Source: a virus. Taken from it: 50,910 nt of DNA. Below, piece after piece: positions 1 through 50,910 of this stretch. The notes under the pieces were generated by a model. It worked only from the letters and a program-made list of their open reading frames with translations, had not been told where the DNA came from and searched no databases. Position 1 is the first letter of the stretch, and every line of letters starts with the position of its first letter. Location of the stretch: positions 1 through 50,910 of the IMG/VR virus record IMGVR_UViG_3300020147_000012; one strand, written 5' to 3'. The translations under genes and the position numbers were made by a program.

Positions 1-290
1 TGTCTTTTGTTTTTCGCGGCTGCTTCTGATTCCTTCTTGTTGAGGGCTTCAGCGACAAGCCGTGCGAGCTTTTCCTCTTCAGGATTCTCGGTTGTTTTCT
101 TGATGCTGTTTTCAAGGGCTTCCTTGAGCGTTTCAACTTGGTCCTGAATGTCTTGTCGTTTCTTACGGTCGTCCTGGAGTTCAGACACAAGGTTGCTCTT
201 GTCAGCTTCAAGCTGTTTGATGCGTTCGATCAATTCCTGCTGTTCGGCGGTAGGCTGGGTGCCTTCGCCTGGTTTGTTTTCAATTGACAT
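1..290 (-). CDS. Scaffold-like protein, N-terminal part (gene crosses the contig ends)
   Basis: This is the first 96 codons of a gene whose remainder lies at 50387-50910. The start is ATG at 290. The encoded stretch is hydrophilic, rich in E, K and Q, and looks like a coiled coil from about residue 18 to 75. When joined through the copy at the right end the product is 227 residues. It lies between the portal side and the capsid gene, the usual place of a head scaffold, and its composition fits that role. The left copy has four T at bases 5-8 where the right copy has five; only the five-T version keeps the frame open. Function is inferred from position and composition; no catalytic motif is visible. 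Confidence 0.7.
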   Translation of the reverse strand, partial: MSIENKPGEGTQPTAEQQELIERIKQLEADKSNLVSELQDDRKKRQDIQDQVETLKEALENSIKKTTENPEEEKLARLVAEALNKKESEAAAKNKR

Positions 291-336
291 ATCTTTCCTT
301 ATCTTCCCTTAAAGTAATAACGGTATCCCTTGTTAA

Positions 337-449
337 CGTGGTTGAGTCCACGGGCGGGTGGGTCCGCCAAGTCGGAAAGTGCCGACACTACAACTACTTG
401 CATTAAGTAGTGTGACCGGACGGGGAGAACATGCTCCTCGTACCGTCAC
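337..449 (-). promoter_or_regulatory. Array of four to five consecutive hairpins in the scaffold-gene leader
   Basis: The 164-bp gap between the 98-residue gene and the scaffold gene is packed with inverted repeats. They are CGTGG/CCACG (337-352), GGCGG/CCGCC (353-368), GTCGG/CCGAC (371-386), CTACTT/AAGTAG (about 394-410) and a larger GTGAC...GTCAC stem enclosing GGAG/CTCC (about 412-449). They sit almost back to back on the transcript that also carries portal and capsid genes. No poly-T follows, so a simple terminator is unlikely. RNA processing, transcript stabilisation or translational control of the scaffold gene are possible roles. Confidence 0.6.
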
Positions 450-454
450 ATCAC

Positions 455-751
455 TTAATCTGATGCGTTTGCCTTATTGATTCGGGCTTTGTAAATCTTG
501 CCTAGGAAGTAGGCGACACGATGGTAGCCTCCTTTGACCATAGCCCGATCAATGTCAGTTACTACGTTGAAATATCGCTGCATGTCGAAGCCAAGGGTTT
601 CCCTCAAGTAATCGTCAATGCCTTCGATCTGGGCCAACTGAGCGAAGATCTGATCTTCGAACTTCTTATCAATCGTTACTTCCGTTGGGTTAGGCATGGC
701 CTCTGCCAGCATTATCAAAAGTTCTTCAACTGTGTATTTCTTAGTAGCCAT
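455..751 (-). CDS. Conserved-looking hypothetical protein next to portal
   Basis: A 98-residue, mostly helical, mildly acidic protein with no recognised motif. It starts at ATG 751, two bases after the portal stop, and is followed by the structured leader of the scaffold gene. Its place between portal and scaffold suggests a head-assembly accessory, but that is only positional. No Shine-Dalgarno sequence is visible, as for most genes here. Confidence 0.8.
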   Translation of the reverse strand: MATKKYTVEELLIMLAEAMPNPTEVTIDKKFEDQIFAQLAQIEGIDDYLRETLGFDMQRYFNVVTDIDRAMVKGGYHRVAYFLGKIYKARINKANASD

Positions 752-753
752 AA

Positions 754-2796
754 CTAACCCATCATTTCAGCTTGTAACTGTTCCATCTGGTTTGCGCCGC
801 CTTCACCGCTACGCATACCGCGCATGGTATTGTTGCTCATGTTTCCTTGAGGCAAGGTGCTTACACCACCGTCCATCATCGAAGCCTGAGCACCGTTCTC
901 AGCTTGCGGCTGAGGATTGAGAATATTCTTCGAAATGATCTTGGAAGGATCGTCGCCCATCTTTTCGGCGGTCTGAGCAAGAAGCTCTTCGCGGTCGATG
1001 AGATCTGGGAAGAAGGAAAGATAGACGCGAGCCTTCTCAAGCTGCATGGCCTTTTCTGATTCCTTAGTGTGTTCGTTCTTAGGATTGGCGACCATCATGA
1101 CATCAAGCTCAAGGTTCCTGATGTAGTCAGGACGGATAGCCATGATCTCAATATCCTTGCCGGTTTCAGCCTTGTAGATAGCTGTGCGGGCCTTCAATTC
1201 TTCTTTGGTAGGCATCTCCTCCTTGTTGCGGTAAAATTCGATGATCTTGCCGCCACGCTTGCCGGATGACATCGTGACACCTTTCATCTTGAAAACGTTG
1301 AAAGCCTTGCTGGTTTCCTTAGCAGAACCTTCGCCCATGATCGCTTCAACAACCGGATACTCAGGATCGGTCCAGAATTGGAGGATGTTTTTAGCACGCA
1401 AGAATGACTTGCGCTTGATGGAGTATTTGACCAGACGGCCGAACAAGCCGAGCATAGAGGCAACGCCCTCAGCGGCTACGCGGATTTCCTGAGCCGTAGT
1501 GCGGTCGCCAACACCGGCCACGCCTTGCTGAACGCGGTCGATAGAAGCTTCTTCCATGATCTTTCTCGTGTATTCGAGAATGTACTGGTGCCAGCCTGAC
1601 GGCGTTCCAAGGTCGAGTTTCATGTAAGCCTGGTTGATCGGCAGACCCTGAGTATCGACAGGAGTCCTGCGTCCAGGTCGGAGATAGTCGTCTTCGATTG
1701 AATCAAAGCCGTTGGTAAGCATCGGCGGGAAGATCGTCAAGAACGACTGGTCCAAAAGCATGTTGGTCAGCACGTTCAAAACGTCCTGCATCGTCTTCAG
1801 CTTGTCAGGGAGCGACTTGCCGTAGAAGAAGCCAGGCTCAATTATTTCAAAACGGCAATCGAAGAAAGGAAGATCCTTGTGCTCGAATGGCAGGGGAGAG
1901 ATCTTCATGCCAGCCGAAGTGATGACTGGATTCAGCCAGACACCGTTAGCGATAATGACGTACTCATCAGTATCCTTGTTGTAGTAACGGATGATCTCAA
2001 CTTCGCCTTCGGCAACGCCAGGGGAGATGTAATCGAGATACCACGGACGCTGTTCTTTCTCCCCAGGAGTAAAGAAGGGCTGGACCAGCGTCGAGCGTTC
2101 GAAGGAAGCAAACTGTTCCAAGAACTTCTGGTATGGCTGCGTTTGCCTCCAGAAGCAGTACGGCATGTCAGCGATCTTGCGGATGCCGACGGAAGAAGGG
2201 TAGAAGTCTTCAAGCTTGACCAGATCAGCATAGAGCTTATTGCACTTATAACTGCGGTCGCGGACCGTGACTTCGCCGTTGATCGAAACAACGTCGCGGT
2301 ACAGCTGCTCTTTCTTTTCATGACCCTCATAGCCAATAGCCGTTCCTTTGACTATCGCTTCGAGCAGGTAGTTGATAAGGAACTCCTCGTATTCAGCGAC
2401 CTCTTCTGAGTATTCATAGAGGTTCGTAATGATCTGGCCCTTGCGGATGTCTTCGTCGCCGCGGCCGACAAATTCAGCGATAGGCAAGACTTGGACAACC
2501 TTCCCAAGAACAGCCATGACCTTGTTGCGGGTGAACGGATCGTGGATGCGAGCTTGCCAGTCTTCAATGTCTTCACGGACATCGGTGTTAGTAGTAGTGC
2601 GATGTACCGAATCCTGGATGTAGTCGATCAGGTTCAGGCCGTCGAAATTTGCAAAGTTTCGATTGCGGTCTTCCGCTGAGTTAGTGAACTTGCGGAATAC
2701 TGCCTTGATTACTTCCTGCTCTTCTTCAGAAGGTATTACATTTGAAAAAACAACGCCCCCTTCTTTGAGGAGGGGGACGTTCTTTGTATCAGCCAT
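754..2796 (-). CDS. Portal protein (large, podovirus type)
   Basis: A 680-residue protein in the portal position, after the large terminase and before scaffold and capsid. Portals form a dodecameric ring at one capsid vertex through which DNA is packaged and ejected. Acidic N-terminal segments and a long helical region with an RVQQGVAG...TAQEI stretch (about residues 415-435) resemble portals of podovirus-like phages. The C-terminus is low-complexity, rich in Q, G and M. The length is above the 400-550 residues of many siphovirus portals and fits large portals with a barrel or clip extension. It has its own promoter (2829-2857) and a leader of about 26 bases with no Shine-Dalgarno sequence. 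Confidence 0.85.
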   Translation of the reverse strand: MADTKNVPLLKEGGVVFSNVIPSEEEQEVIKAVFRKFTNSAEDRNRNFANFDGLNLIDYIQDSVHRTTTNTDVREDIEDWQARIHDPFTRNKVMAVLGKVVQVLPIAEFVGRGDEDIRKGQIITNLYEYSEEVAEYEEFLINYLLEAIVKGTAIGYEGHEKKEQLYRDVVSINGEVTVRDRSYKCNKLYADLVKLEDFYPSSVGIRKIADMPYCFWRQTQPYQKFLEQFASFERSTLVQPFFTPGEKEQRPWYLDYISPGVAEGEVEIIRYYNKDTDEYVIIANGVWLNPVITSAGMKISPLPFEHKDLPFFDCRFEIIEPGFFYGKSLPDKLKTMQDVLNVLTNMLLDQSFLTIFPPMLTNGFDSIEDDYLRPGRRTPVDTQGLPINQAYMKLDLGTPSGWHQYILEYTRKIMEEASIDRVQQGVAGVGDRTTAQEIRVAAEGVASMLGLFGRLVKYSIKRKSFLRAKNILQFWTDPEYPVVEAIMGEGSAKETSKAFNVFKMKGVTMSSGKRGGKIIEFYRNKEEMPTKEELKARTAIYKAETGKDIEIMAIRPDYIRNLELDVMMVANPKNEHTKESEKAMQLEKARVYLSFFPDLIDREELLAQTAEKMGDDPSKIISKNILNPQPQAENGAQASMMDGGVSTLPQGNMSNNTMRGMRSGEGGANQMEQLQAEMMG

Positions 2797-2828
2797 TACG
2801 GACGTTAGGGAGTTAAAACTTAGTTATA

Positions 2829-2857
2829 ATTATACCACATATTAGATACAAAAGCAA
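2829..2857 (-). promoter_or_regulatory. Extended -10 promoter for portal/head operon
   Basis: Read on the minus strand it is TTGCTT, a 17-bp spacer and TATAAT preceded by TGTGG. Transcription should start near 2822 and run through portal, scaffold and, across the junction, capsid. Confidence 0.85.
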
Positions 2858-2860
2858 GAG

Positions 2861-3241
2861 CTATTTGACCCTAATCTGCTTGTAAGCGTCAACGGAATTT
2901 TTATTGAACTCCTTGTTGTTTTTGAGCATGTAAACTCGCTTCTTAAGAGTCTCCAGGGACTCCCAATAGCCTTCGACAAAGTTCTTGACCTTACGCGTTA
3001 ATTCGAACTGGTCCTCATATTCCTCGTAATAACGCTGGCTGATTAGCCTGATGTCCTTCTCTTCGATATCGTAGCCATGCTCAGGCATCTCTTTATAGAC
3101 CTCATGCACGTAGGCTTCTGGCCCGCCGCCGGTCCAATAGATCCGGTAGAAACCGTATTTGATCTTGAAAAACTTAAGGTGCGGAGAAATCTTCTTAGCC
3201 TCCCGCACGAGCCGTCTAAACCAATATGATCCTTCTGTCAT
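2861..3241 (-). CDS. Hypothetical protein between terminase and portal
   Basis: A 126-residue basic protein rich in aromatic residues (FRRLV, FYRIYW) in the first half and in charged helices in the second. It starts one base after the terminase stop, so it is translationally linked to it. I do not recognise the family. The location suggests a packaging or portal accessory role. The portal promoter lies just downstream of its stop. Confidence 0.8.
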   Translation of the reverse strand: MTEGSYWFRRLVREAKKISPHLKFFKIKYGFYRIYWTGGGPEAYVHEVYKEMPEHGYDIEEKDIRLISQRYYEEYEDQFELTRKVKNFVEGYWESLETLKKRVYMLKNNKEFNKNSVDAYKQIRVK

Positions 3242-3242
3242 C

Positions 3243-4883
3243 TTAATAACCTGTTACTCTGCCTTTGCGCTTGACCGTCGTGACGTTCTTGCGCTTGAAC
3301 TTGTCATAAGGAATCGCACGCCTGGCCGTGCCGTTTTCCAACCCAAGTGCCAGGTATTCCAAAGCCGAGCGATAGTGAGAGGTGTAGTCGTGCTTTGGCT
3401 TGTCAGACCTGACCTCTTCAAGACCGTGGCTTTTAACGCGAGGATAAGCGGCATTGATAAGGCAGAGGTCAAAATACTTAGTGCGGGGATTCTCATTGAG
3501 AAGTATCCCGTCCATAAGCAAGCGTTTGGTTGCGCTCTTGCGGACCTTAAATTCTTTCCAAGCCTCATTGAAGTTGATGATGATGCCGTGGTTCTTAAGC
3601 ACGTCCATTACAGATTCGTCTGACACCTGGTTCTGGAAGCGACCCGCAGGGTCGCCAAAATGTGTACCACGTTTCCAATACTTGTGGCTTTCGATTATTT
3701 CAAGTTCGTCTTTCGTATAGATATAGCCGTCACTCGGCACGATGCCGGTAACGAATGGGATGTAGAAGTCGATGTTCTTGCCGGTGTTCCGGTACACGTC
3801 GATGATCCTGAGCTTGCCGGTTCGATCCGGCTGCGCCCAGATGATGCCGGTGTCGTCGGTCTTGCCGAAGTCCCAGCCAACATAAAGCGGCATGTCAGCA
3901 TCATAAGGGAACCAGCCCTCAGTGACGTTGGCCTCATTCCATTCAGGGTAAACACGGCCCTCCTTGGACTTGCTGTAAGAGATGTCGAGTTCCTGGGCCA
4001 CTTCTTCTTCGGTGCGGCGAGCACACTCATAGTCGTACCAGAACTGATCTTTCAGCGGATGCTCCTTCCAATGGAGAGTCATCACGTCGATGCCCGAATC
4101 CCGAAGCATGGCGAAGTAGTTATAGCCATCAGGCGTAGAGTTGGCGATGCGGCAAGAGGTTGAGTCGCCGCAAGCTTCCCACGCATCTTTGGCGTAGTCC
4201 CAGAAACCCAACTCGTCGAAAAGGATAGCAGTCTTACGAGAACCGCGGCCGAAGGACGGGTTCATCGTGTCACCGGCAATAAGGTTGTTATTGGCTGGGT
4301 TAACCAGCTTAAGCTTAGTCCTGTGCTTGTCAGGATTGTACTTGGCAGGTAAAAGCCACTTCGGCAAATTATTGAGAGCGTAGTCGATCTTGCCAAACAG
4401 GGAGTCGTCGGTACGGTCGTCAACCAGCTTTTCCTTGTAGGAACCAACCAGGATGTTGACGCCATCGCGGAAGAGCCAGTACCAAATAGGAACCCAAACG
4501 AACACGAGCCACGAGATACCCATGTCTCGGGACTTCTCAAACAGGCCGTCGCGTGAACCGTCGATGTGCTCAATCAGCCACTTGATAGCCCGCTCCTGAT
4601 AGCCGAAGGTTATGAAAGGGAGATGGTGCGGGGCGTGCTCAGGACGCGGGTCGAAAGTCCAGGCAAAGTTATTGATGAAAAACAAACAGCCCTCAATAGG
4701 ATTGTCGGGTCGCTGGCACAAGTACCAGATATAGGAGCGAGCCTCCAAGCTACGGTTGGCGGCATCGTTCATCTGCAAACGCTGAATTAGCTTCTCCTGG
4801 TAATCAGGGGAGCGTAGATAGTCTTCGAATTGCTTCTTTCGACGTTCAGCTTCCAGCCGTTGCTGCTCTGCGGTAATTCCCAT
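3243..4883 (-). CDS. terL: Terminase large subunit (packaging ATPase-nuclease)
   Basis: A 546-residue protein with both terminase domains. The ATPase part has a deviant Walker A (EKSRDMGIS, residues 116-124), a Walker B ending in DE (AILFDE, 219-224) and a coupling-like STP (249-251). The RNase H-like nuclease part has the first acidic residue in GWDFG (D338) and a later HFGDPAGR (D411). It drives DNA into the prohead through the portal and cuts concatemers. It is preceded on the same transcript by tRNA-Met. The start ATG at 4883 lacks a Shine-Dalgarno sequence. The small subunit candidate lies upstream at 5793-6365, separated by tRNAs and a plus-strand gene. Confidence 0.95.
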   Translation of the reverse strand: MGITAEQQRLEAERRKKQFEDYLRSPDYQEKLIQRLQMNDAANRSLEARSYIWYLCQRPDNPIEGCLFFINNFAWTFDPRPEHAPHHLPFITFGYQERAIKWLIEHIDGSRDGLFEKSRDMGISWLVFVWVPIWYWLFRDGVNILVGSYKEKLVDDRTDDSLFGKIDYALNNLPKWLLPAKYNPDKHRTKLKLVNPANNNLIAGDTMNPSFGRGSRKTAILFDELGFWDYAKDAWEACGDSTSCRIANSTPDGYNYFAMLRDSGIDVMTLHWKEHPLKDQFWYDYECARRTEEEVAQELDISYSKSKEGRVYPEWNEANVTEGWFPYDADMPLYVGWDFGKTDDTGIIWAQPDRTGKLRIIDVYRNTGKNIDFYIPFVTGIVPSDGYIYTKDELEIIESHKYWKRGTHFGDPAGRFQNQVSDESVMDVLKNHGIIINFNEAWKEFKVRKSATKRLLMDGILLNENPRTKYFDLCLINAAYPRVKSHGLEEVRSDKPKHDYTSHYRSALEYLALGLENGTARRAIPYDKFKRKNVTTVKRKGRVTGY

Positions 4884-4897
4884 CGTGACGGTAAAAT

Positions 4898-4971
4898 TGG
4901 TAGCGGGTCCATGATTCGAACATGGTCCTTCAGGTTATGAGCCTAACGAGGTGCCATTCCTCCAACCCGCC
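4898..4971 (-). tRNA. tRNA with CAT anticodon (Met or lysidine-Ile), CCA encoded
   Basis: A full cloverleaf: acceptor GGCGGGT/ACCCGCT (with a G1-U72 wobble), anticodon loop CTCATAA, T loop TTCGAAT and an encoded CCA. The anticodon stem TTAGG/CCTGA lacks the three G-C pairs of initiator tRNA, so elongator Met or Ile2 is likely. Base G1 lies 7 bases after the promoter -10, so the predicted transcription start is the mature 5' end. Confidence 0.93.
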
Positions 4972-4977
4972 AATAAT

Positions 4978-5006
4978 ATTATACCACATTTTGTAATATA
5001 TTACAA
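4978..5006 (-). promoter_or_regulatory. Extended -10 promoter for tRNA-Met and terminase
   Basis: Minus-strand TTGTAA, 17-bp spacer, TGTGG-TATAAT. The predicted start is about 4971, the first base of the tRNA, with terL next on the transcript. Confidence 0.88.
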
Positions 5007-5010
5007 GAGC

Positions 5011-5039
5011 TTGACATAACTCATGAATATAGCCATACT
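5011..5039 (+). promoter_or_regulatory. Promoter of the secreted protein gene (leaderless)
   Basis: A perfect TTGACA at 5011-5016, 17-bp spacer and CATACT at 5034-5039. The predicted start, 7 bases after the -10, is the A of the ATG at 5046. It lacks the TGTGG extension of the other promoters, suggesting a separate origin or a constitutive type. Confidence 0.8.
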
Positions 5040-5045
5040 GATTTC

Positions 5046-5420
5046 ATGAAGAAATTTATCGTCACGTTGGCCTTGGCTGGTGTCATAGCTGTGCCGGTTG
5101 CGTCACATGCACAGACTCCATCGCAAGATCAGATTAGACAGCTTCAACAGCAGGTTGCTTTACTCGTAACTTTACTCAATAAGTTAATGGCTGCTCAAAA
5201 CGGAAACGTTCAGGCGACCACAACAACTACGGTAACTGTCAAATCCCAACCGACCGCTCCTGAGGACGAAGAACAGACAACTATCGAGATCAAGACAGAG
5301 GAAGCAAAGCCCGTCGTGATCGAAAAGGCCCCAGAACAAATCCGAAGGGAAGAGGCTCAAGCGTACCACGACAGAACTGGTCAGTGGCCAAAGGGTTGGA
5401 GCGGAGGTGTCCAGCCATAA
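5046..5420 (+). CDS. Secreted Q/E/K-rich protein with signal peptide (moron candidate)
   Basis: A 124-residue protein with a clear Sec signal: MKK, a hydrophobic core (residues 5-19) and cleavage after SHA-QT (about 22/23). It continues with a coiled-coil stretch rich in Q and L (about 25-50), a T/V-rich linker, an acidic segment and a short tail ending in GWSGGVQP. It is the only plus-strand gene between the terminase subunits and has its own promoter and downstream terminator, as expected of a moron expressed independently of the lytic genes. The Q/L-rich segment after the signal resembles surface proteins of Patescibacteria. Possible roles are superinfection exclusion or envelope modification; function is unknown. 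Confidence 0.85.
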   Translation: MKKFIVTLALAGVIAVPVASHAQTPSQDQIRQLQQQVALLVTLLNKLMAAQNGNVQATTTTTVTVKSQPTAPEDEEQTTIEIKTEEAKPVVIEKAPEQIRREEAQAYHDRTGQWPKGWSGGVQP

Positions 5421-5422
5421 TG

Positions 5423-5494
5423 TTCCAGGTCATGGGTTCGAACCACAATTAACAGATCCAAAGTCTGTTGTCCTACCGATTAGACGAACCTGGA
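5423..5494 (-). tRNA. tRNA-Gln (TTG)
   Basis: Acceptor TCCAGGT/ACCTGGA, anticodon stem ACAGA/TCTGT with loop CTTTGGA (anticodon TTG), T loop TTCGAAC, discriminator A. CCA is not encoded. It lies just beyond the hairpin at 5501-5524, so its transcription needs read-through or an unseen promoter. Confidence 0.93.
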
Positions 5495-5500
5495 ATAAGA

Positions 5501-5524
5501 AAGCCCCCAAGAGGGGGCTTTTTG
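5501..5524. terminator. Bidirectional rho-independent terminator
   Basis: AAGCCCCC/GGGGGCTT with loop AAGA and T runs on both sides. On the minus strand it directly follows the stop of the 28-residue ORF; on the plus strand it closes the secreted-protein transcript. Confidence 0.8.
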
Positions 5525-5525
5525 T

Positions 5526-5612
5526 TTACTGGCAGCTATCGCACTGAGTACCCTCAGCAGGATCGCATACGCCCTCAACATTGCCCTCCTCTCGTGGTTC
5601 AATATCGCTCAT
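5526..5612 (-). CDS. Small acidic Cys-containing ORF (28 aa)
   Basis: ATG at 5612, stop at 5526, with a terminator hairpin immediately after the stop. The product is acidic with Cys at 16, 24 and 27 (CDSC near the end). It sits in the same minus-strand unit as the small terminase-like gene and tRNA-Asn. The fit between stop and terminator is the main support. Function is unknown. Confidence 0.45.
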   Translation of the reverse strand: MSDIEPREEGNVEGVCDPAEGTQCDSCQ

Positions 5613-5635
5613 GCTTTGAAAATTACCTGATAAGG

Positions 5636-5708
5636 CTGGCACGGCTGGATTCGAACCAGCGACCTATCCGTTAACAGCGGATTGCTACTACCACTGAGCT
5701 ACATGCCA
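5636..5708 (-). tRNA. tRNA-Asn (GTT)
   Basis: Acceptor TGGCATG/CGTGCCA, D arm with AGCTCAGTGGT, anticodon stem ATCCG/CGGAT around CTGTTAA (anticodon GTT), T loop TTCGAAT, discriminator G as usual for Asn. Confidence 0.93.
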
Positions 5709-5722
5709 TTGTTTACTTATGT

Positions 5723-5790
5723 CTCGAAGATGTTAAGATGAGCTTAAGGTTCTTCGAGAGGGAATCGGGGATAGCAGCTTCGGCTGCTAT
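5723..5790. repeat. Two intergenic hairpins between tRNA-Asn and the small terminase-like gene
   Basis: CTCGAAGA/TCTTCGAG (5723-5758) encloses a second stem TTAAG/CTTAA. A separate stem GATAGCAGC/GCTGCTAT with a TTCG loop follows at about 5770-5788. On the minus strand they lie just after the stop at 5793 and before the tRNA, so they could separate mRNA from tRNA; no T run follows on that strand. Confidence 0.55.
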
Positions 5791-5792
5791 TT

Positions 5793-6365
5793 CTATTTCG
5801 TCCGCTCTTTGTCCACCTGGACTTTCTCACGCATGGTCATCAGAGCCTCAAAAGCGGCCTCTGGTGTCATCTCCTTGTCGATCTTGGCATGGACCGCAAT
5901 ATGCTCCGTAGCTTCGCCCTTGAGGATCTGAGCCTTGTCAAAAGCCACGCCAGCGATCACGGCCAAGTCTTTGAACGTAACCTGGTCAAGTTTCTTCTTG
6001 GACTTGCCGACACGATCAAGCTTCATGTCGATAAGCCTGAACGATTTGTCGCGGATCGAAAGGACGACGTTCTTGATGTCGCCGTCGCCTTCGCGGCGTT
6101 CAGCCACGCTGGCCCCTTCGGCTACAATCGTAGGCTTGTTGATGCGCTGATTCATAGAATCGCACACCATCTTCACAACGTCAGGAGAGACACCGTACTG
6201 CTCGGGGTTGTTCTTAACCGCAGCGTAGATCTTATAGACGGCAGTTCGGATTGATCGGGGATTGCTGTAAACCTTGTCGAAACCGTAATCTATGCCGACT
6301 TGCAGCATTGGCTTAAGGGAGAGTGCCTTAAAGATTTCGACTTGTTTCTCGGGACCGAATTTCAT
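5793..6365 (-). CDS. terS: Probable terminase small subunit
   Basis: A 190-residue protein with an N-terminal helical, HTH-like region (about residues 27-70) and a C-terminal segment LAVIAGVAFDKAQILKGEAT that I associate with small-terminase-like proteins. Small terminases bind the packaging site and load the large subunit. The gene lies upstream of terL on the same strand, although tRNAs and a plus-strand gene intervene. The promoter -10 ends 7 bases before the ATG, so the mRNA is predicted to be essentially leaderless. Assignment rests on resemblance and position. Confidence 0.65.
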   Translation of the reverse strand: MKFGPEKQVEIFKALSLKPMLQVGIDYGFDKVYSNPRSIRTAVYKIYAAVKNNPEQYGVSPDVVKMVCDSMNQRINKPTIVAEGASVAERREGDGDIKNVVLSIRDKSFRLIDMKLDRVGKSKKKLDQVTFKDLAVIAGVAFDKAQILKGEATEHIAVHAKIDKEMTPEAAFEALMTMREKVQVDKERTK

Positions 6366-6372
6366 TTACAAC

Positions 6373-6401
6373 ATTATACTACAGATTTAAGAAAAAATCA
6401 A
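6373..6401 (-). promoter_or_regulatory. Promoter of small terminase unit (leaderless)
   Basis: Minus-strand TTGATT, 17-bp spacer, TGTAG-TATAAT. The predicted start falls within one base of the ATG at 6365. Confidence 0.82.
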
Positions 6402-6403
6402 TA

Positions 6404-6428
6404 GCAAAAAGACCCCAAAAGGGGTTGT
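6404..6428 (-). terminator. Rho-independent terminator (minus)
   Basis: CCCC-TTTT-GGGG followed on the minus strand by TCTTTTTG. It would end the tRNA-Trp/tRNA-Thr transcript before the small terminase promoter. Confidence 0.7.
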
Positions 6429-6507
6429 TATACAAGGACAAAAAGGCCATCTTCATAAACAGAGAGACTTATCCACAGGTTCTCCCTTTTTAGATGCCAA
6501 TTTTTCA

Positions 6508-6536
6508 CTCTTCCACCAAACCAAGTATGGTATACT
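6508..6536 (+). promoter_or_regulatory. Promoter-like site before the folded RNA
   Basis: TATGG-TATACT (6526-6536) matches the extended -10 used elsewhere; the -35 (CTCTTC) is poor. Confidence 0.5.
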
Positions 6537-6542
6537 CATGAA

Positions 6543-6705
6543 GAGGTCAGGCACGCAAAAAACGTCCTAATCTTCCCATTCAGAGGCGGCCACAGAACCC
6601 CCTAGGTGAACACATCTTTGCAAGATGTACAGCCGAAGCGGACCGGCTATTAAGTCACTGGTATCTGTTCTCTGATGGGAAGGTTCGGGCGTTTATTGCT
6701 TTTGT
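6543..6705 (+). ncRNA. Candidate structured ncRNA between the DnaA boxes
   Basis: A long outer helix pairs AACGTCC (6561-6567) with GGGCGTT (6687-6693) and AATCTTCCCAT plus CAGAG (6569-6585) with CTCTGATGGGAAG plus GTT (6670-6685). Inside are ACAGA/TCTGT, a perfect hairpin ACATCTT-TGC-AAGATGT and a stem AGCCG/CGGCT, giving a multi-branched fold. The outer helix is followed by TTTATTGCTTTTGTT, like a terminator. No ORF of note spans it. It does not match an RNA family I recognise. A primer or regulator of replication is one possibility given the flanking DnaA boxes. Confidence 0.5.
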
Positions 6706-6815
6706 TCCATCCACAGCTGATATGATTAGTATATCTTTTGTACATGTTTTGTACAACAAACGCTATATCGCTCTGTGGATAACCTCAACAGGTTTAAAAG
6801 GTGCAAATGAACTGA

Positions 6816-6891
6816 TGGGGCCGCTGGAAAGACTTGAACTCTCAACCCACGCTTTACAAAAGCGTCGCTCTACCAATTGAGCTACAGCGGC
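6816..6891 (-). tRNA. tRNA-Thr (TGT), CCA encoded
   Basis: Acceptor GCCGCTG/CAGCGGC, D arm GCTC-AATTGGTA-GAGC, anticodon stem ACGCT/AGCGT with loop TTTGTAA (TGT), T loop TTCAAGT, then C and CCA. The stop of the neighbouring 61-residue ORF overlaps its 5' end. Confidence 0.93.
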
Positions 6892-7067
6892 ATCATCAAC
6901 TCACGTTTCATTTCGCGGTAGTCACGTCTGGAAATAATCTCTCGGCCGATTGCGCCGCCATATTCCCAGCCACTGACTTTCTTACCGTTCAACCGCTTAC
7001 TCCTCACAAGTCTATATGCCTTCTTCTTATGTTTTCGTTTCCAGTTCATTGCACCGTAGTACGACAT
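6882..7067 (-). CDS. Small basic hypothetical protein
   Basis: A 61-residue, strongly basic protein (KRKHKKK near residue 10, RSKRLNGKK near 25), likely to bind nucleic acid. I chose ATG 7067 because it directly follows the stop of the 26-residue ORF; an in-frame upstream ATG (7112) would overlap that ORF. Its stop lies inside the tRNA-Thr 5' end. It is unlike any named family I can recall. Confidence 0.55.
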   Translation of the reverse strand: MSYYGAMNWKRKHKKKAYRLVRSKRLNGKKVSGWEYGGAIGREIISRRDYREMKRELMMPL

Positions 7068-7077
7068 AGTAGGCTGG

Positions 7078-7158
7078 CTAGTCCCAGGTGACGGGAGGCC
7101 CATTGTTTGCATCGTACTGCCTTAGAGATTGACTGATAGACCCAGGTATTAACGGCAT
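7078..7158 (-). CDS. Small ORF (26 aa) with a Shine-Dalgarno sequence
   Basis: ATG at 7158 is preceded by GGGAGG with a normal spacing, one of very few clear ribosome sites in this genome. The stop at 7078 lies 10 bases before the next ATG (7067), so the two look like an operon. The product contains PGSISQSL and ends in PPVTWD. Function is unknown. Confidence 0.45.
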   Translation of the reverse strand: MPLIPGSISQSLRQYDANNGPPVTWD

Positions 7159-7217
7159 CTAGAATCCTCCCTGGGATTATCAACCAACCTCATTGCGTCC
7201 ACTTTCTCCCACTACAG

Positions 7218-7290
7218 CCAGTAGCATTGGAATCGAACCAACCCAGCAAGTTTTGGAGACTCGCTCGCCAGCCTTGGGACATGGCTACTG
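7218..7290 (-). tRNA. tRNA-Trp (CCA)
   Basis: Acceptor CAGTAGC/GCTACTG, anticodon stem CGAGT/ACTTG with loop CTCCAAA (anticodon CCA), T stem GTTGG/CCAAT around TTCGATT, discriminator G as expected for Trp. The D arm is weak and unusual, so charging efficiency is uncertain. Confidence 0.88.
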
Positions 7291-7459
7291 AATAGGTGAT
7301 GGCAAGGATTTGCCGAGTTCTAATTTCTGACCTTCTTTCATGTCGTGGTATTTCAACCTCGGGTACTCGTAGTAGTCACCTTGCGGTCATAGCCAGGTTA
7401 ACGGCGGCTTACCAGTATGCGTAACCTATCTTACGAAGTTGGAACTTCCAACGTATCAG

Positions 7460-7558
7460 CTACACAGTAACCAGTGCTCGACGGGCAGACCTATACTGCC
7501 ATACATCACCTCTGACGGCCTTCAACTTGAGTTGAACGGGGATTGCTCCCGCCGTCAT
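7460..7558 (-). CDS. Possible small ORF (32 aa) in the tRNA cluster
   Basis: ATG at 7558 lies three bases after the anticodon-less tRNA-like element, and the frame ends in TAG at 7460. The same frame continues open for 16 further codons to TAA at 7409. The DNA folds well: GACGGC/GCCGTC encloses two stems near 7508-7552, and a GTTGGA/TCCAAC hairpin follows. It may therefore be structured RNA rather than coding. Confidence 0.25.
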   Translation of the reverse strand: MTAGAIPVQLKLKAVRGDVWQYRSARRALVTV

Positions 7559-7561
7559 TAT

Positions 7562-7618
7562 GTCCGAGAGGGGACTTGAACCCCCGACGCAAGGCTCTAC
7601 CAACTGAGCTACTCAGAC
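7562..7618 (-). tRNA. tRNA-like element lacking the anticodon arm
   Basis: 57 bases with a 7-bp acceptor GTCTGAG/CTCGGAC, a standard D arm (GCTC-AGTTGGTA-GAGC) and a standard T arm (GGGGG-TTCAAGT-CCCCT). Only the 8 bases CTTGCGTC stand where the anticodon arm and variable loop should be. Everything else is well formed. It is first on the transcript from the promoter at 7689-7717. It could be a decayed tRNA, or a tRNA mimic like the anticodon-less domain of tmRNA. Confidence 0.7.
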
Positions 7619-7688
7619 AATCCTCCCCAGTCCTGTGGTCTGATCCACCGCTCCATATCAGAAGGAAGACTCCCAGGGATTACTAAGT

Positions 7689-7717
7689 ATTATACCACAA
7701 ACTGCATCACTTTTCAA
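7689..7717 (-). promoter_or_regulatory. Promoter of the tRNA-Trp/Thr cluster
   Basis: Minus-strand TTGAAA, 17-bp spacer, TGTGG-TATAAT. It is back to back with the plus-strand promoter at 7730-7758. Confidence 0.88.
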
Positions 7718-7729
7718 CAGTCTCCTGTG

Positions 7730-7758
7730 TTGTAATTGGGGACAAATTATGGTATAAT
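7730..7758 (+). promoter_or_regulatory. Plus-strand promoter, first of the early region
   Basis: TTGTAA, 17-bp spacer, TATGG-TATAAT. It drives a transcript ending at the terminator near 8264-8290. Confidence 0.85.
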
Positions 7759-7836
7759 AGGTGAGTTAGGAAAACAAAATACTGGGGGCTAGGAAGGCTA
7801 AGGCAAGAGTGCCTACCCCTGGATGCCACGAACTAC

Positions 7837-7956
7837 TTGCCAGGTGTCTTACGCTGTGAACTGGGAAATGACACCATCGCTATTACCGCTTGCTACGAGA
7901 CTTCACACGGTAACAGGATTACTCTCCAAGGGCTTGAGATGGAGGAGAAGAAGTGA
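7837..7956 (+). CDS. Possible short ORF without an ATG start
   Basis: The frame is open from 7765 to TGA at 7954-7956 and reads like protein, ending ...RITLQGLEMEEKK. There is no ATG or GTG near the promoter; TTG at 7837 is the first usual alternative start. The stop overlaps the GTG of the next frame. This transcript could equally be a structured RNA. Confidence 0.25.
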   Translation: MPGVLRCELGNDTIAITACYETSHGNRITLQGLEMEEKK

Positions 7957-8144
7957 GGACAGGACAATCAGAGAAACAACTGAGCCAATTGTCCGGTAGA
8001 AACTTAACCTTCGTACAGGCTAGGTATCCACAACTGTACCTGAAAAATAAGGACAGAATGTGGAAAGGTACACCTGACCAAGCGAAGCGCGGGCAGCAAG
8101 GCTTTAGCCTTGTGAATCTATACCCAAGTCACCAATGTATCTAA
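7953..8144 (+). CDS. Possible small basic protein (63 aa)
   Basis: GTG at 7953 overlaps the stop of the preceding frame and is preceded by GGAGGAG. The product is rich in K, R and Q. Its stop overlaps the ATG of the next ORF at 8135. The chain of overlaps is the main support; I do not recognise the protein. Confidence 0.35.
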   Translation: MRTGQSEKQLSQLSGRNLTFVQARYPQLYLKNKDRMWKGTPDQAKRGQQGFSLVNLYPSHQCI

Positions 8145-8311
8145 ACAGAAGCGAAAAAGGAATCGGGGATAGATTACAGTCTCTAGGCCATACAACCTAC
8201 CAAGAAACAAGAATCTGTGGCGCAGGACACATGATTACGGTAAAACATTACGCAAAAGCACCACCAGCCCCCACTAGGGGGTTTTCTTATACCCATTGGC
8301 CTAAAACGTAA
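8135..8311 (+). CDS. Possible small protein (58 aa), end overlaps a terminator
   Basis: ATG 8135 overlaps the preceding stop by the usual few bases. The first 45 residues look like protein (SEKGIGDRLQSLGH, ICGAGHMITVKH). The last residues are read through the terminator hairpin, which is unusual and lowers confidence. Confidence 0.3.
   Translation: MYLNRSEKGIGDRLQSLGHTTYQETRICGAGHMITVKHYAKAPPAPTRGFSYTHWPKT
8264..8290 (+). terminator. Rho-independent terminator
   Basis: CCCCC-ACTA-GGGGG followed by TTTTCTT. Confidence 0.8.
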
Positions 8312-8860
8312 TACAGGAATAATAAAAATGGTGCAAAATTTTGGATGGGCATATGATTAGAATGGGCGCAGCGTTGGCCCGTGTCCCACCCCCTCGCAGG
8401 AATAAGGCTTTTTTAGGATTGTCTGTATGTCTCACAACAGGTATTGTACGACACTAAACTAATATATGGCTATAAATAAGGGGTTTTTAGTGTTTGGGTG
8501 TGTCGCAAAAGCAAACAAATAATGGTATATATCCCTTTTTGTACGACTGTGTGCGGTGCGATGCAGCTACCTTAGCCCCATCCACACACTAAGTAGGCGG
8601 TTCCATTCACACCATGTGGTAAATAACCCTTACTTTTTATAGTGCATACCATCGCTAATATGAGGCTCTATATAAGGCTAGATAACCTCACGCACAAACG
8701 GCCCTATATGTACTTGCTATCCATTGGGCATTATTTGACATACTGGCTTATTCTGTACTGTAATGTTGTACTACGCTTGACTTCCTTTGCCCTTATAGCT
8801 TATAGTAGCAAGTATTAAGGGAATAGGTCGTTTTATAAACAATTAATTGATACCAACTAT
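8312..8860. other. Intergenic region with tandem early promoters
   Basis: I see no supported gene in this AT-rich stretch. The word TTGTACGAC occurs at about 8436 and 8539. Near the right end are two promoter-like sites, TTGACA/TGTAAT (8735-8764) and TTGACT/TATAGT (8777-8806), both with 18-bp spacers, upstream of the small-ORF operon. Confidence 0.5.
8735..8806 (+). promoter_or_regulatory. Tandem promoters of the small-ORF operon
   Basis: TTGACA (8735-8740), 18 bp, TGTAAT; and TTGACT (8777-8782), 18 bp, TATAGT (8801-8806). They lack the TGTGG extension, so they may form an early class with strong -35 elements. Confidence 0.55.
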
Positions 8861-8971
8861 ATGCCAACTATCGCACACCGCATATACTACGTATTCATTG
8901 GGCTGATCCTCGGATTGCTTGCCTCACATGAATTGGTAGTTATGCCGATGCTTGAAGCCCTTACTAAGTAA
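8861..8971 (+). CDS. Small membrane protein (36 aa)
   Basis: ATG 8861 to TAA 8971. It has one predicted transmembrane helix (about residues 8-23, YYVFIGLILGLLAS) with a basic N-terminus. First of a run of tiny ORFs ending at 9510. Function unknown. Confidence 0.5.
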   Translation: MPTIAHRIYYVFIGLILGLLASHELVVMPMLEALTK

Positions 8972-8978
8972 TAAGAAT

Positions 8979-9158
8979 ATGTTAATGAAGTTCTACGTTA
9001 AGCAGGTCTACGGTAAGCCTAGAAACTACCTGGTAGACCCGAAGCAAGCCGAAGCCTTTACCAAACTAACAGGCAGAGCGACCCTTTCAGCCGATGACTT
9101 CCGCATCCTAGAGGTATTTGGAGTCAAATTTGAACAGGTCAACGAGCCTATTAAATAA
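8979..9158 (+). CDS. Small hypothetical protein (59 aa)
   Basis: I start it at ATG 8979 rather than the upstream TTG because the latter overlaps the membrane ORF. A compact mixed alpha/beta sequence with KFYVKQVYGKPR near the start and DFRILEVFGVKF near the end. No family recognised. Confidence 0.6.
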   Translation: MLMKFYVKQVYGKPRNYLVDPKQAEAFTKLTGRATLSADDFRILEVFGVKFEQVNEPIK

Positions 9159-9160
9159 TA

Positions 9161-9301
9161 ATGATCTTAAAGCAATATTATTCTATTGATGGTGGTGTCA
9201 ATAATCTATGTATCTATACGGTATGTAATGAGCGATACCAAACCATTAGCACACACAAGACCGAGAAAGCAGCAATGAGAGCATTAAAGCTAATTAAATA
9301 G
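9161..9301 (+). CDS. Small hypothetical protein (46 aa)
   Basis: ATG 9161 lies two bases after the previous stop; the frame ends in TAG 9301. The sequence has a beta-like first half and a helical, basic end (AAMRALKLIK). Function unknown. Confidence 0.5.
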   Translation: MILKQYYSIDGGVNNLCIYTVCNERYQTISTHKTEKAAMRALKLIK

Positions 9302-9304
9302 CAT

Positions 9305-9397
9305 ATGAGGTACTTAATCCTACTAATAAGCCTTATAGCCATCACACAGTTAAGTAATCCATTGATGGGAGCTAGATTTGTTTTGTTAGATAAATAA
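9305..9397 (+). CDS. Small hydrophobic ORF (30 aa)
   Basis: ATG 9305, three bases after the previous stop. The N-terminal half is hydrophobic (LILLISLIAI), so it may be a single-pass membrane peptide. Confidence 0.4.
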   Translation: MRYLILLISLIAITQLSNPLMGARFVLLDK

Positions 9398-9399
9398 AC

Positions 9400-9510
9400 A
9401 TGACTAATAAGCCAATATCCAAAGAGGCACAAGACATATTGAGGCCAGAATGGGAGAAAATGCAGGACTTCATAAAAGAAACAGATCAAGAGATATGCGG
9501 GACTGAGTAG
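9400..9510 (+). CDS. Small acidic ORF (36 aa)
   Basis: ATG 9400, two bases after the previous stop. Acidic, helical and hydrophilic. Last of the tight run of tiny ORFs. Confidence 0.45.
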   Translation: MTNKPISKEAQDILRPEWEKMQDFIKETDQEICGTE

Positions 9511-9536
9511 AGTATTGTTTATCCTTAGTGTGGCTT

Positions 9537-9606
9537 GGTTCGACCGTTGCGTAAAGCAATGGTAGCAGGGCGAAGCCATGCGATAGGGCAAGCAATTAGG
9601 CGAACC
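9537..9606 (+). other. Folded intergenic segment
   Basis: The 185-bp gap 9511-9695 has no gene. GGTTCG/CGAACC closes a region with inner stems TTGC/GCAA and ATGG/CCAT. It could be a small RNA or leader for the HTH gene; weak. Confidence 0.3.
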
Positions 9607-9695
9607 CTCCGCTAACAGCTTGCGATCGTAACTTATGCTAGTTATGGTAGCGAAGCGAGTTAGTTGGTGGTCATTGAAAACTAAATATAACGATT

Positions 9696-9941
9696 ATGAC
9701 CAAACACAAGACCATCCAGCGTAAAAGCTGGACTAAAAAGGATATTGCAGCCGTACTTGATCTATGGGAAACCAAAACAAAGGCTGAAATAGCCGAGCAG
9801 TTGGACGTTAAAATGTGGCAATTAACCTATTTGATTAAGGAAATAGAGAAAGCTGGCTATAAGATCCCTAAAAAGAAACAGCATCACCAGACGCAAATTC
9901 TCATAAAGGAAGTATTAAAAGCCCGCAAGCTAATCAAATAG
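9696..9941 (+). CDS. Helix-turn-helix (Myb/SANT-like) protein
   Basis: An 81-residue basic protein. SWTKKDIAAVLDLWETKTKAEIAEQLDVK (about residues 11-39) is a typical recognition arrangement of a Myb-like or sigma-region-4-like HTH, followed by basic helices. It probably binds DNA and may control early genes. First of the next short operon; no Shine-Dalgarno sequence. Confidence 0.75.
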   Translation: MTKHKTIQRKSWTKKDIAAVLDLWETKTKAEIAEQLDVKMWQLTYLIKEIEKAGYKIPKKKQHHQTQILIKEVLKARKLIK

Positions 9942-9945
9942 AGCC

Positions 9946-10380
9946 ATGACCAAAGAAGACTATTCTATCCTTGTTAGCTGCATTGAGTTAGCTAAACGAG
10001 ATGACGGAACTGAGTTCTACCGCGTCAAAGATGGCACACCGGACCATGTTGCTAAAATAGTGTCTGATGTCGTCTTTAAAGCGGACGAAGATATACATAG
10101 CTGGGATTTGTCTTATGAGATTGCTAACGATGCGCTTAATGCCTTGTACGATGTCGAACTGGATAATTTATCTGAGTTTGATATCTATGAGCAAGACAGT
10201 GAGCACGCTAGCATCTGGACAGCTGCCCGCCTTGAATATCTGACCATGTGGAACCAGGACGAAATAGCGGACAAAGTTAGAGATTATGACTGTGATATCG
10301 CTACGGCAGCAGCTATGTGGTATGAAGAGCAGGTTAATTACATGGTCGAAGCCTTTAAGAGCGCAATTCTTGAAGCCTAA
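9946..10380 (+). CDS. Acidic hypothetical protein (144 aa)
   Basis: A strongly acidic, mostly helical protein (D- and E-rich throughout) starting four bases after the HTH gene. The acid-rich surface could mimic DNA or bind a basic partner, but no motif is visible. Family not recognised. Confidence 0.8.
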   Translation: MTKEDYSILVSCIELAKRDDGTEFYRVKDGTPDHVAKIVSDVVFKADEDIHSWDLSYEIANDALNALYDVELDNLSEFDIYEQDSEHASIWTAARLEYLTMWNQDEIADKVRDYDCDIATAAAMWYEEQVNYMVEAFKSAILEA

Positions 10381-10382
10381 CC

Positions 10383-10598
10383 ATGAACCACGACCTAAAA
10401 ATTAAGTCATTACATGACGCAATGCTCGAATGCTCTTGCGGTTGGAGCCTTATCTATACCGGCGCAATGACAAAAGCGGAGGCCAAGAGAGAACATGACC
10501 GCCACCGCTATCAGGAATTTTGCACCGAATGGAGGAAGGCCCATTCCATCAGCAAACCGCCAAGCTTTACCAGTTGGAAGTCTGACCATAAAGCCTAA
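10383..10598 (+). CDS. Small putative zinc-binding protein (71 aa)
   Basis: C17-x-C19-G-W followed by H38-x2-H41 gives a C2H2-type metal site. Starts two bases after the previous stop. Likely a small nucleic-acid or protein-binding factor. Confidence 0.7.
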   Translation: MNHDLKIKSLHDAMLECSCGWSLIYTGAMTKAEAKREHDRHRYQEFCTEWRKAHSISKPPSFTSWKSDHKA

Positions 10599-10610
10599 GA
10601 CTAACTAGCC

Positions 10611-10799
10611 ATGAAAACTATATATCTTGCAGGGTCTTATAAGCTTGTTTTGGAAGATAACGAGGGCAAAACATTTACTTTCCTAGATATCAAGTTATCA
10701 TCTAAACAGGCTAGGGAAGTGTTTAAATCTAAGATGTTTGCTGGTGTACAAATACGAGAATTAAGTTATAATGGCGATACATGGACTACAGCAAGCTAA
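10611..10799 (+). CDS. Hypothetical protein (62 aa)
   Basis: A short mixed alpha/beta protein with no recognised motif. Its last 19 bases overlap the next ORF. Confidence 0.6.
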   Translation: MKTIYLAGSYKLVLEDNEGKTFTFLDIKLSSKQAREVFKSKMFAGVQIRELSYNGDTWTTAS

Positions 10800-10954
10800 C
10801 CCTTGGAGAGCTAATCAGCCACAGTAACGAAACGATCCGGCGCAATGCTATGTCTATTCTTAAGCAGTTGCAAAAGATCGAATACGACAAGGGTATCGAC
10901 GAAGCCAAAGCCGCCTACGACAAAGAAATCGAAGAATTGAAAAAAGGTAAATAA
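10781..10954 (+). CDS. Small helical protein (57 aa)
   Basis: ATG 10781 inside the end of the previous gene, TAA at 10954. Highly helical and charged, probably a short coiled coil. It ends about 50 bases before the operon terminator. Confidence 0.6.
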   Translation: MDYSKLTLGELISHSNETIRRNAMSILKQLQKIEYDKGIDEAKAAYDKEIEELKKGK

Positions 10955-11001
10955 TCGCTTTTCTACCCCTTGAGGCCCTAAAAACCCTTGAGGCATCAAA
11001 A

Positions 11002-11034
11002 AGCCACCTAAATACTAGCTATAGGTGGTTTTTT
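11002..11034 (+). terminator. Rho-independent terminator of the small-gene operon
   Basis: CCACCTA/TAGGTGG stem followed by a run of six T. Confidence 0.85.
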
Positions 11035-11079
11035 GTTTTCCCGAGAAAGGGGAAAGTGACCATTTAGTAGCCTACGCAG

Positions 11080-11103
11080 AACCCCGACGAGGGGGCTTTT
11101 TTA
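11080..11103 (+). terminator. Second rho-independent terminator
   Basis: ACCCC-GACGA-GGGG followed by GCTTTTTTA. The stretch 10955-11264 otherwise holds only this, the terminator at 11002 and the next promoter. Confidence 0.7.
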
Positions 11104-11225
11104 TATCTGACGCAGAGTTCCGAGAGCGTAAATCTTCATGTAGCCTTCATGTAAACTCAGGTATTATTGTTTTGTTCTATTGCCAAAATTGGCCTTTCGT
11201 GGTATATAGTAATCTTGGGATCTGA

Positions 11226-11254
11226 TATCCTCTTTGGGGCAATTGTGCTATAAT
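11226..11254 (+). promoter_or_regulatory. Promoter for the 80-residue gene
   Basis: TGTGC-TATAAT (-10 at 11249-11254), weak -35. The predicted start leaves a leader of about four bases before ATG 11265. Confidence 0.6.
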
Positions 11255-11264
11255 ATTTTACGAC

Positions 11265-11507
11265 ATGTTCATAGTAGAAAAAATCAAAGATTACCACGCC
11301 CGTATGGCCGTTGAATACACTGAGATGGTAGAGAAGATCGGTGAAAAGCTGGCGGAGGACCGCAAGCACCTCTATTTTGTATTGGATCAGCACGGTAAGC
11401 CGGTCAAAAATGGCTATGTAGCCCATAAGGGCCATGCCAAGTTCTATGGCCGTACTAAAAAGTACGCTTTGGAACAAGCTCAGTCGTTTACGTACAAAGG
11501 GTTATAA
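11265..11507 (+). CDS. Hypothetical protein (80 aa)
   Basis: A basic protein with a helical first half and a beta-like second half (FVLDQHGKPVKNGYVAHKG). The second half resembles small phage proteins of unknown function. It is monocistronic, between its own near-leaderless promoter and a terminator. Confidence 0.75.
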   Translation: MFIVEKIKDYHARMAVEYTEMVEKIGEKLAEDRKHLYFVLDQHGKPVKNGYVAHKGHAKFYGRTKKYALEQAQSFTYKGL

Positions 11508-11535
11508 AGCCCGTGAAACATAAGGGGTTTTTAAG

Positions 11536-11562
11536 TATGCCATTGACAGTGGCATATTTTTG
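11536..11562 (+). terminator. Rho-independent terminator
   Basis: TATGCCA/TGGCATA stem followed by TTTTTG. Confidence 0.8.
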
Positions 11563-11615
11563 TTCTGTAACTATTACAAAGCTCTACTTATCCCCAGAAA
11601 ATGAAGAAACAGTGA

Positions 11616-11644
11616 ATGAAAAAAGTTGAGAAATGTGGTATAAT
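11616..11644 (+). promoter_or_regulatory. Promoter of the main early operon
   Basis: ATGAAA, 17-bp spacer, TGTGG-TATAAT (11639-11644). No terminator is obvious before 18446, so this may drive about 20 genes. Confidence 0.85.
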
Positions 11645-12055
11645 AAGTGAAGTAAGGGTTCCACAAAGGTAGGAATTAAAGCCAAACCGCGTTTCTCCTC
11701 AACTTCTAATATCATTTGGGATACGGGAAAACATACATACTCCTTACACAGCTAATCTGCTCCTAAACAATTAACGCAATCATATACCACGGCAACCTAT
11801 ATATTTCGTCTAGAAAAAAATGGCCGTTCAAGGTAGCGCGTTAAGTAGGGCAGATTGGGGGATCTAATCCTTACATCTCTGGTGTACATGTGCGTATGTG
11901 TCCAGGTCATTACAAGGTGGGCCAGTCGCTCCTTGGAGCCACGCCACAAATATACTTAAACATTGGCTGCAAACCATACGCATGGGAGTGCGTAGGGCTT
12001 CGATAATGGTGCAAATCCATTACTCCCAAAGGTATTTATTAGACCACAAGTCTTC
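11645..12055 (+). other. Long leader with a T-arm/acceptor-like hairpin
   Basis: About 410 bases from the promoter to the first convincing ORF. A 62-codon GTG frame (11898-12086) is open but unconvincing. At 11983-12028 a 7-bp stem TGGGAGT/ACTCCCA encloses AATGG-TGCAAAT-CCATT, like tRNA acceptor and T arms joined by 15 bases. A competing hairpin TACGCA/TGCGTA uses part of the same stem. Function unknown. Confidence 0.35.
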
Positions 12056-12202
12056 ATGTCGCAAAAAGTTACGACTTTGCGAGTAAATGCCGCAGGAAAA
12101 CGATTTAAATGCTTAGTATCAAAGGGCTTTATATATAAACCTTTATTTAAAAGATGCTATGTCGTAAAATCTATGTCCTGCGAACTTCATGAAGACTATT
12201 AA
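12056..12202 (+). CDS. Small basic protein (48 aa)
   Basis: ATG 12056, TAA 12202. A basic, beta-rich sequence (FKCLVSKGFIYKPLFKRCYVVK) with three Cys. The start codon adjoins a TCGCAAA/TTTGCGA hairpin that could limit its translation. Family not recognised. Confidence 0.55.
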   Translation: MSQKVTTLRVNAAGKRFKCLVSKGFIYKPLFKRCYVVKSMSCELHEDY

Positions 12203-12220
12203 GCCGCATATTTCAACGAT

Positions 12221-12379
12221 ATGTCAACGGACACCATCCGTCACAGGGGCAAGGGGTATGAGTACGATCTGGAAGGGAAAATAAACTCTCCAGAGGATCG
12301 TATTCGGACCATATTGCTCGACGAAAAAGGCCGTTATGTTTCGAGCGGGATAGCGGTGGTAACGCATCGCTATGATTAA
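12221..12379 (+). CDS. Small hypothetical protein (52 aa)
   Basis: ATG 12221, TAA 12379, overlapping the next ATG by eight bases. A charged protein with a likely beta-hairpin (TILLDEKGRYVSSGIAVV). Function unknown. Confidence 0.6.
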   Translation: MSTDTIRHRGKGYEYDLEGKINSPEDRIRTILLDEKGRYVSSGIAVVTHRYD

Positions 12380-12701
12380 AATTTATTGCAATCTGCACTG
12401 GGTCAAAGACATCTGGTACAGGTTGACAGAGGGGATAGGGTGTTGCGAGTTAACGGGGTGGAACTACTACACCTCAAAGCGGATCGCCAGAGAGTTAAAG
12501 CTTTTTAAAGAGAGAACATATAGCTTCCCACACGGGTTCAAGAACCTGGAGGAGTGGAGGAAAACGATACAAGAAATCATTGACGGATTCGAGATTATGG
12601 GGTCAGATGCCGCTTTCTCAGAAGACTGGAAAAAATACGAAAAACAGACCGACAAGGCCCTAAAACTCTTCGCAAGGCACTACAAGGACATGTGGATATA
12701 G
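12372..12701 (+). CDS. Hypothetical phage protein (109 aa)
   Basis: The first half has aromatic and Cys residues. The second half (FKNLEEWRKTIQEIIDGFEIM, about residues 56-76) matches a pattern I have seen in uncharacterised proteins of metagenomic phages. Mostly helical. Overlaps the previous gene. Confidence 0.75.
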   Translation: MIKIYCNLHWVKDIWYRLTEGIGCCELTGWNYYTSKRIARELKLFKERTYSFPHGFKNLEEWRKTIQEIIDGFEIMGSDAAFSEDWKKYEKQTDKALKLFARHYKDMWI

Positions 12702-12787
12702 GACACCACTTTTGTCCCCGTTAGGAATCATCAAATCTTCATTTTTCAGTTAAACAGTTTCACGTTATCAATTAACGCTTCTTAAAT

Positions 12788-13081
12788 ATGGCCAAAATTG
12801 CCAAAAAGCTAGAATGTTCCGAGCATTATTGTGAGATTTGCGACCAGGAATTGTTTGAATCCAAGGCCACTACCGCTGAAATGGTTGTTGTAAGCATTTT
12901 AGGACTAGCTATGGCTGTGTTCATGGTCAAAGCCGGTGATTGGCTGGTTGCCCAAGCCGAAACAAGGCCTCTGTGCGGCATAGAGCACACTGAATATGGG
13001 ATTGATATTAAGACTGGCAAGGATGCCTATAAGAAGCTTTTTATCAACTGTAACGATTTCCAGAACCAATATGGAGAATAA
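12788..13081 (+). CDS. Membrane protein with CxxC motif (97 aa)
   Basis: C15-x2-C18 near the N-terminus is followed by a transmembrane helix (about residues 30-52) and a polar C-terminal half with two more Cys. The metal or redox site would sit on the side of the N-terminus. It overlaps a second small membrane gene at 13071. No Shine-Dalgarno sequence. Confidence 0.75.
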   Translation: MAKIAKKLECSEHYCEICDQELFESKATTAEMVVVSILGLAMAVFMVKAGDWLVAQAETRPLCGIEHTEYGIDIKTGKDAYKKLFINCNDFQNQYGE

Positions 13082-13169
13082 ACTTGCTCGGCTTAAGGAG
13101 AAGAAAAATCTGATCCTTATTGCCCTTAGCCTTCTTGTATTAGTAGCTCATTTTGGCCTGGGAATCTGA
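13071..13169 (+). CDS. Small membrane protein (32 aa)
   Basis: ATG 13071 overlaps the preceding stop, and TGA 13169 shares a base with the next ATG. A basic N-terminus is followed by a hydrophobic helix (LILIALSLLVLVAHFGL). Tight overlaps on both sides support coding. Confidence 0.6.
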   Translation: MENKLARLKEKKNLILIALSLLVLVAHFGLGI

Positions 13170-13525
13170 TGGCTCAGTTTGTCACAAAGGACTCTGGCAA
13201 ACGCCAGAAATACGCATCAGGGATGCAACGTGACCTCCAGGAAGGCAAACCACGGTACGACCTGATTATTCCTGAAGGGGTGACTGAGCACATGCTCAAG
13301 CGTTGGGCCGAGCTGATGGAGCGCGGTGCGGTCAAATATGGACCCCGTAACTGGGAGAAAGCCAACTCAGAAGAAGAATACGTCCGGTTTAAGGCTTCAG
13401 CTTTCAGGCATTTCATCCAGTGGTTTAGCGGAGAAGACGACGAGGATCATGCAGCTGCCACTTTCTTCAACATCAACGCTGCGGAGACATTAAAAGCCAA
13501 GCTAACCAAAAAGACCCGTGAATAG
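13169..13525 (+). CDS. dATP/dGTP diphosphohydrolase-like protein (DUF5664-type)
   Basis: A 118-residue protein with KPRYDLIIPEGV (about residues 27-38), RGAVKYGPRNWEKAN (about 52-66) and a helix holding HFIQWFSGEDDEDHAAA (about 76-92). These features are typical of the phage family annotated as dATP/dGTP diphosphohydrolase N-terminal domain. The acidic EDDEDH cluster is the likely metal site. It would alter the deoxynucleotide pool. It overlaps the AAA+ gene by eight bases. Confidence 0.7.
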   Translation: MAQFVTKDSGKRQKYASGMQRDLQEGKPRYDLIIPEGVTEHMLKRWAELMERGAVKYGPRNWEKANSEEEYVRFKASAFRHFIQWFSGEDDEDHAAATFFNINAAETLKAKLTKKTRE

Positions 13526-14417
13526 CATAGACGAAATCGTAAAAAGCAAAGTCACTGAAGAGGTAAGTACGGCTACCAAAGCAGCAGAGGAACGTCTTCA
13601 GGAGAGCGTAAGGGCTGCTGTAGTCAAGGATTTAGACGTTTTAAGGCCTATTGAGATCAGGACTGAGGGCAAGAAGAAGAAAATAGAACGTGCCTTGACC
13701 CACGAGAAAACGCCAATCGTACTGAATTACATAAGCTCACGTCTGCCGGTTCTCTTGGTTGGCCATGCCGGATCGGGAAAGACGCACATTGCTGTCCAGT
13801 GCGCCCAAATGCTTGATCTGCCGTACTATTCCATTTCCGTAAACGAACAAACGTCCAAGTCTGACTTCCTGGGATATGTTGACGCTACAGGAAAAATTGT
13901 TAAGACGAATTTCCGCAAGGCGTTCGAAGAAGGCGGTGTGTTCATCATCGACGAGATAGATGCTGGCAATCCTAACATCCTTACGGTCATTAACTCGGCC
14001 TTGTCGAATGATATGTGTCCTTTCCCCGACCAAATGGTTGCCCGACACCCAGATTTTGTGTGTGTCTGTACGGCCAACACGTTCGGAGAGGGCGAGAGCT
14101 TGCAGTACATCGGCCGCAATATTTTGGATGCCGCAACCCGTGATCGCTTTGTCTGCATATTCATAGACTACTCGGAAGTATTGGAAAAAGCCCTGATTCC
14201 TAACTTCGGCAAGCTCTTGAAGGCTCTGAGGGAACATTTTGTTAAGACGAATACTAACGTCGTTATTTCGACCAGGGCCGGTATTCGACTGGAAACCCTA
14301 AAGGCATCACAGGAAAAAGTGACGTTCGACGATGCCATTAGCTGTCTAAATCTCCACAGGGAGTCACGCAAGGACGTGAAGGTTAGAGAAATAGTACTAA
14401 GCCATGTCCAAGTTTAA
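13518..14417 (+). CDS. AAA+ ATPase (MoxR/CobS-like)
   Basis: A 299-residue protein started at GTG 13518. After a helical N-terminus it has Walker A GHAGSGKT (82-89), Walker B VFIIDE (141-146), a sensor-1 TAN (N187) and an arginine-finger region ATRDRF (206-211). This is the AAA_5 arrangement of MoxR and CobS proteins, ring ATPases that usually work with a partner such as a VWA-domain protein. The next gene overlaps it by 14 bases and is the obvious partner. Its phage role is unknown; remodelling of a host or replication complex is possible. Confidence 0.85.
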   Translation: MNSIDEIVKSKVTEEVSTATKAAEERLQESVRAAVVKDLDVLRPIEIRTEGKKKKIERALTHEKTPIVLNYISSRLPVLLVGHAGSGKTHIAVQCAQMLDLPYYSISVNEQTSKSDFLGYVDATGKIVKTNFRKAFEEGGVFIIDEIDAGNPNILTVINSALSNDMCPFPDQMVARHPDFVCVCTANTFGEGESLQYIGRNILDAATRDRFVCIFIDYSEVLEKALIPNFGKLLKALREHFVKTNTNVVISTRAGIRLETLKASQEKVTFDDAISCLNLHRESRKDVKVREIVLSHVQV

Positions 14418-15219
14418 GGATTTGTACCTTAAAACCGAATACGAAGAACTGATACCGAAGGAGTCAAACAAGGACAAGTTCGAGTATAAGTTCAACAGCA
14501 TAAGCCATTTCGTTAGGTGGGTAGAGCTGTTGGATAAGAATTTCCAAAGAGGATCGACGGAAAAAGATTCTGACGGCAACCCAGCAGATTTCTGCATGTC
14601 GGAAAACCTAGCCGATGCCTATAAGGTTGTTATGGGAACGGGCTTTGATCTACAGGAAACCGAAAAGCTTGAATCATTTATCAGTAAGATAAAAAAGAAC
14701 AGCAGGTTTTCTGATGACGGATACGAACTGGAAGTACCTGAGTTCTTAGCTGGATCAGACAAGTACTGGATTGAAGCAGAAGACAAGAAGACCAAAAGTA
14801 GACTTGTGGACGATTACCTTTTCATAGACGGCGTATATTCAGCCTTCAGAAAAGCAGAGGTCGCAAAACAGACTGGATTCAATATTCTAAATGAAATATA
14901 TCGAAGATCAGTTGTCCCGCGTAAGGTTGTAGCTTGTTTTCCGCTCAAACGGGCAATAGATCGGGGCGATATTACGATCTTTATTGACGTGGATTTCAAC
15001 GATCTAAACGGTCTTGCGAAGGTTCTTCATCCTAGTACTTTCAGAAGGCTTTGCTTCAGGGTTGTAGAGATATGCCCAGATGTAACGTGGGGATATGGGA
15101 CTCCTTACATGGGAGACACTGAAAAAGGCTACATCTCGATTCATACCGCGTACAACCTAGCTGGAAAGCCACTTGAGATAGAAATAGATAAATTCTTAGG
15201 AACCACTAAAGCCAACTAA
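14404..15219 (+). CDS. Partner protein of the AAA+ ATPase (271 aa)
   Basis: It starts inside the AAA+ gene. The N-terminal third is helical (SISHFVRWVELLDK); the C-terminal half is beta-rich with DITIFIDVDFNDLNG (about residues 194-208), which recalls a VWA-type DxD strand without a clear MIDAS. The arrangement ATPase plus this protein resembles phage pairs carrying uncharacterised DUF partners. It probably acts as substrate adaptor or effector. Family not confirmed. Confidence 0.75.
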   Translation: MSKFKDLYLKTEYEELIPKESNKDKFEYKFNSISHFVRWVELLDKNFQRGSTEKDSDGNPADFCMSENLADAYKVVMGTGFDLQETEKLESFISKIKKNSRFSDDGYELEVPEFLAGSDKYWIEAEDKKTKSRLVDDYLFIDGVYSAFRKAEVAKQTGFNILNEIYRRSVVPRKVVACFPLKRAIDRGDITIFIDVDFNDLNGLAKVLHPSTFRRLCFRVVEICPDVTWGYGTPYMGDTEKGYISIHTAYNLAGKPLEIEIDKFLGTTKAN

Positions 15220-15220
15220 T

Positions 15221-15442
15221 ATGAGCATCCAAGAAGAAGTTCAAGACATATACCTTCAGGGCTGCAAAAGAGGCGAGGAGATAGAGAGGGGCAGGATCAT
15301 TGAAAAGCTTGGAATGATGCGCCAGTGGCTAAACGAGGACCGCATAACAGACCCTAACAAATTGGTATCTGTTGAGCTTTTGGCCTTCTGGTTGGGTATA
15401 GAAATTAACAACCACCAAGAACTATTGGACCAACATGACTAA
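15221..15442 (+). CDS. Helical hypothetical protein (73 aa)
   Basis: Acidic and helical, starting one base after the previous stop. It overlaps the next ORF by eight bases. No motif. Confidence 0.7.
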   Translation: MSIQEEVQDIYLQGCKRGEEIERGRIIEKLGMMRQWLNEDRITDPNKLVSVELLAFWLGIEINNHQELLDQHD

Positions 15443-15617
15443 AAAGACCTATAAAATTGGGCTTAACGGTTGTGATGACTCGACCTGGATAACCATTGAT
15501 CTAACATCTGAGGAATTAGCCTTAGTTGAAAAGCTCGTCGGGTTAAGCGAGGAGGCTTCTACCTACGGTTGCCAGCCGACAATGAATGTCGAGGAATTAT
15601 CCACCCCTAACAAATAA
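15435..15617 (+). CDS. Small phage protein (60 aa)
   Basis: GCDDSTWITIDLTSEELALVEKL (residues about 12-34) followed by an SEEASTYGCQPTM segment is a pattern shared by many uncharacterised phage proteins. Function unknown. Confidence 0.75.
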   Translation: MTKKTYKIGLNGCDDSTWITIDLTSEELALVEKLVGLSEEASTYGCQPTMNVEELSTPNK

Positions 15618-15623
15618 AGAGAT

Positions 15624-15887
15624 ATGAGAAAAGCAAAGCCAAAAAAGATAATAGCCAAAAAATGCTATGCCATCATGGTTAAGGACAGTAACGATCTATT
15701 GGGGTGGAAACCCATGTTTCCTCTTACTGGGGCGATAGCTGTTTTTGACAAAGAAGAAAAAGCAAAAGCCGCAATCAAGTACAATGACCAATTGCAAAAA
15801 GCTGAAGGCATCAAAAGTCAGTATCGAACTATTTACAAGGTTGTTGAAGTGTCTGTAAGTTTTCCCAACCCAAACTACCATGCCTAA
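15624..15887 (+). CDS. Basic hypothetical protein (87 aa)
   Basis: A very basic start (KAKPKKIIAKK) is followed by an alpha/beta region with FDKEEKAKAAIKYNDQLQ. The pattern fits a small nucleic-acid- or protein-binding factor; no family recognised. Overlaps the next gene. Confidence 0.7.
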   Translation: MRKAKPKKIIAKKCYAIMVKDSNDLLGWKPMFPLTGAIAVFDKEEKAKAAIKYNDQLQKAEGIKSQYRTIYKVVEVSVSFPNPNYHA

Positions 15888-16209
15888 GAATGTTGATTGC
15901 CAACCCATGTCCACCACCACCGAGAATTGGGAGAAGGAGTTGGATGCCCTGCCAATTGAAAACATGATGGTTTGGGACACCCTTAATCCCGTACAAAAAG
16001 ACATGGTTTGGGGCTTAGTTCCAAAAATAAAAGAGTTCATCCGCTCCCTCCTCGCCGCCAAAGATGCGGAGCTGAAGGAGAAGTTGGAGGGGATGATGGG
16101 GGAACATACAGACGCTTGTGCTGATTCCCCACTAAAGGAATGTAACCACGATTGCCCGCAAAAAGCCCTCTCCGACGGTCTCGCCTTACTAGAGGATGAG
16201 CAGAAATAA
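15880..16209 (+). CDS. Hypothetical protein (109 aa)
   Basis: An acidic, mostly helical protein. The C-terminal region has C, C, H and C residues (CADSPLKECNHDCP) that could bind a metal. An in-frame second ATG ten codons in is an alternative start. Confidence 0.7.
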   Translation: MPKNVDCQPMSTTTENWEKELDALPIENMMVWDTLNPVQKDMVWGLVPKIKEFIRSLLAAKDAELKEKLEGMMGEHTDACADSPLKECNHDCPQKALSDGLALLEDEQK

Positions 16210-16211
16210 TT

Positions 16212-16451
16212 ATGGACAGCAGAACAAAACTATTGGTTTCCCTTAGCAACGGAGAATACCTAATAAAAGTCGCCTTGGAAGCGCCGCATGACACTTTTCC
16301 TGACAGCTATTACCTGGAACCTGACAACAAACAAAAGATCATGGATCTTCTGCCGCTGCACTGCAAATCGTTCGGAAACATTGTCGAAGTAGAAGAGATA
16401 TTTGAGATTGCTATCCCAGATGTAGAGGATAACCCCACCAACCATGCCTAA
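16212..16451 (+). CDS. Hypothetical protein (79 aa)
   Basis: A small mixed alpha/beta protein starting two bases after the previous stop and overlapping the next gene by eight bases. No motif. Confidence 0.7.
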   Translation: MDSRTKLLVSLSNGEYLIKVALEAPHDTFPDSYYLEPDNKQKIMDLLPLHCKSFGNIVEVEEIFEIAIPDVEDNPTNHA

Positions 16452-16914
16452 CCACTTAGACATCATCAGGGAAGCCTGTATAGCGGCTAACGAAGACATC
16501 TTGAAGCTGGAGTTTGGATGCCGCTTTTTGTGGAAAGAACACGATGAGGAAAGCGAGGAAGAATACGGCGCAACGTTTGAGAATTGGAAGACGAAACACA
16601 CCTGGGTTCGTGCGTTGGGGCCATTGGGTCAACAGTGCATTATTGCACGAAGCAATATTACTAAAATCCTCGGCCGCCCCATCAGGCTTAGCGACGTGTT
16701 GTTAGCGATAGGATTCCATGCTCATTTGGTCGTAACTACCGAAGGAGAGTTTGTAGAAATATACGATTTAGTAACAGGAGGTAAGACTGTTGATTCTAAA
16801 GATATTCGCTGGAACCTCCGCAACGACGACCTCACCGCCCAATCCCCAGAAACCCTAGCCTTTATCAGCAACCTCCTCAGCCCAGAGGGGGATAAGGAGA
16901 AGGGAGATGAATAA
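16444..16914 (+). CDS. Hypothetical protein (156 aa)
   Basis: An acidic N-terminal half (FLWKEHDEESEEEYG) with a later alpha/beta region around RLSDVLLAIGFHAHLVV. It matches uncharacterised phage proteins in style. Overlaps both neighbours, so it is part of the long operon. Confidence 0.75.
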   Translation: MPNHLDIIREACIAANEDILKLEFGCRFLWKEHDEESEEEYGATFENWKTKHTWVRALGPLGQQCIIARSNITKILGRPIRLSDVLLAIGFHAHLVVTTEGEFVEIYDLVTGGKTVDSKDIRWNLRNDDLTAQSPETLAFISNLLSPEGDKEKGDE

Positions 16915-17152
16915 GACCGAGTACATCCGACAGTACATGCGTGAGTACCGACAGGGTAAGCGAAGATCGGCAGCAAAGGCAGAATTGCGCGAAAAGATGA
17001 AACAAGACCGCCTGAAAGGGGATGATATTTACACCATTGGATTGCGCTATGGATATAACCCCGTTTACGTTTGCCGACTCTTTAAGGAACTGCCCGTAAA
17101 GAAACACGCTAATCGCCACAAATTATTTTACGGGCATCTTTGTAAATTTTAG
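16907..17152 (+). CDS. Basic HTH-like protein (81 aa)
   Basis: A highly basic N-terminal helix (YIRQYMREYRQGKRRSAAK) is followed by GDDIYTIGLRYGYNPVYVCRLFKEL (about residues 38-62), an HTH-like pattern. Probably a DNA-binding regulator. Confidence 0.65.
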   Translation: MNKTEYIRQYMREYRQGKRRSAAKAELREKMKQDRLKGDDIYTIGLRYGYNPVYVCRLFKELPVKKHANRHKLFYGHLCKF

Positions 17153-17190
17153 CCACCCCAGGAGGGGAGAAGAAGGATAACTAAATAAAT

Positions 17191-17745
17191 ATGGATTTTC
17201 AAACAATAATAAACAACGCTATGGCCGCAAGTAGGGCTGAAGAATTAAAAAACTCTCCTCAGCTTCTCTTGGGCGAAATGATTTTAAAGCTAGAAGCAGT
17301 TACAGATAAAACAAAGTCTCTCTTTATAGACATTCTCGATAAAAGGCCGATGGGTATTGATAGCTGGAGAGGGCGATATGACGAACTTGCTATTCAAACC
17401 GAAAGTCTTGGTAGCTACAACACAGATGAGGTCGAATGGATGAGTAAAGATGGCGATTATAAAAGTTTCAAGATGAAAGAGATTGGCAAAGAAAATCCAA
17501 CTGTTGCTGATTGGGTTGAGGTCTTGAAAGAAGCTATCGGAAAGACCTTTGTTGGTTACAAGGGCGGCGACTTCACCATGGGCAAGAATACTCCTGTTTA
17601 CTTGGCTGAACACGGAAACTCAAGTTTTAAGACAGATAACAATGAAATTGATACGGAAAATTACAGTAACTATAAAACTGTCCACTTTGTCGATGTCCGC
17701 GAAGAGGCCGATAAGGTGTACTTAGTAACCGGTATAGAAGACTAA
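17191..17745 (+). CDS. Hypothetical phage protein (184 aa)
   Basis: A helical N-terminus and a conserved-looking C-terminal half (FVGYKGGDFTMGKNTPVYLA, about residues 115-134) seen in uncharacterised phage proteins. GAAGGA lies about 20 bases upstream, too far for normal ribosome binding. Function unknown. Confidence 0.75.
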   Translation: MDFQTIINNAMAASRAEELKNSPQLLLGEMILKLEAVTDKTKSLFIDILDKRPMGIDSWRGRYDELAIQTESLGSYNTDEVEWMSKDGDYKSFKMKEIGKENPTVADWVEVLKEAIGKTFVGYKGGDFTMGKNTPVYLAEHGNSSFKTDNNEIDTENYSNYKTVHFVDVREEADKVYLVTGIED

Positions 17746-17750
17746 CCCCC

Positions 17751-18041
17751 ATGTCACAAGATAACACCTGGCGGGAGAGGTTCCGAGAGAAGTTTGTTGT
17801 CCAATGGGCCGACGTTGATGAGGAAAATTATTATCGCTTCAATGTAGACGAATTTAAGCGAGATACTGATCCTTTCGAGGTTGAAGCCTTCATCGAAGAT
17901 GAACGCCGCCGAGTACGGGAGGAGGTGATGAGGAGGATGGAGATAGAGATTCAACAGTTTTCTGACCCAGAAGCAAGAAAGACGATGAGAATACTCAAAA
18001 GAATCTTGGCTAAACACTTTAATATAAAACTACCCTGGTAA
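17751..18041 (+). CDS. Charged hypothetical protein (96 aa)
   Basis: Rich in R and E, mostly helical, with many acidic-aromatic clusters at the start. Likely dimeric coiled coil. No family recognised. Confidence 0.7.
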   Translation: MSQDNTWRERFREKFVVQWADVDEENYYRFNVDEFKRDTDPFEVEAFIEDERRRVREEVMRRMEIEIQQFSDPEARKTMRILKRILAKHFNIKLPW

Positions 18042-18044
18042 ATT

Positions 18045-18446
18045 ATGGAAACCGCAATCACCTTATCGACAACCTACGGCAACAACATCACAGTGCGCCT
18101 AATGGCGATTTACGGTGCATTGTGGCTGGAGAAGTTTGGTTATAAGTATCGAGTTACCAACTGGAGGGCGATGGGAGGCAAGCTCAAGGCTCTCACCAAA
18201 TACTATTCCGAGCCTCAGATAGCGGCTCTCATGATCGTTCATTTCAACTGGCATGGATCGTCCGGCACGGACACGTTCGCTCACAAGAACCTAAGAGAGA
18301 GCATGTTTCCGCTTGAATGGATCGCTGCCCGGGCTAATAATTACATTTTTTACTTCCAGGAAGTGTCGGGGATAGACTTTGATAATAACGAGGAGGTTCT
18401 GGAATGGGTGGAGACTCACATGCGAGAGTTATCAACTGGAAAATAG
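18045..18446 (+). CDS. Possible replication accessory protein (133 aa)
   Basis: A basic helical protein starting three bases after the previous gene and lying just upstream of the primase-helicase unit. KLKALTKYYSEPQIAALMIVHFNWHG (about residues 47-72) and the C-terminal helices recall helicase-loader or replisome-organiser-like proteins, but no motif is decisive. Confidence 0.65.
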   Translation: METAITLSTTYGNNITVRLMAIYGALWLEKFGYKYRVTNWRAMGGKLKALTKYYSEPQIAALMIVHFNWHGSSGTDTFAHKNLRESMFPLEWIAARANNYIFYFQEVSGIDFDNNEEVLEWVETHMRELSTGK

Positions 18447-18465
18447 ACCATAAATGTGGTATAAT
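18437..18465 (+). promoter_or_regulatory. Promoter of the primase-helicase unit
   Basis: TGGAAA, 17-bp spacer, TGTGG-TATAAT. It lies over the end of the preceding gene. The short leader contains a nine-codon ORF (ATG 18468) ending across the next start codon. Confidence 0.82.
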
Positions 18466-18490
18466 ATATGCAATACATAACTGATTTCTT

Positions 18491-18829
18491 ATGCTGAAGC
18501 ACCATGACAACCGAACTCTGAACGAAAAGATCCGACACCTCTGCAACGAACACGAAACCTACCCCGTTAAAGGATTAGAAGGCACTCGCCATTCCATTCC
18601 GTATGTCGGCTGGTACTGGAAATACATTGATTTCCCGTGCATGATCTTTGCCGAGTACAAGGGCCACATCGCCCTGTGTGCTGAAAATACTGATAATTAC
18701 AAGGAATATATACCGAAAAAGGAATTGGCTGACAAGATCGTATCCCTGCTCGAAGAAACGGTTCAGAATCCCTGCCTGGAAAACTTCCAAGCTCTGTTTG
18801 ATTTGATCCAAACCGTAAAAGAAGAGTAG
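18491..18829 (+). CDS. Hypothetical protein upstream of primase-helicase (112 aa)
   Basis: A mixed alpha/beta protein with GWYWKYIDFPCMIFAEYKGHIALC in the middle. First gene of its own transcript and three bases before the primase-helicase gene, so it is probably linked to replication. No motif recognised. Confidence 0.75.
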   Translation: MLKHHDNRTLNEKIRHLCNEHETYPVKGLEGTRHSIPYVGWYWKYIDFPCMIFAEYKGHIALCAENTDNYKEYIPKKELADKIVSLLEETVQNPCLENFQALFDLIQTVKEE

Positions 18830-18832
18830 GCT

Positions 18833-20293
18833 ATGACGATTGCCGAAAAACTACAATCATTTCGTCAGGTAGCTGCGGCTTCTTACGTCAAACCTCCTAT
18901 TGACAAATTAGAGAACTATCGTAAAAATCTTGAATCTCACGAACCTGCTTTAGACTATCTCCGAAAGCGAGGCTTAGCAAGAGAAACCATCAGCCATTTC
19001 AAGCTTGGGTATGATCCTGAAAGGGACGCTATCGCTATTCCCGTCTTCAAGAAAGGTGACTTAATAAACATCCGCTACCGCTTGCTTGATCCAGGCAATA
19101 AGCCTAAGTACACACAAGAGAAAGGCTGCGAGGTGTGGGTCTATAACGACGAGGGCATAGAACGAGCACAGAAGAAGGGCAATCTCCTCATAGTTGAAGG
19201 GGAATTTGACCTGATGGCTGCCTGGCAAGCCGGTTTCAAAAGCATAATCTCGCCAGCATCGGGCAAAGACAGCTACGCCATGTGGCTTGACCTCATAGAC
19301 TCCATCCCACGGGTTTACATAGCCTACGATAATGACACCCCAGGCAAGACAGCTGCTATCAATATGTCTGAGCGTATTGGTGTCGAGAAGTGCATGGAGG
19401 TTAGCTATCCTGAAGGCATCAAGGACGCTAACGAGTTCTTCTTGCAGAAGACTAAGGACGATTTCCAGGCGATCCTAAAGGATTCTAGGCCCTTCTACCG
19501 CTATACCTACCAGGGTCTAGCTGACATTATCGACGACATCCGCACTAAGCGGACTGATACCATGAAGATCAACCTGGTTCCGCTGGTTGAGTTCGAGCCG
19601 GATTGGGTAACGATCATTTCAGGCGATTCAAACATAGGAAAGACGACCTACTCTCTCAATATCGCCAACGAACTGGCTAATCGTGGAATCCCTACGCTGG
19701 TCATGCCTTATGAAGACGGCGTTCGGGCCGTAGGCAAGAGGTATTTGCAAGTACGCCATGAGAAGAGCAAGCAAGGCCTGACGGAAGTTGACGACCAGCA
19801 ATGGGAAAAGATCAAGGAAGATTCCCTTGACCTGCCCCTCTATTTCTCTGTTCCTAGCACGAAGGAATTTGCGGATACTATCGCCAGGGCCAAGCGCATC
19901 TTCGGCGTTAAGGTTGTCATCGTTGACCACTTAGATTACATGGTCCGCAAAGCAGGGGACAACAAAGCGGAAGAACAGGCCAAGACCATGATGGAGATTA
20001 CAGCTCTTGCTCAAGAGCATAAGATTCTTTTCCTGGTCGTCCACCATATCAAGAAGCCGGAAGCTGGCAAAGCACTGGAAAAGAACCGCCGCCCCCACAA
20101 GGAAGATCTTAAGGGCAGTTCTTCCATTTATCAGGACGCTCGCGTAGTTGTCATGTTAAGCGAACCTAGCCCTGGACAAGTATTAGTAGATGTGGTTAAA
20201 AACAAAGGAGAAATGGGAGAAAAAGTGTTTGAATTTGATACCTCTACCGGCAGGATAAAAGGCCAGGTTAACGACTTCGGCGTATGGGGATGA
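18833..20293 (+). CDS. Primase-helicase (TOPRIM plus DnaB-like), lacking its own zinc domain
   Basis: A 486-residue protein. The TOPRIM primase core has E122 in VEGEFD and the acidic pair in AYDNDTPG (D166, D168). The RecA-type helicase has Walker A GDSNIGKT (264-271), Walker B VVIVDHLDY (361-369) and the DnaB-family LKGSSSIYQDA (426-436). It resembles T7 gp4 and Twinkle, which unwind DNA and prime the lagging strand. The N-terminal zinc-binding domain is missing and is instead encoded by the next gene, which overlaps by 10 bases. With no phage polymerase visible, it probably works with the host replisome. Confidence 0.93.
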   Translation: MTIAEKLQSFRQVAAASYVKPPIDKLENYRKNLESHEPALDYLRKRGLARETISHFKLGYDPERDAIAIPVFKKGDLINIRYRLLDPGNKPKYTQEKGCEVWVYNDEGIERAQKKGNLLIVEGEFDLMAAWQAGFKSIISPASGKDSYAMWLDLIDSIPRVYIAYDNDTPGKTAAINMSERIGVEKCMEVSYPEGIKDANEFFLQKTKDDFQAILKDSRPFYRYTYQGLADIIDDIRTKRTDTMKINLVPLVEFEPDWVTIISGDSNIGKTTYSLNIANELANRGIPTLVMPYEDGVRAVGKRYLQVRHEKSKQGLTEVDDQQWEKIKEDSLDLPLYFSVPSTKEFADTIARAKRIFGVKVVIVDHLDYMVRKAGDNKAEEQAKTMMEITALAQEHKILFLVVHHIKKPEAGKALEKNRRPHKEDLKGSSSIYQDARVVVMLSEPSPGQVLVDVVKNKGEMGEKVFEFDTSTGRIKGQVNDFGVWG

Positions 20294-20547
20294 AACTAAC
20301 AGATGACGAGTTGCAGTTGATCCGCGAGGTAAGTATCCATCGCATCCTTTCCGTATCCAATCAAGGCAGGAAGATACCCCTCAGATGCCCATTTCACAAT
20401 GAAAGAACGCCCTCTTTTTACCTTTACCCTGATAATTCCTACCACTGTTACGGTTGCGGAGCGCACGGAAACAACGCTTTAGATTTCGCTTTGGGGTTTA
20501 ACAGGGGATTCGCGGAAGCTCTTGATTTCTTGGCCGATTACATCTAG
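20284..20547 (+). CDS. Stand-alone CHC2-type primase zinc finger
   Basis: An 87-residue protein with CPFH (C35, H38) and CYGC (C55, C58), and the typical spacing HNERTPSF and SYHCYGCGAHG of DnaG/T7 primase zinc domains, which recognise the template initiation site. It is normally fused to the front of the primase; here it is a separate gene after it. Overlap with the primase-helicase suggests translational coupling and assembly in trans. Confidence 0.9.
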   Translation: MGMKLTDDELQLIREVSIHRILSVSNQGRKIPLRCPFHNERTPSFYLYPDNSYHCYGCGAHGNNALDFALGFNRGFAEALDFLADYI

Positions 20548-20567
20548 TTTTTATCCCCAATTACGTT

Positions 20568-20596
20568 TTGATTTGTGTTACAATTTGTGGTATAAT
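20568..20596 (+). promoter_or_regulatory. Promoter of the SSB/nuclease unit
   Basis: TTGATT, 17-bp spacer, TGTGG-TATAAT. About 50 bases around it resemble the promoter at 24404-24432, including an upstream CCCCAATTAC. Confidence 0.87.
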
Positions 20597-20634
20597 ATGT
20601 GCATTAGAAAGGGTTAAGAGTTAACAAAAAAGAC

Positions 20635-21240
20635 ATGGGATTTTTGGGGAATTTGTTTGGGAACAGTGATTACACCGACGAACGGATCACTAAGGACGAG
20701 AAGATCAAGCGTTTGGAAAACCAGGTCAAGAATCTGGAGACTTACGCTCGCTCATTGAGGCAGCGCATCCGCGAAGAAGAGGCTAACCAGATCGCTGATG
20801 AAAAGATCGACCAGATCTACAGCCGGATCGACGAGGTTGAATTACAGCGTCAGGCCACCGAGCTGACCATCAAGCACGAGCTTGAATTGGCAGCTGCAAA
20901 GGCTGATTTGGAGAAAAAGATTTTGGACATTCGGGTTAAGTCTACCGAGTTGGTAGAAAGCATTAAAGCAGATGCTAACCGCCGCATCGAGGAAGCTGAA
21001 TCAACCATCGACGAAATTGTTCGTGACGAGGTTGCAGAGTCTGAAGCTCGCCGCGAAGCTGCTGAAGTAAAGGCTGCTAAGTTTGAAGCTGAATCGAAGT
21101 CTAAGGACACGGTTATTGCTACCCTCAAGGAGAACTTGAAGATGTTTGCAGAATTGCAGAAGGGTATCATTGGTGCATTGCCTAACGTCGATTTGCAGAA
21201 GTTAAACTTCAACGTCGATGTCCGAGGAAACAGTAAGTAA
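20635..21240 (+). CDS. Coiled-coil protein (201 aa)
   Basis: A long charged coiled coil (about residues 15-180) with a short G/N/D-rich N-terminus (GFLGNLFGNSDYTDE) and a beta-like end. It shares its transcript with the SSB-like and nuclease genes, so a structural role in recombination or replication foci is possible. No catalytic motif. Confidence 0.8.
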   Translation: MGFLGNLFGNSDYTDERITKDEKIKRLENQVKNLETYARSLRQRIREEEANQIADEKIDQIYSRIDEVELQRQATELTIKHELELAAAKADLEKKILDIRVKSTELVESIKADANRRIEEAESTIDEIVRDEVAESEARREAAEVKAAKFEAESKSKDTVIATLKENLKMFAELQKGIIGALPNVDLQKLNFNVDVRGNSK

Positions 21241-21481
21241 TTATATCGAGGGTTGCCGTTGCGACCGCTGCGAAGAAACAAGGTTGGCTAAAGAATTAGA
21301 ACATCCATCCATGACGGAATCCAACTTGGAGGTAGTAGATTTTTATTCCACCCCCAAACTGGTGGATATGATGCGACAGTTTTCGATAATGGAATATGCG
21401 TTTAACGTATATTACAGCAGTCCATTCGGCGCGAAGATAGCTGAGTACGAAAGAAAGATGAATAAGTTCAAGAATAGATAA
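21218..21481 (+). CDS. Small Cys-containing hypothetical protein (87 aa)
   Basis: C13-x-C15-x2-C18 near the N-terminus could bind a metal. The rest is helical with aromatic residues. It overlaps the coiled-coil gene by 23 bases and abuts the SSB-like gene. Confidence 0.7.
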   Translation: MSEETVSNYIEGCRCDRCEETRLAKELEHPSMTESNLEVVDFYSTPKLVDMMRQFSIMEYAFNVYYSSPFGAKIAEYERKMNKFKNR

Positions 21482-21820
21482 ATGGAAAAATTACACGTTA
21501 CGAAAGTATATCGTAGCAATCAGCTCATTAAAAAAGGTACTCCTGAAGAAAAGGAGATCCCTAAGCTCTCAATCAAGACCGCAGAATACGGAGACAATTG
21601 GCTCTCCACATTCAAGACCAGGCCTTATGAGAAGCTTGAAGAAGGTCAGACAATCGTGGCAACGGTTGAAAAGAGCGGGACGTTTATGAACTTCCGCGAG
21701 CCTACGGTAGCCGAGTTGGCCGTCGTAGTCCTGGAAATGGTAGATAAGGGCGCATCCAAGCCTTCAGCGGCAGCAGCTGGACCGGAGAGCGAGGATCTGG
21801 ACGTACCGCCTGAGTTCTAG
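21482..21820 (+). CDS. Putative ssDNA-binding-like protein (OB fold)
   Basis: A 112-residue protein whose N-terminal 75 residues alternate as expected of an OB fold (KLSIKTAEYGDNWLSTF, IVATVEKSG). An A/G/S linker follows, and the acidic tail SEDLDVPPEF recalls the acidic tip of SSB proteins. It abuts the nuclease gene, a common pairing in phage recombination modules. Assignment rests on pattern, not on a specific motif. Confidence 0.5.
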   Translation: MEKLHVTKVYRSNQLIKKGTPEEKEIPKLSIKTAEYGDNWLSTFKTRPYEKLEEGQTIVATVEKSGTFMNFREPTVAELAVVVLEMVDKGASKPSAAAAGPESEDLDVPPEF

Positions 21821-22665
21821 TGCTAGATAGACTAATAATCAATCCGCGAAATTCAGGAAAAAAGGCTTTCTATCCAAGTGATTACGGCAAGATGTCCCTG
21901 GACCTCTATTTAGGCCTCAAGGGCGTGCCAATCACAAACCCTCCCGTATGGTACGAAACACTACGAATGGGGGCAGGAAACGGGGTAGAAGATGCCATGC
22001 TGCAAATACTGAAAGACAGTAGGATCGTAGATCCATACTACGACCAAGACTTTGACGGACGGGTTGAAATGGAAAGAGAGGGCGTTGTCATTCACGGCTA
22101 CATGGATGCCATCAGAATGGACAATGGCCAGCCAATAGAGATCAAATCCATCAATAACAAGAACGCTTGGGACATACGCAAGTATGAAACAGGGGAGCCA
22201 CGCGAAAGCTACATTGGCCAGCTCTCCATCTACCAGGACTTTCTTGGGAAGGATACGGGGCATCTGTTCGTATCAAGCGTTGATGGGCTAAGCAGGTTCT
22301 GGTTCGACAACAAGAGGGTTTCCGACACGGGGGACTATCAGTGCGGAATGACCTGCGTGAACATTGCCAATGAATACAAGAGGTGGGCGAAGATCAAGGC
22401 TATGGTTGATAACAACGAAAAGCCGGACATCTTCGAGTATCGCTACAAGTATCCTCTTGAAAGCATAGATTGGGCAAACCTATCAGCCGATAAGATCTCC
22501 AAGGCCCGCACAGGCAAAGCCGTAATAGGCGACTGGCAGGTGCTCTACAGTCCTTGGAAAGACCTGATCGTAAAGCTACAGGGTACAGAACTGGGGTATT
22601 CGTTAGAGGAGTTGAAATATATTAACAAAGTGACCGAAGGTTACACTAATTGGAAAAAGAAATGA
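21820..22665 (+). CDS. PD-(D/E)XK exonuclease (Cas4/RecB-like)
   Basis: A 281-residue protein starting at GTG 21820, overlapping the previous stop. It has the RecB-family set: GNGVED (E57), GYMDAI (D96), PIEIKS (E107, K109) and the QxxxY motif (Q134, Y138). No iron-sulphur Cys cluster is seen. Such nucleases process DNA ends for recombination or degrade host DNA. Paired with the SSB-like protein it may feed recombination and packaging of concatemers. Confidence 0.85.
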   Translation: MLDRLIINPRNSGKKAFYPSDYGKMSLDLYLGLKGVPITNPPVWYETLRMGAGNGVEDAMLQILKDSRIVDPYYDQDFDGRVEMEREGVVIHGYMDAIRMDNGQPIEIKSINNKNAWDIRKYETGEPRESYIGQLSIYQDFLGKDTGHLFVSSVDGLSRFWFDNKRVSDTGDYQCGMTCVNIANEYKRWAKIKAMVDNNEKPDIFEYRYKYPLESIDWANLSADKISKARTGKAVIGDWQVLYSPWKDLIVKLQGTELGYSLEELKYINKVTEGYTNWKKK

Positions 22666-22832
22666 TCGCATTTATTCTTTTTGTTCTCATTATTGGTTTT
22701 ATTTCCTACGTGGCTTATGCCTCCAAGCAAGAGGTTGAGGTTGTAGAGGAAGAAATCACTCCTGAGCCGGTTGTAGTTGAGAAGAAAGCTACCAAAAAGG
22801 CAGCTAAGAAGAGTTCTAAGAAAACTAAATAG
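22662..22832 (+). CDS. Small membrane protein with basic tail (56 aa)
   Basis: I prefer ATG 22662, which overlaps the TGA of the nuclease gene, to an upstream TTG (22650). One transmembrane helix (about residues 1-20) is followed by an acidic stretch and a tail of KKATKKAAKKSSKKTK. Possibly a membrane anchor or small spanin-like or holin-like factor; function unknown. Confidence 0.65.
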   Translation: MIAFILFVLIIGFISYVAYASKQEVEVVEEEITPEPVVVEKKATKKAAKKSSKKTK

Positions 22833-22838
22833 GGTACT

Positions 22839-22856
22839 GAGAGGGTTCACCCTCTC
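22839..22856 (+). repeat. Perfect hairpin after the nuclease unit
   Basis: GAGAGGG-TTCA-CCCTCTC directly after the stop at 22832. No T run follows, so terminator activity is uncertain. Confidence 0.5.
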
Positions 22857-22885
22857 GCCTTCAGTCTTAAAAGATTGGAGTCAAC

Positions 22886-22942
22886 ATGGTTGCTCTTAAT
22901 CCCAACTCTACTGGGATTGAGGGCGAGGCGGTGAACTATTGA
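22886..22942 (+). CDS. Possible micro-ORF (18 aa) with Shine-Dalgarno
   Basis: ATG 22886 is preceded by TTGGAG five bases upstream. The ORF covers a hairpin AATCCCA/TGGGATT. It lies just upstream of the next promoter and may be chance or a leader peptide. Confidence 0.25.
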   Translation: MVALNPNSTGIEGEAVNY

Positions 22943-22979
22943 CGAGTGTCAATAAGCATTGTGATGGCCTCTGTTTGGA

Positions 22980-23008
22980 TTGAAATTGTGTCTAAAATGT
23001 GGTATAAT
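22980..23008 (+). promoter_or_regulatory. Promoter of the membrane protein/transglycosylase unit (leaderless)
   Basis: TTGAAA, 17-bp spacer, TGTGG-TATAAT. Seven bases after the -10 lies ATG 23015. Confidence 0.87.
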
Positions 23009-23014
23009 ATGTTA

Positions 23015-23200
23015 ATGATTATGGATGTTTTTAAATCAGCGTCCAAGATAGTCCTCCTGGTGTTCGCCCTCACGGCTTGCATCGGCTTCCTGACAATGAA
23101 ACTGGAAGCCAAGGACTTCATGCTCGCTTTGACTGGTGTCTTCAGTTTCTACTTTGGGCAAAAGAATCAGCCGGTAGAAGTTGCGGCCGCTTCGAAGTAG
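23015..23200 (+). CDS. Small membrane protein, holin-like (61 aa)
   Basis: Start chosen at ATG 23015 because it coincides with the predicted transcript start; ATG 23021 is equally near. Two hydrophobic stretches (about residues 9-25 and 33-48) fit a short hairpin membrane protein. It lies directly before a secreted transglycosylase gene, as holins often do. Assignment is by context. Confidence 0.6.
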   Translation: MIMDVFKSASKIVLLVFALTACIGFLTMKLEAKDFMLALTGVFSFYFGQKNQPVEVAAASK

Positions 23201-23206
23201 CCTCCT

Positions 23207-23223
23207 GGCCGAGAGTTTCGGCC
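23207..23223 (+). promoter_or_regulatory. Hairpin just before the transglycosylase start
   Basis: GGCCGA-GAGTT-TCGGCC ends four bases before ATG 23228 and would occupy the ribosome site, so it may limit translation of the lytic enzyme. Confidence 0.45.
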
Positions 23224-23227
23224 GTAT

Positions 23228-23629
23228 ATGTTACGCGCATTGCTGCTTGCCTTGCTCGTTGGGACTACTACCCCTACCGCTGCACCCGTAGCCATTAAGG
23301 ATGAGCCTATCGAGCCACCGCAAACAGTAGAAAACCAAATAGTGGAATACGCCCGAAAGGAAGGTGTCGATCCGCAGTTGCCAATGAAGATTGCATATTG
23401 CGAAAGCACCCATAGGCAGTTCGACGAAGACGGTTCTGTGCTTCGTGGGAAGGCTAACCCGCAGGACGTAGGGGTATTTCAAATCAACGAATACTATCAC
23501 TTAGCAGATAGTAAGAAGCTTGGGTACGACATTCATACCCAGGAGGGGAACATTGCATACGCCATGCAGCTCTACAAGAAACAAGGGTCACGCCCTTGGA
23601 ACTGGAGCAAGCCATGCTGGGGCAAATAG
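23228..23629 (+). CDS. Lytic transglycosylase-like protein with signal peptide
   Basis: A 133-residue protein with a hydrophobic N-terminal signal (residues 3-18) and an SLT-like core: catalytic Glu in AYCEST (E59), and VGVFQIN (81-87). The end WNWSKPCW is typical of a transglycosylase subgroup seen in phages and Patescibacteria, and the two Cys (C58 and near the end) could pair. It would cleave peptidoglycan glycan strands after export. A second lytic enzyme is encoded at 26614-27699. Confidence 0.8.
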   Translation: MLRALLLALLVGTTTPTAAPVAIKDEPIEPPQTVENQIVEYARKEGVDPQLPMKIAYCESTHRQFDEDGSVLRGKANPQDVGVFQINEYYHLADSKKLGYDIHTQEGNIAYAMQLYKKQGSRPWNWSKPCWGK

Positions 23630-23710
23630 GCCTTGTGCCGATACACGATTGAAGGCTAGTCGTCTGTCGGGAACAGGTCTTTACCTGATCTTTGAAAAGG
23701 AGAAAATACC

Positions 23711-23914
23711 GTGCAAATTAAGTGTTCTTCGTGCGATACCGTACTTGGAAACTTCGATGATGTAGCCCTGCTACCTAAGTTCTGCAAGAAGTGCAAAACC
23801 AGAGAATTGGAGGGGAGTTCACATGAATTTTTCGGCTTCGGGCAAATGCCTGTTTTGCCGCCATCACCCGCAACACGGATACACCAGCTACAGTTTCCTT
23901 TGGGGACTGATTAA
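23711..23914 (+). CDS. Zinc-ribbon protein (67 aa), Com-like
   Basis: GTG 23711 is preceded by AAGGAG at normal spacing. C5-x2-C8 and C25-x2-C28 form a zinc ribbon like that of Com-type translational regulators. The C-terminal half overlaps the next ORF and may be less constrained. First of four small zinc-site genes with clear Shine-Dalgarno sequences, unlike the rest of the genome. Confidence 0.6.
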   Translation: MQIKCSSCDTVLGNFDDVALLPKFCKKCKTRELEGSSHEFFGFGQMPVLPPSPATRIHQLQFPLGTD

Positions 23915-23966
23915 GTTTCATATTTGCAGCTACTGCAACTATTTAAGGAGTGGACGCTATGGTTAG
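23823..23966 (+). CDS. Small zinc-finger protein (47 aa)
   Basis: ATG 23823 with GGAGGGGAG upstream. C9-x2-C12 and C35-x2-C38 frame a short linker. It overlaps both neighbours. Function unknown. Confidence 0.55.
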   Translation: MNFSASGKCLFCRHHPQHGYTSYSFLWGLIKFHICSYCNYLRSGRYG

Positions 23967-24159
23967 ATTCCGGTGTGACCAGTGGGTTGAAGATCATAGC
24001 ATCTACTGTTCTGGATGCGATAGAAGGTTCTTCAAAGACTATGTCAATTTGGAGGAAGGATTATGCAAGCGATGCAAGTCCAGCCGACCCGCAGCCCGAG
24101 TCCTTGCGAGTCCCGTGAGTGGGCCAAGTGCCAGGCTTGTGGCAGATTTCGGTACATGA
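23959..24159 (+). CDS. Small zinc-finger protein (66 aa)
   Basis: ATG 23959 with AAGGAG upstream. C17-x2-C20 and C36-x2-C39. The last 30 residues, read over the HNH gene, look like an out-of-frame shadow, so the functional part may be the first 40 residues. Confidence 0.55.
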   Translation: MVRFRCDQWVEDHSIYCSGCDRRFFKDYVNLEEGLCKRCKSSRPAARVLASPVSGPSARLVADFGT

Positions 24160-24344
24160 CCGTACATCACATTTACCCGAAACAATTTTTTCGGGGACAT
24201 GAAGCCCTTCGACGCAGAAGGGAAAAACTCTGTCGTGAATGTCATGACAAAGCAGAAGAAATGCTCGGTACGAAACGTCTTCCGGCCGAGGCTTACGAGC
24301 TTATCTGGAAGAAGTTCCTTGTCTCCTTTAGACGCGGTCACTGA
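24063..24344 (+). CDS. HNH endonuclease-like protein (93 aa)
   Basis: ATG 24063 with GAGGAAGGA upstream, inside the previous gene (97-base overlap). It has C23-x2-C26, the HH of VHHIYP (H35, H36) and C57-x2-C60-H61, the HNH zinc and catalytic layout. HNH proteins in phages nick DNA in packaging or homing. The combination with three zinc ribbons suggests a small imported module. Confidence 0.75.
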   Translation: MQAMQVQPTRSPSPCESREWAKCQACGRFRYMTVHHIYPKQFFRGHEALRRRREKLCRECHDKAEEMLGTKRLPAEAYELIWKKFLVSFRRGH

Positions 24345-24345
24345 C

Positions 24346-24378
24346 CGCATCGGAAGCCCTCAGAAATGGGGGCTTTTT
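24346..24378 (+). terminator. Rho-independent terminator
   Basis: AGCCC/GGGCT stem followed by TTTT. A second palindrome, GCGGTCA/TGACCGC, overlaps the HNH stop just before it. Confidence 0.75.
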
Positions 24379-24403
24379 CCTTTACTTTTCCCCAATTACA
24401 ACA

Positions 24404-24432
24404 TTGTTTTGTGATACAAAATGTGGTATAAT
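24404..24432 (+). promoter_or_regulatory. Promoter of the exonuclease unit
   Basis: TTGTTT, 17-bp spacer, TGTGG-TATAAT; a diverged copy of the promoter at 20568-20596. Confidence 0.87.
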
Positions 24433-24639
24433 ATATGTATTAGATCTTTGAGTTTAGAGAGGTGGGAGGTGGTGAATAAATTAACGACCATAGAACGTGA
24501 CGATAGCCTGTATTGGTGTTGGACTATGGTGTGCCGCGTTGAGCCGGTCAACGATCTTCACCTTCAGAGTAGGTGTCACGACTCGCAAGCCACGTAGGAC
24601 TCACTCTCACCTTTCTGAACTCAAACTTAAGTTTAATAC
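24433..24639 (+). promoter_or_regulatory. Long structured 5' leader
   Basis: About 200 untranslated bases, in contrast to the near-leaderless transcripts elsewhere. CGTGAC (near 24496) can pair with GTCACG (near 24577), enclosing CGTTGA/TCAACG and CACCT/AGGTG hairpins. A 23-codon ORF (ATG near 24526) is also present. This looks like a cis-acting RNA element or riboswitch, but it matches none I know. Confidence 0.45.
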
Positions 24640-25044
24640 ATGGATAAATTCAAACCAGGAGATAAGGTTAGAAGAAAATTTGGCGATGCTATTGATGTTG
24701 TTGTATCGGTCCCAGGCGTGAAGGAATACGATCTAAAGGGGTTCGTTTATGCGGAGGAGGGCTTTGTACTTAAAAACTTTGGCTGGGAATTTCAAAAAGA
24801 CTGGGAGCTGCGTAGTGGTCCAAAACAAGGGAAATCCAAGACTGCAAAGTTTGTCCTGGCTTATCGTGGTGGCTGCTGCGAGGACACTACCGAAGAATTT
24901 GAAACTATCAACGAAATAAAAAAGCGCATAAAAGTCTTGCACGACGACGGCGAGATTGAAACAGATTCCATTCTTACCGTTTACGAAATAAAGAAAAAGC
25001 TTCCAGTCACCCTGGAAGACAAAGTTGTAATCAAAGGAATCTAG
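24640..25044 (+). CDS. Hypothetical protein (134 aa)
   Basis: The N-terminal part (FKPGDKVRRKFG...FVLKNFGWEF) looks like a small beta-barrel of the SH3/KOW type, followed by an alpha/beta half. First gene after the structured leader and upstream of the exonuclease. Function unknown. Confidence 0.75.
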   Translation: MDKFKPGDKVRRKFGDAIDVVVSVPGVKEYDLKGFVYAEEGFVLKNFGWEFQKDWELRSGPKQGKSKTAKFVLAYRGGCCEDTTEEFETINEIKKRIKVLHDDGEIETDSILTVYEIKKKLPVTLEDKVVIKGI

Positions 25045-25064
25045 CCGACACGCTGAACATTTAA

Positions 25065-25811
25065 ATGAAAATACTGCTATACGACATTGAGACTAGCCCG
25101 AACTTAGGCTATATCTGGGGAAAATACGAACAGGACGTAATCGAATACGAACGGGAAGGACACATGCTTTCCTTTGCCTACAAATGGTTGGGAGAGAAGA
25201 CGGTAAAGGCTTACTCCCTGCCTGATTTCCCTCTATACAAAAAGGAACCTGAGAACGACAAGGCTTTGGTCAAGAAACTATGGGAGCTTTTTAATGAGGC
25301 AGACGTAGTGATCGCCCACAACGGGGATCAATTTGATATGCGAAAGGCCAACGCCTTCTTTATCGCTAACGGGCTTACGCCGCCATCTCCTTACAAGACC
25401 GTGGACACTAAGAAGGTAGCCAAGCGGTATTTCATGTTCAACAGCAATAAGCTGGATGACCTAGGAAACTATCTAGGACTCGGCCGCAAGGCTCAGACGG
25501 GGGGATTCTCCCTTTGGAAAGGCTGCATGGAAGGCAACATGGAAGCCTGGAAGAAGATGGTCAAATACAACAAGCAGGACATCGTTCTTCTTGAGGAGAT
25601 CTATCTCAAGCTTCTTCCTTGGATCAGCAACCATCCGAACGTAAACATTTTTGACGAAAAAACGGCAGCTTGCCCCAACTGCGGCGGCCAACATATCCAG
25701 AAGCGAGGGAAGGGTGCCAATGCCCTCACGACGTACCAGCGGTATCAGTGCATGGATTGCGGCAAGTGGAGCAAGAGCAAAGCCGAAAGGACAGAGATAA
25801 GCATACGGTGA
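25065..25811 (+). CDS. DnaQ/RNase H-like 3'-5' exonuclease with zinc ribbon
   Basis: A 248-residue protein with the Exo I DIET (D7, E9), Exo II region AHNGDQFDMRKAN (D91 the likely ligand) and Exo III Y168...D172 in YNKQD. A C-terminal zinc ribbon has C203, C206, C229 and C232. This matches the RNase_H_2 (YprB-like) family found in phages lacking a full polymerase. It may proofread, trim or degrade DNA or RNA. Confidence 0.88.
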   Translation: MKILLYDIETSPNLGYIWGKYEQDVIEYEREGHMLSFAYKWLGEKTVKAYSLPDFPLYKKEPENDKALVKKLWELFNEADVVIAHNGDQFDMRKANAFFIANGLTPPSPYKTVDTKKVAKRYFMFNSNKLDDLGNYLGLGRKAQTGGFSLWKGCMEGNMEAWKKMVKYNKQDIVLLEEIYLKLLPWISNHPNVNIFDEKTAACPNCGGQHIQKRGKGANALTTYQRYQCMDCGKWSKSKAERTEISIR

Positions 25812-25836
25812 GTTTTAATAACTAAAGCCAAGCAAG

Positions 25837-26076
25837 ATGAGCGTACAAACCTGGGAACAGAAAGCAGCCAAGATCACTAAGAAGCTGAATAGCCTCAAGA
25901 TCAAGGGCCAAGTCATCGTAGCGTTCGACGAGCCTTACGTCAGGGGAGAAGGGGAGGAGGATTACGTCCACGATTGCAAGCTAATAAAAAAGGCCGGACT
26001 GAAGATCAATCCAGCAGAAACGATTGAACCTGGCCTATTCTACAAGAACTACCAGATCTGCCTGATAGTAGACTAG
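25837..26076 (+). CDS. Hypothetical protein (79 aa)
   Basis: A small alpha/beta protein, last of the plus-strand early genes. Its stop overlaps the stop of the convergent RusA gene by four bases. No motif. Confidence 0.7.
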   Translation: MSVQTWEQKAAKITKKLNSLKIKGQVIVAFDEPYVRGEGEEDYVHDCKLIKKAGLKINPAETIEPGLFYKNYQICLIVD

Positions 26077-26429
26077 GAGATAGTGATGACGGCCCTCGGG
26101 TCGTCTTTGTCTACGCCACCAAAAGAAAGGGTTACGCTTGGGACCACGAACCAGTTGTCATCCTCTATAATGCCGTTATCTACAAGCAGGTCCATGATGG
26201 ATTCTGCTTTGTTCGTTAGGTCAGTAGGACGCTTGTCAGGGGCGTAGAAGACTATGGAAATAGATTCAATACCCACTACGGGCTTGAGTCCCTTGAGACA
26301 GAGGCTTTGTTCTTTCTGCCAGGCCGTATAGTTGGCAGACGGCAAAAGCATTGGTCTACTGCCTCGGCAGACCATCATCTTTGAATTCTTCTTGGAAGGG
26401 ATTCTACCCTTCAGAACAATTTGGAGCAT
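26073..26429 (-). CDS. rusA: RusA-like Holliday junction resolvase
   Basis: A 118-residue protein with GRIPSKKNSK (residues 8-17) and the acidic set of RusA: D70 in RPTDLTNKAE, D80 in SIMDLLVDNGIIEDD, and D90/D91. RusA dimers cut four-way junctions, which helps resolve branched DNA before packaging. It overlaps the upstream RHH gene by one base and shares its promoter. Confidence 0.9.
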   Translation of the reverse strand: MLQIVLKGRIPSKKNSKMMVCRGSRPMLLPSANYTAWQKEQSLCLKGLKPVVGIESISIVFYAPDKRPTDLTNKAESIMDLLVDNGIIEDDNWFVVPSVTLSFGGVDKDDPRAVITIS

Positions 26430-26569
26430 TAGTCGCGGTAGTGCTTCTCCAAAATGTCGCGTATGATCTTCGATGGCCGGACGGCCTTGCTCTCGGAATC
26501 TTTCTTAATCAACTGTTTCAGTCGTTTCGGAATACGGACAATCAGGAAGTCGTCGTTCTTCTCTTTCAT
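26429..26569 (-). CDS. Ribbon-helix-helix DNA-binding protein (46 aa)
   Basis: ATG 26569, TAA at 26429-26431. FLIVRIPKRLKQLIKK (beta strand then helix A) and a second helix (PSKIIRDILEKHY) give the Arc/CopG pattern. It probably represses its own promoter, which lies about six bases upstream of the ATG, and hence also rusA. Confidence 0.75.
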   Translation of the reverse strand: MKEKNDDFLIVRIPKRLKQLIKKDSESKAVRPSKIIRDILEKHYRD

Positions 26570-26582
26570 GCGGTATGTTTAT

Positions 26583-26611
26583 ATTATACCACATTTTATT
26601 GCATTACGCAA
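26583..26611 (-). promoter_or_regulatory. Promoter of RHH-RusA operon
   Basis: Minus-strand TTGCGT, 17-bp spacer, TGTGG-TATAAT, with an inverted repeat ATTGCGTAATGCAAT over the -35 that could be the RHH operator. Confidence 0.85.
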
Positions 26612-26613
26612 TA

Positions 26614-27699
26614 CTATTTATTGAACAATTGGTTCAATTTGGCGATGGTCTTAGGACCGACCTGAAGACCAGCAAGCGATTGAATCTCTGCTACTGATGC
26701 AACCTTGTGCTTGAGTTGGAATTTCACAACAGCCTCCCGTGTGACGTTGCCGTAGTAGCCAGTAACGACATAGGTGTAGCAACCATCAGCCTTCAGGGCC
26801 AGCTGCAAGGCTTCAACGTCCTTGCTCCGCTCGCCGTGCTTGATAGTCTTAGTGAACTTGTAGCTAAATTGCTTTGGAAGCTTCTTGGCTTCCTGTATGA
26901 TCTTGTTTGGAACATCAACGAACGTCAGGCCTTCGCTGATATTATTCTTCCATTCAGACCACCAGAACCAGTTGGTCCCGTCATCAGCCCAGTCCTTCGA
27001 CCAGGAGTTTAATATGTAAAACTTAGTGTCATCGCCCACGTCTTCATAGCCATAGAGATATAACTGGTGGCCAGAGACAACTGAGCCAGGCTTGCGGAGC
27101 GGGACGATCTTCTTCTTGTCCCAAGTGCTATTGCCCTTGGCATCCGTCCACCATTCGCTACCAATACGCATCAGGATAGATGCGCCATTGGATTCAACGA
27201 TGGCTTGCTTAAGGCCGTCTTTAGAGATGGTGATAAAAGCGTATCCCTTGATCTTGTTTTCAGCCGCTTCAGCGAAGGCTGCCTGGGGAATATTGTCTAT
27301 ATTGCGGGAATAAACGTACTCCTCATGAGAAAGAGTGGTGTCATTGGGAACCGTTTTCGTGGTTGCAATGCCATAGTCTTGGACAATCTTGGCGGCAAGG
27401 CGAGGGTAGGTGCCTTCACCCGCATAGCCATCCTTAGCCTTGGCGATAGCGTAAACGAAACGAGGGGATTCAGGGATGATGAAACCCGTATCAACGAAAT
27501 CCAAGTATTGTTTGTATTTGGTGTGGCCGTGTCCTACACATGCTCCAAGTTTGCGCTGGTGCTCAACAGGCAGGTCATCAATAGGCACAAAGTATTCATC
27601 TGGGTAAGATTTGAACTCACCGACAACCGCAGCAAGCGGGATGTCTCGATAGTCCGTTGGAGATGGAAAAGCCCCGAAGGCGGGGATGAAGTCTGTCAT
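26614..27699 (-). CDS. Papain-like (C1) peptidase with peptidoglycan-binding domain, probable endolysin
   Basis: A 361-residue protein. The C1 catalytic triad is visible: C54 in KLGACVGHG, H211 in SGHQLYLYG and N231 in LNSWS. A C-terminal PG_binding_1 domain (about residues 284-360) contains RSKDVEALQ, TGYYGNVT and VGPKTIAKLN. There is no signal peptide. It follows a holin-like gene by one base. The pairing suggests a cysteine-peptidase endolysin that cuts peptide cross-links or a surface protein. The binding-domain style resembles proteins of Patescibacteria. Confidence 0.82.
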   Translation of the reverse strand: MTDFIPAFGAFPSPTDYRDIPLAAVVGEFKSYPDEYFVPIDDLPVEHQRKLGACVGHGHTKYKQYLDFVDTGFIIPESPRFVYAIAKAKDGYAGEGTYPRLAAKIVQDYGIATTKTVPNDTTLSHEEYVYSRNIDNIPQAAFAEAAENKIKGYAFITISKDGLKQAIVESNGASILMRIGSEWWTDAKGNSTWDKKKIVPLRKPGSVVSGHQLYLYGYEDVGDDTKFYILNSWSKDWADDGTNWFWWSEWKNNISEGLTFVDVPNKIIQEAKKLPKQFSYKFTKTIKHGERSKDVEALQLALKADGCYTYVVTGYYGNVTREAVVKFQLKHKVASVAEIQSLAGLQVGPKTIAKLNQLFNK

Positions 27700-27700
27700 A

Positions 27701-27928
27701 TTAGTTTAAAAGCTTCCGTACCAGCTGGCCGATAGTACGACCAACAGGACCGAGAGATAAGATGATACCGATGGTTATTGATATGATAACCAACCCTTGA
27801 CCCGCCCACTTGCCCAATTTCGTGACCGCAACATACGTTTCAGCCATAGGCTTCAAGATTTCCTTAAGTTCTTGAATTTCTTTCGTTAAACTTTCCACCT
27901 GCTCCGTAGTTGCGTATCTATCTGCCAT
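27701..27928 (-). CDS. Holin-like membrane protein with coiled coil (75 aa)
   Basis: An N-terminal coiled coil (TEQVESLTKEIQELKEIL) is followed by one hydrophobic helix (about residues 47-62) and a basic end. This layout resembles XhlA-type holin or hemolysin proteins. It lies one base upstream of the endolysin and has its own promoter. Confidence 0.7.
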   Translation of the reverse strand: MADRYATTEQVESLTKEIQELKEILKPMAETYVAVTKLGKWAGQGLVIISITIGIILSLGPVGRTIGQLVRKLLN

Positions 27929-27944
27929 ATTGGGGATAACTTGC

Positions 27945-27973
27945 TTGAGTGTATTGCAAAAATGTGGTATAAT
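27945..27973 (+). promoter_or_regulatory. Promoter of the chaperonin operon
   Basis: TTGAGT, 17-bp spacer, TGTGG-TATAAT. It faces the lysis promoter at 27994-28022, so the two transcripts overlap by about 10-60 bases at their 5' ends. Confidence 0.87.
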
Positions 27974-27993
27974 TATAGCAGGTCAGTGTAGAT

Positions 27994-28022
27994 ATTATAC
28001 CACAGAATTACCGTAATTGCAA
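27994..28022 (-). promoter_or_regulatory. Promoter of the lysis genes
   Basis: Minus-strand TTGCAA, 17-bp spacer, TGTGG-TATAAT. Its -35 ends three bases before the groEL start codon. Confidence 0.87.
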
Positions 28023-28024
28023 GA

Positions 28025-29614
28025 ATGAACAAGAAAGTATTCCGATTCTCAGAAGTTAAAGACAAAGTAGTAAAAGCAGTAGACACTCTAGCTGACCCGA
28101 TACGTCAAACGATGTCCCCGAAAGGCGGCAACGTCATATACGAGGATGATCGTGGCGATCAGTTTGTAACAAACGACGGCGTAACGATAGCAAAGAACAT
28201 ACGGCTGAAAGATCCGGTTGAAAACGCTGTCGTCGAGATCATTAAGCACTCAGCCCTTCGGACCAATACCGAAGCCGGTGATGGAACCAGCACAACAATC
28301 CTCCTATCCAGCATCTTGATTAAGGAAGGTATCCGATTGATCGAGAATGAGGGCTGGAACAGGATGGACCTAAAACGAGAATACGAGATCTTCGCTGACC
28401 AGATGATAGAAAATCTGAAAGGACAGATCAGGAAGATAGAGTCAGACGACGACCTATTCTTTGTTTCCAAGATCTCTGCCAACAACGACGATGAGATTGC
28501 TAAAGACATCGTTCGCGTAGTCAAAGTCGCGGGCCAGGATGGCCATGTCATCATTGAGCCTAGCTTCGGCAAGGAGACAGAGATCATCGAAGATACCGGC
28601 TTCATCATTGAAGCTGGCATGTTGACTCCCGAGCTGCGGAACAATCCGCAAGCTATGATGGCATCGTACAACGATGTTCCGGTTCTTATCACCGACAAAC
28701 GCCTCTACTACGCCCAGGAAGCCGAAACGATCCTGAAGACCTGCCTCATGAATGGGTACAAGCAGGTCGTGATCGTGGCCCAGGACTTCATTGGGGAGGC
28801 ACTACCGTTCTTCGTAGCCAACCACCAGCAGGGACAGATCCAGGTATTGCTGGTTAAGGACGTACAGGCAAAGGAAGGGACAGACACGTTAGAAGACCTG
28901 GCTACCTACTTGGGTGGCAAGGTCATAGCCGAAAAGAACGGCAGCATCGTAGACAAGCTTACTATCGAAGACTTTGTTATTGCCAACCGCGTGTTTTCCG
29001 ACACCGGCAAGACAGTCATCATCCGTAAGACCGAAGACACAAAAGCGATTGAAGATCGGGTTGAAACGTTGCGTAAGGAGATGGACAAGATCGGCAACCA
29101 AGAAGACCCGAAGCACATGAAGCTCAAGAAGCGGGTATCATCACTGACCAACGGCATGGTGACGATCAAGGTTGCCGGCAATAACCCTCTCGAAATACGG
29201 GAGAAGATCTTCAGGTACGAGGACGCAGTTAATGCCGCCCGTGCAGCCATGCGTGACGGCTACCTTGTGGGAGGTGGCCTCAGCGTATTCTGGTCATTCA
29301 TGCAGACCGGAGTTCACCCAGAACTCCACAAGACCTTCAAGCGGGTGGCAGAAGCGAACATCCGTCAGATAGCGGAGAACTGCGGCCTGTACGGCGATAA
29401 CGTCATTGAGAACATCCTGACGTTTGACCCTGACATGAACACCTACGGCTTCAACGCCATGAGCGGACAATTCGAAGACCTGCTGCAAGCCGGTATCATC
29501 GACCCGTTCAAGGTTACGGAAATGGCGATCCGAAACTCAGTGTCTATCGCCAACGTGTTCATCAGTAGCGATTATATAGTTATCAACGATATAGAAGAAA
29601 AAGATGGAAAGTAA
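28025..29614 (+). CDS. groEL: Phage GroEL-type chaperonin large subunit
   Basis: A 529-residue group I chaperonin of nearly normal length. Nucleotide-site motifs are present: SPKGGN (31-36), NDGVTIA (50-56), GDGTST (85-90, GDGTT in cellular proteins), an EDAVNAARAAMRDG segment holding the catalytic Asp equivalent, and VGGG near 415-418. The C-terminus lacks the usual GGM repeats. It forms a folding cage, probably for phage capsid or fibre proteins. Start at ATG 28025; no Shine-Dalgarno sequence. It is followed by a small ORF and groES. Confidence 0.95.
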   Translation: MNKKVFRFSEVKDKVVKAVDTLADPIRQTMSPKGGNVIYEDDRGDQFVTNDGVTIAKNIRLKDPVENAVVEIIKHSALRTNTEAGDGTSTTILLSSILIKEGIRLIENEGWNRMDLKREYEIFADQMIENLKGQIRKIESDDDLFFVSKISANNDDEIAKDIVRVVKVAGQDGHVIIEPSFGKETEIIEDTGFIIEAGMLTPELRNNPQAMMASYNDVPVLITDKRLYYAQEAETILKTCLMNGYKQVVIVAQDFIGEALPFFVANHQQGQIQVLLVKDVQAKEGTDTLEDLATYLGGKVIAEKNGSIVDKLTIEDFVIANRVFSDTGKTVIIRKTEDTKAIEDRVETLRKEMDKIGNQEDPKHMKLKKRVSSLTNGMVTIKVAGNNPLEIREKIFRYEDAVNAARAAMRDGYLVGGGLSVFWSFMQTGVHPELHKTFKRVAEANIRQIAENCGLYGDNVIENILTFDPDMNTYGFNAMSGQFEDLLQAGIIDPFKVTEMAIRNSVSIANVFISSDYIVINDIEEKDGK

Positions 29615-29825
29615 CCCAACGACAGATCAGGCGGCAATCGCTGCTGAATTGAACGAGCGCAAGGAAAAGGCGGCAGTCAAGATCGAAGAGGTATTGAACG
29701 AGTTCGAACTAGGACTCCAGGCAGTATTGATCTACGGCCGCACCCAGATCAACTCAAACGTAATCCTGGTGGACGCAAGGAAGCCAGCTGAAGACAAGAA
29801 AGAAGATGGAGAAACAGCAGCCTAA
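29604..29825 (+). CDS. Small protein between GroEL and GroES (73 aa)
   Basis: It overlaps groEL by 11 bases and groES by 20. The N-terminal half is a charged helix and the middle is beta-like (LQAVLIYGRTQINSNVILVDAR), with a D/E/K-rich tail. Tight overlap on both sides suggests it belongs to the chaperonin machine, perhaps as a substrate adaptor. Family not recognised. Confidence 0.75.
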   Translation: MESNPTTDQAAIAAELNERKEKAAVKIEEVLNEFELGLQAVLIYGRTQINSNVILVDARKPAEDKKEDGETAA

Positions 29826-30117
29826 ATTGGCAGACTATACCTTTCTCCGCGACCATGCTTTGGTCAAACCGTTGGCTATGGAGTCAACGATGGGATTGGT
29901 AAAGCCGGACCAGTACGATGACAAGCCTGAAGAGGGAATCGTCATCGCGGTTGGCGAAGGGAGAATTTCAGAAAACGGCACACTGATCCCGACCAAGCTG
30001 CAAGCAGGAGATAGGATTCTGTTCAGTAAATACAGTTCAGAGCAGATACGACGTGATGGTGAAGACTATCTCCTGGTTAGAGAGGAAGACATTAAAGCAA
30101 TAGCACCACGCCAATAA
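29806..30117 (+). CDS. groES: GroES-type co-chaperonin
   Basis: A 103-residue protein with the GroES beta-barrel pattern: LRDHALVKPL, a mobile loop (about residues 26-41, MGLVKPDQYDDKPEEG), GIVIAVGEGRISENG and AGDRILFSKYSSEQI, ending VREEDIKAI. It caps the GroEL ring. The mobile loop differs from the cellular GGIVLTGS type, so it is likely matched to the phage GroEL. Confidence 0.93.
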   Translation: MEKQQPKLADYTFLRDHALVKPLAMESTMGLVKPDQYDDKPEEGIVIAVGEGRISENGTLIPTKLQAGDRILFSKYSSEQIRRDGEDYLLVREEDIKAIAPRQ

Positions 30118-30118
30118 T

Positions 30119-30322
30119 ATGAAAAACACCATCGAACAGGACTTTGCCCGACTTATTAAGGATAGTCCTACCACCAGCTCATTAGTCTGTTTCGCCCGAG
30201 CGATCAAGGGAAAGAAATATACGCCTTCATTGATAGAACGGAACTTACCCCATTTCGTCGAGAAGGATGACTATGCTGGCAGTTCGCGGGTGGAATTATT
30301 GGACTGGTTGGTGACGTTGTAA
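30119..30322 (+). CDS. Hypothetical protein after GroES (67 aa)
   Basis: A small helical protein starting one base after the groES stop. No motif. It ends the plus-strand chaperonin operon, facing the late operon. Confidence 0.7.
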   Translation: MKNTIEQDFARLIKDSPTTSSLVCFARAIKGKKYTPSLIERNLPHFVEKDDYAGSSRVELLDWLVTL

Positions 30323-30332
30323 TATAAGGGTA

Positions 30333-30403
30333 TTCTAGGGTTAATTTTCCCTAAAATGCCCCAGGACGAAGAGAAAAGACCCAGGTTGATCCTTGGGTCT
30401 TTT
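30333..30403. terminator. Bidirectional terminator between converging operons
   Basis: AAAAGACCCAGG/CCTTGGGTCTTTT (30374-30403) has A and T runs at both ends and can stop transcripts from both directions. A second stem TAGGG/CCCTA lies at 30333-30352. Confidence 0.88.
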
Positions 30404-30407
30404 GCTG

Positions 30408-33400
30408 TTAGAAACCTTTGAAATCCTTCTGTTTGTCGTCTTTGGGAATGAAGGCTCGCTTATAGGTGGCAACCACGTTTGCTTTGTCGAGGAGCTTTTC
30501 CAGCTTGTCGCGGGTTTCCTTTTCGCGCTTAGCCGCTTCCTGTTCAACATCGAAAGCGTAAGGGCGAACGCCGATCAGCTGTTGCATGATCTTGTTCTGT
30601 TCAGACACGTCTACGGTCTGCATCTGTTTGACCGAAGAGAGGATGCGGGCGTATGGGAAGTTAAGTATGAGGTTCATTCGCTCAGGGCGCAGCGAGACAT
30701 ACCAGGTAAAATCAGAGCCGTCTGATCGTTTGCCTTTGATCTCAGTGAAGCCGATCAAGTCTTTAATGACAGGAGGAGCTGATTTAAATGCTGCCGCATT
30801 GGTAACGTCCGACAACATCTTGCCTTGGAAGAACGAGTAGCCAGACATCTGTTCGACAGGAGTTCTGACCAGCGGGGAGATCGAACCCAGGAAGACATTA
30901 GGCTGGAAAGCGACAAAGGGTTGTTCAAGCGGCGTGCCAAGACCTGTCAGGATCTCAACGGTGCTGCCTTTCTTCTTGGACAAGATGCCTACGCCTTGCG
31001 TCACCCAGTCAGGGAGAGCGGCTTTTTCTTCTTCGGTCAGTTCACCGCCCGAAAGAACGTCACCCAATGTTTGAATAGTCTTAGCCTGAGCCGCAACACG
31101 GCCAGGGGTAGTTACGAGAGACCGAGCCTGAAGCTCCAGGTTCTTGCGGGTGAATGTATAGAAAGGAATCATTCGGCGCAAGAAAGTACGCTCGAAGTTT
31201 GTGAGGTTTTGGTAGTCGAACAAGAACATCTTAGTCCGCTGAGCGGCCAACGTTACATCGCCAGTGTTCTTAAGGTTGGCAATGAAGTCCACCAAACGAG
31301 CCTGTTCTTCAACTAACTTACCGACAGCGAAACCAGCGTCAACAGGAGCTTTAATAGCCTTCTTTGCACCCTTCTTGACCGTCATATTCTTCATGCCAGG
31401 GAAAAGATCAGAGCCGCCAATAGGAGTAACGTCCATTGCCCCAGAGAACTTGCCACCGAAAGCTACGCCATTGGTTTTAATGGCTTCACGCAATTCGCCA
31501 AAGCTCCATTCATGGCCAGTGGCATCAGTGAATAATTTCTTGGTCATCAATTCGTAAAGTTCATCCTGAGCTTTGTTGGTCACTTTTGTTTGTGATCCAT
31601 TAACAAGCCCCTCTTTAAAGAGCATACTATCAGACATTCCTAAGTTGCCGTCACGAATCAGTTCGTCATTTTTTCTACTCAAGAAATCATCCATTATTTT
31701 ACCAGCTTTATCTCGACCAAAAGCTCTCTGAATACCGGAGATAAAACTTTTAACTAGATTCTTCATGTGTCCAAAAACCGAACGTGTAGCAGAGTCCATC
31801 GCCTTAAATCGGTCAAAGGTCTTATCAGTAAGATTTTCAGCAAACCATTCATCAATATTCTTGAGTCGGTAAGTCTCATTACTATACATAGTCTTCCAAT
31901 AATCAGAGTCCAGTTCCTTCTTGAGAAATGGTTCAGCTTTGGGGAACTCCTTAATGAAAGCATCTCTTTCTACCGTGGTCATGCCACCAGCATTATCCAG
32001 TAGTTTTTCCCATTCTGGGTGGGACTTAATGTAAGTTTTTTTATCACGCTCGAAGGTCTTTTTAACCCCTGCGATTTGATCTTCTGGTAGGAAGCGTGAT
32101 AATGAGTGCCATAACTCATGGATAACAGTACGATCAAACTTGCCACCGTTTTCAGTGATGCTCTTTTTAAATATTGATACAACACTTCTACCAAATTCAT
32201 ACTGCCCTTGTTGGCCTCCGTTCTTAAATATCTGAAGACCTACATCATCAAACATATGTTCTCCTATGTCATCGACAAATCTTTGAATAGCATCAATCTG
32301 TTCACGAGGAATAGCTAATGCAGTTTTATCAACTAACTGCTTAGCCTTAGAATACGGAAGCGTATCTCCCTCTCTTGCAAGTTGCCTTTCAGCTGACATA
32401 CCAAATCCTGTATCAGCTCGAAGTTTGGCAATGAGTTCGTCTGCACCACGAGGAATATCCACACCCTGTCTTTCCGCTGCTGGCACAAACGGTTCACGTG
32501 CTCGACCCAAATCTATTCGTTGATTAAGTTGTGATTCCTTACTGTATAGGGAATCTATATCTTTCTTTGTACCAACTACAAAATCTGCCATGTCTTCAAC
32601 AGTATTGCTTGGTAATACTGTTGCTTTTTTGGATATTGAAGCAGGATTAAATGCCATTGCCTCAGCCTGAAGCTTGGCGAACTTGCGGTCCAAGTAAACC
32701 AATTGGGCAGCCTGGCTGTGAATAGCAGGATTGAGAGAGTGAACGCCCAGGTCCATCATGTGCAGGAAGACGTTCGAAATAGCATTGCGGCCGTGGAAGG
32801 CTGGGAAGATCGCCGTAACCGAAGCTTTCCACAGGTTCTGGAGGCCATCAAAAGCTTTCAAGAACTCGTTAGAAGCAGGGTCAGTGATGACCGCACCGGC
32901 GAAATCTTCGATCCTTTTAGCGACTGCTGGATGGAAGAGGATGTGTTCGCCTTCGGAGCCGAGGATCATGCCAGCATCGAAATCCGCCATATCCTTGATC
33001 TTCTTGGCATTGAGCTTGACCCAACCCTGCGGAGCGACAGTCTCGTAAGCCCCCATCTTGGAAGCCACCTCACGCATCAGAAGCTTAGCCGTGCTTGCCT
33101 TGATGTTATCCATAGACCGCGCCACATGGGCGGTAATGATGTTGTCGTCGAAGATCTCCATGCCGGAGTTCTTCATTTCCTTGAAGACGTTATCAATTAC
33201 TTTCTGGTCCTTCTCGCCAAGTACCACCTGTTCCAACTTATCCAACGAAGCATCATCAGACTTAAAGATCGTCTGGTCGATAGTACGTTGCTTTACTGCG
33301 CCGGTAGCGTCAGATAGGGGACGGGTGAAAGGGATAGCCTGGATCTTGCTCGGCACGAGCATGTGCGGCACGTGATTGTCACGAAAGGCGACAGGGATGC

Positions 33401-34631
33401 CTGACTTCTTCAGGAACTCGAACTCCTTCTCACTGAAACCTTGGAGCTGCTTATAGGCCCTGGCCAGGCGTTCGTCAGTCGGCAGCTTGCCCGCTTCCAC
33501 GGCAGCCGTCAGGAACTTGGCCTCGTTTGTATTTAAATTGTTTGCTTTGACGATGGCCGGAAGCTTGAGAAGCCGATCATCTTTTAGGGACTCAGCCAGA
33601 TCACGAGCCTTAGTTTCCAGGCCTACGTATTCTTCAGGCAGCCTTACCCAGCCGGAGTCGGTCTTTACCATTGCTGGATCAAAGAGAGCTGTTACGCTGG
33701 AGCGGATGGGAGCAGTCAGATTGTCGATAAAGGTAAAGCCTGGGATCATCTCCATAGCAGCATTGATGCGCTGGCCTGAGAGGACGGACTTGCCGAAGAA
33801 CTTGATGCCACCCTTATCAATAATAGTTTCTGCCATATGAGGAGCCTTTTCCAATAGGTTAGTTAAGGCCTTCTTGGCAAAGTCAGGATCAAGGGGAGCG
33901 TCAATCGTTTTCTTGAGCACATCATCTAGGGCCTCATCAGCAAGATCGTAAATCTCGCCAGGACCACGCATGGCCTTGGCGTTCTTGAAGTTCTTCAATC
34001 GTTCCGTCAATTCCAGACCCTTGGCCAACCCGTTCTTCTGAGCTTCAACGGCCTTGAGATATTTGTAGACCTGTTGGCCCTCGTCGCTGACAGCGGCAGC
34101 TGCGGACGCTTTCTTGCCAAGCTGAGCAGCAGCCTTCTCTCCAAGCGTAACCTTAGTCGTAGCCCGCAGACCGGCAATACCTGAACCGGCACCAAAGGTA
34201 ACGTAGGTGAGGGGATCAAGCACGATGTCTGTAGCGGTACGAACCAAAAAACCGCCGACCTTTTGCATACGGGTAGCGTTGGGATCGGCTTGGCCGAAGA
34301 TCACGTCAGAGGTTGAGATGTTCTGGTCGATAGCTTCTCCTACCGTGTAATCGTCAGAAAGGACACCGGCTACGATCTGGTTAGGAACCGAGATAACGTC
34401 AATGAACTTCTTGAAAGAGTTCTTGAAGGTGTCGCTAACGGTAGAGAGGATGCCCGTAGTAGGGTGGGCCAGTTCTTCAGCGGCTTCGCTGACAGCACCG
34501 CCTTTTGCCCGAGCCAATTCCAACAACCCCGCCGAGGTGGTCAGATCCACATTCGTCGAGCTGCCGAATGAGCTAAATGAACCAAATCCGCTGCTGGAGT
34601 TTTGGTTTGTCCTTTGTTGCCTAAATGCCAC
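30408..34631 (-). CDS. Large virion (ejection-type) protein with inserted HExxH metallopeptidase domain
   Basis: A 1407-residue protein started at GTG 34631, last of the late operon. The outer parts (about 1-660 and 1015-1407) are alanine-rich helical, with FDYQNLTNFERTFLRRMIPF (near residue 1160), a pattern I associate with large internal or ejected proteins of podovirus-like phages. The middle (about 660-1015) looks different: the DNA is more AT-rich and the protein holds VIHELWHSL with H838, E839 and H842, a zinc metallopeptidase signature, followed by a helical segment with possible third ligands. The protease may process virion proteins or act in the host cell after ejection. Confidence in the virion role is moderate. 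Confidence 0.8.
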   Translation of the reverse strand: MAFRQQRTNQNSSSGFGSFSSFGSSTNVDLTTSAGLLELARAKGGAVSEAAEELAHPTTGILSTVSDTFKNSFKKFIDVISVPNQIVAGVLSDDYTVGEAIDQNISTSDVIFGQADPNATRMQKVGGFLVRTATDIVLDPLTYVTFGAGSGIAGLRATTKVTLGEKAAAQLGKKASAAAAVSDEGQQVYKYLKAVEAQKNGLAKGLELTERLKNFKNAKAMRGPGEIYDLADEALDDVLKKTIDAPLDPDFAKKALTNLLEKAPHMAETIIDKGGIKFFGKSVLSGQRINAAMEMIPGFTFIDNLTAPIRSSVTALFDPAMVKTDSGWVRLPEEYVGLETKARDLAESLKDDRLLKLPAIVKANNLNTNEAKFLTAAVEAGKLPTDERLARAYKQLQGFSEKEFEFLKKSGIPVAFRDNHVPHMLVPSKIQAIPFTRPLSDATGAVKQRTIDQTIFKSDDASLDKLEQVVLGEKDQKVIDNVFKEMKNSGMEIFDDNIITAHVARSMDNIKASTAKLLMREVASKMGAYETVAPQGWVKLNAKKIKDMADFDAGMILGSEGEHILFHPAVAKRIEDFAGAVITDPASNEFLKAFDGLQNLWKASVTAIFPAFHGRNAISNVFLHMMDLGVHSLNPAIHSQAAQLVYLDRKFAKLQAEAMAFNPASISKKATVLPSNTVEDMADFVVGTKKDIDSLYSKESQLNQRIDLGRAREPFVPAAERQGVDIPRGADELIAKLRADTGFGMSAERQLAREGDTLPYSKAKQLVDKTALAIPREQIDAIQRFVDDIGEHMFDDVGLQIFKNGGQQGQYEFGRSVVSIFKKSITENGGKFDRTVIHELWHSLSRFLPEDQIAGVKKTFERDKKTYIKSHPEWEKLLDNAGGMTTVERDAFIKEFPKAEPFLKKELDSDYWKTMYSNETYRLKNIDEWFAENLTDKTFDRFKAMDSATRSVFGHMKNLVKSFISGIQRAFGRDKAGKIMDDFLSRKNDELIRDGNLGMSDSMLFKEGLVNGSQTKVTNKAQDELYELMTKKLFTDATGHEWSFGELREAIKTNGVAFGGKFSGAMDVTPIGGSDLFPGMKNMTVKKGAKKAIKAPVDAGFAVGKLVEEQARLVDFIANLKNTGDVTLAAQRTKMFLFDYQNLTNFERTFLRRMIPFYTFTRKNLELQARSLVTTPGRVAAQAKTIQTLGDVLSGGELTEEEKAALPDWVTQGVGILSKKKGSTVEILTGLGTPLEQPFVAFQPNVFLGSISPLVRTPVEQMSGYSFFQGKMLSDVTNAAAFKSAPPVIKDLIGFTEIKGKRSDGSDFTWYVSLRPERMNLILNFPYARILSSVKQMQTVDVSEQNKIMQQLIGVRPYAFDVEQEAAKREKETRDKLEKLLDKANVVATYKRAFIPKDDKQKDFKGF

Positions 34632-34634
34632 GTT

Positions 34635-35819
34635 TTATTTAAAGATGCCTTTCGGCTTATTGCCGGTGAAGAATTGAGCAACGGCCTTGCCTGGTGCTTC
34701 GGCAACCTTGCCAAGTTGTTTTGCCACATTAACAGCAGGGACACCGCTCTTCTTAGGTGCTGGCTGAGAAGCCAAGATTGAAGCGTAAGCAGTTCGTGCC
34801 TTTTCTTCAGAGTAAGATTTAGGAGAGCTACCAACTTCAGACAAGAACTGGTTGATGTTCTTGCCGGACTTAACAGCATTAGCCGCCATAGAGTTTAGCT
34901 CTGACGCTTCTTCCTGATCCTGGCGCATGATCTCGCCATAGACCAAAGCCGCATCTTCAGAGCCATCCAAACCAGCCAAGAAGCCGGTATCACCGTTACG
35001 ATAAGCAGAGGCCAAAGCAGCAGCCGTAATAGAGTCAATGCGGTTAACTTTATCTCCCTGCAATGCCTTAGCAGCCTGAGCCTTGGAGTTAGCAATTTCA
35101 GCCCTGATCTTCTGTAATTGGAGCTGTCGTTCTTCTGATGCGTAAGGAGCGGCCCGAGCAACAATAGTTTCGATAGTGTCTCCTTCTTTAGTAGGCACAC
35201 CAAATTCCATAGCAATCTGAGAGATTGCCTTCCTTTCTTCGAACGATTGAGCCTTAGCCAAACGCTCCTCAGTCTTCATAGCCAATCCGAATTGGTCACG
35301 AGACAAACGCTGGTTTTCCCGTTGGACAGCCAAGCTGGAAAGGGAAAGGAGGTTTTCAAAGACACGTTGCTGTGCCTGGGTTTTGTATTCGATAGCTTTG
35401 AGCTGGAGTTCAGAGATCTTGCCAGCAGCTTCTGCTTCGCCAGCCAAGATCAGTTCTTGTTTGCGCTGAGCCAGGTCGTTGAGGTTCTTGTCCACGGTCC
35501 CGACTATTTCACGGAGGACACCCATGTTCGTAGCGAACCCAGCACGACCTTCCAAGTTGCCGGTAATAGCCCTCTGTCCTTCTTCCTGGGCATAACCGAT
35601 CTCACGGCCAAACTGAGATTCTATACGCTGAGCACTGGCTTGTTGGCCAGCTTGAACACCCTTAATAGCCTCGCCAATTTTGCTTTCGAGTTCAGTGTCT
35701 TGAGAGGAGATGACTTCCGATTGGGAAAGTAGACGACTTTGGAGAGTATCTAGGAACTTATCGGACTGTGCGCCAGTGTTCGGGTTAGTGATTGTTTTCT
35801 GTTTCGGAGTAGTAGCCAT
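34635..35819 (-). CDS. Helical virion protein, probable ejection protein (394 aa)
   Basis: Rich in A, Q and E, almost entirely helical, with long coiled-coil stretches. Its place between the adaptor gene and the 1407-residue protein matches internal/ejection proteins of podoviruses. It has its own promoter with a leader of about five bases. Confidence 0.7.
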   Translation of the reverse strand: MATTPKQKTITNPNTGAQSDKFLDTLQSRLLSQSEVISSQDTELESKIGEAIKGVQAGQQASAQRIESQFGREIGYAQEEGQRAITGNLEGRAGFATNMGVLREIVGTVDKNLNDLAQRKQELILAGEAEAAGKISELQLKAIEYKTQAQQRVFENLLSLSSLAVQRENQRLSRDQFGLAMKTEERLAKAQSFEERKAISQIAMEFGVPTKEGDTIETIVARAAPYASEERQLQLQKIRAEIANSKAQAAKALQGDKVNRIDSITAAALASAYRNGDTGFLAGLDGSEDAALVYGEIMRQDQEEASELNSMAANAVKSGKNINQFLSEVGSSPKSYSEEKARTAYASILASQPAPKKSGVPAVNVAKQLGKVAEAPGKAVAQFFTGNKPKGIFK

Positions 35820-35831
35820 TCTGACTTATAT

Positions 35832-35860
35832 ATTATACCATAAATTTGTCATACTTGCAA
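35832..35860 (-). promoter_or_regulatory. Promoter of the ejection-protein unit
   Basis: Minus-strand TTGCAA, 17-bp spacer, TATGG-TATAAT. Confidence 0.85.
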
Positions 35861-37093
35861 CTAGCGGCGGTAGCGATAACGCCGGTTGAAGTTAATGCTT
35901 CGAACCTTAAAGTTCTTTTCTTCGGGGGTCTTGGAAGTAGGGAAGATCTTACGTGCTCGTTCAAGCTGTTTGTTGGCCTCGTCTTCTTGGACCAGGGCAT
36001 CGTTGTAGAGCCGAAGAGGTGATTTGAAGAGCAAACCAGCTGCCTTGTGAGCTATCGCGTACTTGTACTGATCGTACTTACCAGAGAAGAACGGGACATC
36101 AGTAGTAGCCGAGAAGGCGTAAATGTCAGTGCCGGAATTGTTCTTGCCAACCACCCAAGAGACATAGCGGAAGGTAAGCTTCTCAGGCCGGACAACGCGA
36201 AGATAGTCCAAACGGAAGTCGGTATCGTCGCCCTGGGAAACTGTGTAGTTAAAATCGAAACGATAGTAGGTGATATCGCCGGCGTCAGGAGTGCCGGTAG
36301 GAGTAGCATCAGCCCAATTGACCTTGATGGTATTGTCGCCATTGGCAAAGGCCGAACCGTTTATATCCGTCGTAACGGTAGCGGACCAATAGTTTGAGGA
36401 ATCGGTTCCCCAATAGAAGGTGATCGAGCTGAAGTTGGTAACATTAGGAATGTAGGCTTCGAATACCCAGCTAGCCAGGTCTTCGAGATCGGACAAGTCG
36501 GCCGAGTTGGCATCCTCGTTGTAGATAGTAGCCCTGTTGTTTCCTGACTGAGAAACGTCTACGTCAAAGTTCAGAGAACCGTTACCGCTCGTATATTCAG
36601 CCGTATCAATAGTGACGTTAGTAGCGTCAGAGTTGGTGGTATCAGCTTGCCATGTCCCGCCGCCGTCGGTCAAAGAATCGAACTCAGAGATGACCTGAGC
36701 CTGGTATTGAGGGTTGTAGATGATCCCTAAGTACCAGTCGTCATCCTGGTATTCGATTGCGTAGGAAGGTTCCTGGGAGCCTTCAGCGATCTCGGAAGCA
36801 ATCTCCCTGCCGTCCTTACGGGTGAAAGGGGGATAGTTCTTGCCCACGGCCCGCCTTAGTTCGGTAGGTTCCTGGATGTCAGGCACAAGAGCCGTGATCT
36901 TGTAATAGTTCACGGTATCAATAAAGTCGATCTCTTGCGTGCTTACGTTATGATCGTTACCTAGCTCTTCATTGAGCCAGACAACGGCTTCGGTCAAAGC
37001 TTGGAATCGTTCTGCTTGGGAGATGCGGTCGGTTGAGGAGTCACCAATGTTCGTATCGAGGTTGGTGATGAGGTTTGCGAGAGTGACAGCCAT
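35861..37093 (-). CDS. Head-tail adaptor-like protein with inserted jelly-roll domain
   Basis: A 410-residue protein. The first 130 residues (TEAVVWLNEELG, FIDTVNYYKITALVP, PPFTRKDGREI) and the last 100 (YKYAIAHKAAGLLFKSPLRLYNDALVQEDEANKQLERARK) read like an adaptor/tail-tubular protein. Between them (about 140-305) lies a beta-rich, D/S/T/N-rich domain resembling a carbohydrate-binding jelly roll (GNGSLNFDVDVSQ, WVFEAYIPN, YRFDFNYTVSQ). It may display a binding surface at the neck. Leader about six bases. Confidence 0.65.
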   Translation of the reverse strand: MAVTLANLITNLDTNIGDSSTDRISQAERFQALTEAVVWLNEELGNDHNVSTQEIDFIDTVNYYKITALVPDIQEPTELRRAVGKNYPPFTRKDGREIASEIAEGSQEPSYAIEYQDDDWYLGIIYNPQYQAQVISEFDSLTDGGGTWQADTTNSDATNVTIDTAEYTSGNGSLNFDVDVSQSGNNRATIYNEDANSADLSDLEDLASWVFEAYIPNVTNFSSITFYWGTDSSNYWSATVTTDINGSAFANGDNTIKVNWADATPTGTPDAGDITYYRFDFNYTVSQGDDTDFRLDYLRVVRPEKLTFRYVSWVVGKNNSGTDIYAFSATTDVPFFSGKYDQYKYAIAHKAAGLLFKSPLRLYNDALVQEDEANKQLERARKIFPTSKTPEEKNFKVRSINFNRRYRYRR

Positions 37094-37106
37094 ATTGCGT
37101 TTCTAT

Positions 37107-37135
37107 ATTATACCACAGATTTTAGTTTATTTCAA
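37107..37135 (-). promoter_or_regulatory. Promoter of the adaptor gene
   Basis: Minus-strand TTGAAA, 17-bp spacer, TGTGG-TATAAT, at the end of the preceding gene. Confidence 0.87.
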
Positions 37136-39358
37136 GGTCGAAGTAGGCTCGTATTCGAGGACGGCGTAGGCCGGAGCGAACTCGTCAGTTCCCAAGGTTT
37201 GGGAGGTAGAATATTCGATCTCTATTTGGACCGCATGGACATACGGCTTGTTGATTTCGAACGACAGATAGCCTTTGTTCATGTCGGCCTTAGTGACATT
37301 CTTACTGAACGATGCCGTCTGGGACTGGTTGAAGTAGAACTTGATCGTGGCGATAACGTCTGAGGAGTTCGTCGCCGTAGGCATCCCGACAAAGTTTATA
37401 TGTCTGATCGTGGAGAGTGTCGGCAAGAACTTTACTTGGCTATAGACATTACCCTGATTGCCCGTCTGAGCAACTGAAGATATGGTGCCTACGCCATGCG
37501 GGAACCACCTGCGGACTTTCTGGGTACTGTCGTCGCTCAGGCCAAGAATGATGCCTTGCCTGGATTGGGTGCTTTCGCTATTGCCGATGAAGATAGCCCC
37601 CGATGTCAGCGTGCCGCTGTATTGGCCGCTGATGTCTCCGATCTTGTACAGCTCTTCAGGCGTACCAGAAATGACCGCACCATGAGCGTAGAAGACTCCA
37701 TCTGCGCCAAGCCAGACAGCCATGTTGTTCATGATCTTCAGCGAGTCTTTGGTGTTGGGATAGGCTGATAATCCCAAGGTCTTAAGGATGGCTCCAGATC
37801 CGCTAGAGATTGACCTGATCTGAGTGAACCTATCGTCACCAATGCAGATAGCCCGAACATCCCCATTAGGAGCGATATAGAGCTTCTTAATGTCTCGGAC
37901 CCCGTACAGTGGGATGAAGTCACGGGTGCCAACGATGGTCGATTGCCGGTCCCATACGTAAACGCCAACGGTCGATTCAGAGTAGGACCGATTGTCACTG
38001 AAGCCGGATTGAGGATTCGATTGAACGCCGATGTACATTTTGCCTCGCGTATCCACGGCATCGACGCAAGTGAAGTAGGAAGGGAACTTGAGGACGTTTT
38101 CGGTTATCGTGCCTTGTTCTCCGCCGGTTTCTGTTCCGTCTATCTTGTGGACGCTGTTATCGTTGAACAGGTAAGCAAAGCCGTTGTCGGCCGTACATAT
38201 GAACGGACTCTGGGAAACCGAGGTCTGGATAAACCTGCCTGAAGCCTGGTCAGTCAGCCAGTTCTCTTCAGAGTTAACGAACGGAAGGCTGGCATATCCC
38301 GCCCTGAGCCTTATCGTCGCCATACTGAAAGAGCTAGAAGAATCCGTACCGGCATTATTCTCGGAACTTGGCGATATTTCTTCTTGGGCAGAACCAAAGG
38401 TGTGATTAGCCGTTTCAGAAAAGGTAGAAGTAAAAGGCAGCTGGTAGGCGGCATTGATAGTTATGCCCATCTCATTGGAAACGTCCGTGTTCGTATTCGT
38501 AGAAGAGGCCGTGACCGGCGCGACCTGATGCGCCCCATCGAAAACAAAGGCATGGATTACGCGGTTGCTAGTAGCCGACCCAAAGGTTACGGAAACGGTT
38601 CCCGTCGTCGGCGCAACAATCCTGTACATGGCCCAGCCGAAGCTGATGCCCCCGGAAAATGAACCAGTTCCTGATCCAATACTGGTCATAGCCGAACCGT
38701 TCCACGTAGCAGAACTTGGAGATACCGCATTGTAAGTAAAGGCAATAGCAACACCGACCTGATTACTGCCGGAAGGAACTGAGATCGGGGTTGAGATAGT
38801 AGTGTTTGAGCTGCCGCCAGAATTTCGATCAAACGCGCTTAGCGTAGGTTCAGCAGAACCTGCCGGATTGATACGACCTCCAATCTGAACCGAATCAACG
38901 CCAGACGGGAAGTAAGTAAACATGATATGGTTATCAGCTGCGGCAGGGGCACTGTAGGCATAGAACAACTTGCGTTCACCGTCGATTTCATATACCTGCA
39001 AATCACTAATCGCCGCACTGGAATTTGCCAGCGTTACGGCGGTAGCGAGAGAAGTGTCATCAAGTCCATCCAATTGGAAAATCGACGGGCCATTCTCGGC
39101 CAAGAACGCATCATCGTTTTCTGAGTCATATTCCGTGGCTGTCAACAGCGCCGCCAAAGAACCTGTAACGGTAGCAAAGGTATTGTTGGCAGGAGACAGA
39201 TACCCGTAACGCTTCATCGGGTTAAAGATGCCGTCAGCGATCTGGTTATCATTGCCAAGGTAGCGAAGGTTTGGCTTCGCCGTAGTATCATTCAAATCTC
39301 CTTGGAAACGCGACACCAGACCAGCGGTGCCTGATAGGTCAAAGATTATTTCTGCCAT
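37127..39358 (-). CDS. Tail nozzle-like beta-propeller protein (743 aa)
   Basis: Repeated beta blades with G/D turns (FTCVDAVDTRGKMYIGVQSN, LYGVRDIKKLYIAPNGDVRAICIGDD) suggest a propeller, as in the nozzle proteins of short-tailed phages. Within the first half (about residues 160-350) lies an S/T/N/G-rich domain with ATWNGSAMTSIG, MYRIVAPTTGTVSVTF and VIHAFVFDGAHQVAP, which has the same layout as the 223-residue gene at 40203. Likely part of the tail tip with an added display domain. Confidence 0.65.
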   Translation of the reverse strand: MAEIIFDLSGTAGLVSRFQGDLNDTTAKPNLRYLGNDNQIADGIFNPMKRYGYLSPANNTFATVTGSLAALLTATEYDSENDDAFLAENGPSIFQLDGLDDTSLATAVTLANSSAAISDLQVYEIDGERKLFYAYSAPAAADNHIMFTYFPSGVDSVQIGGRINPAGSAEPTLSAFDRNSGGSSNTTISTPISVPSGSNQVGVAIAFTYNAVSPSSATWNGSAMTSIGSGTGSFSGGISFGWAMYRIVAPTTGTVSVTFGSATSNRVIHAFVFDGAHQVAPVTASSTNTNTDVSNEMGITINAAYQLPFTSTFSETANHTFGSAQEEISPSSENNAGTDSSSSFSMATIRLRAGYASLPFVNSEENWLTDQASGRFIQTSVSQSPFICTADNGFAYLFNDNSVHKIDGTETGGEQGTITENVLKFPSYFTCVDAVDTRGKMYIGVQSNPQSGFSDNRSYSESTVGVYVWDRQSTIVGTRDFIPLYGVRDIKKLYIAPNGDVRAICIGDDRFTQIRSISSGSGAILKTLGLSAYPNTKDSLKIMNNMAVWLGADGVFYAHGAVISGTPEELYKIGDISGQYSGTLTSGAIFIGNSESTQSRQGIILGLSDDSTQKVRRWFPHGVGTISSVAQTGNQGNVYSQVKFLPTLSTIRHINFVGMPTATNSSDVIATIKFYFNQSQTASFSKNVTKADMNKGYLSFEINKPYVHAVQIEIEYSTSQTLGTDEFAPAYAVLEYEPTSTLK

Positions 39359-39388
39359 ATTAAGGTTGTACAGGTGGTACTCTCATGA

Positions 39389-40201
39389 TTAAGCTGTCGT
39401 TACTGTTTTAACGGTTCCGTCCGGTTGTCGCCATTTCAGGTCTTGACCATCCATATACAGAAGGCCATTCTGACCACCGTTCGTTGGGCCAAATCCAAAG
39501 CGCACCCCACCGGCGGATCCATCTCGGACGTAGAACCTTCGCCAAGGATAATTACCGCTTCCTAAGTAAACTGGCGTAAAAATCGTGAATGGCGCGTTTT
39601 GGCTGCTGGAAAATGACCAGGTACCTCCAGTTATTGTTACAGAGTTTGTAGTATTTGAAGCTATCTCATATGCTTGAAACTCTGTGGTTAAATTTGGATT
39701 AGTAACCGTAATGTATTGACCGACAAGCTCATCCACAACAAAAGAAAACTTGCTTGTTGTCATAGTTGTTCCACCTGAAGACACAGTGCCGTCGTCTGAG
39801 GAATAAACTCTTCCTCTGAAGCCGTAAAAAAACGTTTGTTTTGTTGAGCTATCTGTGCCTGACTGATTTTCGATAGTAAGCTGGGCATTATCTACCCCAT
39901 CCTGACTTCCTGTGTCGCTACCAACAACAAGATACCCGCGTTGAATCTGGGAGGTTCGATCACTCGGATCACTTTCTGTTGATTCTGCAAATGCAAAATT
40001 ACCAGTAATAAACTGCTGTCCCGGCTTCAGGTTGATCCCGCCGCTATACAAATAGTCTGATCCATCGTTTCCGCTGTGGGTGTGAGTGGACAGGACGCGA
40101 GACAGCTCTTCGTTCTTAGCTCTCAGGTCTTCGATAGACTTAGCCTGGCTATCAACCGTGCGCTTAAGATCGTCTAATTGTCGTTTTAATTCTTGATCCA
40201 T
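39389..40201 (-). CDS. Tail fibre/spike-type protein with N-terminal coiled coil (270 aa)
   Basis: I place the start at ATG 40201, one base after the previous stop. Residues 2-40 form a coiled coil (LKRQLDDLKRTVDSQAKSIEDL) followed by THTHSG and a G/S/T-rich beta region. The end contains GFGPTNGG and MDGQDLKWRQPDG. Such proteins form trimeric fibres. Receptor unknown. Confidence 0.75.
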   Translation of the reverse strand: MDQELKRQLDDLKRTVDSQAKSIEDLRAKNEELSRVLSTHTHSGNDGSDYLYSGGINLKPGQQFITGNFAFAESTESDPSDRTSQIQRGYLVVGSDTGSQDGVDNAQLTIENQSGTDSSTKQTFFYGFRGRVYSSDDGTVSSGGTTMTTSKFSFVVDELVGQYITVTNPNLTTEFQAYEIASNTTNSVTITGGTWSFSSSQNAPFTIFTPVYLGSGNYPWRRFYVRDGSAGGVRFGFGPTNGGQNGLLYMDGQDLKWRQPDGTVKTVTTA

Positions 40202-40202
40202 A

Positions 40203-40874
40203 TTAAAAGTTTGCGCCCATAAACATAGCGTTGCCCGCAGCAGGGGCAGCACCAGCTGCCGCCAGTTCGAACAAGATTGCTCCATCCGTTACGGCAGAGT
40301 TCCAGGTGGCATTAAAAGTATGTGACCCAGCAGGGCTGATTGGCCCGTCGCTATCGCCAAGATGGATACCGTTTGAAGTATTTGTAACCCTGACCGTAAG
40401 ACCTGAACCAGCTGTGATCGTTGCGCCGCTGGCATCACGGATTCCGACAATCGCCCAACTATTGTCTACAGTGGTGGTTATAGATCCTGAATAGCTGGTA
40501 TTCGAATTGGTATCCGTCGAAGTGGTGCTGGTAGGAATAGGAGCCGATTGATTAACGCCGGAATATGACACAAACCCTGAAGCAATGACCCCTGACACGC
40601 CACGACTGATAACGACGTTGTTCGAACCGCTGGCTGGGTTTACCAGATAGTACACATCGAAAGAACGATCCGTAGAAACCCTATGGGTAGTTAGTTTTGT
40701 CATCGCTACTCCTGCATACGTGATACCGCTTATTCCTGTCGTTGCTGCCGTATCGCCAAGAACCCACACATACATGAAACGGTTGCTCCCCGAACCCACG
40801 GTAAACGGGGTCGTCTGCGAGGTGACAGGGTTGCTTACATGAGGGCCTGAGCTGTTGTCGGGGGCAATAGCCAT
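40203..40874 (-). CDS. Beta-rich display-domain protein (223 aa)
   Basis: A whole protein of the type ITYAGVAMTKL...YYLVNPASGSNNVVIS...FVSYSGVNQSAPI, a beta-sandwich pattern common in surface proteins and phages of uncultured bacteria. The same pattern forms an insertion in the nozzle-like protein at 37127-39358. The C-terminus is A/G-rich. It probably decorates the fibre or binds the cell surface. Confidence 0.7.
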   Translation of the reverse strand: MAIAPDNSSGPHVSNPVTSQTTPFTVGSGSNRFMYVWVLGDTAATTGISGITYAGVAMTKLTTHRVSTDRSFDVYYLVNPASGSNNVVISRGVSGVIASGFVSYSGVNQSAPIPTSTTSTDTNSNTSYSGSITTTVDNSWAIVGIRDASGATITAGSGLTVRVTNTSNGIHLGDSDGPISPAGSHTFNATWNSAVTDGAILFELAAAGAAPAAGNAMFMGANF

Positions 40875-42478
40875 TATGCCGAGAAGTTAAGAACAGAACT
40901 GCCGTAGTAATTAGTACCATCGTAGTAGAAGGTAATAATGTCGATCTTGCTTGCAGTCGTCGTGAGAGTCGGAGCGGTGCCGCCTGACCATTTAACAGCC
41001 GCTGGCCAGGTTATGGTTCGTGACCCAGTTCCGTCTTGGACAAGCTTCAAGACTAAGCTGCACGGGCCAGGAGGGGGCGTGAAGGTAAAGGTGCAGTTGT
41101 CGGTCAGCGTGGATTTCTGCTTGTTGCCAGCCGTCCAGTCAATCGTATCGGCGGTGCTGGAATTACCATTGTCAATCTCGCTGAAATAGGCGGTCTTATC
41201 GAATAAGTGCTTAGTAGAGGACTGAACAGAGCCAGTTCCTTTACCGAAGAGCTTGAGCGTGATGTCTGCATCAGAACCATCGACAGTCAGGTAGCCAGGA
41301 TTACCAGTCGTACCATTACCACCGACGAGATAGTTAACCGCTGAAGCGGTTGGGAGAGATTTAAGCCAGGTGGTATTGTTCGTTACATCCTTTATCTCGT
41401 CGATCTTGGGCGTTGTCAGAGTCTTGTTTGTGAGGGTTTCAGTTCCTGCCAGAGTGGCAAAGTCCGCATCAGACAAAGCTGAATTAAACTGAGCCGTTGT
41501 TCCACTGACAGTGTTACTTCCCAAACTAATGGTCTTGTTGGTGAGAGTAGCAACTGCCGCGTTTTTGGTAGCGTCAGAAGTGTTGTCTACGTTACTTAGA
41601 CCAACATCCGTCTTATCCAAAGCGACAGCTCCCGTCTTACCAGCAACAGACAAAACCTGATCGGTATAATCAAGCTTGAGCCAGTTGTCGGCGTAGGTGC
41701 CAGTTGAGGCATTGTCCGCAATCGCCAAGAGGCGGTCGTTAACGCTGAAAGCCACCGAATCAACGGTCCCAGCAACGGTTACAATATATGAATAGCCAGC
41801 CTGAGCTGAGCCAGAACCAGGAAACGTACCAGCAGAAGCATCCCAGCCGCCTTGCAGAACAACGGCAGCATCGAGGGCGTTAACCCGAGTTTCAATCGCA
41901 TCAAGGTCAACGGCTTGAGTTACGGTAATATAGTCAAGCTTTGTCTCATCGGCTGTCGTAAAAGAAGCCGTCGTGTCGTCCAGTACGGAAGAGTGAGCCT
42001 GGACATCTGTACCAATAACGAGTCCAAGAGTTGTCCTAGCAGTCGAAGCGGAATCATCATCCAAAAGAGACTGAGCAAAATCAGTGAAAGTTATCTCTTC
42101 AATATCGCCTCCACCAGCAGAAACACGGCCCAGCAACTTGTCGGTAGCCGATACGTTCTGAATCTTAGCGTAGGTAACAACGTCATTGTCGATAGTCCAA
42201 ATTGTCCCAGAACTAGAAACAGTAATGTCGCCCTTGTCTCCATCAGTCAAAGATCCGCTACCACCGGAAGATTCACCCCACACCGGCAAGCCGGAGGAAA
42301 GTGTCAATACATAGCCATCAGACCCTGCTGCTAAGCGTCGGATTTGGCCGTCGTTATAATAGAGAATATCGCCGTCAGAGTAGGAGAGTCCTGCTAGGGC
42401 TTGCAGGAATTGCGCCTCAGCGTCAGTAATCTCATCAATGCCGCCAATACCAGGATTCTGAGGGTTGAAGTAGGACAT
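40874..42478 (-). CDS. Tail fibre protein 2 (534 aa)
   Basis: The N-terminal 80 residues ([42 protein letters not shown]) match those of the 960-residue fibre and probably form the common anchor. The middle has fibre repeats such as LTNKTISLGSNTVSGTT and LTNKTLTTPKIDE; the end (CTFTFTPPPGPCSLVLKLVQDGTG) is a common fibre tip type. Own promoter with a leader of about three bases. Confidence 0.8.
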   Translation of the reverse strand: MSYFNPQNPGIGGIDEITDAEAQFLQALAGLSYSDGDILYYNDGQIRRLAAGSDGYVLTLSSGLPVWGESSGGSGSLTDGDKGDITVSSSGTIWTIDNDVVTYAKIQNVSATDKLLGRVSAGGGDIEEITFTDFAQSLLDDDSASTARTTLGLVIGTDVQAHSSVLDDTTASFTTADETKLDYITVTQAVDLDAIETRVNALDAAVVLQGGWDASAGTFPGSGSAQAGYSYIVTVAGTVDSVAFSVNDRLLAIADNASTGTYADNWLKLDYTDQVLSVAGKTGAVALDKTDVGLSNVDNTSDATKNAAVATLTNKTISLGSNTVSGTTAQFNSALSDADFATLAGTETLTNKTLTTPKIDEIKDVTNNTTWLKSLPTASAVNYLVGGNGTTGNPGYLTVDGSDADITLKLFGKGTGSVQSSTKHLFDKTAYFSEIDNGNSSTADTIDWTAGNKQKSTLTDNCTFTFTPPPGPCSLVLKLVQDGTGSRTITWPAAVKWSGGTAPTLTTTASKIDIITFYYDGTNYYGSSVLNFSA

Positions 42479-42488
42479 TCGTTAACTA

Positions 42489-42517
42489 ATTATACCACAA
42501 ATTATACAATATTTCAA
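42489..42517 (-). promoter_or_regulatory. Promoter of tail fibre 2
   Basis: Minus-strand TTGAAA, 17-bp spacer, TGTGG-TATAAT. Confidence 0.87.
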
Positions 42518-42520
42518 TAG

Positions 42521-42667
42521 CTACTTCGATTCAGTTTGCTGCTGTTTCTCAGCTTCTTCTCTGGCAAGCTTGGCTATTTCGGCATTGGTATCTCGAAGCT
42601 GGATTTGAAGATATTCAATCTGAGAAACAATGTCGTAAGCGCGGGCTTTAAGTTCGATTAGAGACAT
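42521..42667 (-). CDS. Small coiled-coil protein (48 aa)
   Basis: ATG 42667, TAG at 42521-42523. A charged helix with heptad-like spacing (IVSQIEYLQIQLRDTNAEIAK). It lies between the two fibre genes, where short fibre chaperones or trimerisation factors are often found. Confidence 0.6.
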   Translation of the reverse strand: MSLIELKARAYDIVSQIEYLQIQLRDTNAEIAKLAREEAEKQQQTESK

Positions 42668-42678
42668 AAATTGATGTG

Positions 42679-42975
42679 TTAGTTATTGATCTTGATAGCG
42701 TTCTCGTACTCCGGTAGCGTCAGCAGGTAGGCCTCGACCCTCTGCCTGACATCAATGGTTCCCAAGAGATAAGTGTCAAAGTTTTCGCCGTTGATGACGT
42801 GCAGTTTCGATGCGACAGGGTTCAATCCGGCGATCTTGGCAGCCTGGTCGCGGTAGATCGCCACCTGGGCGACAGCTGCCTTGTTGAAGAAGTTTATATC
42901 GACCGTAATCACTTCGTGATAAGCCTGGGCGTGGTCAACGCCACTATGGTCCGTGTATGCGTATTGTATTGCCAT
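42679..42975 (-). CDS. Fibre-associated hypothetical protein (98 aa)
   Basis: Mixed alpha/beta, starting six bases after the large fibre gene. Possibly a fibre assembly or tip protein by position. No motif. Confidence 0.7.
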   Translation of the reverse strand: MAIQYAYTDHSGVDHAQAYHEVITVDINFFNKAAVAQVAIYRDQAAKIAGLNPVASKLHVINGENFDTYLLGTIDVRQRVEAYLLTLPEYENAIKINN

Positions 42976-42981
42976 ATTGTT

Positions 42982-45864
42982 TTAATAAGCTCCGATAATG
43001 AACCAGGCCGTGCCGCTCGAAATGATCGTATAAACCTTGTTGGCCGCCAGGGTGACGGTCAGGTTCCCGTCGATGGTTTCCGATCCGTTCCCGTCGATCG
43101 TGATCGTTCCCGCTCCCGTGTTCTTGATCGTGTAGACCCGCTGGGAATGGGACGCCGCTGCCGGCAACGTGACGGTAAACGTGCCGCTGGCTCCGACGAC
43201 ATTGTGGGCGGAAGTCAGGGTTGTCGCTCCTGCAATGGATGCAACTTTTCGGCTGTAACCGCCGTCTACCGCCAATCCCTTCGGGGTCAGGACGCCGCTG
43301 GAATCCAGGCGCATCAGCTCCGTACCGCCGCCAGCGTTCCATTGGGAATCGTTGTGCGATCCGCCGTTGTACCAGGCAAAACCGCCCGAGCCGCGGAAAT
43401 ACATCGTTGCCGACTGGACGCCGATGCCGTTGGAGGTAGACCAGAGATTGAGCATCTGGCGGGTCTGGGAGCCGAAGTTGAGAGCCGAGCTGGCAATCGT
43501 GCTGCCCGTGACGTTTATCATGCTGTTGGTCGATCCGGCCTCTTGGAAATCGAGCAAAGCGGCCGATTGCGAGGTCGCGGCTTTCAAGACCATGACCTTC
43601 TGGCCTGAAGCGTTGCTCCTGAACTCGGCCAGGGTCTGCGCGCCGAACGACAGCAGGATCTTGTCCGTTTCCGATGAGTCGCGGTAGGTAATGCCCGAAG
43701 CCGAAGCTACGCCGCCGCGAGGGATGAAGTACAGGCGGTTGGCGTAGCCGTCGAAGGTGAAGTAGCCGCCTGAGCCTGAGTCGTTGGCGACGCGGAACTC
43801 GTTGAAAGCGTTGCCTGAGTAGGTGAAATAGCCGGACGAGGACACGTTGTCGGAGAAGGAGCCGGTAGTGGCGCTCAAGCCGCCAGCCAAAGAAAGGGAG
43901 GCGTTGCCGTACATGTCGCCATAGAACTCATGGTTGTAGGTCGCGGTGCTGGGACCGCCGTAACCTGTATAGCCGGTCTGCGAATAGATATTGAGGACAT
44001 GGTTGCCGCCGCCGACGATCTCGCCGCTGCCGTCGATCCTGACGCCGTAGCCGTTCTGCCAGTCGCCCGCGATCAGGTCGCCGCCGTGGAAATTAAGGAG
44101 GGTTCCGCCGAGGGTCTTGGCGACGAACGATGTTGTTCCCGTATCGAGGCCGCTCCATTGGATGGCGGGACGAGTGCCGTCGATCCACGGGACCGAACTA
44201 TCATCGCCCGAAGCCAGCACGACCATATCGCCGCCGATGTCGGTATTGCTGTTGACGACGGTAAAGCCGGTCAGGGTTTCGTTGCCTGACGGCGAGACGC
44301 GCCAGCGTTCGGTCGGCGTGAAGGTCGAACCAGGAGTCAAAGCGGTATTGCCGTAAAAGACCATGAAGCCCGAGTCCTGGGCGATAGTGGAAGCGGTCGT
44401 ACTGCGAGCTGTCCAACTGCCGGACACCAATTCGCTACCAGCAGAAAGATATGCCTGAGAGTCGTTGTAACTCATCATGTATGCGCCAGCCGTGCCGCCG
44501 TTGCCGTTAACCCAGCGTTGGGTCGAATTGAGGCCGTTGCCGTTGATCGTCAAACCACCGAAGGTCGGCGTCGCGGCGGTATGGATGTTTTGCGGCAAAG
44601 AAAGGGTCGGGTTGCCTGACACGCCGTTGCCGTTGGTGACGGTGATCTGATTGGCGGTTCCCGTGATCGTCCGCTGCGCCCAGGTATCGGTTCCGGTCCT
44701 GACAGCAAGGCCCGTCGAAGACAAGCCCTCCAGGGCCGAAAGGTCGTTGGCGAGAGCCAAAGTCGGGTTGCCGCTTGCGCCTGTGCCGTTCGTAACCGTA
44801 ATGCCAGCAGCCGGAGCAGTCAGGGTGCGCTTGGCAAAGGTATCGGTTCCTGTTTGGACCAGAAGACCGGCCGTCGTATCAAGACCGGCCAAGGCGGTCA
44901 GGGTTGCGTCGAGTGTCTGCTTAGAGTTTAGTTGAGTTTGGATAGCCGATGTCACACCATCAACGTAATTGAGTTCCGTAACGGTTGCAGTTATGCCATC
45001 CAACACATTAAGCTCAGCCGCCGTAGCGGTGATTCCAAGATCAGCCAAGTCCTGGACCGCTGAATCAGCCAAGTCCAAAGAGGCGTTGACTGACGCATCA
45101 AGTTTCGATTCGTCAATAGAAGCCGATTTAAGCGAAGCAGTAATAGAAGGCGTAGCGTCACTGTAAGTAAAATCTATTTCAGCAGAATCCGTGAGGATAG
45201 AACCTACTGCATCTTGAGCGCGTTCATCGGAATAATAGAGATTGGTTAGCCCCTCACTTACATCATCCGTATCAAGAGAGACTACCCCTGTTTGCCCGTT
45301 AACGGAAGTTACAGAATCTGTGGGAGTCAGCAGTTCAGACCAGTCAGCCATTGTGCCAGCTGTTCCGCCATTGTGGGCGTAAGTCTTATTTAAATCAGTC
45401 CGAATAGCAATGTCTCCCTCTTGAGCTGTTAAAGCCAACTGAGAGGCCTCAGAAGACACGGTAAATACGTCAGTCAGGGCAAGGCCAGGAAGCTGAGAGG
45501 TCGGGATTTTGGAATCACCATCAAGCGTTGCCAAACCGTCAGCTGCACCTTTTTCAGCAACATTAAGCTTAGCGTCCAACTCTGCTTGCAGATCAGACTG
45601 ATCGGACAATGTGCCAGAGATAGAACCCCACACCGCGCTTGTCGTAGCATCCTCCCAAGAAGGGTCTTCGCCAGGACCGTTCGTTTTCAGGAAGTAACCG
45701 GAAGAACCCGCTGGGAGGCGGGCGATCATTCCGTTAGCATCAACGTACAGGACATCTCCGTGTTCAACTGGCAGGCCAGCGAGCGAGGTCAGAAATGTCT
45801 CTTCGGCGGGGGTTAATTCGTCGATTCCCCCGATGCCTGGATTTTGGGGGGCAAACCACGACAT
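42982..45864 (-). CDS. Large tail fibre protein (960 aa)
   Basis: The N-terminal anchor is shared with the 534-residue fibre. Then come fibre repeats: [28 protein letters not shown]-type (about 285-315), and two copies of a unit with [24 protein letters not shown] and ITVTNGxGxSGNPTL (about 330-435). The C-terminal 500 residues are glycine- and serine-rich and end in GSGTITIDG-like beta repeats. The DNA of the C-terminal half (42982-44900) is clearly more GC-rich than the N-terminal half, a sign of exchange. It is the probable main receptor-binding protein. Confidence 0.82.
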
Positions 45865-45867
45865 AGG

Positions 45868-46563
45868 CTAAAGCTTAAAGTTCGCTCCTTTCTCGGCGTA
45901 GAGGCGTTTATAGCGGTCCTCAATAGTCTTCAAACCTTCTTCCTTGATCTTGACCTGCTTCTCCCGTTCATTGAGTTCTTCGATGCGGGGAAGAATGAGG
46001 TTCAATTCCTTTTCGTTGTTAGCACGAGTCCCGGCCAATTCTTTCTTGGCGGCCTCTAGTTCTTTCAAGGTAGCATTGAGAGCGACCAGATGTTCAGCCT
46101 CCTGAGCTGATAGATCCTTTGAAGCACTGGTTACTTTGGCGTTAAGCTCGTTAAGCTCTGTTTCTAGCGACTCTTTGGCAACTCGAAGAAGTTCCATGCT
46201 TTTAACCTCATTCTTGAGATAGGTGATCTTTTCTTCCTGGCGGGCGATAGTGTCTCGATTCTCACTGATCTCTTTTGAGAGCTTATCCTTGAGCTGATAG
46301 AAGCTATCTGATTCAGCTCCCAATTCTGAACGAGCCACGTCGATTTTCCGCATCTCGTTCTCGGCTTGTCGTAACTGATCCTGAGCTTCTGCCTTGATGC
46401 GGTTAGCTTCGGCAGTTACGGCGATTAGGCGACTAGAAGCCTGGGACAATTCTGATTTGACCTTGGACGTTTCCTCTTCGAGCTTAGCTAATTCATCAAG
46501 CGTCTGGCCAACAGATCTTGAGAAGAGGGCGATTAGTTGTTCTTTTGTTTGTTCTGATCTCAT
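45868..46563 (-). CDS. Coiled-coil virion protein (231 aa)
   Basis: Almost entirely coiled coil with no globular domain. Its C-terminal end (KTIEDRYKRLYAEKG) has the same layout as the end of the next upstream gene, so the two look paralogous. It overlaps that gene by four bases. Possibly a fibre shaft or fibre attachment rod. Confidence 0.75.
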   Translation of the reverse strand: MRSEQTKEQLIALFSRSVGQTLDELAKLEEETSKVKSELSQASSRLIAVTAEANRIKAEAQDQLRQAENEMRKIDVARSELGAESDSFYQLKDKLSKEISENRDTIARQEEKITYLKNEVKSMELLRVAKESLETELNELNAKVTSASKDLSAQEAEHLVALNATLKELEAAKKELAGTRANNEKELNLILPRIEELNEREKQVKIKEEGLKTIEDRYKRLYAEKGANFKL

Positions 46564-47300
46564 ATTTTTAGTTCCTGATCTGGGTACAGCTTCTTGAAGT
46601 GTTTCCTGAAGCGGGCAATCAGCACTTCTAGGTTACGTTCTCGCTTAGCCAATTCGAACTCCTTAATTGCCAAAAGTTCCAAAGGCTTCTGGATCTTGTC
46701 TTTCTCGGCTTGGATCTGTTCAGCGATCTGAGCCATTTCCAGATCCCTTGCAGATTTGGACTTTTCCAATTCCTGCCGGAATGATTGGATCTCTGAGACA
46801 AGGCCCTTCTTCTCCAATTCCAACGCGGAAATATCCGCACGGACTGACTGGGCCTCGGACCTCATCTCTTTCACCTTGGATTTAAGTTCTTCGATGGACT
46901 GCGTAAGCGAAGACTTCTTAACGGAAAGCTGGTCGATAGCTGATGTCAGGTGAGCGATTTCACTGACATGCTTAGCTTCCGCATGAGCAAGACGATTAGT
47001 CTCCTTGGCAATCTTGTTGTCAGCATCCTTGATCTTCCTTTCAAGATCCTGTTCTTTCTTTCCGACCTTTTCATCACGAACAGCGGCTTGCCTGAGAGAG
47101 TTCCGAACGGATGCCAGGACCAGCTTCTGTTCCGCTTGCAGGGATTTCAATTCTGCCTTTAAGGAGGCCAGTTCTTCTGAAACCGCCTCCTTGTTAGCTA
47201 AGAGTTTTTCCAAGTCGCACGTTGCAGACGTAATGTTGGCGACAATGGAATTGTAGTGCTCTCTGAAGTTATTGAGTTGTGCTTCTTGAGCGGGATTCAT
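46560..47300 (-). CDS. Coiled-coil virion protein (246 aa)
   Basis: Long coiled coil from about residue 10 to 215, ending LEVLIARFRKHFKKLYPDQ. Paralogue-like partner of the next gene. The two may form a hetero-oligomeric rod. Confidence 0.75.
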   Translation of the reverse strand: MNPAQEAQLNNFREHYNSIVANITSATCDLEKLLANKEAVSEELASLKAELKSLQAEQKLVLASVRNSLRQAAVRDEKVGKKEQDLERKIKDADNKIAKETNRLAHAEAKHVSEIAHLTSAIDQLSVKKSSLTQSIEELKSKVKEMRSEAQSVRADISALELEKKGLVSEIQSFRQELEKSKSARDLEMAQIAEQIQAEKDKIQKPLELLAIKEFELAKRERNLEVLIARFRKHFKKLYPDQELKI

Positions 47301-47305
47301 AAGGC

Positions 47306-47749
47306 TTATTTGCCCCAGATAGTCCCTTCAACGTAAATGGTTCCAGCATTGGTCGCAACGCCGGTTTCCTTTACCGAGATCCTGATGTTCTCGTAGAAGA
47401 TATCGAGGCCGATAGAGATAGTCGCAGCAGCGGCATCCGATCCGACAAAGGTGAACTCGCGGGCGGTCAGAGTAGAGGTTCCGCTTGATACCGATTCGTT
47501 AGGGATGCGATAGAAGTTTGTCCGGTCAGGGCTTTGGTCAACGCGGACTTCGATAGAGTTACCAGCCTCGCCAGATCCCATCGTGTACAGGATGTCGAGG
47601 TTGAGCTTTGAGTAACCGCCAGCCTCGAAGATCTTCGTAGTGGCAGCATTATCATAAGCATTAGTAAGAGCTACCGACGTTCGGGTGTTGGCTTCCGATT
47701 TCGAACCGATAAGAACACGGTTCTGATTTGTCGAGTAGTGGAGAGACAT
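47306..47749 (-). CDS. Beta-rich virion protein (147 aa)
   Basis: A beta-sandwich-like sequence (LDILYTMGSGEAGNSIEVRVDQS, ENIRISVKETG) in the head-to-tail gene block. Probably a head decoration or tail component. No named family. Confidence 0.7.
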   Translation of the reverse strand: MSLHYSTNQNRVLIGSKSEANTRTSVALTNAYDNAATTKIFEAGGYSKLNLDILYTMGSGEAGNSIEVRVDQSPDRTNFYRIPNESVSSGTSTLTAREFTFVGSDAAAATISIGLDIFYENIRISVKETGVATNAGTIYVEGTIWGK

Positions 47750-47751
47750 TG

Positions 47752-48045
47752 TTATTTGGTCTTAGGCTTGGCTTCTTCCTTCTTTTCTTCGGTCGTTTCA
47801 ACTGTTTCTGTCGAGACAGTCTCTTCAACTACAGGTTCCGTTTCTTCAACGGTTGGCGTAACGATAGGCGTAGGCTTAACGGTTGTCTTAGACTCTTCAG
47901 AGAGGATAAGGAAGCCGTGGATATTATCGCGCCAGTACAAAGCAACTTCGGCTGGTACGCTGGTTTCGCCCTTAGCATCAACCTCGTAAATGCGTCCGTT
48001 GATCTGGACTTTCAATTCGCTGTCAGTAGGATTTTTAACAATCAT
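47752..48045 (-). CDS. Small virion protein with low-complexity tail (97 aa)
   Basis: I place the start at ATG 48045 rather than the upstream TTG. The first 50 residues form a compact domain (VKNPTDSELKVQINGRIYEV...NIHGFLIL) seen next to capsid genes of several phages. The tail is rich in E, T, V, K and P. Possibly a head fibre or neck accessory. Confidence 0.7.
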   Translation of the reverse strand: MIVKNPTDSELKVQINGRIYEVDAKGETSVPAEVALYWRDNIHGFLILSEESKTTVKPTPIVTPTVEETEPVVEETVSTETVETTEEKKEEAKPKTK

Positions 48046-48068
48046 CGTAAAATTCAATTAGCTTTCAA

Positions 48069-48476
48069 TTAGTGGACGAGAGTCCCGATAGAGTACATAG
48101 TCACAGCCGAAGGGGAAGTGAAAACGCAGCGGAAGATCTTAGTGTTGTTCTGACCAATAGTAGCGGTGCCAGAGATCGTAACGCCAGTGCCAGCAGTCAT
48201 GGTAATAGTTTCATCAGCGTCCGCAGTATTGCGGATGACCACATCAAAGGTGCCACCTACGGCTGGATCGCCAAGTTCAGTGTAAAGAGCAGCGGCAGTA
48301 GGGGTAACGTCTTCACGAGCAGCCCCAGCCGGATCGCGGAGGATCAAGCCGCCAGTAAATTCAGCTACGGTGTAGGTAACAGCCCCAGCGGTAGCCTTAG
48401 TAGTAACAGTGGTGCTCTGGACCAAATTATCGGTCAGTTCAAGAGCCTTTAGTTTTGTTGCAGTTTGTCGTGCCAT
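48069..48476 (-). CDS. Beta-rich virion/head accessory protein (135 aa)
   Basis: A/T/G-rich beta protein (FDVVIRNTADADETITMTAGTG) with a helical N-terminus. It overlaps the nuclease-like gene by 28 bases. Likely a capsid decoration or head-fibre protein by position and composition. Confidence 0.7.
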   Translation of the reverse strand: MARQTATKLKALELTDNLVQSTTVTTKATAGAVTYTVAEFTGGLILRDPAGAAREDVTPTAAALYTELGDPAVGGTFDVVIRNTADADETITMTAGTGVTISGTATIGQNNTKIFRCVFTSPSAVTMYSIGTLVH

Positions 48477-48760
48477 AATTTCTTAATTTGCAATTCGATA
48501 GATAATATATCCTCCAGCACTTCACGGTTCGTAAAATGGAAGGGGATATACCCGTTCTCTAAGAGAGAACTGTTTTTAGTAATGATCTGGTCATGGCCGT
48601 TGATTTCGATGGCGAAGTTCCCGATAAGGAAGTCCACCTCGCGGCCGTTGACTTTGACCTTGGCACGGAAGGGGACGCGGTTGCGTTTGAGCATTTCCGC
48701 AAAAACCCTTTCGGCTTTGGTCGATTTGCCTTTGGTTAATTTAAGGTACTGGTATCTCAT
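48449..48760 (-). CDS. Vsr/DUF559-like endonuclease in the capsid operon
   Basis: A 103-residue protein with KAERVFAEMLKRN (E17), a strand VNGREVDFLI (D43), FAIEINGHD (E52, N54, H56) and HFTNREV, the layout of very-short-patch-repair and DUF559 nucleases (PD-(D/E)XK-like fold). It interrupts the structural operon between the capsid and accessory genes, as free-standing homing or exclusion nucleases do. Activity is not proven. Confidence 0.7.
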   Translation of the reverse strand: MRYQYLKLTKGKSTKAERVFAEMLKRNRVPFRAKVKVNGREVDFLIGNFAIEINGHDQIITKNSSLLENGYIPFHFTNREVLEDILSIELQIKKLWHDKLQQN

Positions 48761-48786
48761 GATCTCTTACCGACAGGCTTGTGAGA

Positions 48787-48831
48787 TTAAGCGATGTCTT
48801 AATTGAGGACAGGAGTTTACGAACCCCTGTC
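48787..48831 (-). repeat. Two hairpins after the capsid gene
   Basis: TTAAG-CGATGT-CTTAA and a longer stem GACAGG-(A)-GTT/AAC-(C)-CCTGTC. They lie between the capsid stop and the nuclease start and may act as attenuator or processing site; no T run is seen. Confidence 0.5.
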
Positions 48832-48845
48832 AGGAAACCTAGTGA

Positions 48846-49820
48846 CTAAGCTGAGTAAGCAGCCAAATCACCCTTAGAACCCCATGACCGCTTCCAGTCC
48901 TTGGAGTAGTTAGCCCAGCGAGCGTCGATGGTGTAAGTAACGACTTTGTTCTTGATGTTGACATCTTGATCCATAGTCGGAGACTGACGAACCTCGTGGT
49001 AGAGCTTGGTGCGTCCTGGGACGATCAAGAACCACTGAGTGTTAGAACCACCGTTAGTAGCATCCAAGAATACAGAGCTTACCATGTCTACCGAAGCACC
49101 CTTGTAGATGTTGATAGCATTGTTAGCGTTCTCGGAAACCAACTCAGACGCGGTAACTTGCTGGCCCTTCTTGTCCTGGTTGAACGGAAGGACAACAGTC
49201 ATCTTGCCCAAGAGAGACAATGGAAGGCCATCGTCAGTCTTCTGGAGGGTAACTGCAACGCGAGCCGTTTCGAGGTTGTCATCACCGAAGGCGATACCAG
49301 TCGAAGAGGCGTTAGATTGCGTGCTGCCACCAGGGACAGTCGTCGGGTGAATAGTAGAGAACTGAGGCTTGCCGTCACCGTACCAGGTCATGTCGTAGCC
49401 ATTGACGCTGGTCGTAGTGGCGAAGCCGCCGTTGAACAACTGCATACCTGATTCGTCTTGCGAGAAACGGGAAGCAATTGATAGGTCTTTCATCTCGTCG
49501 AGCTCTGCGTCAAAGTCCCGATCTTCGATCTGGTTCTTTGAAACGTCAACATGCTCGCCGTAGTTTGTGTACAGTACCTTTGTAGTGTAGGTCTTGTAGC
49601 GGCGTCCTGCTGGAATGTCCTCACCGTCGCCATCAAATTTGCGAAGGCGGCCAATACCAGTTTTGCCAGTGAAGTTCTTTTGTGCTCCTTCACCAGTGCT
49701 GCCGATTAAGAGATTGCTGATACCAGGTGTGTATTCCTCCTGGCCTTGGTCGAAGACCTCGGCAATCTGCAAACCAACACCGGCAATCAGGTCTGTCCAA
49801 TTTGCGCGTGTTTCAATCAT
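48846..49820 (-). CDS. Major capsid protein (HK97 type)
   Basis: A 324-residue protein in the capsid position after the scaffold and decoration genes. A helical N-terminus is followed by a beta segment YKTYTTKVLYTNYGEHVDVSKN, a helical spine and an end KDWKRSWGSKGDLAAYS. Features such as GKPQFSTIHPT and WFLIVPGRTKLYHEV resemble capsid proteins of this fold. No protease domain is present. Confidence 0.85.
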   Translation of the reverse strand: MIETRANWTDLIAGVGLQIAEVFDQGQEEYTPGISNLLIGSTGEGAQKNFTGKTGIGRLRKFDGDGEDIPAGRRYKTYTTKVLYTNYGEHVDVSKNQIEDRDFDAELDEMKDLSIASRFSQDESGMQLFNGGFATTTSVNGYDMTWYGDGKPQFSTIHPTTVPGGSTQSNASSTGIAFGDDNLETARVAVTLQKTDDGLPLSLLGKMTVVLPFNQDKKGQQVTASELVSENANNAINIYKGASVDMVSSVFLDATNGGSNTQWFLIVPGRTKLYHEVRQSPTMDQDVNIKNKVVTYTIDARWANYSKDWKRSWGSKGDLAAYSA

Positions 49821-49844
49821 AAATGTAGTAGTTTGCTAAGAGGG

Positions 49845-50363
49845 TTAGACACCAAAGACAGACGATTCGTAAATGTTTACGATAGCCTGAGCTGAGTTGT
49901 TAGGATCGACACCCCAGTTGAAATACTGAGCAGTTGTAGTAGCGGCAGTAGACTCATCGAGAGTATCCTCATCAGTGATGTCGAGGTAGTAACCCAAGAG
50001 GTTAGAACCAGTGGTTGTGCCGATAGTAGCGTCAAGTTCAGCGGAATACAGGGATTGCTTAGATATGTCAACCCTTGCCCGATTCTTGGCTACCGTCTGG
50101 TTGTCAGAAGCAGTCAAGAAAGAACCAGTGAAAGAGCCAAATTCAGCTCCTGCGATTCCAGTTGACGGCATACCAACGCCCTTGTTTGTTGCGATTCCCG
50201 TGACGTGACCGAACACGAGAGCACCTGTCGTGCCGAGAGCAACGAAACCAGATGCAACCTTTACTGAATCGAGTTCAGTAACAGTGATCGAGTTTGCGAG
50301 AATCTCTGTGCGAAGAACAGGGCCGCCGTGAGGGTTCAGAGAACCAGCTCCTTTAAAAGCCAT
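49845..50363 (-). CDS. Head decoration-like protein (172 aa)
   Basis: A beta-rich, A/G/T/S-rich protein just upstream of the capsid gene (GALVFGHVTGIATNKGVG, LGYYLDITDEDTLDE). The combination scaffold, this gene, capsid is a common order for decoration proteins. No recognisable named family. Confidence 0.7.
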   Translation of the reverse strand: MAFKGAGSLNPHGGPVLRTEILANSITVTELDSVKVASGFVALGTTGALVFGHVTGIATNKGVGMPSTGIAGAEFGSFTGSFLTASDNQTVAKNRARVDISKQSLYSAELDATIGTTTGSNLLGYYLDITDEDTLDESTAATTTAQYFNWGVDPNNSAQAIVNIYESSVFGV

Positions 50364-50386
50364 TGTTATAGAGTTAGGTTAAGTAA

Positions 50387-50910
50387 TTAACGGACGTGTT
50401 CTAGGATGCTGGCGACAAATGCTGGTTGCTTCGCCTTCATCTTCAAATACTTGTCCTTCGTCCATCCAACCTGTTCAAGCAGTTTCTTCTCCCGAGAATC
50501 GAGTTCAGTATCACTGTCGGTGACGGTTGGGTTAGACGTTGTGCGGGAAGTTGATGCGTAAGGATTTTTGATTTCCTTAACGTCTTCTGTTTTAGGCGGC
50601 GTGTCTTGTCCCCCTAGCAAAGCTTTCGCATTTGCCATGACAGAATAGAAATCATCGACTTCAGAGAGTCCGTTGACGTTGAAGAGAGCAAGCTTCTTTT
50701 CGAGAGCTATGCGCTTCAAGCCTGACGGATCGTTCTCAGGATGAAATTCCTTATTGTCTGCCAAAAACTTATCAAACGCTGTCTTTTTGTTTTTCGCGGC
50801 TGCTTCTGATTCCTTCTTGTTGAGGGCTTCAGCGACAAGCCGTGCGAGCTTTTCCTCTTCAGGATTCTCGGTTGTTTTCTTGATGCTGTTTTCAAGGGCT
50901 TCCTTGAGCG
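50387..50910 (-). CDS. Scaffold-like protein, C-terminal part (and duplicated middle)
   Basis: Continuation of the gene at 1-290. Read through the five-T copy the frame is intact and ends at 50387 after 227 residues in total. The C-terminal part has a helical core (LKRIALEKKLALFN), a polar T/S/D linker and a helical end KLLEQVGWTKDKYLKMKAKQ, which fits a scaffold capsid-binding tail. Confidence 0.7.
   Translation of the reverse strand, partial: LKEALENSIKKTTENPEEEKLARLVAEALNKKESEAAAKNKKTAFDKFLADNKEFHPENDPSGLKRIALEKKLALFNVNGLSEVDDFYSVMANAKALLGGQDTPPKTEDVKEIKNPYASTSRTTSNPTVTDSDTELDSREKKLLEQVGWTKDKYLKMKAKQPAFVASILEHVR
50785..50910 (+). repeat. Terminal direct repeat with bases 5-130
   Basis: 126 exact bases repeat the left end; a single T insertion extends the match by four more bases. 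It marks circular permutation of the assembly, giving a unit of about 50,780 bp, and not a biological terminal repeat as far as can be told. Confidence 0.9.

Follow-up and report, generated by a model that had tools for sequence, protein, structure and literature searches.

The window, a 50,910-nt stretch of viral DNA (IMG/VR record IMGVR_UViG_3300020147_000012), encodes terminase, head-tail connector, scaffold, capsid and tail-type proteins, and its minus-strand block of late genes ends with a large gene whose product is referred to here as the carrier (Table 1). The carrier gene is syntenic in most relatives with three neighbouring genes encoding proteins of 743, 410 and 394 amino acids, and is followed by convergent GroES and GroEL genes. 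In the window, the phage GroEL (Cpn60, E = 5.6e-44) and the GroES-like gene that adjoin the carrier in most relatives occupy positions 28025-30117. An endolysin-like gene at 26614-27699 combines a papain-like C1 peptidase match, which is below the cut-off, with a peptidoglycan-binding domain; its homologue also lies near the carrier in one relative (L050).

Table 1. Coordinates of the carrier gene, its insert and adjoining features in the window
Feature	Position	Strand	Remarks
Carrier gene	30408..34631	minus	1407 aa, GTG start; final gene of the late (head/tail) operon
'Post' anchor, residues ~1103-1239	30915..31325	minus	Conserved part of the carrier on the C-terminal side of the insert; LFDYQNLTNFERTFLRRMIPFYTFTRKN
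Insert, residues ~656-1019	31575..32666	minus	Thirteen close relatives lack it; GC3 is low
Zincin-like metallopeptidase module, residues 677-1004	31620..32603	minus	Based on relatives in other phage proteins, AlphaFold2 and Foldseek
DEWFAE motif, residues 927-932	31836..31853	minus	Both Glu conserved in 75/75; on a helix in the model
HELWH motif, residues 838-842	32106..32120	minus	Predicted zinc-binding/catalytic motif; H, E and H invariant in 75/75
'Pre' anchor, residues 590-655	32667..32864	minus	Conserved carrier segment N-terminal to the insert; FPAFHGRNAISN
394-aa neighbour gene	34635..35819	minus	Keeps its place beside the carrier in relatives (synteny); matches nothing in PHROGs and nothing convincingly in Pfam
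410-aa neighbour gene	35861..37093	minus	Weakly matches a tail protein; synteny kept in relatives

The carrier has no recognisable homologue in PHROGs or Pfam, no match among annotated phage records at ordinary thresholds, and its profile has no significant match among PDB sequences, T7 gp16 and other ejection proteins of solved structure included. Its label as a virion or ejection protein thus rests on gene order. T7 gp16 and the N4 virion RNA polymerase are large ejected proteins (PMC8954989, PMC5512222, PMC8472413). The position of the carrier gene, the analogy with these two proteins and the presence of related domains in carriers matching PHROG 6651 together suggest that the carrier may be packaged and ejected with the DNA. 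Polyvalent phage proteins combine several unlike enzyme domains in a single chain; in the carrier, a zincin is the sole one recognisable.

A search of fetched IMG/VR and GTDB contigs yielded 68 distinct homologous carrier frames, including that of the window. The last scan of the collection contributed a single further relative, which is truncated. One carrier homologue (L095) comes from a contig of 6.4 kb that was binned to Candidatus Theseobacter exili, which may be a hint of the host or a case of mis-binning.

A foreign domain nested in the carrier

The initial annotation had proposed that a metallopeptidase domain was inserted in the carrier at about 31580-32660 (residues ~660-1015), in DNA more AT-rich than both flanks. 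The nested insert is borne out, with slightly wider limits (Table 1), and contains the HELWH that had been noted. GC content falls to 0.38-0.44 over positions 31550-32750, from 0.49-0.55 on each side. The codon profile shows the same contrast, with a GC3 of 0.31 in the insert (residues 656-1019) versus 0.615 and 0.566 in the carrier flanks. Among 239 windows of 364 codons drawn from the larger genes, with the insert left out, GC3 averaged 0.619 and never fell below 0.448. Amino acid content does not account for the low value, because recoding the residues of the insert with the codon usage of the flanks gives a GC3 of 0.604 +/- 0.025 (2,000 simulations). About 1% of the 1092-nt windows of the contig have a lower GC content than the insert, all of them starting at 8.3-9.1 kb; positions 8300-10200 form a second stretch of GC lower than that of the insert. 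No repeats were found at the insert borders, and the only repeats round the insertion are short two-copy matches within the insert.

Comparison with homologues shows that the domain is not common to all of them: most close relatives lack it. Thirteen close relatives from IMG/VR in which the region is intact have an empty site (L003-L009, L014, L022, L024, L028, L030 and L040). In these relatives the insertion point corresponds to a short variable linker between the conserved FPAFHGRN block and the 'TD..G..W..GEL' block. In 12 of them the two anchors are 90-128 residues apart, whereas the window has 447 residues between them and its sister L002 has 377. The first row of the alignment, used for searching and anchoring only, reads L instead of F at residue 590. 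The thirteenth, L004, also has an anchor distance of 447, with the metallopeptidase site empty; a protease in its long slot was considered and rejected, the extra length being an intein-like insert elsewhere. This insert starts with CVTEDT, ends with TGN before a threonine, and lies inside the conserved PFY/TF motif.

Other insertions occur in the carrier homologues. The intein-like insert of ~285 residues is found in L015, L019 and L191 as well as in L004, at the equivalent of window residue ~1166; in L004 it contains a stretch, LLGWLLTDG, that resembles a homing-endonuclease motif, and its site is the most conserved motif of the carrier. Another insert of ~280 residues, apparently coiled, is present in L004, L005 and L009 at the equivalent of window residue ~455.

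The insert of the window is thus a foreign domain nested within a large late-gene protein. Its origin is most simply explained by capture from an AT-rich phage. The phage L096, which holds the nearest relative of the domain, has a GC content of 32% and a GC3 of ~0.15, and shows a short DNA-level similarity to the insert (79.7% over 59 nt). A zinc metallopeptidase, probably from such a phage, would have entered a large late-expressed protein at a linker that tolerates insertion.

In a FastTree phylogeny of the carrier flanks, the window pairs with L002 (support 0.943; 58% identity). At the same linker L002 has an insert of 288 residues containing HEYGH and EFLAESFAEY, which displays little composition contrast (GC3 of 0.35 versus 0.37 and 0.43). 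It has a weak match, under the model cut-off, to the Pfam lethal-factor-type metallopeptidase model. The two inserts have no detectable homology to each other (blastp E = 0.05; profile comparison probability 1.3%). The linker may have received a zincin on two separate occasions, or an ancestral zincin may have been replaced in one lineage.

The captured domain might be a neutral passenger, recently acquired and presently functionless, as its allele is observed in a single lineage and its composition has so far not adjusted to the genome. This is very unlikely: all active-site residues are intact, the frame is open across 364 codons, and the sister carrier also has a zincin at the same point. 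A broader proposal is that the virion delivers the carrier and that its linker at residue ~656 serves as a slot for exchangeable proteases, where related phages swap sequence-unrelated zincins like the tips of polymorphic toxins, so that each phage would inject a distinct protease against its host. This generalisation is rather unlikely on present evidence. Zincin-like motifs occur elsewhere in two carrier homologues, HEISH at residue 2023 in the C-terminus of L029 and HERGH at residue 473, upstream of the anchors, in L057; these are suggestive only, because one or two HExxH motifs are expected by chance in 68 proteins of this size (a rough estimate from residue frequencies).

A zincin family outside Pfam, PHROG and NCBIfam models

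The insert is covered by no Pfam, PHROG or NCBIfam model. A library of defence proteins gave no match. A scan for close relatives with the whole insert as query found none, and tblastn searches of INPHARED with the insert and with the corresponding domain of L099 gave nothing significant. A shorter query restricted to the insert core retrieved relatives within large phage proteins of varied make-up, and a profile search of IMG/VR reported 151 places, of which 80 were kept. The family comprises at least 75 distinct IMG/VR sequences that cover the sites. All 75 agree at HExxH (in both histidines and in the glutamate), at a Tyr-Arg pair, at the two glutamates of DExxAE and at an aspartate that follows four residues on. 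The HExxH motif on which the initial annotation relied is therefore conserved, together with the glutamate motif, in divergent members. Only two of 44 family members match the Pfam ATLF model, and weakly.

The nearest relative, L096/L104, spans the whole module at 37-39% identity. The carrier flanks of family members fall into eight groups that are unlinked at a 60-bit cut, with a weak link under that cut between the carriers of L096 and L183. The biggest group contains matches to the PHROG 6651 'internal virion protein'. In a 3,400-residue protein (L181), the zincin precedes a distant homologue of the window carrier core (pre anchor, E = 7e-11; post anchor, E = 1e-21) by ~650 residues; zincin and carrier core thus co-occur here in a different order.

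An AlphaFold2 model of the module, built from an alignment of 44 window and locus sequences, has a mean pLDDT of 83.7 and a pTM of 0.77; with six sequences the value was just 61.6, and the 44-sequence alignment raised it. The model agrees with the metallopeptidase proposal in showing a zincin core layout: an N-terminal helix (100-113), three strands (122-126, 133-136 and 141-145), a helix bearing HELWH (156-171) and a later helix bearing DEWFAE (250-272). The best Foldseek matches in the PDB are mostly the minigluzincins jannalysin, abylysin and selecase (4jix, 4jiu and 4qhf), with probabilities of 0.95-0.99 and deviations of ~3 A over ~70 residues, at E-values (0.08-0.3 for the minigluzincins, 0.08 and above overall) that are not significant; the list of matches also includes a few helical proteins of no relation, scattered between them. 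In BFVD the top match is a 1,247-residue protein of an uncultured phage (E = 1.8e-7), followed by weaker matches to large polyvalent proteins, an internal core protein and a virion RNA polymerase. The assignment to the zincin fold is made from motif, topology and consistency of the hits taken together. Judged from its conserved residues and the predicted structure, the insert is very likely a catalytic zinc metallopeptidase, and one of the two DEWFAE glutamates is expected to supply the third ligand of the zinc. It defines a zincin family that lies outside Pfam, PHROGs and NCBIfam and sits within phage proteins of several carrier groups.

Possible roles and likeness to known systems

The insert is most likely an active, self-contained zinc metallopeptidase, with HExxH and a downstream glutamate, of the kind known from phage polyvalent and internal virion proteins. 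A packaged carrier would travel to or into the cell alongside the phage DNA, and the zincin would then cut a host or defence protein as an accessory activity, not as a needed step in carrier maturation. An accessory role is favoured over compulsory processing of the carrier because close relatives keep the surrounding protein without the domain, and an accessory target is favoured by the dispensability of the domain and by the different zincin that occupies this slot in L002. Overall, the reading as an accessory protease with a host or defence protein as its target has about an even chance of being correct; ejection of the carrier is suggested by the evidence given above, and the kind of target is suggested more weakly.

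The metallopeptidases of polyvalent proteins, in which zincin-like domains are the commonest (Iyer et al. 2017, PMC5512222), have been proposed to act in self-processing, either prepackaging or post-entry, or in attack on host proteins (PMC5512222). Self-processing, by analogy with phage P1 DdrB, is the main role proposed for them (PMC5512222), and the window zincin could likewise cleave the carrier that contains it, whether ahead of packaging, inside the capsid or once in the cell, freeing parts of the polypeptide. The module lies mid-protein between two conserved segments that a cut would part, and L181 unites a related zincin with a homologous carrier. However, the 13 close relatives retain the flanks with no protease at the site, and zincin processing is thus not a general need of the carrier; the N4 virion RNA polymerase, moreover, has a metallopeptidase domain yet is packaged uncut (PMC5512222). 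Published precedent speaks just as much for autoproteolysis. Autoprocessing, perhaps peculiar to this phage, is considered possible but doubtful.

It is improbable that the module works in assembly or in crossing the cell wall, with other virion proteins, or envelope proteins that the ejected DNA passes, as its substrates. Ejection proteins do bear swappable wall-acting domains, such as the T7 gp16 transglycosylase (PMC8954989), and the carrier gene lies within the late operon; but relatives have the same late genes without the zincin, which argues against a required role in assembly, and the insert has no peptidoglycan-binding or wall-hydrolase signature. The accessory activity against a host or defence protein is preferred to both of these alternatives. 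The locus offers a before-and-after case, with near relatives that have and lack a protease at one site. If the carrier is packaged, the long-open question of whether such metallopeptidases process their own protein or act as injected effectors becomes testable.

The window domain fits the structural description of the 'MPTase' domains of polyvalent proteins. Both have a three-stranded sheet, an N-terminal helix, an HExxH helix and a second helix with a conserved glutamate, and both are embedded in large phage proteins whose genes lie close to late or virion genes. Of the 12 clades of Iyer et al., the one they single out has an aspartate three residues past HExxH, whereas the window domain has a serine there. 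The 'DarB-like antirestriction' protein of Erwinia phage PEp14 (YP_005098431.1) shares the zincin family of the window (E = 7e-10), and its gene lies between virion-structural and lysis genes; unlike the window protein it is ~4,900 residues long (an open frame of 4,917 codons), with a different carrier and the site HEILH, and is distant. L097, L099 and L101, assigned to the PHROG 6651 carriers, likewise hold the zincin module of the window within a large protein, and the C-terminal part matches PHROG 6651 in L097 and L099, the two tested; these carriers have no detectable homology to that of the window. T7 gp16, with its exchangeable enzyme domains, and the N4 virion RNA polymerase, with its nested zincin, are likened to the carrier by analogy only, as neither has a detectable sequence relation to it. 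The kind of system is already known; what is valuable here is the clean comparison with empty sites and the occupation of this slot in the sister carrier by another zincin, unlike that of the window.
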